Shown here one piece after another: positions 1-64,000 of a stretch of 64,000 bases of DNA. Source of the stretch: Acidobacteriota bacterium (lineage in GTDB: Bacteria > Acidobacteriota > Terriglobia > Bryobacterales > Bryobacteraceae); NCBI GenBank assembly GCA_016213725.1, contig JACQZS010000135.1, positions 28,030-92,029 of the forward strand, written 5' to 3'. The notes beneath the pieces were generated by a model. The model was not told the origin of the DNA. It did not search any database and saw only the letters and a program-made list of their open reading frames with translations. Within the stretch, counting starts at the first letter, position 1. Each line of letters opens with the position of its first letter. Position numbers and translations under genes: made by a program.

Positions 1-2
1 CG

Positions 3-1112
3 GGCAGCGTCGCCAACAAGAAGAGACTCGCCGAGGAGAAACTCCGGCTCGCCGAGGCCACCGGGCGGCCGCTCGCCCTCATCATCAACTACGATTCTGT
101 CTGGCGCGCGCCCTTTGCGGAGTGGGCTGAGCACCAGCAGTGGGACCTCATTATCGCCGACGAGTCGCACCGCCTGAAAGCACCTGGCGGCAAAGCCAGC
201 CTGGCGTTCAAACGTCTGCGCTCCCGGGCCCGCGCGCGCCTGGCGCTCACCGGCACGCCGCTCCCGCACAGTCCGCTTGACGCCTATGCCCAGTTCCGCT
301 TCCTGAACCACACCGTCTTCGGACCCTCCTTCGCCGCATTCCGGCAGAAGTACGCCGTCATGGGAGGATTCCAGCGCAAGCAGGTCACCGGTTTCCAGCA
401 ACTCGATGAACTCGAGGCGCTCATGAAGACCATCACCTTCCGCGTCTCGAAGGACGTCCTCGACCTGCCGCCTGAAACGCACGTGACCTATGAGTGCGAA
501 CTCTCCCCGGAAGCGCTCCGCGTTTATCGGGACCTCGAGCAGGACTTCGTCGCCGAGGTCCGTGATGGCCGGGTGACCGCCGCAAACGCCATGGTGAAGC
601 TGCTGCGGTTGCAGCAGGTGGCCGGCGGCTGGGTGAAGACCGACGATGGCCAGTACCATCGCGTCGATTCAGCGAAGCAGAACCTTCTCGCGGACACGCT
701 CGAAGACATCGGCCTCAACGAGCCGGTGGTCGTCTTCTGCAGATTCCACGCTGATCTGGATGCGGTTCATGAAGCCGCGAAGACCGCCGGGTTCGAGAGC
801 CTGGAACTCTCCGGACGTCGCGACGAGCTGAAGCGCTGGCAGGACGGCGATGCCCAGGTGCTGGCGGTGCAGATCAGCGCCGGCGGCGTCGGCGTGGACC
901 TCACCCGCGCCCGTTATTCCATCTACTTCTCGCTCAGCTTCTCGTTGGGCGAATACGACCAAGCCTTGAGCCGGGTTCACCGTCCCGGCCAAACGCGCCC
1001 CGTGGAGCACATCCACCTGGTGGCACGGAACACGGTGGATCGCAAGATCATGCGCGCACTCGAAAAGCGCGCCGAAGTCGTCGAGGCTATTTTGGCCGAG
1101 ATCAAAGCCTAA
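3..1112 (+). CDS. SNF2/DEAD-like helicase, 5' truncated by window edge
   Basis: Frame is open from base 3. Contains LIIADESHRLK (DEAH-like Walker B), LALTGTPL (motif III), and C-terminal GGVGVDLTRA...DQALSRVHRPGQTRPV (SNF2 motifs V/VI). Confidence 0.88.
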   Translation, partial: GSVANKKRLAEEKLRLAEATGRPLALIINYDSVWRAPFAEWAEHQQWDLIIADESHRLKAPGGKASLAFKRLRSRARARLALTGTPLPHSPLDAYAQFRFLNHTVFGPSFAAFRQKYAVMGGFQRKQVTGFQQLDELEALMKTITFRVSKDVLDLPPETHVTYECELSPEALRVYRDLEQDFVAEVRDGRVTAANAMVKLLRLQQVAGGWVKTDDGQYHRVDSAKQNLLADTLEDIGLNEPVVVFCRFHADLDAVHEAAKTAGFESLELSGRRDELKRWQDGDAQVLAVQISAGGVGVDLTRARYSIYFSLSFSLGEYDQALSRVHRPGQTRPVEHIHLVARNTVDRKIMRALEKRAEVVEAILAEIKA

Positions 1113-1132
1113 CCGGAGAAAGGACGCTCGCA

Positions 1133-1576
1133 ATGAACATCGAGCAGTTGAAGGAGTTCGTGTGCCTGGAGACGCGCAAACGCGAACTCGACTCGGAACT
1201 CAAAGCAATCGCAGCGCGGATTGACGACCTGGAGCAGGCCCTCGTGCCGCAGTTCTTGGCCGACGGCGTGGCCTCGATGAAGGTCGACGGCCGGACGGTC
1301 TACATCGCGCAGGACATCCACGCCAGCCCGGTGAACGACCGCGCGGAGGTCATCTCGGCACTGAAGACCTCCGAACTCGGCCAATACGTGTCGGAGAACT
1401 ACAACACGCAGTCGCTCCGCGCATTCGTGCGCGAGGTCGCCGATGAGGCGCGCCTGCGCTGCCAGCAGCAGAACCGGCTCTTCACGGAAGAAGAAGTCCG
1501 CACCGCATTGCCGTCGCCGCTCTGCGACGCACTCAAGGTTTCGTTCGTTCATTCCCTGCGCAGCAGGAAAGCCTGA
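1133..1576 (+). CDS. hypothetical phage-type protein (147 aa)
   Basis: ORF in a tight co-directional cluster; AAAGG-like RBS upstream; N-terminal coiled-coil character. Confidence 0.7.
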   Translation: MNIEQLKEFVCLETRKRELDSELKAIAARIDDLEQALVPQFLADGVASMKVDGRTVYIAQDIHASPVNDRAEVISALKTSELGQYVSENYNTQSLRAFVREVADEARLRCQQQNRLFTEEEVRTALPSPLCDALKVSFVHSLRSRKA

Positions 1577-1593
1577 CAAGGAGAAAACACAGA

Positions 1594-2337
1594 ATGTCCA
1601 CCGAACTGATTCAGATCCAGACGCCCCGCGCTCTTTCTGCACTCGAAAGCAGCCTGGACGCCATCAACGAGGCCATCGCCACCAACATCAGTGGCGGCGG
1701 CATCACGGACTTCGACCTGCCCCGCGTGAAGATCTCGGGCGGCGCCAGCCCGCGCTGGATCGTCCCCACGCTCGAGGGCGAAGAGACACTGGCGCGCATC
1801 GACGGCGTCATCGTCTACGCGCGCGATACCCGGGTTTACTACAAAACCGCCTTCGGCAAGGGCAGCGGCAAGCAGCCGCCGGATTGCTCGTCGTCCGACG
1901 GCATCACCGGCAAGGGCAAGCCGGGCGGTGATTGCTCGCGGTGTCCGCTGGCTGAATACGGCAGTGCGGAAGAAGGCGCCGGCCAGGCCTGCAAGCAGGT
2001 GAAGCAGATCTTTGTGCTGCGCGGCGATCTGCTGTTGCCCGAGGTCGTGTCGCTGCCGCCCACCAGCCTCAAGGGCGCGCGGCAATTCTTCCTGAAGCTG
2101 ACCACGCAGGGCATCCCGTACTACCAGGCCGTGATCGGCATGGAACTCGAAAAGGCACAGAACGCCGCCGGCATCCAGTACGGCAAGGCGCTGCTCAAGT
2201 TCGTGCGCCGCCTCACGCCGGAGGAAGCGGCACGCGCGCAACAGTACCACCAGCTTTGCCGGACACTCGCCGAGCGCGTGCCCACCGGCCTCGATCCCGA
2301 AGTGCGCGACCAGGGCGGAGACCAGGGGCCGTTCTAA
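1594..2337 (+). CDS. hypothetical phage-type protein with Cys cluster (DCSxCP...ACKQ)
   Basis: ORF preceded by aaggag RBS. The DCSRCPLAEYGS..AGQACK motif resembles Cys-motif proteins of phage replication modules. Confidence 0.7.
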   Translation: MSTELIQIQTPRALSALESSLDAINEAIATNISGGGITDFDLPRVKISGGASPRWIVPTLEGEETLARIDGVIVYARDTRVYYKTAFGKGSGKQPPDCSSSDGITGKGKPGGDCSRCPLAEYGSAEEGAGQACKQVKQIFVLRGDLLLPEVVSLPPTSLKGARQFFLKLTTQGIPYYQAVIGMELEKAQNAAGIQYGKALLKFVRRLTPEEAARAQQYHQLCRTLAERVPTGLDPEVRDQGGDQGPF

Positions 2338-2349
2338 GCGGAGGACGCC

Positions 2350-2571
2350 ATGTACCTCGCCACAATCCTGGTCATCGCGCTTTCGCTCTGGTTCGTGCAC
2401 TGGCTGACGGACTCCGAGCGCCGCCCCCTCACCCTCTCCGCGGCCCGCCTGCTTCGGCGTGCGGGCCGCTGGCTCTGGGCCACCGGCGAAGCAGTGGAGG
2501 TCGGCTACTTCCACAAACGCCAGGTGCGCGACAGCATTCAGCTCGAACTCGAAGCGGGAAAACGGCCATGA
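2350..2571 (+). CDS. small membrane protein
   Basis: N-terminal hydrophobic segment MYLATILVIALSLWFVHWL; tightly packed between neighbours. Confidence 0.6.
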   Translation: MYLATILVIALSLWFVHWLTDSERRPLTLSAARLLRRAGRWLWATGEAVEVGYFHKRQVRDSIQLELEAGKRP

Positions 2572-2879
2572 ACGATGCGCAACTGACGGACGAACTCGCC
2601 AGCCGGGTGATGGGTTGGAAGGTGGCCTCCGGCCGCTTCGTCAAGCCGAGCCGCAGTTGGATCCCCAAGTGGCGGTTCGCCCCGCTGGAACGCTTGGAGG
2701 ATGCCTTCCTTCTCCTGGACACGGCGCGCGCGGCATACACTCTGTCGCGCAGCGCCGCCGGCGCCTTCACGGTTTCGGTCCGGATCAACCAGGGGCGCGG
2801 CGAGGCCTCCGGTGAGCCGAAGCCCCGGACGATCACGATCGCACTCGCGGAGGCTGCCGGAATCGAGGTGGGTCGATGA
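2568..2879 (+). CDS. hypothetical protein (103 aa)
   Basis: Internal ATG at 2568 overlaps the preceding stop (ATGA); begins MNDAQLTDELASRVMGWKVASG. Confidence 0.65.
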   Translation: MNDAQLTDELASRVMGWKVASGRFVKPSRSWIPKWRFAPLERLEDAFLLLDTARAAYTLSRSAAGAFTVSVRINQGRGEASGEPKPRTITIALAEAAGIEVGR

Positions 2880-3184
2880 GCCGTCACAATGATCCCCGCG
2901 AGTCCACATTGGTCCGGCAGATCGTGGCCGCCCTTCGGGCCATGCCCGGCGTCGTTGTGCGTAAGCGCCACGGCAGCAGTTGGTCGGTGGCCGGCGACCC
3001 GGATCTCTACGGCTCCTACCGGGGACGGCATTTCGAGATCGAAGTGAAGCGCCGTGACGGCGAAGTCACCGACCTGCAGCGGGCGCGCCTTCGCGATTGG
3101 GAACGGTCTGGCGCACGGGCGGGTGTGGCTCGCAGCGTCCCGGAGGCGCTCGCAGTGGTTGGCATTCCGGAGGCAACACACTGA
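2876..3184 (+). CDS. VRR-NUC-like nuclease
   Basis: RQIVAALRAMPGVVVRKRHGSSWSVAGDPDLYGSYRGRHFEIEVKRRDGEVTDLQRARLRDWERSGARAGVARSVPEA: GxPDl, E-x-K and Q...L..w...G motifs of VRR-NUC. ATGA overlap with the upstream gene. Confidence 0.85.
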   Translation: MSRHNDPRESTLVRQIVAALRAMPGVVVRKRHGSSWSVAGDPDLYGSYRGRHFEIEVKRRDGEVTDLQRARLRDWERSGARAGVARSVPEALAVVGIPEATH

Positions 3185-3663
3185 TGGCAGCGCCCTCGTA
3201 CAGCCTCGATGCCTGGCGGCGTTTCCGCGAGCAAAAGGGGAGGCCGGAAACGCCCGCGAGTTCTTCGCCGGGAATCACTCTGGCGGACATCCCCGCCGAC
3301 GCGGAAATGGATGACGGCATCGTCATCGGCTTCTGGAACGGCGAGCGGTTCGTGTCGTGGGAGAAGTGGCTCGCGACGGCGCCGATCACGGTGGATCCGG
3401 CGCCGGCGTCCCCGGCACTGCCCGAGGCCTCTGCATACCGTGCAACCTGCGGCAGCACTCCGGTGTGGCTGCGGAAGGATGGGGACCGCTGGCTGATGTT
3501 TGCCGGAACGCAGAAGAGCCGCCGGAGGGATTTCGCCTCGCCGTTTCTGGAACACGCGATCCGCACCGCGGAGGACTGGTACGGTCCAGCGGCCGACGGC
3601 TGGCACGCGGTCGAACGGGCGGTTGCACGGAAGGAGGAGGCACATGCCGATCCGGCCCAGTGA
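3184..3663 (+). CDS. hypothetical protein
   Basis: ATG at 3184 directly at the VRR-NUC stop; compact operon layout. Confidence 0.6.
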   Translation: MAAPSYSLDAWRRFREQKGRPETPASSSPGITLADIPADAEMDDGIVIGFWNGERFVSWEKWLATAPITVDPAPASPALPEASAYRATCGSTPVWLRKDGDRWLMFAGTQKSRRRDFASPFLEHAIRTAEDWYGPAADGWHAVERAVARKEEAHADPAQ

Positions 3664-4039
3664 ACGCCACCGCTATCCGAAGGACTGGAAGTCAATCCGC
3701 CAGCGGATCCTCGAGCGCGCCGGACATCGGTGTGAGTTCTGCGGCGTCGAGAACGGGGCCATCGGCCGCCGGAAGCGCGACGGTAGCTTCGAACTCTTCC
3801 AGGGCATGGAAGTCGAGACGGCGGCGCTCGACGGCATCCGCCTCACGCGCATCGTCCTGACGATTGCCCATCTCGACCACACGCCAGAGAACAATGCCAA
3901 CGACAACTTGCGGGCCCTGTGCCAGCGCTGCCACCTGGCGCACGACGCCGCCGAGCACCAGCGAAACGCGCGGGATACCAGACACCGCAAGCTCGACGCG
4001 ACCCGACCCCTGTTGGCCGGCCTGGAGACCACTCGATGA
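3644..4039 (+). CDS. HNH endonuclease
   Basis: CEFCGVEN...LTIAHLDHTPENNANDNLRALCQRCHLAHD: two CxxC zinc knuckles and an HNH core. Confidence 0.88.
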   Translation: MPIRPSERHRYPKDWKSIRQRILERAGHRCEFCGVENGAIGRRKRDGSFELFQGMEVETAALDGIRLTRIVLTIAHLDHTPENNANDNLRALCQRCHLAHDAAEHQRNARDTRHRKLDATRPLLAGLETTR

Positions 4040-5772
4040 CAGATCCACGCAGCTTCCTACACAGCCTATTTGCGGAAAAGCCCGATGATGCCTATGTCCT
4101 GATCTGGACGCTGGCTGACAAGCGTTCGCACTGGTTTCGCGAGATCGATCGGGCAGCGGGATTCGTCGAGTCCGCGCGCGGCCGCGACATCTACGTCGGC
4201 GTCGGCTTGTCTCCGCAGGATTTCGGCCCATCGCGGCGCTGCCCATCAGACAGGGTCCTCGGCCTCGCAGGGTTCTGGGCCGATTTCGACCTGAAGTCGG
4301 AGGCGCACGCCAAGACCAAGCTTCCGACCTCCATCGAAGACGCACTCAGCGTTATCCCGCCCGCGATGTCGCCAACCGTGGTGATCGCCACCGGCAATGG
4401 CGCGCACGCCTGGTGGTTGTTCAAAGAACCCCTTGTATTCGACACCGTTGAAGAACGCCAGAGTGCAGCAGCGCTCATCGTGCGGTGGCAGACGTTGCTT
4501 CGTCTGAATGCCGCGGCACGCGGCTGGGCCTTCGACCGTTTGTCGGACCTGGCGCGGGTGTTGCGCATACCGGGAACGGTCAACAATAAGGACCCGAGAA
4601 ATCCGAAGCCGGTCTCGGTTCACTCCAACGCCGGCCGCCGCTACAACCCGAGCGATTTTGCCGAGTTCCTGGACGGTCTAGGAATCCCCGACCCTGACGC
4701 CGAAGAGCGCGCGCGCCGCGAGTGGGCGGGCCGCATGGAAGACGCCCCGGTTGTCATCGACCTGAACGCGTCTGTGCCGGACGACCTCCTCAAGCGCTAC
4801 ATGGCCGCGGACATGCGCTTCAAGAACACCTGGCTCCGGCAGCGTCACGATCTCAGGGATCAATCGCAGTCGGGCTACGACTTGGCTCTGGCGGACTTCG
4901 GTGTCGATGCCGGCCTTGCGGACCAGCAGATTGTCGACTTGATCATTCACCACCGCCGGCTTCATGGGGAGCGTGCGCGCAGGAACGCCGACTACTTCGA
5001 ACGCACGCTGGCGCGAGCGGCCGAACGGAAAGGCGGTGTTGATCCTTTCGCTCCTGAAACCGCCGCTGCAGATCCTATCCAACCGCTCCAAAGTGACCCT
5101 CTACCCAAGCCGCCCGATCCTGAGCCGGATCCGGCAGCAGCCAAGGCCATCCTCTGCGAGCGTATCTCCCAGGCACTGGGAGTGCGGGTGCTCCGGCTTC
5201 TCAAGGTCACCGGCGAAGAGCCGACCTACGTGATGGAACTGGAGACCGCCACCATCAAGTTCTCCGGTGTCGGCAAGTTGATCGATCAGGCCAGCGTCCG
5301 CGTTGCCGTCGCCGCCGCCGTGAACCGCCTCATTCCTCGCATCAAGCCCAAAGCGTGGGAACGGTTGGCGCAGACTATGCTCGACGCGCTCACGGAACAG
5401 GAAGGTGGCGATGAAACCGACACCGTTGGTGTCACCAAGATGTATCTGACGCGCTATCTCACCGAGAGCGCCTTCATCCCCTCCATCGAAACTCAGCCGA
5501 TTCAGTCGATCCGCAAACCCACGGTGATCGACGGCCACGTGGCCATTTCCGCCAGTGACCTTCAGATGCACGTGAACAAGGCGTTCTTCCTCAGCCTCAC
5601 GGTAAAAGCCATCGCGCAGATGCTCACAGTCCTGGGGGCTAAGAGCGTGCGCATCCGAGGCGCGCGGCTTCGAGACCAGAGCCGGTGGCTGTTGCCCAAA
5701 GACCTGTTCGATCTGGCGGACTTCACCGCGCCGCCTGCCAACGCTGAGGAGGTTTCCGATGAACGCGCATGA
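4036..5772 (+). CDS. RepB-like/AEP-type primase-like replication protein
   Basis: IYVGVGL...GFWADFDLKSEAHAK...PPAMSPTVVIATGNGAHAWWLFKEP...AFDRLSDLARVLRIPGTVNNKDP: RepB-primase-like motifs. ATGA coupling to HNH. Confidence 0.72.
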   Translation: MTDPRSFLHSLFAEKPDDAYVLIWTLADKRSHWFREIDRAAGFVESARGRDIYVGVGLSPQDFGPSRRCPSDRVLGLAGFWADFDLKSEAHAKTKLPTSIEDALSVIPPAMSPTVVIATGNGAHAWWLFKEPLVFDTVEERQSAAALIVRWQTLLRLNAAARGWAFDRLSDLARVLRIPGTVNNKDPRNPKPVSVHSNAGRRYNPSDFAEFLDGLGIPDPDAEERARREWAGRMEDAPVVIDLNASVPDDLLKRYMAADMRFKNTWLRQRHDLRDQSQSGYDLALADFGVDAGLADQQIVDLIIHHRRLHGERARRNADYFERTLARAAERKGGVDPFAPETAAADPIQPLQSDPLPKPPDPEPDPAAAKAILCERISQALGVRVLRLLKVTGEEPTYVMELETATIKFSGVGKLIDQASVRVAVAAAVNRLIPRIKPKAWERLAQTMLDALTEQEGGDETDTVGVTKMYLTRYLTESAFIPSIETQPIQSIRKPTVIDGHVAISASDLQMHVNKAFFLSLTVKAIAQMLTVLGAKSVRIRGARLRDQSRWLLPKDLFDLADFTAPPANAEEVSDERA

Positions 5773-7456
5773 TGCTGTAGCAGCCGGGTCCCTCAACGAC
5801 ATCGGCGCCCTGGATCATTCCATCACCGCTGAATACCGTATCTTCGGGCCACCGGGAACCGGGAAGACCACGAACCTAACCCGGCAGATCCGGCGCGCGG
5901 TTGAGCGCTTCGGAGCGGATTCGGTGCTGGTGACGAGTTTCTCCCGAGCCGCCGCCGCGGAACTCGCAGGCCGGGACCTGCCCATCAATCCCGACCGGAT
6001 TGGAACACTCCACTCGCACTGCTACCACGCCCTCGGCGGGCCGGAGATCGCGGAATGCAACGTCGAGGAGTGGAACAAGGACAATCCACACCTTCAGATC
6101 ACGCCGAAGAAGAAGCACGGGCGACTGGAGGGCGAAGAAAGCGGAGAGGACGAAGGCGGGGAGCAAGGCAAGGAAGGCGACGAGTGCCTCGAGCAACTGA
6201 ACCGCTGGCGCGGCATGATGATCCCGCCTGAAGGCTGGCCCTCGGTGGTGCGGGAGTTCTCGGCCCGCTGGCGCGAGTACAAGGACGCCCATGGCCTGCT
6301 CGACTTCTGCGACCTGATCGATGTGGCCCTCCGCGACGTCTACATGGCCCCCAACCGCCCTTCGGTGATCTTCGCGGATGAAGCCCAGGACCTGAATCGG
6401 ATGCAACTCACCCTCGTCCGCAAATGGGGCGAGCGGGCAAACTACTTTATCGTCGCTGCCGACGACGACCAGACCATCTACTCCTTCACCGGCGCGACAC
6501 CGGAGGCGGTGCTCGACCCCGACATCCCGGCCGACCACAAGATCATCCTCAAGCAGAGCTACCGCGTGCCCAGGGCGATTCACGGCCCAGCCATGCGGCT
6601 CATCAAGCAAGTGACGCGCCGGCAGGAGAAGGACTACCTGCCGCGGCCGGAAGACGGCGAGTGCATCCGGCTCTCCACCGGGACGTACAGATCGCCGGAG
6701 TACTTCATCCTCAAGAGCGCACTTCAGCACCTGGAACGTGGCCAGACGGTGATGTTCCTCGCGGCCTGCGGCTATATGCTCCAGCCTCTGGTGGCTGTTC
6801 TTCGCAAGAACGCCATCCCGTTCCACAACCCGTATCGCAAGTCGAATGGCTTCTGGAACCCGCTGCGCATTGGACGTGGATCCACCCCAAGCCGCATCCT
6901 CGCGCTTCTGGTCGCCCATCCGGGCTTCGGTGACGGACGTCGGGACTGGACGATGGGCGACCTCGGGCTGTGGGCCGAATGGCTGACATCCGAGGGAGTT
7001 CTGAAGCGCGGCTCCAAGAAGAAACTGCAGAGCCTGCCGCCCAACGGCGACGTCACGATTGCGACTCTCGATGAGCTCTTCGAGCCCTCGGCGCTCGAAG
7101 CCCTGCTTTCGACCTTCGATGGCGACTACCGCTCGCTGTTGGAGTGGTGGCGTCGGCGGGTGAACGCCTCCGTCTTCAAGCGAGTTCAGTTTCCCCTGGA
7201 TGTGGCCGGCGCGCACGGCCCTGCTGCGCTGATCGACGTGCCCCGTGTCGTCGTCGGAACGATCCACTCCGTCAAGGGCGGCGAAGCCGACGTCGTTTAC
7301 CTCTTTCCGGATCTCAGCGGTGAGGCAGACCGGCAGTATCAGAGGACGGGCCCGCCGCGCGACGCCGTGATCCGGCAGTTCTACGTGGGAATGACCCGGG
7401 CGCGGCAGACGCTCTACATCTGCCCGATGGAAACCGGGATGGCGGTGCGGATATGA
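5759..7456 (+). CDS. UvrD/Rep-like superfamily I helicase
   Basis: IFGPPGTGKTT (Walker A), VIFADEAQDLNRMQ (Walker B), VAADDDQTIYSFTGA, GTIHSVKGGEADVVYL, QFYVGMTRARQTLYI. Confidence 0.92.
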   Translation: MNAHDAVAAGSLNDIGALDHSITAEYRIFGPPGTGKTTNLTRQIRRAVERFGADSVLVTSFSRAAAAELAGRDLPINPDRIGTLHSHCYHALGGPEIAECNVEEWNKDNPHLQITPKKKHGRLEGEESGEDEGGEQGKEGDECLEQLNRWRGMMIPPEGWPSVVREFSARWREYKDAHGLLDFCDLIDVALRDVYMAPNRPSVIFADEAQDLNRMQLTLVRKWGERANYFIVAADDDQTIYSFTGATPEAVLDPDIPADHKIILKQSYRVPRAIHGPAMRLIKQVTRRQEKDYLPRPEDGECIRLSTGTYRSPEYFILKSALQHLERGQTVMFLAACGYMLQPLVAVLRKNAIPFHNPYRKSNGFWNPLRIGRGSTPSRILALLVAHPGFGDGRRDWTMGDLGLWAEWLTSEGVLKRGSKKKLQSLPPNGDVTIATLDELFEPSALEALLSTFDGDYRSLLEWWRRRVNASVFKRVQFPLDVAGAHGPAALIDVPRVVVGTIHSVKGGEADVVYLFPDLSGEADRQYQRTGPPRDAVIRQFYVGMTRARQTLYICPMETGMAVRI

Positions 7457-8328
7457 ACCTCCGGACATTGATCAAAAAGGGCCGCGTAGTCGATCCGCGT
7501 TCCCTTCAATCCTACGTGGAGCATCCGGACGGGCCACGCGCAATCACGCTCGACGGGATCGTTCTGGACGCGATGGACAGAAGCCGGATCCTCGTCAACA
7601 TCCAGAGCGTGATCGACGACGTGTATGCGATGCCAACCGTTGCCGGGGAATGGTCGGTGGCGGCGTTGCTTGAGGAAATCACCACGACACCCAAGGCGCC
7701 GCCCGTACCTCCGTACAAGTTGATGTGGCTCGAGGGCCGCGTCGCGGGCGAGACGCCGGTGGCGCTCATGGTCGAGCGTTTCGACGTGCCGGATGGATTC
7801 CGGGTGGCGTGCCTCGTCTGGGGAACCACGAACACCGCGAATGCGGTCTGTATCGGTTGTGTCGGCTACTCAGTCGACAAGGAGGGCCGCGTCCCGAGGG
7901 ACTCCGTTGTCTACGACCGCTTCACTCACCGGGAGGATTACGCCGTCACGGAGGAGATTGCGGTTCTGACGTGGAACGGCGCTCTCGTGGCCCACAGTCT
8001 CGCCAGGATGAACTGCCGCAACGTCGTCTTGCACGCGATCGCTTCGCCCAAGGTTTCGCGACGCCACCAGCGGGATCTTGTCCCGGCCACGGTGTGGCAC
8101 GAGATCCGGATCACCAGCGTGCCGCAAATCCGGACAACCGGTCGTGGCGTCCTCGGCCGGGATGAATCCAAAATGCGCCGTTTTTGGGTGCGCGGCCATT
8201 ACGCCGACTACCGCAACGGCGTCGGCCTGTTCGGCAATCCCAAGCTGCGCTGCGTCTTCTGGATCCCAGAGCACCAGCGCGGCAACGCGGAACTGGGCGA
8301 TGTGATTCCGGAGTACATGCTGGCGTGA
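7453..8328 (+). CDS. hypothetical element/phage protein
   Basis: ATGA overlap with the helicase stop; 291-aa ORF in the same operon. Confidence 0.65.
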   Translation: MNLRTLIKKGRVVDPRSLQSYVEHPDGPRAITLDGIVLDAMDRSRILVNIQSVIDDVYAMPTVAGEWSVAALLEEITTTPKAPPVPPYKLMWLEGRVAGETPVALMVERFDVPDGFRVACLVWGTTNTANAVCIGCVGYSVDKEGRVPRDSVVYDRFTHREDYAVTEEIAVLTWNGALVAHSLARMNCRNVVLHAIASPKVSRRHQRDLVPATVWHEIRITSVPQIRTTGRGVLGRDESKMRRFWVRGHYADYRNGVGLFGNPKLRCVFWIPEHQRGNAELGDVIPEYMLA

Positions 8329-8352
8329 AGCCACGGCAATAGGACTTGAACG

Positions 8353-9726
8353 ATGCCTCGGAATGAAGTTAGCCTTCAGGCCCTGACTGGAGGCGTCAAG
8401 GTGAAACGGCGGGTACAGCATCCGAAGATTCACGAACGAAAGGACCGTGGAAGTTACTACTGGTTCTTCCGCTACTACGCCGACGAGATTCAGAGCGACG
8501 GTTCCGTGAAGACCTCCAGGAAGTTCCACATGCTGGGCCCCAGTCGTGGCGAGAACGCGATCGGCAAACGTGAGGCGGAGATCGAGCGCGACAAGTTCCT
8601 CGCCAAGCTGAATGCTCCAACGCAGGAAGCCGCCGTCGAACAAGTCCTGGCGACGGGGATTGCACTGTTCGGCGAGATCGCGAAGATGTACGAAGAGGGC
8701 TACCTCAGCCGCGAACACCAGATCAGCGTGGCGACCAGGGCCAAGGAGCTGTTCTACCTCCACAAGTACCTGATACCGCGGTGGGCCAAGTGCCGCCTGA
8801 ACGAAATCAAACCCAAGGCCATCGAGGACTGGCTTCACACGACGTTCGACTCCTGGTACAGCATGCACGGCGTGCGCAACATCATGAGCCGGATCTTCTA
8901 CTACGCCGAAGGCCACGGGCTTTGGGAAGAGGGCAAACGCAGTCCAGCCAGCCGAGCCAAGCTGGGCCGGAAACGGTACGCGTTCGAGCGGCGCATCCTG
9001 ACTTTCGAGGAGACCGCAGGGGTGTTGGCTCGGATGGACGAGCCCAACAAACTCATCCTCGAAACCTGCATCGCCACCGGCGCGCGCATCTCCGAGGTCC
9101 TTGGCCTGCAGTGGAAGCACGTGAACCTGGATGCCGGGACGGTCAAGATCGAACAGCGCGTCTGGCATCAGCATGTCGGCCGCCCAAAGACCGAAAACAG
9201 CCGGCGCGTGCTGGGTATCGGGTATCTGGCCGAGCGGTTTCGCGAAAGGGCCGCGGCCGAACGTGCCAAACCCGAGGGTTGGGTCTTTCATCAGAAGTGG
9301 GCCCCGGACAGGCCAATGTGGGATTCGGCGGTCCGCGACGCGCTCCACCAGGCGGCGCGCGTGGAAGGTTGCGATTTCAAAGGCCTGGGACCTCACTCCT
9401 TCCGCCGCGCCAACATCACGTGGCGGCAGGAGGTCGGCGGCAGCGCCATCGAGGCGTCCAAGATCGCCGGTCACTCCAGCCTGGAAATGACGAGCGAGTA
9501 CACCTTCGTGGCGCCGGAACGCCAGAACGAGCTGACTCGCCGCATCCAGGAGAGACTGGCAAACGCCGCCGCCAAGCCCGAGAAGACGACGACGGTCGAG
9601 GCGCCGCCTCCGGAACCGCCGCCACCACCGCCAGCAGCTCCGCCGCCCGCAACGGCGCCCACCCCAACGCCAGAGGCACCGCCCAGCCTGCTCGACACCT
9701 TGCAGGTGACGACGTTGGTGCAGTAG
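8353..9726 (+). CDS. tyrosine recombinase/integrase
   Basis: ETCIATGARISEVLGLQWKHVNL (R box), HSFRRANITW (HxxR), GHSSLEMTSEYTFV (H...Y); Pro-rich C-terminal tail. Confidence 0.92.
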   Translation: MPRNEVSLQALTGGVKVKRRVQHPKIHERKDRGSYYWFFRYYADEIQSDGSVKTSRKFHMLGPSRGENAIGKREAEIERDKFLAKLNAPTQEAAVEQVLATGIALFGEIAKMYEEGYLSREHQISVATRAKELFYLHKYLIPRWAKCRLNEIKPKAIEDWLHTTFDSWYSMHGVRNIMSRIFYYAEGHGLWEEGKRSPASRAKLGRKRYAFERRILTFEETAGVLARMDEPNKLILETCIATGARISEVLGLQWKHVNLDAGTVKIEQRVWHQHVGRPKTENSRRVLGIGYLAERFRERAAAERAKPEGWVFHQKWAPDRPMWDSAVRDALHQAARVEGCDFKGLGPHSFRRANITWRQEVGGSAIEASKIAGHSSLEMTSEYTFVAPERQNELTRRIQERLANAAAKPEKTTTVEAPPPEPPPPPPAAPPPATAPTPTPEAPPSLLDTLQVTTLVQ

Positions 9727-9960
9727 GCACTCCAGGTAGCAACTCTCAGAATCCAGACGACCACGGCCGTATTCGACTACTCCACCCCATAAGCCCAAGA
9801 GCAAACGAAGAGAAGAGTTGGCATCACCCGGGCGCACGTGGCGTGATGTGGCAGGACCCGTTCCGAGCAACTCGTTTCGAACTGACCAGCCCTCTCTCCT
9901 CACCTGATCGGTACAACCGCGCCATACGCCAGCAGCTAGAATACACATTCAGGAGCCCCA

Positions 9961-12819
9961 ATGCTGATTCTGCTCTCCTTCACAGAAGCTGCTGAGCGTC
10001 TGGGTATCCATCCTGACGAGTGCTTTGAGCTCGTCCAGAACGGCCAGCTGACGCCAATAAGGGTAGATCCGAATTGGTACATCGATGAGCGCGCTGTAGA
10101 AGAACTTCGCCGGAAGCGACAAGCCCCGACTCCAACCGACCCATACGCGATTGCTAATCAGTTCCTGTATCCAAGGACCCGGGCGTATGCTTCACTGACC
10201 AATAAAGAGTTCTCGGACCTTCTAAGCGAAATCAGCTCACTGCCACTCTGCGATACTGCCGAAAAGCGCGCTCAGCTAGAATCGAGCCGGCTTCTCGCAA
10301 GCCTTCCACTGCTCGCGAACGCGATTGGCAGAACCCTCGTGGGGGAGCCTGCCGATGATCGCAGGTCCCTCCACACTCAGAGATTGCGCGGGCTCTGGAG
10401 TGCCTGCGAACGGGTAGCAGGACCGGGACTCGATGGGCGGGGCTTTGCCGCCTTCCTGATCTCGGCATCCAAAGGTATGTCCGATGACCCCACCCTTCTT
10501 GTAGACATTGCCATGGCGGCGCAGAACCACGGCCGCGTTCCCGGCGACTTCGTCTGGAAAGATCCGACCGAGATGGAATCGAACCTCGTTGAGAGTGCAC
10601 GTTACGCAATCCGGAATCAGGATCTCGCATTTCTGAAGCGATGCATTGCCGCCTCAACTTTACTGGGCGTGCGATTTCAATCGGGAACATGGTCGCTCCT
10701 GGCGAAGCACTGCGGCGAAGTGCCCGCACCCGACTCGCTGGAGTGCGTTTGGAGTTCTTCTGCCCCTTCGCACAGCTCGTTTGGCGTACGCGAATGGAGA
10801 GCACTCATCAACGCCGCAGTGGAGTGTGACAACGTTGGTCTGGCTCGATCGATCTTCCTCGAGTGGGAGGCTAATGGGCTGATCGGCGCGAACGCTCTTC
10901 TCGGTGTTATGGCACAAGCATTCAAGGATCTCGGTGATGGGGGCCTCCTAAGTGAGGTCCTTGACCTGGGAGCGAAGGCCAAGGAACTCAGCTCCGCCAC
11001 TTGGGGCAGCTTGTTTAACGCAGCTGGAGATCTCGATGATGAAGGCTCATCTTTGTACAGGCTTTGGACCTCATGCCGCGAGCAAAAGGCCAGCCTCGAT
11101 GCTGGTGCACTGGGATCGTTGGCAGCGGCGAGTGGTACAGCACAACGGGGCGACATATTGACCGAGTGTTGGAATTCAGTAGTCGCATCGGAGGTAGAGC
11201 TGAATGCGATCGCTTGGGGTTCCTTCGCCTCAGCAGCGGGCGAATGCAGCGATGCAGCAATCCTGGAAAAGGTGTTTGAAGCCTGGTCGCCGACGACGGA
11301 CACTCTTCAACGGGGGGAGCACGGGATCTGGGGGTCGTTCTTTCAGGCCGCCGCCACGCTGAAGCGCGCCGACCTGCTACTTTCCTTTTTCGAAAAGCTC
11401 GAATCACTCGTTGATCACACCGTATTGCGGCACCGTGGGACGTTGGACCCCCTTCTTTGGTCGCTCAGTGCGCAACTGGACGACCGTGTTGTCGGCACTC
11501 GGATCCAAGATATGCTCTCAGGTGCAATACTTGACACCGAGCACTGCTTCGATGTTCTGACCTCGCACTCGCCGGCCGCCAGTTGGGATTCCAGCGGCCA
11601 ATTCGAGGGCGCCGCACGTTGCCTAATGCGTTGGCTGATCAACCAGTCGTATCGGTCACCGGAACATTTCATCGAGATCCTAGATCAATTCATCGATAGG
11701 CTATTTCAGATACGCCAAGACCGGACGAGGCTCTGGCATGCTTTAATAAGCCGCTCACAGGAGTCCTACGTCGGATGCCTTAGACGTCGCTGTCTTGAGC
11801 ACCTTGGTCAGAGCTTCTCGTATCTCGATTCCCTGACCCCCACTGAGCTGGTAGCCGAACTCCGCAAAGCAAATAGCGGTGTCGTTGCCCGGATCGTCGA
11901 CTTTCTCCAGACCGGTCTTGCACAGGTTCTTCCTGGCACGGAAAGTCAATGCACGTCACTAGACGACGAGCAGAGAAAAGTGGTCAACTACTTGGTCCAA
12001 AATCAGCGGACTTTCCTGCAGAGCCACGTCCGGGAGGATCCGGCCGCCTTCTTTGAGACTACCTTCAGCCTCGTTCAGTCTGCGAATCTTGCGGCGGTGT
12101 CCTCAAGCATCGCGAGGCACTTTCTCTTCTGTCTCATCCGTGAAATGTCCGCTGCTGTTTGGGAGGAGCTCTTCGAACCATTCCGGAAGGGTGTGCACAG
12201 CGCAAAGAACACTTTTATCCAACAATTCTCAGCCGTGCTTAACAAGGATGACCTGCCGGCACACTTCGCCGAAGAGGTCGCCGCGAACGCCCGCCGCTTC
12301 CTTCGCGACCTGGGCCACGCTTTGCGTGAATCAGCACCGCGCGAAGCGAAGGCCATCAATGTTGCCTTTGATGTACTGGTCCATCTTGTCGGACAGCGCG
12401 GGCGCCTTCCCACCACAAAAATCAACGTTCCGCGTCCTTTCTGTATCGCCGCGTGGGATGGTGCTAAACGCGAGATCATCATCCCGTTGCTTAAGGAGCT
12501 CAGGTCCAATGCCGAGACTGCCCTCCGACGGTTGCCGTCGGATCAGCAATTCTTCGAGGTTTCACTCGGTGAGGCCTCCGGCGAAGAAGAAGGCTACGCC
12601 GTACTGACCGTCGCCAACGCATGGGGTGGTGGCGGCTCAGCGTCAGAGTACTCTACCGGGATCGGACTTGGAGCCATCCAGCGATGGGCAAACCGGTTAG
12701 AGTACAAGGGAAAGATCGGTTTTGCTGTTCCTGATCAGGAGATCCGGACGCAGCAATCGTTTTGGGTGTGGCGCGTCTACCTGCACCTTCCCGAACTCGA
12801 AGCCGAGTCGGCCTTATGA
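9961..12819 (+). CDS. 952-aa protein: N-terminal HTH/excisionase-like, ~35-aa PPR-like helical repeats, C-terminal HATPase_c-like domain
   Basis: N-terminus LSFTEAAERLGIHPDECFELVQNGQLTPIRV..WYIDERAVEEL. Repeats such as ATWGSLFNAAGDLDDEGSSLYRLWTSCREQKASLD (35 aa). C-terminal N-box IIPLLKELRSNAETAL, LTVANAWGGGGSA, and G-box STGIGLGAIQRWANRLEYKGKIGF. Confidence 0.75.
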   Translation: MLILLSFTEAAERLGIHPDECFELVQNGQLTPIRVDPNWYIDERAVEELRRKRQAPTPTDPYAIANQFLYPRTRAYASLTNKEFSDLLSEISSLPLCDTAEKRAQLESSRLLASLPLLANAIGRTLVGEPADDRRSLHTQRLRGLWSACERVAGPGLDGRGFAAFLISASKGMSDDPTLLVDIAMAAQNHGRVPGDFVWKDPTEMESNLVESARYAIRNQDLAFLKRCIAASTLLGVRFQSGTWSLLAKHCGEVPAPDSLECVWSSSAPSHSSFGVREWRALINAAVECDNVGLARSIFLEWEANGLIGANALLGVMAQAFKDLGDGGLLSEVLDLGAKAKELSSATWGSLFNAAGDLDDEGSSLYRLWTSCREQKASLDAGALGSLAAASGTAQRGDILTECWNSVVASEVELNAIAWGSFASAAGECSDAAILEKVFEAWSPTTDTLQRGEHGIWGSFFQAAATLKRADLLLSFFEKLESLVDHTVLRHRGTLDPLLWSLSAQLDDRVVGTRIQDMLSGAILDTEHCFDVLTSHSPAASWDSSGQFEGAARCLMRWLINQSYRSPEHFIEILDQFIDRLFQIRQDRTRLWHALISRSQESYVGCLRRRCLEHLGQSFSYLDSLTPTELVAELRKANSGVVARIVDFLQTGLAQVLPGTESQCTSLDDEQRKVVNYLVQNQRTFLQSHVREDPAAFFETTFSLVQSANLAAVSSSIARHFLFCLIREMSAAVWEELFEPFRKGVHSAKNTFIQQFSAVLNKDDLPAHFAEEVAANARRFLRDLGHALRESAPREAKAINVAFDVLVHLVGQRGRLPTTKINVPRPFCIAAWDGAKREIIIPLLKELRSNAETALRRLPSDQQFFEVSLGEASGEEEGYAVLTVANAWGGGGSASEYSTGIGLGAIQRWANRLEYKGKIGFAVPDQEIRTQQSFWVWRVYLHLPELEAESAL

Positions 12820-14555
12820 CGCCACCCAGTGGGTGTAGAGTCCTTATACTCGATGATGACGTTGGCTACGCACTGCGGGTCGCGGTTGAGTTGACGAAAG
12901 TCGATCCGGTCCTGCTGGGCGGTGCAGTCCTTGAAATCACGCTCTGCAACAACGCCTGTTACATTGCTGAATGCGTGAAGCAGCGTGAGCCTCGCTGGGA
13001 TGTCGTGCTAGGGGACGTCTTCATGTGCAGGCCCAGTCGGACGCCTGCTTCTCCCCGCTCTCCTTCTGTGGTGCCTGTGACTCGGGAGCTAGATGGGCAG
13101 AAGTTCACTTCTCTCGAGTATGACTACCGCTGGAACAAAACATCGGCATCCGCACGCAGCGATGAAGGGGGCTTCCTTGTAGCGGATGCAATCCTTGAGG
13201 CCAGATCCAGTTCCGCGTCGCCGCAGGAGACCACATTGGTGCTGATCTCATCGGTCTTGAGCGGCCGCGAGCGCCGTCGGCTTCATAAGTATCTCTCGGA
13301 ATCCGACGGGTACATCCGATACTTCGACAAGGCCGAGTGGGACACAGCGGGTGGCGGCCCAGTTCTGCTTTCCGCCCGGCTCTTCAAATGGGCACTGGTA
13401 GATGAGATAACCTGGCGATTCTCTCGGCGCTTGGGTGGGCTCCAGCATCCAACCCCGCGGCTGCCGCTACTCGCGACGTCTCCTGCGATGCAGGAGGCTC
13501 AAGTTCGGGCGGCGCGGCTGGCCGCAGATCGCAGTGTCAGGACGATTTTCATATCAGGTCCGGTTGGATCCGGAAAGAAGACAATCGCTGCGGACATTGC
13601 CTTTCGCCGCTGTCAGCTCCTAGCTGGCTCGCCCAGGGTGCTTTCCATCGTCGCACGAGGGTTGGATGTTGAGAAAGTGAGAGCCGAAGTTTCCGCCGCT
13701 GCACTTCCAACTGTTCTGTCGGTCGATGAGATCACGGAGTTGTCGCCGACGGCGCAGCTCAAGTTGGAGGAACTTGTTACAGGCGCGGGCACCTTGGTGG
13801 AATTGGCATTGCTTTTATCTCGCCACCAGGTCGGTTACCTGAAGAAGCTTTGTGAACAGGGGCTCCTGCTGGATGTGTGGCTGAAGCGCGCCATTTCTGA
13901 TTTCATCGTTTTGCGGCCACTTGAAGAACGGCGCGAGGACATTACCGCTCTGGCGTCTGCTGTGGCTTGGTCTGTGCGCCCAGGTCTTTCTCTGAGCAGC
14001 GACGCTCTTGACTGGTTGCAAGAGCGAAGTTGGCCACTCAACGGAGCTCAGTTAGCCGCCGTCGTTAACGATGCTTCACGGATGTGTGCCGCGGCGATTG
14101 TTAACGCCACCGACGTTTCCGAGGCGTATCGCAGGGTCGCACTGGAACTGAATCTACCCACTAACGTGGACGCGGGTCCCGCTTCGGCTTTTGCGGCATT
14201 AACGGCGCCGGGACGAAAGCGTCGCACTGCCGAGGAGAAGCAGGCGATTATTGACTTCCACAGAAGAGTCAACCAGGAAATCCGCGAGTTGGCGAGGGAG
14301 TTGAAGTTCAATCACGACTTGACCTTGGACGATCTGCGCCGCATGAAGCCGGATCTGCAACTCTGGCAGATCAGCCAAGCCGACCGGCTGAAACAGATAT
14401 TCGACAGATGGCGCGGTGACCTAAAGAGGAATGCGCGTGTGGATGTTGCTGAAATTGTTGACAACATTGTCTTCCCGCTACATGGTCTGACATCCTCCTC
14501 GAACATTAAGAAGTTCAAAAGAGAGTTGCGCCAGTCCAAGCACCCCTCAACATAG
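12816..14555 (+). CDS. REC-like receiver + NtrC-like AAA+ ATPase, non-canonical response regulator
   Basis: RVLILDDDVGYALRV and WDVVLGDVFM (receiver acidic pocket and phospho-Asp), YIRYFDKAEW (conserved Lys). GPVGSGKKTIA (Walker A), VLSVDEITELSPTAQLKLEEL (Walker B), FIVLRPLEERREDI, SSDALDWLQERSWPLNGAQLAAVVNDA (sigma54-AAA C-subdomain). ATGA overlap with the upstream gene. Confidence 0.75.
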   Translation: MTPPSGCRVLILDDDVGYALRVAVELTKVDPVLLGGAVLEITLCNNACYIAECVKQREPRWDVVLGDVFMCRPSRTPASPRSPSVVPVTRELDGQKFTSLEYDYRWNKTSASARSDEGGFLVADAILEARSSSASPQETTLVLISSVLSGRERRRLHKYLSESDGYIRYFDKAEWDTAGGGPVLLSARLFKWALVDEITWRFSRRLGGLQHPTPRLPLLATSPAMQEAQVRAARLAADRSVRTIFISGPVGSGKKTIAADIAFRRCQLLAGSPRVLSIVARGLDVEKVRAEVSAAALPTVLSVDEITELSPTAQLKLEELVTGAGTLVELALLLSRHQVGYLKKLCEQGLLLDVWLKRAISDFIVLRPLEERREDITALASAVAWSVRPGLSLSSDALDWLQERSWPLNGAQLAAVVNDASRMCAAAIVNATDVSEAYRRVALELNLPTNVDAGPASAFAALTAPGRKRRTAEEKQAIIDFHRRVNQEIRELARELKFNHDLTLDDLRRMKPDLQLWQISQADRLKQIFDRWRGDLKRNARVDVAEIVDNIVFPLHGLTSSSNIKKFKRELRQSKHPST

Positions 14556-14856
14556 TCCGATTCGGAACAACAAAATCCCGCCATGGCGGCACAACGCCAA
14601 CGGCCGGTGTTGGTACCCGGCTGGGTGCAAATCGAACCGTCAGTTGAGGCCGGACCGGGCTGACTGCGGAGCTGAGCCCTTCCAGTAGTACCCCTCAGTA
14701 CCCCCAACGTACCCAGAAGTCGTTTTGTTGCATAGCCTTGAAGTACCCCGCCCGCTCCGCCGCACACTGGGCCTGTAAGGACTCCGGCGGAGCCGGGAGC
14801 GGCCGACGGCGTCCCGGTTGAACGCTCCCAAATTCAGAAAAGGGGGTCTGAGGACG

Positions 14857-16077
14857 ATGCCAAACGGATTTGAACAGCTATTGGGTTCCACCTCGCTGTG
14901 GATCTACGTCGCGGTGTTCGGGACGGCAGTCTTAGAGGGTTTCGTGCTGACGACTTTCGCAATCAACGGGACGATCGGGTTTGTCGCGCTCGGCGGCCTG
15001 CTGGCGAAAGGGTACCTCAATCCACCGGCGGTTGTCGCCTCCATCTACTTCGGGACCATGGTGGGCGACGGATTGACCTTTATTCTTTCGACGCGGTTAC
15101 AGCGGATTCGCGCAATCGCTCGACATCAGCGGAGAATTGAAAAATACCGGATGCCGCTCGTGCAGCGCCCGTTCCGGTTCCTTGTGTTGTGCCATCTGAC
15201 GCCGTACCTCAAGGGCGTGAGTGCATTGCTGGCCGGCGGCGTGTTGCCGTGGCGCACGTGGATCCGGGCAGAGGCTGTGGGGGCGTTTTGCGGCACGCTG
15301 CTTTTTACGGGCCTGGGCGCCCTGGGCACCACAGTCGTCCTGAACGCTCGTCACCAGAACGCGGCCAGCGCTTCGTCCGGTTTCGCCGTGCTGGTGGCCG
15401 TGGTGGTGATATGGATGCGCGCGTTGCGGCCCTGCCGGATTGCCGGGATTTGCGAAACCCGGTCGGACCCACGGTTGAGGGGAAGGAACTGGAAACGACT
15501 TTTCTTTGTCGTTTACTACCCATTCTGGAAACCGATCCGAATGGTCGAGGCGGCGCTGCGCCTGTTGCCAACGCGTTCTTGCCGCCCGGACCTCGCGCAA
15601 TCGTTTCCTGACGCCATGCCGGGTGACATCTTTCTCGTTCGGCTACACGCGCCGGCGCCTTGGGGCAAGTGGGCGCACACGGCGATCGCGATCGATCGGG
15701 ACCGTTTCTGTCATGGCTTCGGGAAGGTGATTACTGAACACCAGTTTGACGGTTTCCCCGTGCGGTACACGATCGCGCACCTGCGGGTCAAGTGTACGCC
15801 AGAGGAGGCGGCGCGCGCGGCATCTGCCGCGGCTCAGATGATCGGCAGGCCTGTCTCAATTTTGGCGCGCCCGGGCGACACCTCCAAATTCAGCTGCACC
15901 TCGCTCGCGTGCTACGCCTACTCCTCGGTCGGCATCACGCTGGGCCCGGAGAATACCGGGCGCGTCGTCCCGGACGATCTCTTCCGCTCGCCGCAAGTGG
16001 AATTGATCCGATTGGTCTTCACGGAAGGCCGGATGGAGCGCAAAGGAGCTGATCATGCTGAGCAGCAACTCGTTTGA
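14857..16077 (+). CDS. DedA/SNARE-associated membrane domain fused to permuted papain-like (YiiX/NlpC-type) domain
   Basis: N-terminal multi-TM DedA-like region (AVFGTAVLEGFVLTTFAINGTIGFVALGGLLAKG...FRFLVLCHLTPYLKGVSALLAGG). C-terminal PGDIFLVRLHAPAPWGKWAHTAIAIDRDRFCHGFG...SKFSCTSLACYAYSSVGI. Confidence 0.72.
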   Translation: MPNGFEQLLGSTSLWIYVAVFGTAVLEGFVLTTFAINGTIGFVALGGLLAKGYLNPPAVVASIYFGTMVGDGLTFILSTRLQRIRAIARHQRRIEKYRMPLVQRPFRFLVLCHLTPYLKGVSALLAGGVLPWRTWIRAEAVGAFCGTLLFTGLGALGTTVVLNARHQNAASASSGFAVLVAVVVIWMRALRPCRIAGICETRSDPRLRGRNWKRLFFVVYYPFWKPIRMVEAALRLLPTRSCRPDLAQSFPDAMPGDIFLVRLHAPAPWGKWAHTAIAIDRDRFCHGFGKVITEHQFDGFPVRYTIAHLRVKCTPEEAARAASAAAQMIGRPVSILARPGDTSKFSCTSLACYAYSSVGITLGPENTGRVVPDDLFRSPQVELIRLVFTEGRMERKGADHAEQQLV

Positions 16078-17485
16078 TGCTGAGCGTTGTCAGCACGTCG
16101 CTGAGGGTCTCCGTAGGGTGGGCTACCACCCTGCGGAGGCCGCCGGCGCACGCAGCGCCACGTGGCGCGTCTCACCTAAGCCGCTCACGTTGCCGCACGG
16201 GTACGTCGAGTGGCTCCAAACGCTCGGCCGGCATCTACACGCGTTCAATCGTGCCCTCGACGACCTCTATCTCGATAGTGTGTGTGGGCGCGAGCCGGAA
16301 TGGATCGCTCGCTACCTGGAACAGGGTAAGCCGGAAAGCCTGGTGCGCTACGGCCGGACGCGTCAGGTTAGGAGATCCTGCCCGACAGTCATCAGGCCGG
16401 ATGTCATCCCCACGCCGACGGGCATGTTGATCACGGAACTCGATGCAGTTCCCGGCGGGATGGGGATCATCGCCTGCCTGTACGAGATCTACCGAGCGCT
16501 GGGATTCCACCTTATCGCAGATGACGTACCACTTCCCGGCGCATTTGCAGCCATGGTGGAAGCCGTTGCCGGCGCGGAGGCTCCGCGTCTGGCGATCGTG
16601 GTGTCGGACGAATCCGCCTCGTATCGATCGGAAATGGCGTACTTGGCGGAAAAGCTGACGGAGTATGGTATATCGGCGCGAGCGGTGGCGCCGGAGGATC
16701 TCCGCTACTCCGACTCCAGCGTGGCGGTGGAAGGCGCATCCGGCGAAGTCGAAGTCGATGTGGTGTACAGATTCTTCGAGCTCTTCGACTTGCCCAACGT
16801 CGCCAATGCGGAACTGCTGATGCGGCTCAATGCGAGGAACCGCGTTGCGGTCGTGCCACCGTTCCGTGCGTTCTTCGAGGAGAAACTGGCGATGGGCATG
16901 TTACACCACCCGGTTCTCGCACCTCGATGGGAAAAAGGACTGGGCAACGCAGGATTTACCTTCTTGAAGGAGTGCTTTGCGCCGACGTGGATCCTCGACC
17001 CGGCCCCCGTGCCGCCGTATGCGGCGATTCCGGGGCTCACCGCAGGCGGCGCGGCGGTGAACTCGTGGGACCGGTTGAAAGACCTTGGGCGCAGGCAACG
17101 GGAGTTCGTCATCAAGCCGTCCGGTTTTTCGGAACGCGCCTGGGGGAGCCGCGGCGTGATCGTCGGCCACGACATCTCTACTCCCGAGTGGAATGCGGCG
17201 CTGGAACAGGCGCTCGCCAGTTTCGTGGAGACGCCGCATGTTCTGCAGGAGTTCCGGACGGGCCGGCAGTTCGAGGGCCTGTTCTACGACACAGCCGCCG
17301 GCGCGATGCGCACGATCCCGTGCCGAGCGAGGCTGTCGCCGTATTTCCTCGCAACGGACGAAGATATCAGACTCACGGCCGTAATGGCGACGTTGTGCCC
17401 CCTCGATAAGAAAAAGATCCACGGCATGCCCGAAGCGATTATCGTGCCTTGCGCAGTGGAGGAAACGGACGGTACCGAGCTGTGA
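16055..17485 (+). CDS. ATP-grasp-like ligase (glutathionylspermidine-synthase-like/circularly permuted type suspected)
   Basis: PTGMLITELDAVPGGMGIIACLYEIYR; REFVIKPSGFSERAWGSRGVIVG...FVETPHVLQEFRTGRQFEGLFYD (ATP-grasp-like Lys and Glu motifs). Overlaps the upstream ORF. Confidence 0.6.
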   Translation: MLSSNSFDAERCQHVAEGLRRVGYHPAEAAGARSATWRVSPKPLTLPHGYVEWLQTLGRHLHAFNRALDDLYLDSVCGREPEWIARYLEQGKPESLVRYGRTRQVRRSCPTVIRPDVIPTPTGMLITELDAVPGGMGIIACLYEIYRALGFHLIADDVPLPGAFAAMVEAVAGAEAPRLAIVVSDESASYRSEMAYLAEKLTEYGISARAVAPEDLRYSDSSVAVEGASGEVEVDVVYRFFELFDLPNVANAELLMRLNARNRVAVVPPFRAFFEEKLAMGMLHHPVLAPRWEKGLGNAGFTFLKECFAPTWILDPAPVPPYAAIPGLTAGGAAVNSWDRLKDLGRRQREFVIKPSGFSERAWGSRGVIVGHDISTPEWNAALEQALASFVETPHVLQEFRTGRQFEGLFYDTAAGAMRTIPCRARLSPYFLATDEDIRLTAVMATLCPLDKKKIHGMPEAIIVPCAVEETDGTEL

Positions 17486-18966
17486 ATCTAATCAAGTCAC
17501 TTCCCGCTTCGGCACCACCCGTACTAGTCGCACACCAGCCGTATGAGTATCGGCGCCGACAGGTCGAAGAACCCGATTGGAGGCGCCTGCCGGGGTACGC
17601 ACATGTCTCCCGCACCGAGTGGCGCGATGCTACATGGCAGCGCAGGAACTCCGTCACCAGCGTGACAGGGCTATTAAGCGTCTTCGGCCGCTTTCTTCCG
17701 GCGGATCTCGCACGATCGATCGAAGCCGACCGCAGGCAACTGGCTACGATGGGCATGCGCGTCACGCCACAGGCTCTGAACACGATGGACGAGCGCAATC
17801 TCTGGGACGATCCGATCCGTCGGTACGTGTTGCCGGCCGCCGCTGACCGTGAGCCCGTGTGGCATACTCATCCGGAAGCGCGGCGCGACAGCCTGCGTGA
17901 AACAGAAATGTCGGTGGTCGAGGGGCTGGTATGGCGGTACCCTACGAAAGCCCTCATCGAACTGGCGGCCAGTTGTCCCCTCTACTGCGGCCACTGCACC
18001 CGGATGGACCTGGTGGGTCCGGACGTGCCCGCCGTCACGAAGCGGCGGCTGGGCCTCCGACTGAACGAACGGCTCGATGGCATCTTTTCCTTCCTGGCCG
18101 CCACGCCGTCCATCCGCGACGTGGTGATCTCCGGGGGTGACATCTCGAATGTGTCGCCGGAGCTCCTGGAGGCCTTCGTGACGCGGCTCTTGGCGATCAG
18201 CCACATCCGAAGCTTCCGTCTGGCGACGAAGGCGGTCGTTGCCCTGCCTCAGTACTTTTTCCAGGATTCCGTGCTGCGGACCCTCGAGCGTATCGCGCGT
18301 CGCGCCCGATCGGCGAACGTGGACATGGCCGTTCACACGCACTCGAACCACGTGGCTTCCATCACGCCGCTGGTTTGCGAAGCTGCCGCCAGGCTCTACG
18401 ACGTCGGCATTCCGGTCATTCGCAATCAGGGCGTCCTGATGCGCACAATCAACGATTCGGCCGCCGCGCTGCTCGACCTCTGCTTCGCGTTGCTCGACGC
18501 GTGCCGAATCACTCCCTACTACTTCTATCAGTGCGACATGATCCCGCACGGCGAACACTGGCGTATCTCCCTTCACCAGGCACAGCAGATTCAATCCGAG
18601 ATCATGGGCTATCTGCCGGGCTTCGCCACCCCTAGGATCGTGTGCGATGTCCCGTGTCTTGGCAAACGCTGGGTCCACCAAGCAGAGTCCTACGACCGCG
18701 TGCTTGGCATCTCGTACTGGAGCAAGAATTACTGGACAACGATTGACAACCTGGATGAGGTGGCTCCTACTCAGCACAAGTATCTCTATTTCGATCCGAT
18801 CGTCGAGTTGCCCCCAGATGGCCAGAGGTATTGGGAACTTAAGCAGGAACGCGACGGTCTTGTCGGTTTAGCCGGCGTGGGTGGGGCTTCGAACCGTCAA
18901 CCTCTCGCACGGGCAGAGGACCACGACGGACACAATCAAAAGCAAGGACCTTGGCGCATCCGCTGA
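17482..18966 (+). CDS. KamA-like (lysine 2,3-aminomutase family) radical SAM enzyme
   Basis: EPDWRRLPGYAHVSRTEWRDATWQRRNSV (KamA-type N-terminus); ELAASCPLYCGHCTRMDLVG (CxxxCxxC 4Fe-4S); VVISGGDISNVSPELLE; FYQCDMIPHGEHWRISL. GTG start overlaps the preceding TGA (GTGA). Confidence 0.85.
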   Translation: MNLIKSLPASAPPVLVAHQPYEYRRRQVEEPDWRRLPGYAHVSRTEWRDATWQRRNSVTSVTGLLSVFGRFLPADLARSIEADRRQLATMGMRVTPQALNTMDERNLWDDPIRRYVLPAAADREPVWHTHPEARRDSLRETEMSVVEGLVWRYPTKALIELAASCPLYCGHCTRMDLVGPDVPAVTKRRLGLRLNERLDGIFSFLAATPSIRDVVISGGDISNVSPELLEAFVTRLLAISHIRSFRLATKAVVALPQYFFQDSVLRTLERIARRARSANVDMAVHTHSNHVASITPLVCEAAARLYDVGIPVIRNQGVLMRTINDSAAALLDLCFALLDACRITPYYFYQCDMIPHGEHWRISLHQAQQIQSEIMGYLPGFATPRIVCDVPCLGKRWVHQAESYDRVLGISYWSKNYWTTIDNLDEVAPTQHKYLYFDPIVELPPDGQRYWELKQERDGLVGLAGVGGASNRQPLARAEDHDGHNQKQGPWRIR

Positions 18967-19142
18967 GTTTTGGGCAGCCCTTTGCGAGTCAACGGGGTTG
19001 CCATTGATCATGAAACACTCGTTCCCCGAAGAAGACCTCGTGCGCCGTCTGCGAAGTCGTTCCACGGCCCGGCCGCGGCCCGCCTTGAGTCGTACGCCGA
19101 CGGGCAGGACTGACACCAGTCACTCGTTTCACTGCAAGTGCC

Positions 19143-19164
19143 GTTTTCAGCAAATGCTGAAAAC
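19143..19164. repeat. perfect 22-bp palindrome GTTTTCAGCA-AA-TGCTGAAAAC
   Basis: Direct reading: two perfect 10-bp arms with a 2-nt spacer. Confidence 0.9.
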
Positions 19165-19322
19165 CCGAATCACATCGCAGGGGCAGCATGGGCGCTCTGT
19201 ATAGGAGGAGAAGATCCTGTCAGACTTTCCGAGGGCGAGTACAACCGCGCGCGTGCGCGTAGCAGACGTGGGTCCACGGGTGGAAACTGTGGCGATTTCC
19301 TTGGCCGAAGTGGTCCGAAACT

Positions 19323-19381
19323 GGAGTCAGTTCGGAGTCCACTTCGCCTCCGGGGTGGCCCTGGAGACCAACTGGAGACCA
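19323..19381 (+). repeat. 11-bp-phased direct repeats (GGAGTCag/GGAGTCCA at 19323, 19334; GGAGACCA at 19363, 19374)
   Basis: Direct reading; each pair is exactly 11 bp apart. Confidence 0.85.
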
Positions 19382-19446
19382 AAACCGTTGCGGCTAAGTC
19401 TTGTGTTTTCAGTCAGCGGTCGCTGTAAGTGATTGATTTTCGCCCG

Positions 19447-19491
19447 TTGGGGTGCAAGAGGTCCCGGGTTCAAATCCCGGCGGCCCGACCA
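19447..19491 (+). other. orphan 3' half of tRNA-Pro(GGG): candidate attachment (att) core
   Basis: TTGGGGT GCAAG AGGTC CCGGG TTCAAAT CCCGG CGGCCCG A CCA: anticodon loop (GGG), 3' anticodon strand, variable loop, complete T arm, 3' acceptor strand, discriminator, CCA. No matching 5' half (CGGGCCG...) upstream. Confidence 0.8.
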
Positions 19492-19539
19492 AACTTCTCA
19501 AAGAGTTACAGACCCCACCACCCTCCCACACCTCCCGCT

Positions 19540-19569
19540 GGAGTCCATTTGGAGTCCAAACGGAGTCCA
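19540..19569 (+). repeat. three GGAGTCCA direct repeats, exact 11-bp period (19540, 19551, 19562)
   Basis: Direct reading: ggagtccattt ggagtccaaac ggagtccacgc. Confidence 0.9.
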
Positions 19570-19907
19570 CGCCTCGCGGTACCCATCGCCTTTTCGACGG
19601 CTACCACGACCAGCACTGTGCTATCAACGGCTTGGTATCCATGGGGTGCAGGGGTGCCATCAACGAGGCCTTGTTCGCTGGTGGAGAAAACATTCAATCG
19701 CTCATAGGGGAACAGCTACCAGAGCCCCGGACGGGGGCACCAGCCGGCCTCCCTCGAAGCGCTGATCCTCCCTGGGGCCCTATCGCGTTTGCTGTTCCGA
19801 GGGGCCGATACTCGTTTACCGCGCCCGGTCGCGATACAGCCAGATATGGGCAAGCGCATCGTCTCCTGCAAATTGTCTTAGCTTCTCGATAAACTGCGAC
19901 TTGGACG

Positions 19908-21026
19908 ATGGGTATCGACCTCATCATCGGCATTGTCGGCTCGATCATCGCTGCCACCTTGATCGCGCTCATGAAGTTCGGGATGAAAGACCACCTGCAG
20001 CGAAGAATGACGAGTCTGCGCACGAGGTGGATGTCACCGCTGCGGGTCGTTCTGGAGCGGAAAGGCACAGATGCAGTGTCAGCGAAGCTCGTGACGTGGC
20101 TGAAAGAAGACCAGTACCAGCAAGGACCACGGGCGGGCCAATTCGGCAAACGCCAAGACATTGCCGAGACGATTCGATTCGACCCAAACGAATCACCCCG
20201 TTTGAAGCCGAGGCTGTATCAGACGAGTTGGGCATGCATTGCGTTACGAAAACACAGTCTGTTGCCGGCCGCGCTCGAAAGGGCTCGCATCAGTCTGGAA
20301 CGATTGATGGTCACGGGTTCCGTAATGGCGGTGATGCCGGCAAAGCGACCAGAGAAAGTTGAGGCGAAAGTTTCGGTTCGTCATACGCTGCGAGCAGCGC
20401 ACACTCTCATGGTCTTGGTTCCAGGGTCACAACTCGCTACCTCCGTGTTGCGGAAGATGCTTGATCCCGGATCACGCTGGGAATGCAAAGATGGCGGCTG
20501 GCCGCAGCACGAGTCGGCGCGCCCGTCCTCGGATCTCTGGGCATCGGTATACGCAATCGACTTTCTCGACTACGTGCACACCAATTGCCCCGGGATGGCT
20601 CTGGCTGAGATGAGCGTGCTTAGTCCACTGCAAAGGACGGTGGCGCACCTTGCGCGGGAATGGCAGCGGAACAGGTGGGCGTATCAAGGTGCGCCTGCCG
20701 CTGAGAATGTAATCCATATCCTGAATTGCGTGGCATTGGTGCTCAAGCGCTTGGAGCCGGAACTCCTTCGAAATGTTACCCACTTCATTGAACAGTGGAT
20801 CACGGCTGAGCATCACGTGTCTGCGGCATATCTCAGAGAATGCGAGACCATCCAGTTGGGAGCCGCGTCGGCGCGATTCGCGTATTTCTGGTTCCTTGTA
20901 GACCGGAACGGCGAACGCTGGCGCACTCTGTATCAAGATGCCATCGAGCACTTCGAACTTGGGATGGATGCTTCTGACGTAGCTTTCCTGCTAGATCTGA
21001 CAAATTCGATTAAGCACACCTCATAA
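19908..21026 (+). CDS. membrane-anchored protein with terpenoid-cyclase/prenyltransferase-toroid-like repeats
   Basis: N-terminal TM segment MGIDLIIGIVGSIIAATLIALM; SRWECKDGGWPQHESARPSSDLWASVYAIDFL resembles a QW/GGW toroid repeat. Confidence 0.6.
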   Translation: MGIDLIIGIVGSIIAATLIALMKFGMKDHLQRRMTSLRTRWMSPLRVVLERKGTDAVSAKLVTWLKEDQYQQGPRAGQFGKRQDIAETIRFDPNESPRLKPRLYQTSWACIALRKHSLLPAALERARISLERLMVTGSVMAVMPAKRPEKVEAKVSVRHTLRAAHTLMVLVPGSQLATSVLRKMLDPGSRWECKDGGWPQHESARPSSDLWASVYAIDFLDYVHTNCPGMALAEMSVLSPLQRTVAHLAREWQRNRWAYQGAPAAENVIHILNCVALVLKRLEPELLRNVTHFIEQWITAEHHVSAAYLRECETIQLGAASARFAYFWFLVDRNGERWRTLYQDAIEHFELGMDASDVAFLLDLTNSIKHTS

Positions 21027-21289
21027 CGCGGTTTCGAAGACGAGGCGGATTCTTGAAAGTCGTTGAGCCGTGTGACTCTCAATCGACAACGCGCAGCCCC
21101 GGTTGGATCCTTAGATGATTCTTCTGTTGACGACACGAATCGCCGCCTGGTATTCATCGGCTGAACGCTGAACACGGCGTTCCCCCAGAGGCGAGCGGGG
21201 CCTCTCGAAACTGCCCGCATCCCCAACACAAGAGAGCCGGGACTCTCGTGAAACTCCATCCCGCATTCGCGTCCGTACCCGTGTCTTCC

Positions 21290-21611
21290 CATGCAGACCG
21301 AGATCCCGCTCTACAAGGCCGTCGGTGAACTCTGCGACCGGATCACTCCGGCGCGCATGGCCCGCCTGGAGAAGCTCGATCTGATCCAAATCGTCCGCCA
21401 CAAGAAGGGGCACGTGAGCCGGCGCATCGTGCGGCAGCGTCCGGGCCATCCGCCGCCGGCGCGGCTGACTGACTACATCGGCACGCGCTACAGCTTCCGC
21501 GAGCACCTCGAGAACGGGCACATCTGCTGGCGGCTACGGCGACTCGGGCGTGAGCATGAGTTGCGGCCGATCTTCCTGCAGGTGGTGACGGGCTGCCTGG
21601 CGCGATCGTGA
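21290..21611 (+). CDS. small hypothetical protein, possible element remnant
   Basis: 106-aa ORF with basic, compact sequence (LEKLDLIQIVRHKKGHVSRRIVRQRPG); no family recognised. Track start is 21291. Confidence 0.4.
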
Positions 21612-22371
21612 TGCAATCCTGGGTCCTTCCTGGGCGGCGCGGCGGCGGGTGGAATGGTGCCACGATTTCGCCAGCGTCACGGGCTGAAATAGGTTGCCCG
21701 GTTGCCGGTTGCCACCCCAGGCGCTGATTCCGGAGATTTCTCATGGTCGACTCCCCTTCTGGAACAACAAGCGGCGGCGCGTCGAAGCAACGTACCTGAA
21801 CTGTACCGTGACCCGATTGCACATCAGTGAATCACTCCCGCGGGATGAAAGAAGGGCGCAGGATTGCCGGGCCGAGAAGCGGCGCGAGAACTGATCCGGC
21901 TCCTCGCTCCAACGGCGCAGCGGGCGCCTCAGAACGCTGGGGGATAGGCACCTGCATTGGGTGCAGCTGAGCCAAGCGAAGTGGTTAGCCGCAGATTTTG
22001 AAACTGTGTTATGCGACGTGGGCGGAGGCAGGAACACCCGCGGGTGCAACCAGTAGGGGCCGAACCTGCCTCATGTGGATTCGGGGCGGAGGAACTCATT
22101 TGGCTTGAATAATATACGATCCTGCAGTATGATTCCGGTGGTATCCGGTGGTGTCCGGCGGGGACTGAAATGTCACCTGGATTCTTTTGCAACTTCGTGG
22201 CTAAACTTGGCAGTCTGATGCGGATTCTGATCCGACTGGCAAAAAGCTGGAACCAAATTTCAGAAGCGTTGACTCCCGTGTGCCGATCCAGTATACTCGC
22301 GTACCAGCCGAACCTCTTTAACTGGGGTGACGGTGGAGGCAGACTCGCTGAAGTGATGTGAAGGAGGAGGA

Positions 22372-25300
22372 ATGCTCAAACAACTCCGTTTGATGTTTGC
22401 AGTGGCACTGTTTCTGGCCTCGATGGCCAGCGTAAATGCCCAAGATGTCCGTGCCACGATCCTAGGGTCGGTCACCGACGGTTCCGGCGCAGCGGTGACG
22501 GGTGCGAAGGTCCGGGTGACATTCCTGGAACGCAACACGACCGTCGAAGTGGAATCGAACGAAACCGGCTCATTCGCGACTCCATTCCTGACGCCCGGCA
22601 TGTACCGGGTAGAGGTGGAAGCCAAGGGGTTCCAGAAGTATGTCCGCGAGAACATGCAATTGCAGGCGCAGGACCGTGCTCGCTTGGACATCAAGCTCAC
22701 TCTGGGTGAGCTTACGCAGAGCGTGAGCGTCAGTGGTTCTGCGACTCAGCTCGAGACGGAGACGGCCAGCCGGTCGCAGGTAGTAGCGAGCGAGATCATC
22801 GCCAACTTGCCGACGCAAGGCCGCAACCCGTTCCAGATTGCCTGGGCGGCTGCAGGCGTGGTGAAGAGCGGTTCGTGGCGCTACCTCCGGTCGTTTGACA
22901 TCGGCGGCACGACAGGCATTTCAATCAATGGCGGACGTGAAGGCCAGAATGAAGTCCTGCTGGACGGTATCAGCAATGTGCGCGCGGAATGGACCGTGAT
23001 CAGCATTCCCACCACGGAGTCGGTGCAGGAGTTCAAGGTTCAGGCCAATACCTACGATGCGCAGTATGGGCGCACCTCGGGCGGCGTGATCACAATGGTG
23101 ACCAAGGGCGGCGGCAACGACTTCCACGGCACGATGTTCGAGTACTTCCAGAACGACAAGCTGAACGCCAATCAGAGTGAGCTGAACCAACCCGCCACCG
23201 TGGCCGGCGTTTATTATCCCAACGGCCGCAAGCCGCCAAACCACATCAACCAGTTCGGCGCCACCGGATCCGGCCCGGTTTACATTCCGAAACTTTTCAA
23301 CGGCAAGAACCGCGCATTCTGGATGCTCTCCTGGGAGAGCATGCGGCAGCGTTCAGCCGACCCGGATGTGAAGACCTTCCCCATTCCTGAAATTCGGGGC
23401 GGCAACTTCTCGCAACTGTTCAACGCAGCGGGCCAGCAGGTGCAGATCTACGATCCGCTGACCACGAAGTCCGACGGCACGCGCACGCCGTTCGCGGGTA
23501 ATATCATTCCCTCGAACCGTTTGGACCCCATCGCCCTCAAGCTCATGACGTTCTACCCGCAGCCGACGGCACAGGGCAGCGGCCCGGCGCGCATCAACAA
23601 CAATCCCTATCCGTCCATTTGGCGCGCCAGCTTCGATCAATTCGTAGGCCGCGCGGACGTCGTCGTCAATACAAAGAACAACGTGTTCTTCCGCTACAAC
23701 CAGAATCCATTCAGCGAATACCGCGCCGTGGTGTTTGGACTCGACAATCCGGCGGAGCCCACGGGTAACGCTCCGTTGCTGCGCAACGGACGCAACATCA
23801 TGATGAACTGGACGTCCACGATCACCCCCACCGCCACGTTCGACCTGCGCTTCGGCCTAAATCGTTGGGAAGAGGCGGGAGGCAGCACGATCGGCGCCGG
23901 CTACGATCCGAAACAACTCGGCTTCGACCCCGGCCTGGTGAACCAGTTCACCGCCTACCAGTTCCCGGCGATCAACATGGAAGGCTACCAGAACATGGGC
24001 GCCAACGCGGTGAGCCCGGGCATCCGCGACACTTATAGCTTGCAGCCCAACTTCAACAAGATCATGGGCAAGCACTTTCTGAAGATGGGCGCCGAAGTTC
24101 GCCGTTACAACCGAGCCAACTCCGGCGGCGGCTATCCTTCCGGAAACTACACCTTCAACAAGAACTGGACACAGGCGGTGTCGAACCGTGCCGATGCGAC
24201 GTCTGGCAACGGTTATGCGACCCTCCTATTGGGCTACGCCAGTTCGGCATACGTCCAGAAGACGATTGACCCTTACTACCGGCACTACTACTATGCCGGC
24301 TTCTTCCAGGACGACTGGAAGGTGAACCACCAGCTGACTTTGACCTTCGGAGTGCGCTGGGACGCCGAATCCGGCAACGTGGAGCGCTACAACCGAATGG
24401 TGAACGGCCTGGACTACAACGCCGCCAGCCCGATTGCGAACCAGGTTACCGGGCTCAACCTCATGGGCGCCACACTTTTCGCGGGTTACAATGGAACGCC
24501 TCGTTCCCTGATCGATACTCCCTTGACGAGCTGGCAGCCCCGCGTCGGCGCAGCCTACAAGCTGAAGGACACCTGGGTGCTCCGCGGCGGATACGGGCTC
24601 TATTACATGGGTGAGGACAGCATCGGTTCCACCAATGGCTTCAGCCGCCAGACCGACGCCATCGTTACCACTGGAGACCTCACGCCGTACCCGGGCCTTA
24701 AGCTCGCCAACGAGTTCATCGCCTTGCCGGGTGGTAAGCTCCTGGATCCTATCGGGACATCCAAGGGCGCCAGCAGCTTCCTTGGCGAGTCGATTGCGTC
24801 GTTCAAGAGGAACCGTGCCCTGCCGCACGTCCACACGTACTCCTTCGACATTCAGAAGGAAATCAAGGGCGGAATGCTGATTGAAGTCGGCTATGCCGGC
24901 AACACGGCCCGTAACCTGCAGGTGGTGGGAAACAACTTCGTCCTGAACTACGTTCCCACCAGCCAGCTGGGCCGCCGCACCTCCACCGGCGCCATCGACA
25001 CCGCCTACTACACGGCCCTGGTGCCCAACCCCATGGCCGGGCTGATCCCCAATAACGCCACGCTCAACGGCAGCACCATCCAGCGCCAGATCCTCTGGCG
25101 GGCCTACCCGCAGTTCAGCGATCCCAGGGCATATGATGTTCCGGTCGGCCGTGCGCAGTTCCATGGCATGAGCGTGAAAATCACCAAGCGGCTTTCGCAC
25201 GGCCTCAGCTTCCTGTCGAGCTTCTCGATTGGCAAGAACCTGCGCCAGACCCGGCCACTCAACGCTCAGGACTTCTCGCTAGCCACCTGGGAAAGCACCC

Positions 25301-25872
25301 CGCTGGTCAAGGAGCCCGATCAGAACATCGACACGCCGCGCAAGTTCGCCATCGCTGGTATCTACGAACTCCCGTTTGGTCACGGCCGCCGTTTCGCCGG
25401 CGACGCCAAGGGCTGGGTGGATCAGGTGATTGGCGGCTGGCAGGCCAACTTCAATGTGACCTACCAGGTCGGCTGGGTCGTTGACTACCCCAATGCCCCG
25501 CAAAACGCTCCCGGCAGCGCCAAGCTCGAGAATCCGACCAACAAACAGTGGTTCAACACTTCGCTCTGGAAGACCTCTTCCGGCACGCCGGTGGCCACGC
25601 AGGAGCCCTTCACGCTGCGCACCTTCCCCTTCCTGTTCAGCGACGTTCGCCGGCCGGGCTACAAGAACTGGGACTTCTCGCTCTCCAAGATCTTCCCGAT
25701 CACGGAGCGGCTGCACCTCCAGTTCCGTGCCGAAGCCGTCAACATCATGAATCACCCGTGGTTCGCCGACATGGCTTCCACGGACGTAACCAACGCCGCT
25801 TTCGGGCAGTTGAATACGACGCAGCGCAACCTCCCGAGGTTCGTCAAGCTCGGGCTGCACCTGACCTTCTAG
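22372..25872 (+). CDS. TonB-dependent receptor, Oar-like with N-terminal carboxypeptidase-regulatory-like domain
   Basis: ATILGSVTDGSGAAVTGAKVRVTFLERNTTVEVESNETGSFATPFLTPGMYRVEVEAKGFQKY; plug motif NGGREGQNEVLLDGISN; C-terminal FVKLGLHLTF beta-barrel end. Upstream aaggaggag RBS. Confidence 0.93.
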   Translation: MLKQLRLMFAVALFLASMASVNAQDVRATILGSVTDGSGAAVTGAKVRVTFLERNTTVEVESNETGSFATPFLTPGMYRVEVEAKGFQKYVRENMQLQAQDRARLDIKLTLGELTQSVSVSGSATQLETETASRSQVVASEIIANLPTQGRNPFQIAWAAAGVVKSGSWRYLRSFDIGGTTGISINGGREGQNEVLLDGISNVRAEWTVISIPTTESVQEFKVQANTYDAQYGRTSGGVITMVTKGGGNDFHGTMFEYFQNDKLNANQSELNQPATVAGVYYPNGRKPPNHINQFGATGSGPVYIPKLFNGKNRAFWMLSWESMRQRSADPDVKTFPIPEIRGGNFSQLFNAAGQQVQIYDPLTTKSDGTRTPFAGNIIPSNRLDPIALKLMTFYPQPTAQGSGPARINNNPYPSIWRASFDQFVGRADVVVNTKNNVFFRYNQNPFSEYRAVVFGLDNPAEPTGNAPLLRNGRNIMMNWTSTITPTATFDLRFGLNRWEEAGGSTIGAGYDPKQLGFDPGLVNQFTAYQFPAINMEGYQNMGANAVSPGIRDTYSLQPNFNKIMGKHFLKMGAEVRRYNRANSGGGYPSGNYTFNKNWTQAVSNRADATSGNGYATLLLGYASSAYVQKTIDPYYRHYYYAGFFQDDWKVNHQLTLTFGVRWDAESGNVERYNRMVNGLDYNAASPIANQVTGLNLMGATLFAGYNGTPRSLIDTPLTSWQPRVGAAYKLKDTWVLRGGYGLYYMGEDSIGSTNGFSRQTDAIVTTGDLTPYPGLKLANEFIALPGGKLLDPIGTSKGASSFLGESIASFKRNRALPHVHTYSFDIQKEIKGGMLIEVGYAGNTARNLQVVGNNFVLNYVPTSQLGRRTSTGAIDTAYYTALVPNPMAGLIPNNATLNGSTIQRQILWRAYPQFSDPRAYDVPVGRAQFHGMSVKITKRLSHGLSFLSSFSIGKNLRQTRPLNAQDFSLATWESTPLVKEPDQNIDTPRKFAIAGIYELPFGHGRRFAGDAKGWVDQVIGGWQANFNVTYQVGWVVDYPNAPQNAPGSAKLENPTNKQWFNTSLWKTSSGTPVATQEPFTLRTFPFLFSDVRRPGYKNWDFSLSKIFPITERLHLQFRAEAVNIMNHPWFADMASTDVTNAAFGQLNTTQRNLPRFVKLGLHLTF

Positions 25873-25889
25873 TTCGATCTGTTTCCGGC

Positions 25890-25925
25890 AAAAAGGAGGC
25901 CCCTAACCGGGGCCTCCTTTTTCTT
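25890..25925 (+). terminator. rho-independent terminator
   Basis: AAAAAGGAGGCCCC-TAACC-GGGGCCTCCTTTTTC: perfect stem followed by a T run, just after the TonB receptor. Confidence 0.92.
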
Positions 25926-25989
25926 TCCTCTCTCACTGGATTGATGGGTGCGCCAGGGTTATGTGGAGGGACGCAGGGGGCCTGCGAGC

Positions 25990-27996
25990 TTACTTCCAGA
26001 TGGGGACTCCGAGTTCGGAGAAGCGGGCGGCCCCGTTGAGGAAGTGGGCGGTGATCCAGAAGACGGTCCAGGCTTCGTGATAGCCTCCGCGCATTTCAGT
26101 GATCGCAACGTCGCGGCCGAGCTGGGCGTAGTTGGTCTGCTGGAGTTGCTCGCCCTGGCTGCCGTGGGGGTCGATGATCTGGCCGGCGGAGCGGTACATG
26201 ACGAGGGCGAGCTGGCGGAGGTCGGCGCGGTTGTCGATCTGGCCGAGGCGGTAGACGTCGGGCGCGGTGAGGGCGCCCCAGACGTCGAGGTGCTGGTTCT
26301 GGACGGAGACGGAGGTCCCGCCGCGAGTTCGGGCGCGATGATCGGTGAGGCGGCCGGCGGGCTCGGGGACGTCCCAGACGTAGGTGTAGGTGAGCATGAC
26401 GTCGGCGGCGTGGCGGGTCCAGCGGAGATGTTCGGGGGAACGGGTGAGTTCGTAGAGTTCGAGAAAGCCGGCGAAAGCGAGGGCGGCGCCCTCTTTGTCT
26501 TCGCAGGAGGCGTCGGAGGTGCCGCCCCAGTAGGGCTCGGACATGTTGAAGTGGCGCTGGGCGTAGTGCCGGGCGGCGGCGCGGCCGGCCTGGCGGTAGC
26601 GGGGGTTAGAGAAGAGCACGGAGGCTTTAATGAGCGGGGCGATGAGGGAGGCCTCGTTGGTGGAGCGGGGATGCCAATTGGAATCGAGGATGCGGGCGGA
26701 GTGGACATCGGCGGCGTGCTTCAGGAACTCCTCCCACCTGGCGGTCTTCAGGCCGCGCGTGCGGCCGGCGGCGATGGCGCGGGCGATGGTGAGCATGGCC
26801 TGGCCCTGGTTGAGGAACTCCTGGCTGTGCCACTGCTTCTTGCTGAGGTCGTACCAGGTGTGGAAGCCGGCGTCGTAGAACTGGGCGGTGGAGAGGAAGT
26901 CGAGTGATTTCTGGACGTACGTCAGGGCTTTGGAATCGTTGAGGCCGGGGGCGAGGATTTGAAGAGCGTAGCCGAGAGCTTCAGCCTGGCCGGTCCAGCC
27001 CATGACTCCCTGGGTGCGATCGACGTACTTCTGGAATATCGCGTAGTCGGAGGTTTCGCGCCAGCGCGTGAGGGCGTAGCGGTACTTGGCGCGGACGATT
27101 TCAGGGATGGCGGGAAGGTCCTCGGCGTAGAAGGGCTTGAAGAGGGCGATGGAACTGCGGACGGAGGTTTGGAAGGCGCTGCCGGGCTGCGTGACGGGGA
27201 AGGCTTCGAGATAGAAAGACTTTTCGACAACGGCATTGGGCGGGAGGTTCAGATAGGCGTTGTCGTAGGGGACGAAGCTGCGTTGGGCGGCTTTGATGAC
27301 GGAGCGTTTGCCGTTGGAGGCGCAGGGGCCGGAGAGGGCGGTGAGTTCGGTGGCGCCTTGCTGAGCGATGACGCCGAGGGACCACCACTGGTCGTGCAGG
27401 TTGGCGTAAGGGACGGGGGAGGGGATGGTGTGGAGTGAGGCGCCCCAGAGCTTCGCGCCGCGTTGGAGTTCAAGCGAGGCGAAGGGCATGGGGTAGCGGT
27501 GCTCTTCATAGATGGACTCTTCGCCGGGCCTGCCGGTGGAGACGGGGGTGCGGCCGCTGCGGGCGCCAGAGGGATTGCCGAAGTAGAGGATGCCGGGCAG
27601 GACGGGCTGCGCGGATTCAGACGGGGCCATGAAGCGGACGGAGAGGGTGGCCTGACTGAGGGGCTGCTTGCCCTTCCAGGTGAAGCGGCGCAGGCCGCGG
27701 ACGAGGCCATTTTCGAGGCGGTAGGCGTCTTCGAGCTGAAGGGTTCCGCCGCAGGCGCTGAGTTCGCCTTTGAGGATGGTCCATTCGCCGGCGGTGAGGG
27801 TTTGCGTGGGGGAGGCGTGGTGCCAATCGGCGGGCCAGCCATCGCGCCAGGCGCAGGAGACAGACCAGAGACCTTCGGCGGGCGACTCTGCGACCACTTC
27901 CGCGCCGGCTAGAACTTGGACGCGGTTGTTTGCGATGCGGAAGTCGGCGGCCGGCAGGAGGCCGGCAATAAGGAGGACGGAGGGGCGGAGTCGCAT
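25990..27996 (-). CDS. secreted alpha/alpha-barrel glycoside-hydrolase-like/hypothetical protein
   Basis: Start MRLRPSVLLIAGLLPAAD (signal peptide). WTGQAEALGYALQILAPGLNDSKAL...FLNQGQAMLTIARAI...WGGTSDASCEDKEGAALAFAGFLELYELT suggests an (alpha/alpha)6 toroid. Confidence 0.7.
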   Translation of the reverse strand: MRLRPSVLLIAGLLPAADFRIANNRVQVLAGAEVVAESPAEGLWSVSCAWRDGWPADWHHASPTQTLTAGEWTILKGELSACGGTLQLEDAYRLENGLVRGLRRFTWKGKQPLSQATLSVRFMAPSESAQPVLPGILYFGNPSGARSGRTPVSTGRPGEESIYEEHRYPMPFASLELQRGAKLWGASLHTIPSPVPYANLHDQWWSLGVIAQQGATELTALSGPCASNGKRSVIKAAQRSFVPYDNAYLNLPPNAVVEKSFYLEAFPVTQPGSAFQTSVRSSIALFKPFYAEDLPAIPEIVRAKYRYALTRWRETSDYAIFQKYVDRTQGVMGWTGQAEALGYALQILAPGLNDSKALTYVQKSLDFLSTAQFYDAGFHTWYDLSKKQWHSQEFLNQGQAMLTIARAIAAGRTRGLKTARWEEFLKHAADVHSARILDSNWHPRSTNEASLIAPLIKASVLFSNPRYRQAGRAAARHYAQRHFNMSEPYWGGTSDASCEDKEGAALAFAGFLELYELTRSPEHLRWTRHAADVMLTYTYVWDVPEPAGRLTDHRARTRGGTSVSVQNQHLDVWGALTAPDVYRLGQIDNRADLRQLALVMYRSAGQIIDPHGSQGEQLQQTNYAQLGRDVAITEMRGGYHEAWTVFWITAHFLNGAARFSELGVPIWK

Positions 27997-28009
27997 GGCG
28001 AGTGATGAG

Positions 28010-29416
28010 TTATTGAGGAAGGACGGTGATAATGACTCGGCGGTAGCGGGTGAGGCGCGGCGTTCCGTTGTCGGTGACGGCCAGAACAATGTGGATGGTT
28101 TCCGGCTTGGCGACGTTGGGCGCGGTGAAGGAGGCCAGGGGCTTGTCGAGGTCTTCGATGACGAGAGCGAGGGGGGTGCGGGAGTTGGAGATGGGGACGG
28201 TGGAGGGCTCGGGGTAGTAGATCCACTGGTAGGAGAGGGTGTTGTTGTCGGGATCGGAGGAGCCTTCGGCGCTGAGGCGGACGCGTTCGCCGGAACGGGC
28301 GGTGAGGCGGTCTGAATGGTTGAGGGCAGCGGCAGGCGGATGGTTGGCGGCGGCGAAGGGTTTGATGGTCCAGTCCATGCGCGCGGAGAAGTCGTTCTGA
28401 AAGGCCTCGCGCCAGCGCCAGATGGTGACTTTGTTGCCGGAGTGCCACTTGCCGTCGATGCCTTGGGCTTCGTCTTCGGCGTCGGACCAGAAGGGGCGGG
28501 TTTCGGGCTCGATCAGCCACTTGCGCATGCGGGGCGTGTAGAACTCGTAGCGGCCGCCCCAACTGCCCCAGTCGGGGTGTTCGGGGTTGCCGAGGCCGTT
28601 CTGAATGAGGAAGAGGAACGACGGGGTGTCGCCTTCCATGAGGAACTTGGTGATGGGGTAGAGGGCGCCGAGGGGGCCTTTGGCGCGGACATGGGTATCG
28701 AGCCAGGGGTTGTCGACGATGGTGAAATCGGCGCCGGCGAAGCGGCCATGGAAGTTGTCGCCGCTGATGGCGGACCAGGTGGCGTGGTGGTAGGCTCCGG
28801 CGGCATGGTAGCCGGGGCTGGCGACGTAGAAGAGACTGGGGAAGGTCTTGCGGAGCCAGGGGCCGCTGTCGTCCTGATCGGAGATGGTGTAGACGCGGAG
28901 TTTTGCGACGAACTTTTGGAGGTCTTCTGGAGAGCGTGTTTGGCGGATTTTGTAGAGAGCCTGGGCGAGGCAGTTGGGTCCGCCCCAGACGACGACCCAG
29001 ACGGGGCGGGGGTCGTCGCGGTCGACGACTTCGATGATGCGGTCTGAGCCGGGGGAGTCCATGTCTTTGCCGACGGCGTTCATGCCGAAGGCGGGGCGGC
29101 CGTCGCGGATGACGGATTGGAGGTAAGCCTCAGTGGGAAAGCCAGGTTCGTGCAAGATGAGGTTGTCACGGACCCTGCCATAGGCTGCGACGATTTCGCG
29201 AATGTGAGCGGAGGCGGTGCGGGTGCGCTGGTGGACTGAGGTGGTGGCGACGACGGCTTCGACGTCGAAGTGGTTGGAGTAGACAAGGAAGCGCACCATG
29301 GATTGGGTGTCGTCGGGCTCGTTCTCGATATCGGTGAGGACGACGACGCGGGGTTTGGACGGGGCGGCGACGGCGATGCAGGAGGCCAGGAAGAGAAGCG
29401 AGACAGCGAGTTTCAT
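28010..29416 (-). CDS. DUF1593 (nucleoside-hydrolase-like/cellulose-binding) secreted protein
   Basis: [66 protein letters not shown]. Confidence 0.85.
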
Positions 29417-29423
29417 GGGGGTG

Positions 29424-30701
29424 CTAGTTGGATTTGGGCTGAGCGCAGCGAGCGATACGGGCGGCGAAGTCTTTCAGGAATTCGGCGCGCCATTGGTTGA
29501 CGGATTTTGCGCCGGGGTAGACGCCTTCGGCGAGCGCGGGATCGGGCGAGTCGATCCACCAGTTGGGATGGATGGTGGACGGCAGCGAGGTCTTCTCGGG
29601 CGGCGGAGGAACGGCGGTGAACCTGCCCTGGATGCCATCGAGGGCGGGGAAGTCGCTCTTGACGGCAAAGGACCAGGCCTTGGCATCGCGCGGAGAGAAG
29701 CGGAAGCGGAGGGTGTTGCCATCGAGGGCGGCTGGAGTGTTGATGCGATTGTCTACGACCACGCGGACGGAGTGCCGTGCGGTGAAGCCGTCGGGTACGG
29801 CGATGGCGTACTCCACAACGCCGAAGACTTCTGCATGATCGGCTTCTGTGGTCCAGCGGGTGAAGACGGTCTTGCGATGGTCCCAGATGCGAGCGTAGCT
29901 GCCGCCCCAACTGGGAGCGGCGGGGTTTTCCGGATCGCCCTTGAGGAGGAAGTTGACGGAGGGGGTGTCGCCCATCTTGATGGCGCCCTTGAGGAGAGAG
30001 GCGAAGAAGGAGCCGAGGGCGCCGCGGCCGGCGACGTAGGCGGAGACGAACGTGGAGTTGCCGAGGTCGCCGGATTGATCGCCGCCCACGAAGTAGCCGC
30101 GGTAAGTTGCATTCGATTCGACGATCCAGAGCTTGGGGTGATTCTGTTCGATGTAGTTGTAGGCGTGGACACTCCACATTTTGTTGGGGCCGCCGATGAA
30201 GTAGACGCGGAGTTTGGGGAGGATGTCGGGGGCGTCGTGGAGGGCCTGGGCGAGGTCTTCGATACCGCCCCAGACGAGGACGTAGAGGGGGCGGGGGTCT
30301 GGCTTGCGGGCGCACTGGACGATCCAATTGGAGCCATCGGTAGCGGCGCCGAAGCCGGCGGGGCCGGGACTATCGAATGCGCCCTGTTTGGAGATGGAGC
30401 GGAGGGTGGCGGGCGCGGGATAGCGGGCGGACCAGGTCTTGAGCTTGGGGTAGTCCTGCTGGTAGAGATCGATGACCTGAAGGATGTGTTGGAGGCGGCC
30501 GGGGCCGTAGGGAGAGGAGACGATGCCTTCGACGTCGAACGAGTCGGCGTAGAGGAGGAAGTGGACCATGGACTGGAAATCGTCGGGGTCGGTGCCGCCG
30601 ATATCGGAGGAGACCAGGACGCGGTGGCGGTGGCCGGAGAGGGCGCCGCGGTCGGCCGCGGAGAGAAGAATCGGCAGGATGAGGAGGAAAAGGAACTTCA
30701 T
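29424..30701 (-). CDS. DUF1593 secreted protein (tandem paralogue)
   Basis: [19 protein letters not shown]...[61 protein letters not shown]. Confidence 0.85.
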
Positions 30702-30769
30702 GGCGCAGCCTGAGGAGAGCATACCGGGTTGGAGCCACACGAGAGAAGCCCCTTGCGGGACCGGTGGGT

Positions 30770-31300
30770 TTCTGAGTGGTTTGGACTGGAATGACCAGAC
30801 CTTCGATGAAGCGGGTGGCGGAGGGGGTGACGGCGAGGAGGTTGGAGTCGTTGATGGTGTATTCGTTGCGGTTGAGGTAGGACTGGAAGCAGTCTTTCTG
30901 GCCGACGGCGGGGTCGAAGTGGTTGTTCATGCCTTCTTCGGTGCCGAAGCCAGGGGTGTTGGTGGCTTTGGGGTACAGCTTCACGTAAGAGGCGTAAACG
31001 GGGTCGAGGACGGGAATGCCTTTGTTGCCGGGGAAGGGGGTACGGACAACGCGGGCGTCCTCGTGGCGGGCGGAGTGGGGGTCGCAGATGGTGGATTCGA
31101 CGGTTTTAAGCGCTTGGCCGACTTCGAGGGTGAAATTGACGACGGGGCGCGTTCCGGCAGTGAGGGCCAATCCGGTACGGTGCGCCTTCTTGAAGTCGTT
31201 GGCCTCCACGGCGACTGTGTAGGCACCCGGGCTGAGAAGCGGCACTTCTTAGAAACCGGTAGCCGTATCCAGTACAGCGAACCCACGAGATGCGAGCGTG
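30770..31300 (-). pseudogene. degraded TonB-dependent receptor fragment
   Basis: Minus-strand PGAYTVAVEANDFKKAHRTGLALTAGTRPVVNFTLEVGQALKTVES (CarboxypepD_reg end) joined directly to RTPFPGNKGIPVLDPVYASYVKLYPKATN...NHFDPAVGQKDCFQSYLNRNEYTINDSN (receptor interior). Plug and C-terminal barrel are missing. Confidence 0.75.
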
Positions 31301-31495
31301 GCACTCAGGCAGGCGTGATTCAAGAAGCTTGGCCATATTCCGGCGTTCTGTCGCACGACTTTCCGCCTCGCGGAATTCCGGGGAGTTTGGGATGAGAGCG
31401 GGCTCTTCCCGCCATAGGGAATTGCCCGGCTGCCCCGATGTTCAAGTTGCATTCCGAGCCCAATGCGATGGAATAGAAGGACGAGGCGATGCATG

Positions 31496-32188
31496 CAACA
31501 TAGATTGGCTCTGCTTCATACAAGTCCGGTGCTGGTGCCGGTGTTCGATGGCTTGTGCCAGCAGGTACTGCCTGAGGTGGAGAGATACCACATGGTAGAC
31601 GAGAGCCTGATCCGAAACACAGTCCGGGCGGGGCGACTTGAGAAGCCCACTATCCGGCGGCTAGTGGCGGAGATTGGCGTGGCCTTCGAAGGCGGAGCGA
31701 CAGCCGTGTTTGTGACGTGTTCGTCGATTGGCCCCGGGGTGTCAGCGGCCAGGCAACTCTACGAAGAGCCGATATTTCGGATTGACGAGGCGATGGCAGC
31801 GAAGGCCGTTACAATGGGCTCCCGGGTAGGGGTGCTGGCGACGGTGCGGACGACCCTGGAGCCGACGGTGCAACTGATCCGCGACTCTGCGAAAACAGCT
31901 GGCACGGTGGTGACCGTGGAGGCAGGACTGTGTGAGGGGGCGTTCGACGCCGTGCTGGCGGGCGATGGGGCAGGCCACGACCGGATTGTGAGGGAGGGGT
32001 TGATGCGGCTGGCCGGACTGGCGGACGTAGTCGTGCTGGCGCAGGCTTCGATGGCGCGGGTGATTGAGAACATTGCAGAGGGCGAATTGAAGGTGCCTGT
32101 GTTGACGAGTCCGATGTTGGCTGTGCAGCAGATCCGGGTGGCTCTTGGATTGAGCCGAGCGCAAGTCCCGGTGGGTGTTTCCGCATAG
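31496..32188 (+). CDS. Asp/Glu/hydantoin racemase-family protein
   Basis: LALLHTSPVLVPVFDGL...AVFVTCSSIGPGVSAA...VGVLATVRTTLEPT...DVVVLAQASMARV...PVLTSPMLAVQQI: two-Cys-superfamily layout (second Cys position not obvious). Confidence 0.72.
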   Translation, partial: QHRLALLHTSPVLVPVFDGLCQQVLPEVERYHMVDESLIRNTVRAGRLEKPTIRRLVAEIGVAFEGGATAVFVTCSSIGPGVSAARQLYEEPIFRIDEAMAAKAVTMGSRVGVLATVRTTLEPTVQLIRDSAKTAGTVVTVEAGLCEGAFDAVLAGDGAGHDRIVREGLMRLAGLADVVVLAQASMARVIENIAEGELKVPVLTSPMLAVQQIRVALGLSRAQVPVGVSA

Positions 32189-32213
32189 GCGGGGCGGCGC
32201 AGCCGTGGGCTTC

Positions 32214-33482
32214 ATGAAGACACGCAATCTTGTCCTGGCTCTGTTGGTGCTGCTGTCGGTGATCACGTTTCTCGACCGTCTGGCGATAGCGGCGGCGGGG
32301 CCGAGGATGCAGCAGGAGTTGGGCCTGGATCCCAAGCAATGGGGTTGGATTCTGGGAGCATTTGTCCTGGCATACGGGGTCTTCGAGATCCCGACAGGCG
32401 CGATGGGCGACCGGATGGGACAGCGACGGGTGATCACGAGAATCGTGGTGTGGTGGTCAGTCTTCACCGCGCTGACAGGAGCGGTGAGCGGGTTTGTGCC
32501 GTTGCTGGCGACGCGGTTTCTCTTTGGCGCCGGAGAGGCTGGCGCCTACCCCAACATGGCGGCCAGCGTGGCGCGGTGGTTTCCACGAATGGAGCGGGCG
32601 CGGGCGCAGGGGTTCGTGTGGGGCGGCAGCAGGGCCGGCGGCGCACTGGCGCCGCTGCTTGTAGTTCCCTTACAGGCGCGCTTCGGCTGGAGGGCGTCGT
32701 TCTGGATTCTGGGCGTGATCGGGGTTGCATGGGCATCTGTCTGGTGGTGGTGGTACCGCGACTTGCCTGCTCAGAGCGGCCGCGTGTCCGAAGAGGAACT
32801 GGCGGAAATCGGGTCGTCGAGCAACGCTGAGACGCATGAGGCGGCGCCCTGGGGGCGGCTACTGCGCAGCCGCCAGTTGTGGCTCATTCTGGGCATGTAC
32901 TCGTCGTATGCGTGGAGTTCGTGGTTCTACTTTTCGTGGCTGCACACCTACCTGGTGCGAGGGCGAGGATTCAGTTATGACCAGATGGCGGTGATCTCTG
33001 CGCTCGCTTTCGCGTTCGGCGCTGCGGCGAACCTGGCGGGGGGGTATGTGGGGGATCTCGCGGTTCGCAAACTGGGGGTGAAACGAGGCCGGCGGATGAT
33101 CGGCTGCGCGAGTTTGAGTGCGGGGGCAGTCCTGCTGCTGGCGACGGCGCTGACACGGGACCAGGTGTCAGCAACGGTCCTGATTTCACTGGGGCTGGGA
33201 GTGACGGACCTGATGCTGCCTTCGGCATGGGCGACCTGCGTGGACATCGGCGGAAGGTATACGGGCACCGTGACAGGCGCGATGAATTCAGCCGGGCAGT
33301 TGGGGGGCTTCCTGTGCACGGTGCTCTTTGGCTACATCGTTGCGCTGAGCGGGAGCTATGATCTCCCGTTAGTCGTGATTGCGGCGATGCTCACGTTGAG
33401 TGCGGTGCTGTTTTCGCGCATCGACTCATCACGGCCGCTGTTTGAGGAGGCCGAGGCCACGGCGAACGGCGGACGGGATTAG
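32214..33482 (+). CDS. MFS transporter (anion:cation symporter/hexuronate-galactonate-like)
   Basis: About 12 TM; MKTRNLVLALLVLLSVITFLDRLAIAAAGPRMQQELGLDPKQWGWILGAFVLAYGVFEIPTGAMGDRMGQRRVI. Confidence 0.88.
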   Translation: MKTRNLVLALLVLLSVITFLDRLAIAAAGPRMQQELGLDPKQWGWILGAFVLAYGVFEIPTGAMGDRMGQRRVITRIVVWWSVFTALTGAVSGFVPLLATRFLFGAGEAGAYPNMAASVARWFPRMERARAQGFVWGGSRAGGALAPLLVVPLQARFGWRASFWILGVIGVAWASVWWWWYRDLPAQSGRVSEEELAEIGSSSNAETHEAAPWGRLLRSRQLWLILGMYSSYAWSSWFYFSWLHTYLVRGRGFSYDQMAVISALAFAFGAAANLAGGYVGDLAVRKLGVKRGRRMIGCASLSAGAVLLLATALTRDQVSATVLISLGLGVTDLMLPSAWATCVDIGGRYTGTVTGAMNSAGQLGGFLCTVLFGYIVALSGSYDLPLVVIAAMLTLSAVLFSRIDSSRPLFEEAEATANGGRD

Positions 33483-34645
33483 GCCATCAGCGGAGACGAG
33501 TGAGCGGGGATGGCGGGATTCTGGCCGTCGAGGGGATAGACGAGATCCACGTTTTGCGTGGTGAGCAGCTTGTGTTTGGCGAATACGGCCGAGGGAACGG
33601 GTTTGCCGTCGAGGATGTTAATGGCGAGGCGGACCAGATCCTCGCCGTAACGTTCTGGGAAGTAGGCAACGGAACCGACGAGGCGCGTATTCTTGCGGCG
33701 TAGTTCATTGCGGGCCTCGAGGGTTCCGTTTTGCCCGACGACGGCGCAGAGGTGGCCGACCCCAGCCTCTTCAAAGCCGCGGAGCGCAGCGAGGGCGCAC
33801 ATGTCGTTGACAGCGCCGACCAGAGTCCTCTTGGGCTTGGAGCGCGCGATGAAGCGGCGGACGACGCCAAGAATCTGTTCGAAGTCGCCTTTGCCATCGA
33901 GATGAATGGGGTTGAGCCGGTCGAAGCCCGGCAACTCCGTACGCAGTCCTTCCACGGTGCCTGTGATTCGGAGGCCGGGCAAGGGGCCGGCGATCGGAAG
34001 TTCCAGTAGAAGGAGTTGCTCGGCGCCCTCCGGCCATTGCTTTTTGGCCCAGCGGCCGAGTGCACGGCCCGCGATGAGGCCTGCCTCGTAGTTGTTTGCT
34101 CCGTAGTACGTGGCGCCTGGGTGGGGGATTTCGATGGCGATGACAGGGATGTTCGCTTCGAGGAAGCAGGCGGCGATGCTAGGGGCGACGCGTTGGTAGG
34201 TTTGGAATTCCAGAACGAGATTGACCCGCTCCCGCACGAGGTGTTCCGCATTGCGGAGGGCCTCGCGGGCGCTATAGCGGTTGTTCACCATGATGAGGTG
34301 AATGCGGTCATTGGCGGCGGCAGCCCGCTGCAGGCCCTCGCTGACCGTTTGAGAAAAGACCGAATTGGCCTGCGCCGCGAAGCCGAGGCGGATGCTCTGC
34401 GAAAACCCGGTACGGACCAGGCAGCGGTACTCGCCCCGCGCCACGCGCTCCATAATGCCGCCTTGCACAAGGCTGGTAAGGAGGCGGAAAGCGGTGGTGC
34501 GCGACAGGCCGGTGCGATTGACCACGTCAGCGAGTTGGAGAACTTCACCCTCTCTGCGGAAGCACTTCAGGATCCCACAGGCCCGGACAACAGCCTGGGC
34601 AGCGTTCCGATCGCGGTTCTGGACGTTGGTGACGGGAGTTTGCAT
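33479..34645 (-). CDS. IclR-type HTH fused to periplasmic-binding-protein (type I sugar-binding) domain: transcriptional regulator
   Basis: AVVRACGILKCFRREGEVLQLADVVNRTGLSRTTAFRLLTSLVQGGIMER (IclR HTH), then NDRIHLIMVNNR...VIAIEIPHPGATYYGANNYEAGLIAGRALG (LacI/PBP-I). Confidence 0.82.
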   Translation of the reverse strand: MQTPVTNVQNRDRNAAQAVVRACGILKCFRREGEVLQLADVVNRTGLSRTTAFRLLTSLVQGGIMERVARGEYRCLVRTGFSQSIRLGFAAQANSVFSQTVSEGLQRAAAANDRIHLIMVNNRYSAREALRNAEHLVRERVNLVLEFQTYQRVAPSIAACFLEANIPVIAIEIPHPGATYYGANNYEAGLIAGRALGRWAKKQWPEGAEQLLLLELPIAGPLPGLRITGTVEGLRTELPGFDRLNPIHLDGKGDFEQILGVVRRFIARSKPKRTLVGAVNDMCALAALRGFEEAGVGHLCAVVGQNGTLEARNELRRKNTRLVGSVAYFPERYGEDLVRLAINILDGKPVPSAVFAKHKLLTTQNVDLVYPLDGQNPAIPAHSSPLMA

Positions 34646-34929
34646 GTCGAATGGCCGGCTGGATTCAAGTCTCGTACTCGTCGACTATTGTATGCTGGCT
34701 TCCCGCATTACGGAATCGCTATTCGCGTCGGCGGGAAGGCGCAGGCGGAGAAGAAGAGCCCCAGGCCCTAAGCGGAATTGATGAGGCAGGCAGCAAGGCG
34801 AGGCGGAAGAACTGGATTGACGGGGCAGATGGCAGGGTGCGGCGTTGAGTTTCAGGTCAGGATAACCATGCACTCCATCGATTCAGCTCCCGAAGGATCA
34901 GTTGCCGCGGCGGCAGCCGCTGCCAGTCT

Positions 34930-35360
34930 GGCACAAAGGGTGAGATGCCACAGTTAGCGGATGGTCTACGCCGCGAAACTCGGACATCCGGACCGCCACA
35001 AGCTGCCGGGCGTGGAGGCGAATATAGGGCCGCTGGGCTATGGACTGCCGATTGCGGTGGGCGCGGCTAAGGCGGCCAAGCTGAAGGGGGAACGGTGGCG
35101 CACATTCGTGATGACCGGCGATGGCGGCATCTCACTTCCAACTGGATAACTTGGCCCTAATGGCAGACAGGAGCCGCTTGCAGCAGGGGGGCGAAACGGG
35201 GCGCACGATCACGATGGAGCCTCTCGCGGAGTGGTTCCGGGCATTTGGCTGGGCAATGCGAGAGGTACATGGTAACGACCACTCTGAGTTGGTGCAAACG
35301 TTCAGCGGCCTTCCTTTCGAAATGGGCCGGCTGAACTGCGTGATAGGGCGGGCACAGTTT
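34930..35360 (+). pseudogene. transketolase N-terminal-subunit fragment, frameshifted/internally deleted
   Basis: Frame 2: GHPDRHKLPGVEANIGPLGYGLPIAVGAAKAAKLKGERWRTFVMTGDG. Then a different frame: ASHFQLDNLALMADRSRLQQGGETGRTITMEPLAEWFRAFGWAMREVHGNDHSELVQTF...LPFEMGRLNCVI. Confidence 0.82.
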
Positions 35361-35459
35361 GAGGAGGGAAGTGAAAGGATGACCGTTCCACAGATAGAGC
35401 GTGTTGAAGCGGTTTTCGAGCAGGAAGTATGGCTCACCCCCTGTGTTGAGAAGTCTCTA

Positions 35460-37580
35460 TTACTGCGTGTTCGTGCTGAGGCCGCGTTTCTGGATCAGCG
35501 GAGCCACGGAAGGCTCGCGGCCCCGGAAATCCTTGTACATCTGCATGGCGTCTTCGCTGCCGCCGCGCTCCAGTATCCTGGTGCGGAATGCGCGAGCCAG
35601 ATTCGGATCGAACAGATTGCCCTTTTCCTTGAAGGCCTGGTAGGCGTCACTGTCGAGTACTTCACTCCAGATGTAGCTGTAGTAGCCGGCGGCGTAGCCG
35701 GAGGCGAAGATGTGCTGGAAGTACGTGCTGCGGTAGCGCGAGTAAATTTCAGGCAGCAGGCCGATTCTCGAGAGCGCGGCCTTTTCGAATCCGGCGGCGT
35801 CGGTCTTCGGCTCCGACTTGATGGTGTGCCATTCCATGTCGAGCAGAGAAGCGGCCAGGTACTCGACGGTGAGGAAACCTTGGTTGAACTTGCCGGCGCG
35901 ATCGATCTTGGCGAGTAGTTCGGGGGGAATGGGTTTGCCGGTCTGATAGTGCTTCGCGAATGTAGACAGGACCGCGGGTTCGGTAGCCCAGTTCTCCATG
36001 ATCTGCGAGGGGAGTTCAACGAAGTCTCGCGGCGTGCCGCTCAAGTCCTTGTATCGAACCTTGGCGAAGAGGGAATGCAGGCCGTGGCCGAACTCGTGGA
36101 AGAGAGTCTCCACCTCCTCCGGACTAAGCAAGGCGGGCTTGCCGGCGGTGGGCCGGCTGAAGTTGCAGACATTCACGACGATCGGACGGATGTCCTTGCC
36201 ATTCCTGATGCGCTGGCCGCGATAGCGGCTGGACCAGGCGCCGACGCGTTTGCCTGGGCGTGGGTGATAGTCCGTGAGGAAGATGCCGAGGAGCGAACCG
36301 TCGGAGTCTTTCACTTCGAAAGTGCGCACTTCGGCGTGGTACTTGGGTAGATCCGTTCGCTCAGTGATCTGGATGCCGTACAGCTTGTTGGCGACCATGA
36401 AGGCGCCTTTCAGCACATCGTCCAGGCTGAGATATTCGCGCACCTCATCCTCGTTCAGGGCGTAGCGCTGGGCCTTCACCTTCTCGGCGTAATACCGCCA
36501 ATCCCACGGCTCCAACTGGAAGCCGCCGCCGGCTGCGCTGATCATCGCCTGCATGTCGGACTTTTCTCTTCCGGCGAGGCCGAGCGCGGGCGTCCACAAT
36601 TGGTTGAGCAGATCGTAGACCTTTTCGGGCCTCTTGGCCATGCGCTCTTCCAACGTGAGGTGGGCGAAGGTTTCGTAGCCGAGCAACCGAGCCTTCTCGG
36701 CCCGCAAGGCGGCGATCCGGTAAAGCACCTGGTTGTTGTCCTGCTCATTCCCGTTATCGCACCGCTTGGTATAAGCGATCAGGATCTGGCGGCGGAGTTC
36801 GCGGTTGTCGGCGTAGGTGAGAAACGGCCAGATGCTCGGCGCCTGGAGCGTGAAAACCCACTTGCCCGGAAGGTTGGCGCGTTTGGCTGCATCTGCTGCG
36901 GCGGCCACGACACCTGCCGGAAGCCCGGAGAGATCCTCTCTCTTCTCGATCACCAGTTTGTAGGCATTGGTCTCTTTCAATAGGTTCTGACTGAAGCGGA
37001 CGGAGAGGGTGGAGAGTTCCCGGTTGATGGAGCGGAGGCGGTCCTTGCCGGCGCTGTCAAGCCCGGCGCCGCCGCGCACAAAGCTCTTGTACGTTTCGTC
37101 GGTCAGGCGGACCTGCTCTGGAGTGAGTCCGGAGGAATTACGCATGACCCAGACGGCTTTCACGCGGGCGAAGAGCTTCGGGTCCATCATCTGGTCGTCG
37201 CGCAAGGCGGCCAGCATGGGCGCCACTTTGCGTGAAACGGCTTCGACGGTTTCGTTGGTTTCGGCGCCCGCCAGGTTGCTGAAGACACCCTGGACCTTAT
37301 CCAGAAGATCCCCTGTACTATCCAACGCTTCGATGGTGTTGGCGAACGTTGGGGGAGCGGGATTTCCGGCGATGGCCAGCACATCATTGCGGTTTTCACT
37401 GATGCCGCGCTCGAGGGCAGGGAAGAAGTGCTCGTTGCGGATCTCGGCGAAGGGGGGCATGCCGAAGGGGCCTGTCCAATCGCGGAAGAACGGGTTGTCA
37501 GCAGAGCTCGCGGGCGGTTGAGCGTTCAGCATGAATGAGCCGGACAGTGCCGGGAAGAGACAAAAGTGGCGCCTTTCCAT
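35460..37580 (-). CDS. dcp: M3 family peptidyl-dipeptidase Dcp
   Basis: LFHEFGHGLHSLFAKVRYKDLSGTPRDFVELPSQIMENW (HExGH zinc site of M3); NPFFRDWTGPFGMPPFAEIRNEHFFPALERGI. Confidence 0.93.
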   Translation of the reverse strand: MERRHFCLFPALSGSFMLNAQPPASSADNPFFRDWTGPFGMPPFAEIRNEHFFPALERGISENRNDVLAIAGNPAPPTFANTIEALDSTGDLLDKVQGVFSNLAGAETNETVEAVSRKVAPMLAALRDDQMMDPKLFARVKAVWVMRNSSGLTPEQVRLTDETYKSFVRGGAGLDSAGKDRLRSINRELSTLSVRFSQNLLKETNAYKLVIEKREDLSGLPAGVVAAAADAAKRANLPGKWVFTLQAPSIWPFLTYADNRELRRQILIAYTKRCDNGNEQDNNQVLYRIAALRAEKARLLGYETFAHLTLEERMAKRPEKVYDLLNQLWTPALGLAGREKSDMQAMISAAGGGFQLEPWDWRYYAEKVKAQRYALNEDEVREYLSLDDVLKGAFMVANKLYGIQITERTDLPKYHAEVRTFEVKDSDGSLLGIFLTDYHPRPGKRVGAWSSRYRGQRIRNGKDIRPIVVNVCNFSRPTAGKPALLSPEEVETLFHEFGHGLHSLFAKVRYKDLSGTPRDFVELPSQIMENWATEPAVLSTFAKHYQTGKPIPPELLAKIDRAGKFNQGFLTVEYLAASLLDMEWHTIKSEPKTDAAGFEKAALSRIGLLPEIYSRYRSTYFQHIFASGYAAGYYSYIWSEVLDSDAYQAFKEKGNLFDPNLARAFRTRILERGGSEDAMQMYKDFRGREPSVAPLIQKRGLSTNTQ

Positions 37581-37749
37581 CTTGAGGATGATTTTATCCG
37601 AAATGGTTCCGGCGCCACCTATCGATTTTAGGACACCTGCCTAGTGCAACCCGGGCGGAACCGGCCGCGCCGGCAAGAAGGCATGTTGATCCTCCTTCCG
37701 TCCACGGAGTTCTGCTCCGGCTTGAGCGCGGCGCGCGCCAGGCAACGAA

Positions 37750-40137
37750 TCACGCGTAGCAGCGGACTTCGAAGAGCGCGGCCGGTGAACCATGCGTCGC
37801 TTCGATCTCAATGCGGATGGAGCGGCTACTCGCAGGCTGCGGCAGAATCACGCGATTGCGGGTTTGGTGATTGTGCTCGCACTTGTGGAGGACTCGGCCC
37901 TGGTCGTCCACAATGCGGTAGCGGTCCACGCAGAACGGCATGTTGCGCTCGGGCTGGCCGTAGAGGACGGATTCCATGGGGTGATCGAAATCCGTGTCGA
38001 AACCCAGAACGATTTCGCGGATGGCCTGCGGTGCCGCCCAGGTGAGAGTGAGAGAGGGCTTGGCGTCTTCCCGGCTGGCCACCCAGGCGTTGCTCTGTAC
38101 CAAGGGACGAGCCACGCCGTTGGTAACGAAGCTGGGCTGGTAGGCGTTGACGGGGGGCTCGAATACAACAGCCAGATTCTCGCCTCCGGGCCGGCGCTTG
38201 GGTGCCCAGATCTCAAAGGTGTCGATGCCGGAGCCTGCCGGGGGCAGCTGCACTCTGCTGGCGCCGGCGTGAGCCACCGCCAGCACGCCGGTGACACGGT
38301 GATCACTCAAGGCGATGCGAACAGCAGAATTCTTTGCCAGTACCACGAAGGCGTATTGAGCCTGATCGAGACTGGCTCCGAATTCGCAGGAAATGGACTG
38401 GGCATTGCCCTGCTTGAGGGAGATGGTCCGTTTGGCGATGGTTCGGTCAGGTGTGAAGTTGCCCAGGCGTGAGGAGGTGCGCAACTCCACCTGCAGGTCA
38501 ACCGGAGCGGCCACGTCGGCCTGGAAGGTGAAGCGCGGCACTGGGCCCTTTTCCAGAGGCAACATCATGGCCCAGTTCTCATCCAGGCGGCGCAACTTGC
38601 CGGACGGAGGCAAGGCCGCCAACCGCAGCGTGCTGCTGGCGGTGATGCTGGCCCGCTGGGCCAGGTCGGCTGGATCACGCAGGGCGATCCCCGGGATGTG
38701 TTGGCCGGCCTTGATCAACTCGCGTTGCAGCAGGCCGATGTGCGGAGCCTGGGAGATGTCGCGCGGTAGGAGTTTGTTCCGGGTGCAAAGCGCGGCGGCC
38801 ATGCCGGCAGCCTGGCCGGAATTCGAACAAGTAGCCATCACGCGAGTGGTGCCGAAGGCGACGTGGGAAGCCGAGATGATGCGCCCGCAGAGGAAGAGGT
38901 TCGAAATGTTGCGGCTGTACAGCGAGCGGTAGGGGATCTGGTAGACACCCTTCGAATGGTATTGAACGCAGGAAGGGAATTCGCTGTACATGCCGTCCGC
39001 CGGGTGCAGATCAATGGACCAACCGCCGTAGGAGACGGCGTCCGGGTGAACCCGCTGCTCGACTACGTCCTGCTGCCGGAGCATGTAGTCGCCCTCGAAG
39101 CGGCGGCTCTCTCGCTTGCCCGGAATGGTGGAGACCCATTCCAGGGCGAGGTTTTCGGCGTCGGGGAATCGGCCCGAATTCTTGATGTAATCCCACACGC
39201 CGTAGACCACGCGCCAGAGTTCCCACTTGATGTCTTCTGTGTTGTGGACGGTATCGCCGCGGCCGCCCCACTCCAGCCACCAAAGAGTGCAGCCGTTCAG
39301 GCTGGGCGTGAGCTTCTCCCACTTGGGCAGCTTTGTGATGTCCTTCAGCGCATAGGACGGGGCGATGTACCGCACGGGTTTGCCGGCGTCTTTGGAGTAG
39401 AAGTACATGGAATGGCCCAGAAGTTGGCCATAAGCGTCCGTCGGCGCGAAGGCTTCGCCGAACTCTTCCCTGGACTCGGCGCCCATGCGGAAAGCCGCGC
39501 CGGCGCGGAAGGCGGCAATGCCGTCGCCGGAGGCATCGCAGAAGAGAGGCGCGGAGACGATGTACTCGGTTTCGTTTTGACTGCAGTAGGCGCGGACGGA
39601 AGCGATGCGGTCTGGCGCGGACTTCTCCAGGTCGTCCACGGCCGCATTGAGCAACAACATGATGTTGGGCTCCTCTTTCACCTTTTCCAGAAGGATGGTA
39701 TCGACAATCACTGGGTTGCCCTCGGGATTGCGGTGCAGATTTTCGACGCAGATTTCGTCAAGCAGGCCGCCTTCACGCGCCCAGCGGTTGTTGTTGCCCA
39801 TGTGCGCGGTGGCGCCGAGGATCCACAGCCGGACCTCGCTGGAGGCATTGCCGCCCAGCACCGGGCGGTCCTGAATGAGGACCACGCGAATGCCGGCACG
39901 CGCCGCAGTGATGGCCGCGCAGGTACCGGAAAGCGAGCCTCCAATCACCGCCAGGTCGGCCTGCAACTGCACGCGATGGAGGCCGCGTTTGCCCGCGTAG
40001 CCGGCGCCTCGCTGTATGGGGTGGGTCTTCACATCAAAGGTGGTGGTATCCTGCGGCGCACCTGCTAGCGGCACCGTGCTGAGGGCGGGCACGCTGGCGG
40101 CTTTAGCGATGAAGTTACGGCGACTGGGCTTGGGCAT
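37750..40137 (-). CDS. FAD-dependent oxidoreductase with C-terminal beta-sandwich-like region, Tat-like signal
   Basis: MPKPSRRNFIAKAAS; LQADLAVIGGSLSGTCAAITAARAGIRVVLIQDRPVLGGNASSEVRLWI (FAD dinucleotide-binding). Confidence 0.88.
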   Translation of the reverse strand: MPKPSRRNFIAKAASVPALSTVPLAGAPQDTTTFDVKTHPIQRGAGYAGKRGLHRVQLQADLAVIGGSLSGTCAAITAARAGIRVVLIQDRPVLGGNASSEVRLWILGATAHMGNNNRWAREGGLLDEICVENLHRNPEGNPVIVDTILLEKVKEEPNIMLLLNAAVDDLEKSAPDRIASVRAYCSQNETEYIVSAPLFCDASGDGIAAFRAGAAFRMGAESREEFGEAFAPTDAYGQLLGHSMYFYSKDAGKPVRYIAPSYALKDITKLPKWEKLTPSLNGCTLWWLEWGGRGDTVHNTEDIKWELWRVVYGVWDYIKNSGRFPDAENLALEWVSTIPGKRESRRFEGDYMLRQQDVVEQRVHPDAVSYGGWSIDLHPADGMYSEFPSCVQYHSKGVYQIPYRSLYSRNISNLFLCGRIISASHVAFGTTRVMATCSNSGQAAGMAAALCTRNKLLPRDISQAPHIGLLQRELIKAGQHIPGIALRDPADLAQRASITASSTLRLAALPPSGKLRRLDENWAMMLPLEKGPVPRFTFQADVAAPVDLQVELRTSSRLGNFTPDRTIAKRTISLKQGNAQSISCEFGASLDQAQYAFVVLAKNSAVRIALSDHRVTGVLAVAHAGASRVQLPPAGSGIDTFEIWAPKRRPGGENLAVVFEPPVNAYQPSFVTNGVARPLVQSNAWVASREDAKPSLTLTWAAPQAIREIVLGFDTDFDHPMESVLYGQPERNMPFCVDRYRIVDDQGRVLHKCEHNHQTRNRVILPQPASSRSIRIEIEATHGSPAALFEVRCYA

Positions 40138-40203
40138 CGTCGAATCCTTGCACCTAGTGTATGTCCGCACTTGCTGAATTCGCTGATAGAATCTAGGTTC
40201 CCT

Positions 40204-41625
40204 ATGTCCAGCCCCAAGAAATCGATGTTCGTCCTCGAAGACGGCCGCAATGTGGCGTTCACGTTCATCCTCGTCACCTCGCTCTTTCTCCTTTGGGGGT
40301 TCTGCAACGGGATGATCGACGTGATGGACAAGCATTTTCAGGATGAGTTGCACCTGACCAAGGCGCAGTCTGCCTGGGTGCAGTTCGCGCACTATCTGGG
40401 CTACTTTCTGATGTCGATTCCGGCTGGCTGGCTGGCGAGCAAGCTCGGCTACAAGGGCGGCATCATTATGGGTTTGGTGATCGTGGCCGTGGGCGGCTTC
40501 TGGTTTATTCCAGCCACCAACATCAGCCTCATGGCCAAGGCCGGCGAGGTCTCCGCGAATACTGCGTTCGTCGCCTTTCTCGCGGGTGTCTGTCTCATCG
40601 CCACGGGGCTCACCTTCCTCGAAACCATCGCCAACCCCTACACCACCGTTTTGGGCGACAAGCGTTACGCAGCTACGCGCATCAACCTGGCGCAGTCCAC
40701 CAACGGCATCGGCTGGATCTTCGGCCCCATCGTAGGAAGCATGTATTTCTACTCCAAGGACGCGGCCGGCAATAGCACGGGCAGTCAGACGCTTTACGTG
40801 CCCTATCTCGGCATCGCCATCGGGGTCCTGATTCTGGCCGTGATCTTCTACTTCTCGAACATCCCCGATATCAAGACCGAGGACGACTATCACCTGGACG
40901 ATTCCACGCCGGGCGCTTCGCATTCCATCTGGACCCACCCGCACTTCGTCATGGCCGTTGCGGCGCAGTTTCTCTATGTCGCCGCTCAGGCGGGCATTTT
41001 CAGCTTCTTCATCAATTACCTCACTTCAGAAGTGCCGGCCATCCCCGCCTCCTGGCAAACCGGCATGACCTCCATGGCGGCCAACGCCGGGTTCCTCAGC
41101 GACTGGCTCTCCGGCTGGTTTGAAACCAATAAGAATGGCGTGTTGGCTTTTACCGACAAGGGCGCTTCCAACATGGCTTCGCTCGGCTTTGTCTGCTTCC
41201 TCGTGGGGCGCTTCAGCGGAGCGGCCCTGCTGAAGAAGTTCTCCGCCCACAAGGTGCTGGGACTCTACGGAACGATGAATGTGATCGCCACCTTCGTGGT
41301 CTTCCTGAAGCTGGGATGGGTCTCCGTGTTCTGCGTTTTTTCCTCGTTCTTCTTCATGTCGATCATGTTTCCCACCATCTTTGCGCTGGGCATCTTCGGC
41401 CTGGGGATGCGGGCGAAGAAGGCCTCGGCGTTCATCGTGATGGCCATCATGGGGGGTGCGATTCTGCCCAAACTGATGGGTGCCGTGGCCGACCACTACG
41501 ACATGTCGCGCGGCTTTATCGTGCCGATGGTGTGCTTCATTTTCGTGGCGTTCTACGGCTTCAAATGGCCGCGGTTCAGCAAGGCGGAATCTCTCAACGG
41601 CGTGAGCGCGACCGGCGGGCACTAA
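40204..41625 (+). CDS. MFS sugar permease (FucP family)
   Basis: FILVTSLFLLWGFCNGMIDVMDKHFQDELHLTKAQSAWVQFAHYLGYFLMSIPAGWL; TFLETIANPYTTVLG. Confidence 0.9.
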   Translation: MSSPKKSMFVLEDGRNVAFTFILVTSLFLLWGFCNGMIDVMDKHFQDELHLTKAQSAWVQFAHYLGYFLMSIPAGWLASKLGYKGGIIMGLVIVAVGGFWFIPATNISLMAKAGEVSANTAFVAFLAGVCLIATGLTFLETIANPYTTVLGDKRYAATRINLAQSTNGIGWIFGPIVGSMYFYSKDAAGNSTGSQTLYVPYLGIAIGVLILAVIFYFSNIPDIKTEDDYHLDDSTPGASHSIWTHPHFVMAVAAQFLYVAAQAGIFSFFINYLTSEVPAIPASWQTGMTSMAANAGFLSDWLSGWFETNKNGVLAFTDKGASNMASLGFVCFLVGRFSGAALLKKFSAHKVLGLYGTMNVIATFVVFLKLGWVSVFCVFSSFFFMSIMFPTIFALGIFGLGMRAKKASAFIVMAIMGGAILPKLMGAVADHYDMSRGFIVPMVCFIFVAFYGFKWPRFSKAESLNGVSATGGH

Positions 41626-41679
41626 CCGGCCCGCGCTACTTGCGCTATGATTGCCACCCAGAGGAGGAAACGCCCCAGT

Positions 41680-42129
41680 ATGGAAATCCTCTCCGTTGCA
41701 TGGTGGCTTTGGATGCTGCTCGGCATCGCTCTGCTCGCCGCTGAGCTTCTGACGCCGGGCGGCTTCTACATCATCTTTTTCGGTGCCGCCGGTCTCGCCG
41801 TAGGGCTGTTGAAGCTCTGCGGGCTTGTAGATTCGACCGCCGTCGAAGGGTTGCTCTTTGCGGTGCTGGCGGTGGCGGGTTTAGCCTTCTTCCGCAAGCC
41901 TCTGATGCAGCGCTTCAAGCACCTCTCTTCGCCGCAGAAGGAAGTGGATTCACTTACTTCCGAGATCGCTGTGGCGCTGGCCGACATCCCTGCTCGCTCC
42001 ATTGGCAAAGTGGAGTTGCGTGGGGCCGTTTGGTCCGCGCAGAACATCAGCGAAATCGTCATCCCTAAGTCCGCCCGCTGCCGAGTAGACAGCGTAGACG
42101 GGCTCACCCTCAACGTCCGCAGTCTCTGA
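41680..42129 (+). CDS. NfeD family protein
   Basis: LLGIALLAAELLTPGGFYIIFFGAAGLAVGLL; C-terminal OB-like GKVELRGAVWSAQN; adjacent to an SPFH gene. Confidence 0.88.
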   Translation: MEILSVAWWLWMLLGIALLAAELLTPGGFYIIFFGAAGLAVGLLKLCGLVDSTAVEGLLFAVLAVAGLAFFRKPLMQRFKHLSSPQKEVDSLTSEIAVALADIPARSIGKVELRGAVWSAQNISEIVIPKSARCRVDSVDGLTLNVRSL

Positions 42130-42144
42130 TCTAGGGAGTCTTTC

Positions 42145-43113
42145 ATGGAAACCGGAGCCCTGCTCGTCGTCTTCTTTCTCGTTCTCCTGCTCCTGATCAT
42201 CCTGGCCAAGACAGCCGTGGTGGTTCCGCAGCAATCTGCTTACGTCGTGGAGCGTCTGGGTAAGTACGCCGGGACGCTGCAAGCCGGCTTTCACATCCTC
42301 ACTCCCTTTGTGGATGTGATCCGTTACAGGCACTCGCTGAAGGAAATGGCCGTCGATATTCCGGAGCAGGTCTGCATCACGCGCGACAACGTGCAGGTGG
42401 CTGTGGACGGCATCCTTTATCTCAAGGTGCTCAACCCGGAGCGGGCCTCCTACGGCATCTCGGACTTTGGCTTCGCCATCCGCCAGCTGGCACAAACCAC
42501 GCTGCGCTCCGAAATCGGCAAGATCGATCTCGACAAGACCTTTGAAGAGCGCTCCAATATCAACGCCCTGGTCGTCTCCGAACTCGACAAGGCGACTGAG
42601 CCGTGGGGCGTGAAGGTGCTGCGCTACGAGATCAAGTCCATCAACCCGCCCGGCGACATCCTGGCCGCTATGGAGAAGCAGATGCGGGCCGAGCGCGAAA
42701 AGCGCGCCACCATTCTGAATTCCGAAGCCGTGCGCGACGCGGCCATCAACACGGCGGAAGGCGAGAAGCAGAAGGTGATCAAGTCCTCCGAGGCGCGGCG
42801 CCAGCAGCAGATCAATGAAGCAGAAGGCCAGGCCAGCGCCATTCTCGCCATCGCGAACGCCACTGGCGAAGGCATCCGCCAGGTAGCGGAGGCGATCAAC
42901 GAGCCCGGCGGCTTCGAAGCGGTCCAGCTCAGGGTGGCAGAGCAATACGTCGCCGAATTCGGCCGGATCGCCAAGGCCTCGTCCACCGTTGTGGTTCCGT
43001 CGAATCTGGGCGATGTGGCCTCCATGCTGACCGTTGCCATGAACGTCATCCGCAAGCAGCATACTGAAGGAGATGGACACGTCCCGCCCCCACCTCCCAG
43101 AAAAGGAAACTGA
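42145..43113 (+). CDS. SPFH/Band-7 (stomatin/QmcA-like) protein
   Basis: VPQQSAYVVERLGKYAGTLQAGFHILTPFVDVIRYRHSLKEMAVDIPEQVCITRDNVQVAVDGILYLKV. Confidence 0.93.
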   Translation: METGALLVVFFLVLLLLIILAKTAVVVPQQSAYVVERLGKYAGTLQAGFHILTPFVDVIRYRHSLKEMAVDIPEQVCITRDNVQVAVDGILYLKVLNPERASYGISDFGFAIRQLAQTTLRSEIGKIDLDKTFEERSNINALVVSELDKATEPWGVKVLRYEIKSINPPGDILAAMEKQMRAEREKRATILNSEAVRDAAINTAEGEKQKVIKSSEARRQQQINEAEGQASAILAIANATGEGIRQVAEAINEPGGFEAVQLRVAEQYVAEFGRIAKASSTVVVPSNLGDVASMLTVAMNVIRKQHTEGDGHVPPPPPRKGN

Positions 43114-43654
43114 GGTCAAGCTGCCGGTCATCTCAGCCGGCTCCGCCCTCGAAAAGCTGGCCCGCGCGGGCTTTCAACCACAGCACGAGCGCGCATTTGA
43201 AGCCAACACCGTCTTCGACACCCCCGGCGAGGATCTGATGAAATCCGCCCGCCTGCTGCGGCTGCGGGAGTTTCGCGGCGAATCGATCATCACTTTCAAG
43301 GGCGAGCCCGAGCCTGGGCTGCACAAGACCCGGCCGGAGATTGAGACCACGGCTGCCGATGCCGGCAAGATGCAGCGCATCCTGGAAGGGCTCGGCTACC
43401 GCGTGCAGTTCCGCTACGAGAAGTACCGCACCACCTTCGTGCGCGGAAATGACCCTGGCCACGCCGTGCTGGATGAAACGCCCATCGGCACGTTTCTGGA
43501 GCTGGAAGGCCCTCCCGCCTGGATCGATGAGACTGCCGCCGGAATGGGCTTTTCGGCTGCCGATTACATCGTGCTCAGCTACGGCACGCTCTACCGCCAG
43601 CACTGCCGTGCAAAGAACGTGGAGCCGGCGAATATGGTCTTCGATCAACCCTAA
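43073..43654 (+). CDS. CYTH domain / class IV adenylate-cyclase-like protein
   Basis: ETEVKLPV (ExExK-type N-terminus), RLLRLREFRGESIITFKGE, VRFRYEK-like QFRYEKYRTTFV, VLDETPIGTFLELEGP. Confidence 0.87.
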   Translation: MDTSRPHLPEKETEVKLPVISAGSALEKLARAGFQPQHERAFEANTVFDTPGEDLMKSARLLRLREFRGESIITFKGEPEPGLHKTRPEIETTAADAGKMQRILEGLGYRVQFRYEKYRTTFVRGNDPGHAVLDETPIGTFLELEGPPAWIDETAAGMGFSAADYIVLSYGTLYRQHCRAKNVEPANMVFDQP

Positions 43655-43716
43655 ACGCAAAACGGGCCGGGGTGGAGAACCCCGGCCCGTTGTCGCTTCG
43701 GTTCAATCTGAAAAGG

Positions 43717-45057
43717 CTAGGACTTTACCGGCTTGTCCACAACCTTGAAGTTCTTCTCGTCGAAGTAGAGCACCTTGCCCTGGCGGAAGCTCTGAACGGC
43801 CATCGTAATGGCCACCTGAGCATGCCCAGCGGTTTCCACGTCGAGCGTCGGCTTCTGGCGGCTGCGAACGGAGCCCAGGAAGTTGCCGATGTGCGTGTAC
43901 ATCGTGTCCTTGTTTTCCACGGGGATCTGGATGGGCTCTTCTCCGAACTTTGCCTTGTACTCTGCGCTGATGACGCGCTTCTCCGGCTTCACCGTGATGT
44001 TGGGGGCAAAGCCTTCAAAGCGCCCGTGCTCCACCATCACCAGCGTGCCCTCGTGGCCGCGCACCGTGCCGGGGATGTGCTCGGAGTTGGCCATCGAACT
44101 GGTCAGCACCAGCGAGAAGCCCTTTGCGTATTCAGCCATGAAGTGGAACGTATCCGGCACTTCGCGCTCGTCCTTGAACACGTAAATGCCGCCGCTGGCC
44201 GTCACCTTGGTCGGGAACTGCGCTTCGCCCCAGCAGATGTTGAACGGCGCCATCACGTGGAAGAAGAGGTCCGTGGCGATGCCGCCGGAGTAGTCCCAGT
44301 ATTTGCGGAAGCGGAAGAAACGGTCGGCGTCGTAAGCCCGCTTCGGCGCTTTGCCCAACCACATCTTCCAATCGATGTAGTCGTCGCCTTTGGCGTCCGG
44401 GCCGGCGGATTTGTCGATCGTCCAGTTCCATTCACCATTGGTGGAGTTGCGGTGGTAGGAGCCCTGGCTCATGATCATCTTGCCGATCATGCCGTCGGCG
44501 ATGGCCTTGCGCGCCTTCCACCACTGGTCGCCAGAGGTGGTCTGCGACCCCACTTGCACGATGCGCCCAGTCTCCTTCACCGTGGCGATGAGCTGCCTCA
44601 CTTCCTCGATGGTGTGGCACATCGGCTTCTCGAGGTACACGTCCTTGCCTTGGTCCATGGCGGCCAGGGCGATGGGCGCGTGCCAGTGGTCCGGTGTGGC
44701 CACCACCACGGCGTCGACGTCCTTGTTTTCGAGAATCTCGCGATAGTCCAGTGTCCCCATGCATTTGAAGCGCTCTTTGGCGGCGGTCACGCGCTTCTGG
44801 TAGACGTCGCACACTCCCACAATCTGGCAGGCGCCCGGCTTTTCGGTCTGGGCGTACTTGTCGAAGCGGTCGGCCACATAGAAGCCGCGTCCGCCGACGC
44901 CGATGACGGCGACGTTGATCTTGTCATTGGCTCCGATCACGCGAGCCGGGTTCGTCTTCGCCGTCGTCTTGGCCATCGCGGAAGAGGCCAGCGCCGTGGC
45001 TGCCGCGCCGGCTGCAAACTGCCGGCGGTTGCTTTGCTGAGTCATGGAGTTTCGCAC
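43717..45057 (-). CDS. Gfo/Idh/MocA family oxidoreductase, Tat-like signal
   Basis: [77 protein letters not shown]. Confidence 0.92.
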
Positions 45058-45155
45058 CTCGAGCTATTTGGAAGAATCCACACCCATTCTACAATCTGTT
45101 TACGCCGCCCCCAATTCCGTGCCCTCGTGCGGCCTGCTAGTCTGGTGGAAGACGC

Positions 45156-46691
45156 ATGCGATGTACCCGGATTCCGTACACAGAGCTGCCTGGGACCTCT
45201 GCCCTCTTTGGAGACTACCTCAACCACTTTGAGCGCACGGCGAGATTCTATTCGCACGATCCGCGCGATCTCGAGTCTCTGCGCCGGTCAGCCGCCGCCG
45301 TTCGTTTGGGAGACGGCCGGCGCCAGCAATTGGCCGCTGCTCTGCGCCGCACAAACGGCGAAACCGCCGCGCTGGCGCAACTTGAACTGCCCGACACCGT
45401 CGCCGTAGTCACCGGCCAGCAGGTGGGCCTTTACTCCGGTCCTGCTTACACCATTTACAAAGCCCTGACGGCCGTCCGCCTGGCCCGGATGCTCTCTGAT
45501 TCGGGCGCGCGAGCGGTGCCCGTGTTCTGGCTTGCCACCGAAGACCACGATCTCGACGAAATCGATCACGCCTGGCTCTTCGACAACCGCCAGCAACCGG
45601 TGAAGCTCTCCGCCCAGGCCGCCGGCAAGCCCGGCGCGCCCGTTGGCGGCATCGAGATCACGGCCGCCCCCATCGACGAACTGGCCGCCAGCCTCCGCGG
45701 CTTCCTCTATGCCGACGAAGTCCTAGGTTTGGTGGAAGAGTGTTACCGGCCAGGCCGCACCCTGGGCCAGGCGTTTCGCGAGCTGCTTCAGCGCTTGCTC
45801 GCGGGCTATGGGTTGATCTTTCTCGATCCCCTCGATCCTGCCATCCGCTCACTGGCTGCGCCGTTCCTCGCCGACGCCTATCAGCGCCGCGACGAACTTC
45901 TTGCGCGGCTGCTCGAGCGCGGCCGAGAACTGCAGCAGGCGGGCTATCACGCCCAAGTCCTCGTCGACTCCGGCTCCTCCCTCTTCTTCCGCCTGGAAAA
46001 CGGCCGCCGCGTACGCATTCCCTCCGGCGCCGAAGCCGGCGATCCGGCGACGCTTTCGCCCAACGCATTGCTCCGCCCCGTGATGCAGGACTTCCTCCTG
46101 CCCACCGCTGCGTATGTCGGTGGCCCCGCGGAAATCGCCTATTTCGCCCAGTCTCAGGTGCTCTATCAGGAGCTTCTCGGCCGCATGCCCCTTGCCGTCC
46201 CGCGCGCCGGGTTTACTCTTCTCGATGAGCGCGCCCGCAGTCTCATGGCCCGCTTTGCCATTCCCGTCCACGATTGCTTCCACGGCGAAACCCGCCTTAA
46301 GGAGCGCATCAGCGCGCGCCTGATCCCCGAATCGCTCGAGATCGCCTTCGAAGATGTCACCAGTGAGGTCCGTAACTCGATCGATCGCCTCTATCGCGAA
46401 CTGCACACTTTCGATCCCACGCTCGGCGACTCGCTCACCCGCAGCCGCGGACGCATCCTCTATCAGCTCGACAAGAACCGGCGCAAGGCCGCCCGCGAGG
46501 CCCTGCGCCGCGATAAACAGGTGGATGCTTCCGCTTCCCACCTCAGCAACCTCGTCTTCCCCGAAAAGCACCTCCAGGAGCGGCTCTACACCATCCTGCC
46601 GTTCCTTGCCCGCCACGGCTTCGATCTCATGGATACCCTCTTTGAGAACGTTCAGCCCGGCTGTCTGGACCACCAACTCCTTGCCCTATGA
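45156..46691 (+). CDS. bshC: bacillithiol biosynthesis cysteine-adding enzyme BshC
   Basis: TSALFGDYLNHFERTARFYSHDPRDLES...VAVVTGQQVGLYSGPAYTIYKALTAVRLARML...VPVFWLATEDHDLDEIDHAWLF. Confidence 0.92.
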   Translation: MRCTRIPYTELPGTSALFGDYLNHFERTARFYSHDPRDLESLRRSAAAVRLGDGRRQQLAAALRRTNGETAALAQLELPDTVAVVTGQQVGLYSGPAYTIYKALTAVRLARMLSDSGARAVPVFWLATEDHDLDEIDHAWLFDNRQQPVKLSAQAAGKPGAPVGGIEITAAPIDELAASLRGFLYADEVLGLVEECYRPGRTLGQAFRELLQRLLAGYGLIFLDPLDPAIRSLAAPFLADAYQRRDELLARLLERGRELQQAGYHAQVLVDSGSSLFFRLENGRRVRIPSGAEAGDPATLSPNALLRPVMQDFLLPTAAYVGGPAEIAYFAQSQVLYQELLGRMPLAVPRAGFTLLDERARSLMARFAIPVHDCFHGETRLKERISARLIPESLEIAFEDVTSEVRNSIDRLYRELHTFDPTLGDSLTRSRGRILYQLDKNRRKAAREALRRDKQVDASASHLSNLVFPEKHLQERLYTILPFLARHGFDLMDTLFENVQPGCLDHQLLAL

Positions 46692-47458
46692 AAATCAACA
46701 CCGTCAAAAAGGCTATGCGCGAAGGGCGCCTTCAGTTGGGCACCGGTTTTGCGCAACTCCGTTCTCAGGATGTCGTCCGCATTCTCGCCGCCGCCGGCTT
46801 TGACTGGGCGTTTCTCGATGCCGAACACGGCGGCTTCGACCAGGAGACGCTGCAGGATCTCTGCCGCATCGCCGTCAAGGTGGGCCTTGCGCCCATCGTG
46901 CGCGTGGCGGACCTGCAGTACTCGCTCATCGCCCGCGCTCTGGATTGCGGCGCCGAAGGTGTCATCTTTCCGCGCGTGGAAGATCCCGAATTGCTCCAGA
47001 AAGCCGTCAGCTGGACCAAGTTCCCGCCCGTCGGCATTCGCGGCATGGGGCTCACCCCGCTGCATGTGGATTTCGAAGGCGTCTCCATCCCGCAGATCAT
47101 GGACCACATGAACCGCGAGCAGATGGTGGTTCTTCAAATCGAAACTGTGCGCGCCTTCGAAGCTCGCGAGGAGTTGCTCTCCATCCCGAACATCGATGCC
47201 GTGATGATCGGGCCCGTGGACCTTACCATCAGCCTGGGCGTGCCGGGCGAGTTCGAGCATCCCAAGATGCTGGCCACTGTCGAGAAGATCGTTGAGAGCT
47301 GCAAGGCCCACGGCGTCATCCCCGGGGCGCAGGCCCGCAACATCGGCTTGGCTCAGCGCTGGCGCGATATGGGGATGCTCTTCGTCGGCTGCTCCAGCGA
47401 AACCGGCATGCTCTTCGATAGCGCCAAGGCCATCGCTACGCAGGTGAAGCCGGCCTAA
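46688..47458 (+). CDS. HpcH/HpaI aldolase family protein
   Basis: DWAFLDAEHGGFDQETLQDLCRIAVKVGLAPIVRV...VIFPRVEDPE...VMIGPVDLTISLGVPGEFEHP; ATGA overlap with bshC. Confidence 0.9.
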   Translation: MKINTVKKAMREGRLQLGTGFAQLRSQDVVRILAAAGFDWAFLDAEHGGFDQETLQDLCRIAVKVGLAPIVRVADLQYSLIARALDCGAEGVIFPRVEDPELLQKAVSWTKFPPVGIRGMGLTPLHVDFEGVSIPQIMDHMNREQMVVLQIETVRAFEAREELLSIPNIDAVMIGPVDLTISLGVPGEFEHPKMLATVEKIVESCKAHGVIPGAQARNIGLAQRWRDMGMLFVGCSSETGMLFDSAKAIATQVKPA

Positions 47459-48399
47459 AGCGCGGCTTCGATCTCCGCTACTTCCTGCTCGGCCAGCCGG
47501 AATTCTCCGGCGCCGATCACGCCCTCTAACTGTGCCGCCGAACGCAGGCCAACTATGGCCGCCGTGACTTCTGGCCGGCGCAGTACCCACGCGATGGCCG
47601 CTTCGCCCGGCGTCCGGCCGTGGCGCGCGCCCACGGCGCGCAACCGTTCCACCAGCGCCAGGTTGCGCGTCAGTAGCGGCTCCTGGAACTGCGGACGGCG
47701 TTTGCGGTGGTCGTCGTCATCCAGCTGTTCAATCCGCTCGCGCGTCATCTTGCCGGTGAGCAGGCCGGAGTGCATCGGCGAATAGGCCAGCACGCCGACG
47801 CCGTTCTCTTGGCAGTAAGGTAGGATCTCGGCTTCGATGTCGCGCGCCAGCAGGTTGTAGGGCGGCTGCAATGAAGTGACGGGCCCGATGGCCTGTGCCC
47901 GCCGCAACTGGCTGAGCGAGAAGTTCGACACGCCGATCCAGCGCACCTTTCCTTCTTCCTTTAGGCGCACCATGGTCTCCCAGCCCTCTTCCACTTCTTC
48001 ATCCGGTTCCGGCCAGTGCATCTGGTACAGGTCGATCACGTCCACCTGCAGCCGGCGCAGGGATTCTTCACACTCGCGCCGCACTGAGTCCCTCTTGAGG
48101 CTCTTGTAAATCTGCCGGTTCTCGTCCCAGCAACGTGCGCACTTCGTGAAGAGGTAGGGCTTGTTCGACATGCCCGCCAGCGCCTGGCCCAATACCTCCT
48201 CGGCATGGCCCAGACCGTACACCGGAGCCGTATCGATCCAGTTCAGGCCCGCGTCCAGGCCGGCGTGGATTGCCGCGATCGATTCGGCGTCGTCCTGCCG
48301 GCCCCATGAAAACGCCCAACCGCCGCCGCCCATTGCCCATTGCCCGATGCCGATCGGCGTGATCTTCAAATCGCTGTTGCCGAGTTGCCTGAGTTCCAT
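47455..48399 (-). CDS. aldo/keto reductase
   Basis: MELRQLGNSDLKITPIGIGQWAMGG...GLNWIDTAPVYGLGHAEEVLGQAL...VRWIGVSNFSLSQLRRA. Confidence 0.93.
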   Translation of the reverse strand: MELRQLGNSDLKITPIGIGQWAMGGGGWAFSWGRQDDAESIAAIHAGLDAGLNWIDTAPVYGLGHAEEVLGQALAGMSNKPYLFTKCARCWDENRQIYKSLKRDSVRRECEESLRRLQVDVIDLYQMHWPEPDEEVEEGWETMVRLKEEGKVRWIGVSNFSLSQLRRAQAIGPVTSLQPPYNLLARDIEAEILPYCQENGVGVLAYSPMHSGLLTGKMTRERIEQLDDDDHRKRRPQFQEPLLTRNLALVERLRAVGARHGRTPGEAAIAWVLRRPEVTAAIVGLRSAAQLEGVIGAGEFRLAEQEVAEIEAAL

Positions 48400-48413
48400 G
48401 GCGTACTTCTCTG

Positions 48414-49724
48414 CTAGAGTCCCTTCACCTTCCAGCCGTCGCGATACTTGCGCCTGACGAATTTCGTGGCCTCCGGCGAATTCGTGAACTTCAGCTTCCG
48501 CGAGTTCCATTCCAGGTTCGTATGCGGGAAGCGTGTTGCCGTGGGGCCCAGCAGCACGGCTTCCGTTAGAGGCCCGGAATAGTCGAAGCCGGCGGACGTC
48601 GACGCCTTGCCCAGCACGGTGTCCACGAACTGGTGGTAGTGATCTGTGCCCGGCTTCTTCTCGATCGGCTTGTCTTTCACCTTCTCGCCCAGCAGAACGG
48701 GCATCCCGATGTGCGGCAGCACCATCGCCCCCTCGGTCCCGAAGAAGATCGAGCCCTGGCCCGGCGCTCTCATGCTGCCCAGCACGGACAGTACCTCGGC
48801 CGGCGGCTTCTGATCTCCGTCGTACCAGGTCACATTCACCGTCTTGCCTTCCGTGAAGCGCGTTCCCGGAAAGACGTAACGGATCAGGGCGTTGATCGCC
48901 CAGCTCTGCTGGTTCGGGGCCGGACCTTCGCTGCGCACGGAGACCGGCGCAGTCAGCGCCAGCGCCTCAAACACCGGGTCGTAGATGTGGCAGCCCATGT
49001 CGCCGAACGTGGCTGTTCCAAAGTCCAGCCGCTTGCGCCAGTTGCCCGGATGGTAGACGCCCTTGAGGTACGGCCGCGCCGCGGCCACGCCCAGCCACTG
49101 GTCCCATGCCAGTCCCTCTGGTATAGGGTCTGTCCCGTCCGGCAGCGCATTCGTATCGCCCCACTTCTTGTTGCTCCAGGTGTGAACTTCCTTCACTTTG
49201 CCGATCGCCCCAGACTGGATCGTGTGCACCGCCGTGCGGTACTCGGGCGCCGAGTGAATCTGGATGCCCATCTGCGTCACCAGCCGCTTGGACCGTGCAT
49301 ACTCCGTGAGTTTGCGCACTTCGAAAATATCGTGGGCCAGGGGCTTCTGCTGGTAAACGTGCAGTCCGGCCCGCATCGCTGTCATGGCCTGCGGCGCGTG
49401 CATGTGGTCCGGCGTGCCCACGCAGGCGATGTCGAGATTCTTGCGCTCCTTCTGCACCATCTCGCGCCAGTCCTGGTAGATCCGCGCTTCCGGATACTTC
49501 GCCTTCACCCGCTTCAGGCGGTTCGCGTCCACCTCTGCCACGCAGACCAACGTCACCGACGCATGCGTGGCGATGCCGTCCAGCGTGGCCCAGGCCATGC
49601 CGTCTGCTCCAAAACTGGCTAGGCCAAGCCGCGACGAGCGTGGCTTGGATTGCAGGTTAGCGATAAAGAATGGGGCTGCGAGTGAACCCGCGAACGCACG
49701 GCGCGACAATTTGCTGGTGATCAT
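48414..49724 (-). CDS. Gfo/Idh/MocA family oxidoreductase, Tat-like signal
   Basis: MITSKLSRRAFAGSLAAPFFIA; DIACVGTPDHMHAPQAMTAMRAGLHVYQQKPLAHDIFE. Confidence 0.9.
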   Translation of the reverse strand: MITSKLSRRAFAGSLAAPFFIANLQSKPRSSRLGLASFGADGMAWATLDGIATHASVTLVCVAEVDANRLKRVKAKYPEARIYQDWREMVQKERKNLDIACVGTPDHMHAPQAMTAMRAGLHVYQQKPLAHDIFEVRKLTEYARSKRLVTQMGIQIHSAPEYRTAVHTIQSGAIGKVKEVHTWSNKKWGDTNALPDGTDPIPEGLAWDQWLGVAAARPYLKGVYHPGNWRKRLDFGTATFGDMGCHIYDPVFEALALTAPVSVRSEGPAPNQQSWAINALIRYVFPGTRFTEGKTVNVTWYDGDQKPPAEVLSVLGSMRAPGQGSIFFGTEGAMVLPHIGMPVLLGEKVKDKPIEKKPGTDHYHQFVDTVLGKASTSAGFDYSGPLTEAVLLGPTATRFPHTNLEWNSRKLKFTNSPEATKFVRRKYRDGWKVKGL

Positions 49725-50140
49725 GCTGTTTGAAGACGAGCATATCGCAATCGGCGCCTCGTCCTTCGCTGGTCCCGCCGCGTCACGCCTCGATGCGCAC
49801 ACTTGCGAACGGTTCGGCCCACTTCTCGCCCGCGCTGCCCGCGCGTAGCGCTAGTGGGCCGCCGTTCACCGCCACGGATGCCGCCGCCGGCGCATCTGCC
49901 ACGCCACCCGTATCCTTCTTCCGCATAGCGGGCAGGGCCGCTGATGGAGCGAGGTTCTCTCCCGCGATCCTCGTCAGCCTACCGGCTGCCGCAGAGGGCG
50001 TGCCTGAGGCGCCATGCAGAGCGCCGTTGAATGCATGGATCTTCGGTGACGCTGCAGCCGCTTCCCCTACATCCTCGGCAAATCGTTACCGGGAGTCCTG
50101 CCCTCTGAGCCGGACGGGTAAGTGTTATGGTGAGTTTCAA

Positions 50141-51628
50141 ATGAAGAGATACCTGTCCCGCCGTCATTTCCTTGCCGCCGGTGGCGCTCCTTTGCTGGCG
50201 CGGGCCGCCCGCCGTCCCAACATCCTCTTTGTCATCGCGGATGACTGGGGTTACGGCCACGCCGGCGCTTACGGCTGTAAATGGGTGAACACGCCTGCCT
50301 TCGATCGAGTTGCTCGCCAGGGCGTTCTCTTCAACAACTCCTTCACGTCCAACCCCAAGTGCAGCCCCTGCCGCGCTACCATCCTGACGGGCCGGAACAG
50401 CTGGCAGAACAAGGAAGCCGTCAACCACTACAGCATCTTTCCGAACGATTTTCCCGTCTACCCGCAATTGCTCGAGAAGGCCGGATATTTCGTCGGCCTC
50501 ACCGGCAAAGGCTGGGGGCCGGGCGATTTCAAGAGCACCGGCTGGCCCCACAACCCCGCCGGCCGCGAGTGGCGTAAACGCACGCTGAAGCCGCCGGCCG
50601 CCGGCATCTCCCCAGTCGATTACGCCGCCAACTTCGAAGACTTCCTCACAGATCGCCCCGCCAGCCAGCCCTTCTGTTTCTGGCTCGGCGGCCATGAGCC
50701 GCACAGGTCTTACGAGCCCGGTTCCGGACTGCGCGCCGGCAAGCGCCTCGAAGACGTCACCATCCCCAAGTACCTGCCCGATAACCGGATCGTCCGTAGC
50801 GACCTGCTCGACTACGCGCTGGAAGTTGAGCACTTCGACTCTCACCTCCAGCGCGCGCTCGATTCCCTGGAGCGCCGCGGAGAACTCGACAACACCCTCG
50901 TCTGCGTCACCTCCGACCACGGCATGCCCTTCCCGCGTGTGAAGGGGCAGATCTACGACGCCGGCTTCCGCATCCCCCTCGCCGTCATGTGGGGCGGAAA
51001 TATCAGGCCTGGCCGCGTCGTCGATGACTTCATCAATACGCGCGACTTCGCGCCCACATTCCTCGAAGCCGCCGGAGTCGAGCCTGCCGGCACCATCACC
51101 GGGTCCAGCTTTCTGAAAGTGCTCGCCAGCCCTCAGTCCGGCACCGTCGACGCGGCTCGCAATACCATGCTTGTCGCCAAGGAACGCCACGATCTCGGAC
51201 GCCCCAACGACGCCGGTTATCCCGTGCGCGCCATCCGCACCCCTGAGTATCTCTACGTCCGCAACTACACCCCAGACGCCTGGCCCGTCGGCAATCCCGA
51301 AACCGGCTATCGGAACTGCGACGATGGCCCCACCAAGGAAAACATCCTCACTTCCTTCGACAACTTCTACCGCCTCTGCTTTGGCAAGCGCCCCGCGGAG
51401 GAGCTCTACGCCATCAAAGAGGACCCCGACAACGTCGTCAATCTCGCCGCCGATCCCAAGTACGCGGATCTCAAGCGCAAACTGCGCGAGCGCATGGAAG
51501 AAACCCTGCGCTCTGAAGGCGACCCCCGCATGTTGGGCCGCGCCGACTTCTTCGACACCATCGAATACACCGGCCCCCGCAAGCACAGCTACTCCGAGTG
51601 GCTGAAGAACAACGGCTCCCAGCGCTGA
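50141..51628 (+). CDS. type I sulfatase
   Basis: RPNILFVIADDWGYGHAGAYG; SNPKCSPCRATILTGRN (CxPxR formylglycine motif CSPCR); VTSDHGMPF. Confidence 0.92.
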   Translation: MKRYLSRRHFLAAGGAPLLARAARRPNILFVIADDWGYGHAGAYGCKWVNTPAFDRVARQGVLFNNSFTSNPKCSPCRATILTGRNSWQNKEAVNHYSIFPNDFPVYPQLLEKAGYFVGLTGKGWGPGDFKSTGWPHNPAGREWRKRTLKPPAAGISPVDYAANFEDFLTDRPASQPFCFWLGGHEPHRSYEPGSGLRAGKRLEDVTIPKYLPDNRIVRSDLLDYALEVEHFDSHLQRALDSLERRGELDNTLVCVTSDHGMPFPRVKGQIYDAGFRIPLAVMWGGNIRPGRVVDDFINTRDFAPTFLEAAGVEPAGTITGSSFLKVLASPQSGTVDAARNTMLVAKERHDLGRPNDAGYPVRAIRTPEYLYVRNYTPDAWPVGNPETGYRNCDDGPTKENILTSFDNFYRLCFGKRPAEELYAIKEDPDNVVNLAADPKYADLKRKLRERMEETLRSEGDPRMLGRADFFDTIEYTGPRKHSYSEWLKNNGSQR

Positions 51629-51635
51629 CCTTCCC

Positions 51636-51657
51636 ATATACCCCTGGGGGGTATATA
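51636..51657. promoter_or_regulatory. CsoR-type copper operator upstream of copZ-like gene
   Basis: ATATACCCCTGGGGGGTATATA: GC-core dyad resembling known CsoR boxes, 10 bp upstream of the ATG. Confidence 0.82.
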
Positions 51658-51666
51658 CTGGAAGCG

Positions 51667-51876
51667 ATGACCAAGTCACTCTCTCTCGCCATCGAGGGCA
51701 TGCACTGCGGCGGTTGCGTCAACCGTGTCACCAATGCCCTGAACAAGCTCGAGGGCGTCACGGTTCGGTCCGTCCAGGTCGGCTCGGCCTCGGTCGAGTT
51801 CGATTCCGGGAAGCTCTCCGAACAGTCGATTCTCGACGCTGTCAACAAGCTCGGCTTCACGGCCTCGGCATCCTGA
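51667..51876 (+). CDS. heavy-metal-associated (CopZ-like) copper chaperone
   Basis: [25 protein letters not shown]: GMxCxxC. Confidence 0.92.
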
Positions 51877-51877
51877 C

Positions 51878-54007
51878 ATGTCCACGCCGCAGGCCAGCGC
51901 CAAAATCACTTTCCCCGTGCGCGGGATGACTTGCGCCGCATGCCAGTCGTTCGTCCAGAAGACGCTCGCACAGATGCCCGGCGTCGAATCCGCCGCGGTA
52001 AACCTGATGCTCCACAGCGCCACCGTCGCATATGACGCGGCTTCCGTGGCGCCAAAGTCCCTCATTGACGCCGTCAACGATGCCGGCTACGAAGCGGAGC
52101 TTCCGCCTCCCACGCGTTCCATCGCCGCCGAACAACTCCTCCGCGATGCTGAAGATGACGCCGCCTATCGCGCACTGCGCCTCCGCGCCATCGTCTCCAT
52201 GGCTGCGGGCGCTTTGGCGATGGCGCTCATGCCGTGGCATCACGATCCTCGCTCGCGCTACCTTCTGGCCGCGCTGGCCCTCTTCACCATGCTCTGGGCC
52301 GGCCGCCGCTTCTACGTCAAAGCCTGGTCGGCTCTGCGTCACAAGACCTCGGACATGAACACGCTGGTCGCCCTCGGCACCGGCTCTGCGCTCCTCTATT
52401 CGCTGGCCTCGCCGCACGACGTCTACTACGAAGCCGTCATCTTCATCCTCGGTTTTGTGCTCCTGGGCAACACGCTGGAGGCCCGCGCCAAACGCCAAAC
52501 CTCCTCGGCGCTCCAGGCCCTCGCCCATCTACAACCCGACACCGCCCGCGTGCTGGTCGGCGATGCTGAGGTCGAGACCCCCATCGGCCAGCTCCGTCTC
52601 GGAGACACTCTCGTCGCCCGCCCGGGCGAGCGCATCGCAGCCGACGGCGTCGTCCTTTCTGGAGCCTCCGCCGTCGACGAATCCATGCTCACCGGGGAGC
52701 CCATCCCCGTGGATAAGGCGCCCGGATCGCCGGTCACCGGCGGTACGCTCAACGCGCACGGCACACTGCACTACCGTGCCACCGCTCTTGGCGCGGAAAC
52801 CGCGCTCGAGCAGATCCTGCGCCTGCTCCGCGATGCCCAGCTCGAAAGAGCGCCCATGCAGCGCCTGGCGGACCGCGTCTCCTCCGTCTTCGTGCCCATC
52901 GTCATTCTCCTGGCGTTACTCACTCTGGTCCTCACGCGTTCCTTCTCCTCTGCGGTCGCGGTTCTCGTTATCGCCTGCCCCTGCGCCATGGGGCTGGCCG
53001 TGCCCGCCGCCATCATGGCCGCCACCGGCCGCGCCGCCCGCCTGGGTCTTCTCTTCCGCAATGGTGAGGCCTTGGAGCAGCTCAACGCAGTCGATACCAT
53101 CGTCTTCGATAAGACCGGCACCCTCACGGAAGGCCGCCCGGACGTGGCTTCGTTCATGCCGGCCCCGGACGTCGACTCCGAATCCGTCCTCACCCTCGCC
53201 GCCTCGCTGGAGCATCTCAGCGAGCATCCTCTCGCCCGGGCCGTGGTCCGCTACCGCCCCGCGCCGCTTCTGCCCGCTTCTGAATTCCGGGCACTGCCCG
53301 GGATGGGCGCCGAGGGCCTTGTCGGCGGCCACGCTGTGCTCATCGGGAAGGCGGACCTGCTCGTTGAGCGCGGCATCGCCCTGCCCGCCGGCGCGCTGCA
53401 CCCGGCCGACGCCCACACCGTGATCCACACCGCCATCGACCGCGCCTATGCGGGCGCGTTCATCGTCACTGACCGAATTCGCCCTTCCGCCGCACCGGCG
53501 CTCCAAGCCCTGCGCGCCATGGGCCTGCGGACCATCCTTCTCACCGGCGACCAGGAATCCACGGCCCGAGCCGTCGCCGCTGATCTCGGCATCTCCGAGA
53601 TCACCGCCAACGTCCTCCCCGCCGGCAAACTCGACCTCATTCGCCGCCTGCGTTCCAGCGGCGCCCGCGTCGCCATGGCCGGCGATGGCATCAACGACGC
53701 TCCGGCGCTGGCCGCCGCCGACGCCGGCATCGCCCTCTCTTCCGGATCCGGTGTCGCCGAAGCGGCTTCCTCCGTCACCCTCGTCCGGCCGGATCTAATG
53801 GCCATTCCACAGGCCGCGCTGCTGGCCCGCGCCGCCGTCCGTATCATGCGCCAGAACCTCTTCTGGGCGCTGTTTTACAACGTTGTGATGATCCCGGCCG
53901 CCGCTCTCGGACACTTGAATCCGATTCTCGCGGCGGCTGCCATGAGTCTCAGCTCGCTTTCAGTGGTGGCCAACTCGCTTCGCCTTTCTCGCATCAAGCT
54001 CTCATGA
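51878..54007 (+). CDS. copA: copper-translocating P1B-type ATPase (CopA-like)
   Basis: GMTCAACQ N-terminal [19 protein letters not shown] (CPC); [11 protein letters not shown] (phospho-Asp); [21 protein letters not shown]. Confidence 0.93.
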
Positions 54008-54252
54008 AACCAGACACCCGGCAGTCCGCTCTCACCCGCCTGCGCCGCATCGAAGGTCAGGTGCGTGGCCTCCAGCGCATGATCGAAGAGGATCGCTCCT
54101 GCCCTGACATCGTCAACCAGGTGGCCTCCGTTGCCAACGCTCTCTCCGCAGTCACGAAGCTTCTACTCACCTCGCACCTCTCTCACTGCGCCCGCAAAGA
54201 CCCGCACGCCCTCGATGAGGCCGTCGGCCTCATCACCCGCCACTGGAAGTGA
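54004..54252 (+). CDS. csoR: CsoR/FrmR-family metal-sensing repressor
   Basis: [56 protein letters not shown]156 with C..H..C ligand pattern. ATGA overlap with copA. Confidence 0.9.
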
Positions 54253-54304
54253 ATCCGGCCGCCCTTTCCACCCCCTTCATCCCCCCTGATCTCCTGATAC
54301 GATA

Positions 54305-57300
54305 ATGCTGCCGATCAGGAGCGACGTGGCTCGCAAAGCAACCATTCTTGGTTTCGGTGTGCTGACTGCCGCAGCCGCAGCCACAGCCCTCCTTTACTAC
54401 CAATCCCCTCCGGATGACCGTGTTTATCGCATCGGCTACGAAGACAACCCGCCCTTCCATTTCCGCAACGCGCAAGGCAACCCCGAAGGCCTCTCCATCG
54501 ACATTCTCAACGCCGCTGCACGCCGCAAAGGCATCCGGCTCGCTTGGTCCTATCACCCCGAGAGTTCCGAACTCGCCATCCGCTCCGGCCGCGTCGATCT
54601 CTGGCCGCTCATGAGCATCCTCACTGAGCGCCTACCCTTTGTCTACTTCTCTGACCCCTACAGAACCAGCGACGCCTGCCTGGTCGTCCGCCAGGACAGC
54701 ACTTACCGCAGCTTGTCTGACTTCGCCCACAAGGTCATCAATACCAACTTCGTCCCGCTCACTGACCGTCTCCTCAAATCCCGTGTTCCCAGTGTCCGGC
54801 TCGTCCCGATTGCCGATCCCAAGCAACAGCTCGAAGGCGTCTGCCGCGGTGAGGCCGATGCCGCATATCTCGACGAGTACTCCGTCGCTTCTACGCTGAT
54901 GGGCGGTTTGGATTGCGCCGGCCAGCGCCTGCGCATTGTCCGTGCTCCCGAGACGCGCGTCAATATGGCCATCGGAGCCAGCTTTCAATCCGCACTCGCT
55001 TCCGATGCCCTTCGCGACGCCATCAGCGACATGATGAACTCCGGCGAACTCGCCTCCATCACCACGCGCTGGAGCTATTTCAGCGGACGCAGCATGGAGA
55101 CCGACACCGCCCTCGTCAATGCCCGCCGCGATGCTCGCAATCTGCTCGCGTTCACGTTCGGCGCCTTCCTGCTGCTGTTCTGCACTGCCTGGCTCGCCTG
55201 GCGCCTGCGCAGCCAGCGCAACCGCGCTTTGCAGGCGGAACGGGCGCTCGCTGCCAGCGAGCGCTACTATCACTCCCTCGTCGATCTCATCCCGGATAGC
55301 CTCTTCGTCCTCAACCGCGACGGCTCCATCCGCAGCGCTCATCCGAAAGGCATGCCTGGCTCCGCTCAGCCAGGAACTGCCTCCGGCCCGTCCCAGCAGG
55401 ATCTCTTCCTTTCGCAAATCTCCGCCCGCCACCGCAAGAGCGTCGAACGCGTGCTCGCCTCCGGTGCTCCTGTCGTTTATGAAGAAGAGGCCTTTCCCGG
55501 CATCTGGATGGAAACTCGCCTCGTCCCCGTCCGCGACAGCGCTGGCAACATCGATGCCATCATGGGCATCGCCCGAGAGATCACCTCCCGCAAACTCGCC
55601 GAAAAACGGCTCGCGGAGCAGCAGCTTCGCCTGCAGCGCATCATGGATGCCACAGATGCCGGCTACTTCCGCATCTCCGCCTCCGGTAACTTTGAGGAGG
55701 TCAACCAGGCCTGGCTCGACCTCCACGGATATGCCAGCCGCGACGAAGTCATCGGCCGCCACTTCTCTTCCTTTCAGGCTCCTGACGACCTGGCCGGCGC
55801 CGAGCAGATCGTCCGTGACCTTTTCGCCGGCAAGCCCTCCCTCGGCGAATTCTCCCGCCGCTGCAAGGACGGCTCTATCGGCTATCACTCCTTCTCCGCC
55901 AACGCTGTCTGGCAGGACCGCGAAATCGTCGCCGTCGAAGGCTTTATCATCGACACCACCCAGCAGCGCCTTGCCCAGCAGGCCCGAGTCGAAAGCGAAG
56001 CCCGCTACCGCGCGCTGTTTAACAATATGAGCGAGGGTGTCGCGCTCCACGATGTCGTCTACGATGCCCAGGGCCAGGCCGTCAATTACCGCGTCGTGGA
56101 GATCAACCCTCGATACGAGGCCCTCGTCGGCCTCAGCCGTTCCCAGGTCCTCGGCCGCCTCGCCACCGACGCCTACGGCACGCCGGAGCCACCCTATTTC
56201 GAGCGGTTCATCCAGGCCAGCGAGCATGGCCGGAGCTGCACCTTCGAATCCTACTTCCCTCCGCTCGACCGGCACTTTTCCATCGCCGTTGCGCCATTGG
56301 GCAAGGGCCACTTCGCCACCATCTTTACCGACATCACCACCCGCAAACGCCACGAAGAAGAACGCGCACGCCTCGAAGACCAGTTGCGCCAGTCCCAGAA
56401 GATGGAGTCCATCGGCCGCCTGGCCGGAGGCATCGCGCACGACTTCAACAACATCCTTACCATCGTCAGCGGCTATTCCAGCCTGCTCAGCGCCGCCCCC
56501 GGGTTGACGGACAAACAGCGCATCCAGGTGGAGCAGATCGCTCAGGCCGGCGCGCGCGCCGCCGACCTCACGGCCCAGTTGCTCGCCTTCAGCCGCCGCC
56601 AGATCGTCCAGCCGCGTCCCGTCAATCTCAATCAAATCATCACCGAATCCAAGGAGATGTTCCGCCGCCTCATCGGCGCTCACATCGAACTCGTCACTCA
56701 ACTCGACCCCGCCCTCGCCCTTGTGGAAGCCGATCCCGGCCAGATCCACCAGGTCCTCCTAAACCTCGTCATCAATGCCCGCGATGCCATGCCCTCCGGC
56801 GGCACGCTCCGCCTCGAAACCAGCAACCTGGAGATCTCTGCCGGCGCCGCCTCCCGTTTCACCGATGCGCTCCCCGGACCCGCCGTGCTTCTCTCCGTCT
56901 CAGACTCCGGAGAAGGCATGGACGAGGCCACCCTCCAGCGCATCTTTGAGCCCTTCTTCACCACCAAGGGCGTAGGCGCCGGTACCGGACTCGGCCTCTC
57001 TATCGTCTATGGCATCGTGCGCCAAAACCACGGCTGGATCGAGACCGTGAGCCAGCCCGGCAGCGGGACCGCGTTCCGCATCTGCTTCCCTCGCTATAGC
57101 GGCGAGGATCAGGCGCAGGACCGCTCCGACGTTCCCCTGGTGCCGGCCCGCGGCGGAGAATCCGTCCTCCTCGTCGAGGACCAGGGCGAGTTGCGCGAAC
57201 TCAATGTCCTCGTTCTCTCCGGCTGCGGCTATAACGTGCTGCAGGCGCCCAACGGAGCCGCCGCCCTGGAAGTCGCACGCGCCTGCCCCGGACCCATCCA

Positions 57301-57538
57301 CCTCCTCCTCACCGATATCATCATGCCCGGCATGAATGGCCGCGAACTCGCCCGCCGCCTGCTGCTGGAACACCCGCGCGTCCGCGTCCTCTTCGTAACC
57401 GGCTATGCCGAAGTCAGCTTCGATCAGGGCGGCTTCGACGGCATCATCCACGACCTCCTCCTGAAGCCCTTCACCCCCGCCGTCCTCGCCGCCAAAGTCC
57501 GCGAAATCCTCGACCTCCCGCAGTCCCCCCTCCAGTAG
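54305..57538 (+). CDS. hybrid sensor histidine kinase (SBP_bac_3 - TM - PAS domains - HisKA - HATPase - REC)
   Basis: YRIGYEDNPPFHFRNAQGNPEGLSIDIL (SBP3); MESIGRLAGGIAHDFNNIL (H-box); GVGAGTGLGLSIVYGI (G-box); VLLVEDQGELREL...LLLTDIIMPGMNG (REC). Confidence 0.92.
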   Translation: MLPIRSDVARKATILGFGVLTAAAAATALLYYQSPPDDRVYRIGYEDNPPFHFRNAQGNPEGLSIDILNAAARRKGIRLAWSYHPESSELAIRSGRVDLWPLMSILTERLPFVYFSDPYRTSDACLVVRQDSTYRSLSDFAHKVINTNFVPLTDRLLKSRVPSVRLVPIADPKQQLEGVCRGEADAAYLDEYSVASTLMGGLDCAGQRLRIVRAPETRVNMAIGASFQSALASDALRDAISDMMNSGELASITTRWSYFSGRSMETDTALVNARRDARNLLAFTFGAFLLLFCTAWLAWRLRSQRNRALQAERALAASERYYHSLVDLIPDSLFVLNRDGSIRSAHPKGMPGSAQPGTASGPSQQDLFLSQISARHRKSVERVLASGAPVVYEEEAFPGIWMETRLVPVRDSAGNIDAIMGIAREITSRKLAEKRLAEQQLRLQRIMDATDAGYFRISASGNFEEVNQAWLDLHGYASRDEVIGRHFSSFQAPDDLAGAEQIVRDLFAGKPSLGEFSRRCKDGSIGYHSFSANAVWQDREIVAVEGFIIDTTQQRLAQQARVESEARYRALFNNMSEGVALHDVVYDAQGQAVNYRVVEINPRYEALVGLSRSQVLGRLATDAYGTPEPPYFERFIQASEHGRSCTFESYFPPLDRHFSIAVAPLGKGHFATIFTDITTRKRHEEERARLEDQLRQSQKMESIGRLAGGIAHDFNNILTIVSGYSSLLSAAPGLTDKQRIQVEQIAQAGARAADLTAQLLAFSRRQIVQPRPVNLNQIITESKEMFRRLIGAHIELVTQLDPALALVEADPGQIHQVLLNLVINARDAMPSGGTLRLETSNLEISAGAASRFTDALPGPAVLLSVSDSGEGMDEATLQRIFEPFFTTKGVGAGTGLGLSIVYGIVRQNHGWIETVSQPGSGTAFRICFPRYSGEDQAQDRSDVPLVPARGGESVLLVEDQGELRELNVLVLSGCGYNVLQAPNGAAALEVARACPGPIHLLLTDIIMPGMNGRELARRLLLEHPRVRVLFVTGYAEVSFDQGGFDGIIHDLLLKPFTPAVLAAKVREILDLPQSPLQ

Positions 57539-57609
57539 TCTTGTGATTCTTGCGCCCGCCTCCCTCTCTGCGGGGCGTGGCCGTCTCCTCTCCCGCCTAC
57601 AATGGAGAA

Positions 57610-58386
57610 ATGAGCGAACAATTCACCATCGCCGGACGTTCTTTCCGTTCCCGGTTGATGATCGGTACCGGCAAGTACCGGTCCTTTGAGGAAATGGCTC
57701 AGTGCCACGCCGCCTCCGGTGCCGAAGTCGTCACCGTTGCCGTCCGCCGCGTCAACCTCACTGATAAATCCAAGGAGTCGATGCTCGACCACATCGACCG
57801 CTCCAAGTACTTCCTCCTCCCCAACACCGCCGCCTGCTACAGCGTTGAGGACGCCGTCCGCACAGCCCTTCTCGCCCGCGAAGTCGGCCTCTCCAACTGG
57901 GTGAAGCTCGAAGTGATTGGCGATGAAAAGACCCTCTTCCCCGACGTCTTCGGCCTCGTTGAGGCCACTAAACAACTCGTCAAGGAGGGCTTCGTCGTCC
58001 TGCCTTACACCAATGACGACCTCATCACCGCCAAGCGCCTCATCGATGCCGGCGCCTCCGCCGTCATGCCCCTCGCCGCCCCCATCGGCAGCGGTCTGGG
58101 CATCCAGAACCACGCCGCCCTGCGCATCCTTCGCGAGCAGATCACTGAGGTGCCTCTCATCGTCGACGCCGGCGTGGGCACCGCCTCCGACGCCTGCGTC
58201 GCCATGGAGATGGGCTTCGACGGCATCCTCATGAACACCGCCGTAGCCGCCGCGCAGAACGCCGTCCAGATGGCGGAAGCCATGAACCACGCCGTCGAGG
58301 CCGGCCGCAAGGCCTTCCTGGCCGGCCGCATGGAGCGCCGTCTCTACGCCTCTGCCAGCAGCCCCCTCACTGGCATCATCCGCTGA
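57610..58386 (+). CDS. thiG: thiazole synthase ThiG
   Basis: [88 protein letters not shown]. Confidence 0.95.
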
Positions 58387-58440
58387 TCGCCGCCAGGCAG
58401 CCTGCCTCCGCTGCCCGCCGAATTGGCACACGCAAATAGC

Positions 58441-58480
58441 AAAGCGCCGGCGGATTCACGATGGAATCCCCCGGCGCTTT
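58441..58480. terminator. candidate bidirectional terminator between thiG and rhaA
   Basis: AAAGCGCCGG...CCGGCGCTTT inverted repeat with a ~20-nt spacer between convergent genes. Confidence 0.6.
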
Positions 58481-58505
58481 CCTGTGTTCGCCGCTATTCC
58501 GCCGG

Positions 58506-59771
58506 CTAGCGCTTCGAGAGCACGTCTTTTTCGTACTTCCGGATCTGGTCGAACCACGCACTGCCCACCGGCACGCCCTGCTGTTCGCAGTAGTAGTTCC
58601 AGACGGCCGCCCACGGCAGGCTCTTCTGCTCTTCAAACATTGCCAGCCGCGCCGTAAAGTCGCCCGACGATTCTGACTTCTTCAGGCTCTCCGTCGGCTC
58701 CAGCAGTGCGATCAGCAGCGCCTTCAACATGTTTCTCGACCCGATCGCCCATGCCGCCACGCGGTTGATGCTCGCGTCGAAGTAGTCCAGTCCGATGTGG
58801 ATCTTGTCCGCCAGCTTGCCGCTCCGCACCAGTTCCTTGGCGATCATCTGCAGCTCGTCGTCCAGAATTACCACGTGGTCGCTGTCCCATCGCACCGGCC
58901 GGCTCACATGCAGCAGCAGTCCCGGGCAGAACATCAGCACCGACGAGATCTTTTCCGAAATGCACTCCGTCGGATGGTAGTGCCCCGAATCCAGCGTCAG
59001 CAGCTTCTGCCGTGACACCGCGTAGCCCAGGTAGAACTCGGCCGATCCAGCCGTATAGCTCTCGGCGCCAATCCCGAACAGCTTCGCTTCCACCGCGTCC
59101 AGGTGCAGCTTCTCATTGATCGGCTCGGCAAAGATCTTGTCCAGCGAATCCACTAACCGCGCCCGCGGCCCCGTCCGGTCCACCGGGATGTCCTTGTACC
59201 CATCCGGAATCCAGACGTTCGTCACCGTCGTCGAGCCGAGCTGCCGTCCCATCTCTTCGCCGATCTTCCGGCAGCGGATGCCGTGGTCGATCCAGAAGTC
59301 GCGAATCGCCTTGTCCTCGTGCGCCAGCGTGAAACCGTCTGCCGCCTTCGCATGCGAGAAGTAGGTCGGGTTGAAGTCCAGCCCCAGCCCCTGCTCCTTC
59401 GCCCAATCGATCCAGCCCTGGAAGTGCTTCGGCTCCACTTCATTCCTGTCCACGAACTTCCCGCCGTTGTCCAGGTAAGAGGCGTGCAGGCTGAAGCGGT
59501 GCTTGCCCGGAATCACGGAGAGCGCCTGTTCGAAGTCCTGCCGCAGTTCCGCCACCGTCCTCGCCTTGCCCGGATAGTTGCCCGTCGCCTGGATGCCGCC
59601 GCCCGAAAGCTGCGCACCCACCGTCTCGAATCCGCCCACGTCGTCACCCTGCCAGCAATGCATCGAGATCGGGATCGTCGCCAGCGTCTTCATCGCCGCC
59701 GCGGCGTCCACGCCCACTGCCGCATATTGCTCTTTGGCCAACTCATAGGCCTTCACCACGTTCTCACTCAT
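58506..59771 (-). CDS. rhaA: L-rhamnose isomerase
   Basis: [22 protein letters not shown]...[15 protein letters not shown]...[11 protein letters not shown]...[14 protein letters not shown]...[22 protein letters not shown]. Confidence 0.95.
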
Positions 59772-59874
59772 GGCTGCTTCTCCTTCGAAACCGACCAACT
59801 GGGTCTGAATCGAACTTTATCACCCCAGGCGTGGCTGCGCTTGCCGCTGCGCTCTTATACTGGAGTGCACAGCG

Positions 59875-60777
59875 ATGCCGGCCCTTGCAGAGATCGTCAA
59901 GTACGCTCTCACCGCCAATATCTTCCTGCTCGTCGTCCAGCTCGGCACCCGCGCCAGTTTCGACGAGGCCACCAGTTTCTTCCGGAACCTCTTCCGTCCG
60001 CCGGCCAGCCTCTTTCGTGCGGTTCTGGCCATGAACTTCGTCGTCCCTCTCGCCGCCGCTGCCCTCGCCCTCACCTTCAACATCCACCCGGCGGTCAAAA
60101 TCGCTCTCGTCGCCATGTCCATCTCCCCTGTGCCGCCTCTCGTGCCCGGCAAGCAATTGCGCTTCGGCGGCCGCGCCAGCTACGTCTACGGCCTTCTCGT
60201 TGCCGTCTCGCTCGTCGCCATCTTCACCGTCCCGCTCTCCGTCGAACTCCTCGGCCGCCTTTTCGGCCGCGATGCCCACATGAATTTCTTCGAAATCTCC
60301 TGGCTCCTCGCCCGCACCGTCCTCCTGCCTCTCAGCATCGGCATGGCGCTGCGCGCCTTCGCGCCTAAGCGCATCGCCCGCGCCAGCGAACGCATCGCCC
60401 GCGTCTGCAACTCGCTCCTCATCGTCGGCCTTGCCCCCATCTTCTGGAAAGCAGCGCCTGACATGTGGTCCCTCGTAGGCAACGGGACTGTCCTATCCAT
60501 CGCCGCCCTCGCGTTCGCCGCCATGGCCGCCGGCCACTGGATCGGCGGCCCTAACGAACAGGACCGCACCGCGCTCGGCATCTTCGCCGCCGTCCGCCAC
60601 CCCGGCGTGGCTCTCGCCATCGCCAAAGACAACTGGCCCGCAGATCGCCTCATTCCGGCCGCCATCCTGCTCTTTAGCCTCGTCACCTTCGCCACCACCA
60701 CTCTCTACGGCCGCTATCGCCTCAAACGCTACTCCGTCCCTGAATCCCTTACTTCAGTGCCGCCTCCGCCTCGCTGA
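59875..60777 (+). CDS. bile acid:Na+ symporter (BASS)-family permease
   Basis: Multi-TM; VKIALVAMSISPVPPLVPGKQLRFGG; FAAVRHPGVALAIAKDN. Confidence 0.8.
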   Translation: MPALAEIVKYALTANIFLLVVQLGTRASFDEATSFFRNLFRPPASLFRAVLAMNFVVPLAAAALALTFNIHPAVKIALVAMSISPVPPLVPGKQLRFGGRASYVYGLLVAVSLVAIFTVPLSVELLGRLFGRDAHMNFFEISWLLARTVLLPLSIGMALRAFAPKRIARASERIARVCNSLLIVGLAPIFWKAAPDMWSLVGNGTVLSIAALAFAAMAAGHWIGGPNEQDRTALGIFAAVRHPGVALAIAKDNWPADRLIPAAILLFSLVTFATTTLYGRYRLKRYSVPESLTSVPPPPR

Positions 60778-61921
60778 ACCCGCCCTCTTTCGCCAGCGCG
60801 CCCGCCGTCTTGCCGGCCTTGTTCTTCAAACCCCTGTCCGCGCCGCGTGCCACCAGCAGCTTCACCACCTCCACCCGTCCAAAACCAGCCGCCACCATCA
60901 ATGGCGTAGCTCCGCTCTCGCCATCCCGCGCGTCCATCTCCGCCCCCTTGTCCAGCAACAGTCCCGCTACTTCCGCCTGTCCAGCCAGCGCCGCCTCGTG
61001 CAGCGCCGTTCCCCCCGATGCTGTCTTCGCCCGCACGTCCGCTCCGGCCTCTATCAGGAGCTCCGCCACCCTCTTGTGACCCTTCAAGGCCGCGTCCGCC
61101 AAGTGCGGCTTCGGGTCCGCACCCAACCTCAGCAGCATCTCGACCACATCCGCCTGCCCTCGCAGCACCGCGTCTTTCATCTGCCTGTCCACCGCCAGCG
61201 GAGCGCCCTTCGCCGCCAGCAAACCGGCCACTTTCGTCTCCCGGTACCGCAGCGCCTCATCCATCGCCGTCGCCCCCGACGCATCCTTCAACTTCACGTC
61301 CGCGCCCGCCGCCAGCAACACCTCCGCCACGTCGGCGTGTCCCTTCACCGCCGCTGCATGCAGCGCCGTCTGCCCCGTGTCCGGATTCTGCCCGTTCACG
61401 CTGGCGCCGCGCCGCAGCAGTAGCTTCACCGCCTCCGCATTCCCCTTCCAGGCCGCCTCCTCCAGCGGGCAGCTTCCACCCACGTCCCGTGCCTGCACAT
61501 CTGAGCCCGCGTCCAGCAGCAACGTGGTCATCTCCAGGTATCCCCGCCCCGCCGCCAGGTGCAGCGCCGTCGCGCCGTTCCTGTGCGTGGCCTTTACGTC
61601 CGCGCCGTTCTTCAGCAACAGCCGCGCCGTCTCCACCCGGTTCATCAGCGCCGCATAGTGCAGTGGCGTCGAACCCGCTTCCTTATGCTTCGCGTTGACG
61701 TTCGCCTTGTGGTCGATCAGCAGCTGCGCGATCTCCGTCTGCCCGCTCCACGCCGCGTCGTGCAGCGGCGTCCCGCCCAGGTCGTCGTATTCGTTCACCT
61801 TCGCCCCATGCTCCAGCAGCGCGCGCACCGTCTCCACGTCGCCGTTGCGCGCCGCCGTGTGCAGGTCTGCCGCCGAGTGCAGCTCGACAATAATGAGTAC
61901 CGCCAGTAGCGCGGCTGTCAT
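60749..61921 (-). CDS. secreted/periplasmic ankyrin-repeat protein
   Basis: N-terminal hydrophobic MTAALLAVLIIVELHSA, then about 10-11 repeats such as GGTPLHDAAWSGQTEIAQLLIDHKANVNAK. Confidence 0.92.
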   Translation of the reverse strand: MTAALLAVLIIVELHSAADLHTAARNGDVETVRALLEHGAKVNEYDDLGGTPLHDAAWSGQTEIAQLLIDHKANVNAKHKEAGSTPLHYAALMNRVETARLLLKNGADVKATHRNGATALHLAAGRGYLEMTTLLLDAGSDVQARDVGGSCPLEEAAWKGNAEAVKLLLRRGASVNGQNPDTGQTALHAAAVKGHADVAEVLLAAGADVKLKDASGATAMDEALRYRETKVAGLLAAKGAPLAVDRQMKDAVLRGQADVVEMLLRLGADPKPHLADAALKGHKRVAELLIEAGADVRAKTASGGTALHEAALAGQAEVAGLLLDKGAEMDARDGESGATPLMVAAGFGRVEVVKLLVARGADRGLKNKAGKTAGALAKEGGFSEAEAALK

Positions 61922-63672
61922 TCGCCGTTCGTGATCTCCACTTCGATCTTCACCTGCGTCACCTTCCCGGGCAAGCGCACCACCAGCTTCCGCGTGCCCG
62001 CATTCTGCATCTGCGGCGCAGGCGGTTGCGTGGAGACCGTCTCAAACCGAGCACCCGCCGGCGACACAATCCGCGCCTCCAGCTTCTTCCCGTTCTTCTC
62101 CAGCACCGCCCTCCCCCCGTCTGTCTTCACCTCCGCCTGCGTCACCATTCCCCACAGCGCCTCCACTTCTTTCGGCGCCGCAATCTCGTCCCGCACCACG
62201 AACGTCTTCCGGTCTTTCAGCATCACCGTCCGCTCGTGCCGCGACAGCTTGCCCGGATACGCCCCGCTCAAGTCGAACGTCACCCGCGCCAGCGCCGGCG
62301 TGAACTCTTTCGACACCAGCTTCGCCGTTGCCTTCGGATCCTGGTTCTCCCCATCGATCAGCACCACGTTGTGCGACTCCGTCCGCAGCCGGTAATACGT
62401 CCACCGCTTGTCCCCGAAATACGCCGGCAGGTTATAGTCGTCCGGACCCAGATCCGTCGCCCAGCGCTCGCCTTGCGCATCCAGCACAAACGTCCCCAGG
62501 TCCAGATGCGAGTGATTCGCCTTGTTGTCCCCGCCCTTCGCTCCAATCCACATCGTCCCCGCATCCGTCCACGATCCCCTTAGAAACGCCGTCTGCACTC
62601 CTTCGTAATACTTGTCCAGCGGCCATCGCGCTTCCACCGGACTCTCTGTCCTCTCCGGCCACCACACCAGGTCAAGAGCATGTGCCCGGTTGCTCTTCTT
62701 CAGCAGGTCCAGCTCCTGCCACGCATACACCGGATCCCGAAACCGCCGGGCCAGCCAAAGCATGCACTCCGCCGTGCCCAGGCCATCTCCGGCATCCGCG
62801 TAATTGAACGTCCGGCCAACCGGGCTGCTGAAGTACACCCGGAACTCCCCGGCCTTGTCGAATCCCTGGATCTTCGACAACCCGAAGTCCGTGCCCAGCG
62901 CAGACTCCAGCCCCGCCAGAAACGCCACGTTGTACCGCGTCGCATACGCCCAGTACCCCGGCCCTTCATTCCAGCCCCCATCCGGCCCATACGAATTCAT
63001 CGCCTTCGGAATCGACTCCACCGCCATCTTCAGCAGCCGCTCGCTCAGCTCCGGTTCGTCTTCCGCCACCGCCAGCGCTCCCAGCGTGATCCCGCCATTG
63101 CATACCTGATTCCAGTTGTGCGTCACCGACGCCCACCACCGCCCCCGCCCCTCCGTCACCAGCGCCGGCTTCAGGCCCTTCTCCACAATCGCCTTCCGGA
63201 TCCACCCCCGTTCCTCTTCCGACAACACCGGATACAGCCAGTCGTACGCAATCGCAAAGGCGTGCGTCATCTCCGCCACGTCCAGGAAGTGGCTCGGATT
63301 CCAATCCGGAAAAGCCGCTGCCGCGCGCAGTTCATCCACCAGCCGCGTCAGTACCGTCCTCTCGCCCTCTATCCGGTACGCCAGCCCCAGCGTGTACACG
63401 CGCCACAGCGCCGTCCGGCTCTTATCGAGCAGCCGCGGCCCAATTAGCTGGTACTTCACCGGAGGCTGCTTCATGATCTCATCGGCCTCCGCCACTAGCC
63501 GCGCATAGGCCTCCTTCGCCCCTGCATCCGTCCGGATCAGCTTCCTGATTCGCGCAATGTCCTGGTTGCTGGCGATCAGCCGCGGATGCTGCTTCTTCAA
63601 CGTCGCCATCGATACCTGCCCGGCGGAAATGGCCGCCAGCGCTGCGAGAAGTCCGAAAACACGTCGAATCAT
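61918..63672 (-). CDS. heparinase II/III-like polysaccharide lyase
   Basis: Signal peptide; LKKQHPRLIASNQDIARIRKLI; HAFAIAYDWLYPVLSEEERGWIRKAI; NHSHLDLGTFVLDAQGERWATDLGPDDY. Confidence 0.87.
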   Translation of the reverse strand: MIRRVFGLLAALAAISAGQVSMATLKKQHPRLIASNQDIARIRKLIRTDAGAKEAYARLVAEADEIMKQPPVKYQLIGPRLLDKSRTALWRVYTLGLAYRIEGERTVLTRLVDELRAAAAFPDWNPSHFLDVAEMTHAFAIAYDWLYPVLSEEERGWIRKAIVEKGLKPALVTEGRGRWWASVTHNWNQVCNGGITLGALAVAEDEPELSERLLKMAVESIPKAMNSYGPDGGWNEGPGYWAYATRYNVAFLAGLESALGTDFGLSKIQGFDKAGEFRVYFSSPVGRTFNYADAGDGLGTAECMLWLARRFRDPVYAWQELDLLKKSNRAHALDLVWWPERTESPVEARWPLDKYYEGVQTAFLRGSWTDAGTMWIGAKGGDNKANHSHLDLGTFVLDAQGERWATDLGPDDYNLPAYFGDKRWTYYRLRTESHNVVLIDGENQDPKATAKLVSKEFTPALARVTFDLSGAYPGKLSRHERTVMLKDRKTFVVRDEIAAPKEVEALWGMVTQAEVKTDGGRAVLEKNGKKLEARIVSPAGARFETVSTQPPAPQMQNAGTRKLVVRLPGKVTQVKIEVEITNGE

Positions 63673-63736
63673 GCTGAAAACCCCATCCCTTTATACGCCA
63701 CGCGGCGCGTCCGTGGCGGAGCGATATAATCCACCC

Positions 63737-64000
63737 ATGCTCTGCCGGTCTTTGCTATTGCGTCTCACCCCAACTCTCCTCGTCGCTGCCGCGTTCGCTG
63801 ACGGCCAGGCCAAACGACCCATCTCTTACAAGGACTTCGACGCCTGGCGCTCCATCTCAGGCCCCGCCCTCTCGCGCGATGGAAAGTTCCTCGCCTACTC
63901 CTACATGCCGCAGGATGGCGACGGCGACATCGTCATTCGCGAACTCTCCACAGGCAAGGAGTGGCGCCACGCAGTCGGCGCCCTGCCACCGCCGCCCGCT
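63737..64000 (+). CDS. S9-family peptidase (prolyl-oligopeptidase-like), 3' truncated by window edge
   Basis: Signal peptide MLCRSLLLRLTPTLLVAAAFADGQA, then PISYKDFDAWRSISGPALSRDGKFLAYSYMPQDGDGDIVIREL (beta-propeller start). Confidence 0.7.
   Translation, partial: MLCRSLLLRLTPTLLVAAAFADGQAKRPISYKDFDAWRSISGPALSRDGKFLAYSYMPQDGDGDIVIRELSTGKEWRHAVGALPPPPA

Follow-up and report, generated by a model that had tools for sequence, protein, structure and literature searches.

A putative two-component-derived sensor/response cassette in the integrase-linked cargo slot of an acidobacterial prophage-type element

The window, a 64,000-nucleotide stretch of DNA from an Acidobacteriota bacterium, contains two translationally coupled genes downstream of a tyrosine integrase. 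Protein 1 (952 residues; 9961..12819, forward strand) is a putative sensor made up of a HTH, PPR-like helical repeats and a histidine-kinase core, and protein 2 (579 residues; 12816..14555, forward strand) is a putative response protein with a receiver domain, an NtrC-type AAA+ domain and a basic C-terminus. We propose that the pair is a mobile two-component-derived sensor/response cassette, in which a kinase would control a receiver-AAA+ switch with anti-phage defense as the net outcome, and we give this reading about an even chance of being right. No relative of the pair was found in the collections searched.

Gene pair and host element

The preliminary description of this DNA had reported two ATGA-coupled ORFs directly behind a tyrosine integrase, and the ORF calls agree in coordinates and overlap. 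The ATG of the protein 2 gene overlaps the stop of the protein 1 gene (ATGA), and an AGGAG ribosome site stands just 5' of the protein 1 ATG. The integrase of the host element (8353..9726, forward strand) is assigned by Pfam (Phage_integrase, 5e-20) and by phrog_1 (9e-44), and ends 234 bp before the protein 1 gene. The GC3 of the two genes amounts to 0.62 and 0.63, as compared with 0.74-0.81 in the replication genes and integrase of the element (integrase 0.80) and 0.73-0.75 in the other cargo genes. Because their matching GC3 is distinct from that of the integrase and of the following cargo, the two coupled genes look like a single acquired unit. It is very improbable that they are mere passengers, decaying or passive, that serve no function today: although a single copy is known and several AAA+ catalytic positions are altered, both frames are full length and translationally coupled, the ribosome site is good, and the receiver pocket is intact.

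The pair sits between the integrase and the attR of a prophage-type element. The attR (19447..19491, forward strand) is a 3' fragment of tRNA-Pro(GGG) that exactly repeats the intact tRNA-Pro(GGG) located on another contig of the same genome (C24), and related elements have the same fragment downstream of their integrases. Phage-type genes are found 5' of the pair (SNF2 helicase, HNH, primase, UvrD helicase and integrase). On C24, the intact tRNA precedes additional phage genes, a terminase among them. C24 may hold the left end of the present element; close copies of the terminase occur on other contigs of genome G019. Paired TGGAGTCC repeats with similar flanks are observed on the right-hand side of the tRNA-Pro fragment both in the window (positions 19539-19557) and at locus L011 (positions 7622-7640). 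The count of this motif is by itself not above chance; the repeats are possible integrase arm sites and, together with their flanks, give a hint of a second element or remnant adjoining attR.

Other genera contain elements that share the replication genes, the integrase and the tRNA-Pro fragment, and the interval between integrase and attR can therefore be regarded as a cargo slot of variable content. The cargo position assigned to the pair in the preliminary description is supported, and elements with related integrases carry known defense genes downstream. A complete type I R-M system (L111) and a Mrr-type nuclease with a nucleotidyltransferase (L113) lie inside the integrase-attR interval, while BrxF (6e-49, L078), a C5 methylase with Vsr (L084), PD-Lambda-2_C (2e-41, L118) and the candidate defense gene PDC-M41A (4e-69, L117) lie downstream of a related integrase; at some related loci no attR was found, and solely this downstream position is established there. 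A strong PADLOC match was obtained at about 5 of the 25 loci, a figure that comes from a scan of selected proteins and has no background rate behind it. The cargo of one locus, a TonB receptor (L105), is plainly non-defensive.

Several other gene sets were observed in these slots and in the vicinity of the window. In the same integrase-attR interval as the pair, three overlapping genes (14818-18966) encode a VTT-domain protein, a circularly permuted ATP-grasp-like protein and a lysine 2,3-aminomutase-like radical SAM protein. One related element carries a TGT/DpdA-like gene and a DUF5591 gene inside its integrase-attR interval (L079, 14844-18269), possibly a cassette for 7-deazaguanine modification of DNA or RNA. 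Another locus (L082, 9196-12708) exhibits, downstream of a related phage integrase, a kinase with HATPase_c_3 and HATPase_c domains along with a partner whose N-terminus weakly resembles a receiver (E=0.005); PADLOC returned no match for these two proteins, and BLAST indicates that they are unrelated to the pair described here. Upstream on the same contig, left of the window (C59, positions 2707-24995, L012 and L013), lies a DISARM/Druantia-like defense island comprising DrmD, a DrmMI-like protein, a DruE-like helicase, HerA, a methyltransferase and an RmrA-like regulator, with an IS66-like insertion, recognized by eye alone, further left.

The predicted HTH-repeat-kinase protein

The N-terminus of protein 1 had been described as an excisionase-like HTH, which our profile searches recover weakly at residues 4-53 (9970..10119). 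All the hits, of the MerR/excisionase type, are weak: HTH_17 (E=0.0016, below Pfam's cut-off and the sole Pfam find in this protein), TIGR01764 (E=0.012) and PADLOC mad1 (E=1.3e-4). The NCBIfam and PADLOC scans of protein 1 gave matches confined to this HTH part. The weak PADLOC match to mad1 of MADS reflects the HTH alone.

The helical repeats are confirmed as tandem 35-residue helical hairpins covering residues 276-483 (10786..11409). Within residues 201-485, lag 35 tops all lags from 20 to 59 and stands above the best of 500 shuffles. A single-sequence AlphaFold model of protein 1 is confident solely in the repeats (pLDDT about 79-89 at residues 310-440, forming helical pairs), and Foldseek analysis of this model reports designed PPR proteins as the top PDB matches. 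Protein 1 resembles PPR proteins by its 35-residue helical repeats and its best Foldseek matches, but differs from them in that Pfam PPR profiles return nothing at E<=1 and the region is strongly acidic (pI 4.4). Such an acidic pI is unlike that of RNA-binding PPR proteins. RNA sensing by the repeats has been marked down because of this acidity; on this hint from composition, RNA binding by the array is doubtful, and the repeats are no less likely to sense a protein than an RNA. A library search found no report of a PPR-histidine kinase.

The C-terminal part of protein 1 (12163..12816) is predicted to be a histidine-kinase core. An HATPase_c-like domain had been proposed for it, and hhalign against an HATPase alignment built from related genomes agrees with this proposal, with N850 of the N-box and the G2 motif GIGLGAI in register (E=0.002, score 27.9; 300 shuffles reached at most 24.2); a genuine HATPase kinase protein reaches 3e-21 in the same test. 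The domain must nevertheless be considered divergent, since the G1 aspartate is replaced (VANAWG, N886) and Pfam reports no HATPase match. PDB and NCBIfam searches for an HATPase in protein 1 likewise returned no match, and querying the PDB with the sequence of the kinase core yielded nothing beyond chance matches. We would grade the evidence for the predicted domains of the pair as moderate for the HATPase, good for the receiver and strong for the AAA+ domain.

The preliminary description saw no H-box before the ATPase, which is probably wrong. H746 (VHSAKNTF), within VHSAKNTFIQQF and also read in GVHSAKNTFIQQF, is located 104 residues N-terminal to N850, a spacing close to that of ordinary kinases, and its motif can be likened to the H-x-x-K-N boxes of some kinases, such as HELKN in sequences from related genomes. 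With no homologues found, H746 is retained as a candidate phospho-accepting histidine of protein 1. The sensor might instead be a pseudokinase, its GHKL-like fold binding nucleotide or protein alone and signaling to the receiver-AAA+ protein by direct contact, with no phosphotransfer. The weakness of the HATPase match, the change of the G1 aspartate to asparagine and that of the first N-box asparagine to glutamate make this a tentative possibility, against which stand the retention of N850, GIGLGAI and the HxxKN motif at near-ordinary spacing and the fully intact receiver pocket of the partner.

The receiver-AAA+ protein

Protein 2 begins with a receiver domain (residues 7-205; 12834..13430). 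As had been stated for its acidic pocket and its phospho-acceptor D67, the residues D13-D15, D67, S145/S146 and K172 are all in place. The hhalign match of residues 7-205 with a receiver alignment has an E-value of 1.6e-4 when the 44-residue insert (residues 71-114; 13026-13157) is included. Leaving the insert out brings it to 2.8e-6 over 104 columns (score 37.8, shuffle maximum 24.0), a value that is the best of three choices of cut points, the other two giving about 7e-5. The AlphaFold model of protein 2 from one sequence is uninformative (pLDDT 37).

Residues 215-450 (13458..14165) form an AAA+ domain of clear sigma54-activator (NtrC) lineage, as reported by AAA_lid_14 (7e-6), NCBIfam ntrC (1e-7) and the alignment to activators. 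Walker A (GPVGSGKK) and Walker B (VLSVDEI) are kept. The NtrC-like module that had been described thus stands as to its lineage, with the correction that it is devoid of the GAFTGA loop: when protein 2 is aligned with activators from related genomes, an 18-column gap falls exactly over this loop. The finger region reads LLLDVWLKR in place of FREDLYYRL, and sensor II reads WPLNGAQL in place of WPGNVREL; the first finger-region arginine and the sensor-II arginine are both gone. The ensuing basic region (14178..14552, pI 10.5) did not return any significant match in the profile search, and neither this search nor the activator alignment identified a Fis HTH or another recognized DNA-binding domain in protein 2.

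The GAFTGA motif is essential for contact with sigma54, and the natural activators that lack it, HupR, TyrR and DhaR, work through sigma70 (PMC3162934). Because the GAFTGA loop, the finger and sensor-II arginines and the Fis HTH are all missing, sigma54 activation by protein 2 is judged from its sequence to be excluded. A reading of protein 2 as a sigma54-dependent regulator was rejected with the absence of GAFTGA, and no core-genome regulon was found as a context of the pair; neither of the refutations that the preliminary description had allowed for has occurred. Protein 2 resembles HupR, TyrR and DhaR in possessing an NtrC-type AAA+ domain unable to engage sigma54, and HupR also bears a receiver; it differs from them in the outright loss of the loop, in its altered finger region and sensor II, and in having no Fis HTH.

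The main rival of the defense cassette takes these activators as its model. The pair would then be a two-component regulator of transcription that works independently of sigma54, in the manner of HupR, TyrR or DhaR. It would control genes of the element or of the host, for instance those of lysogeny or of the neighboring cargo, and would not itself be an immune effector. We consider this a real possibility that falls well short of an even chance. The AAA+ domain is of NtrC lineage, the use of sigma70 by GAFTGA-defective activators is established (PMC3162934), the C-terminus of protein 2 is basic and protein 1 bears a HTH. However, a regulator sits poorly with protein 2, which lacks a recognized domain for DNA binding. 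Upstream of the pair, neither a clear operator repeat nor a sigma70-like promoter was found, and the changes in the finger region and sensor II suggest that the normal ATPase function of an activator has been lost.

Comparison with known systems and proposed function

The preliminary description had likened the pair to Detocs, a family of three-gene systems in which the best-known effector, a PNP, degrades ATP (PMC11249213). The part of this comparison that stands is a soluble, predicted kinase next to a receiver-bearing response protein, in a mobile or defense context. Membership in Detocs (DtcA-DtcB-DtcC) was rejected on gene count and on the lack of a PADLOC match: there are two genes, the neighbors of which are the integrase and the VTT-domain protein, with no third coupled gene, and an NtrC-type AAA+ domain takes the place of the PNP. 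PADLOC has no defense model covering the key domains of either protein, its models touching the HTH and AAA regions alone. The HEF_HK / Response_reg_2 pairs are likewise adjacent genes for soluble kinase-like and receiver-like proteins, located near R-M systems, with loop extensions in their receivers (PMC8011034). The present pair shares this adjacency and a receiver with a loop extension but has no HATPase_c_3, its response protein is an AAA+ protein, and Pfam PF19191 (HEF_HK) and PF19192 (Response_reg_2) report nothing at E<=1. No toxic or nuclease effector is recognizable in the pair.

Homologues of either protein were absent from the plasmid search, and those of protein 1 from the phage search. 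Neither exact peptides of both proteins nor the kinase core, searched under the guidance of an alignment of artificial variants, retrieved a relative from IMG/VR, nor did exact peptides retrieve one of either protein from 85,488 species genomes; such exact-peptide scans are estimated to overlook the majority of relatives that share less than about 75% identity, and "none found" does not amount to "unique". No relative of protein 1 was found in 101 related, 400 class and 297 phylum genomes, and none of protein 2 in 400 class genomes or of its receiver in 300. Where the homologue searches yielded anything, it was ordinary sigma54 activators or borderline matches of a receiver-like or HTH kind.

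We infer for the cassette a phosphotransfer, a cue, an output and a defense role, the last being plausible in a prophage slot of this kind. The PPR-like array of protein 1 would sense a cue, most likely phage infection, and protein 1 would autophosphorylate, with H746 as the best candidate. The phosphate would pass to D67 in the receiver of protein 2, switching the NtrC-derived AAA+ domain, now freed from sigma54, and the AAA+ protein may work by way of its basic C-terminus. Anti-phage defense by the prophage or its host would be the probable outcome. This mechanism is supported by the location of the pair and the architecture of the two partners. The defense reading draws on the coupled genes of matching composition, their place within the integrase-attR interval, the intact receiver residues, the HATPase motifs in register, the defense cargo of related elements and the DISARM/Druantia-like island upstream. 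Against it count the non-defensive cargo of the slot (the TonB receptor of L105 and the VTT, ATP-grasp and aminomutase-like genes here), the lack of homologues and hence of conservation in support of H746 or of the pairing, the weak HATPase match with N886, the lack of a PADLOC model for the key domains of either protein, and the lack of a recognizable toxic or nuclease effector. A bolder version is unlikely, namely a novel class of anti-phage two-component system in which a cytoplasmic kinase reads a phage-made protein or RNA via the PPR-like array and phosphorylates a repurposed NtrC receiver-AAA+ protein, the basic C-terminus serving directly as the effector, with nucleic acid or the replisome as its target.

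If the defense role is confirmed, immunity derived from two-component systems would extend past Detocs to a response protein that is a sigma54 activator without sigma54 contact, and to a histidine kinase with PPR-like repeats. The integrase-linked cargo slot, carried by a prophage family that is present in many genera of the bacterial family to which the host belongs, is a place in which to seek more systems.
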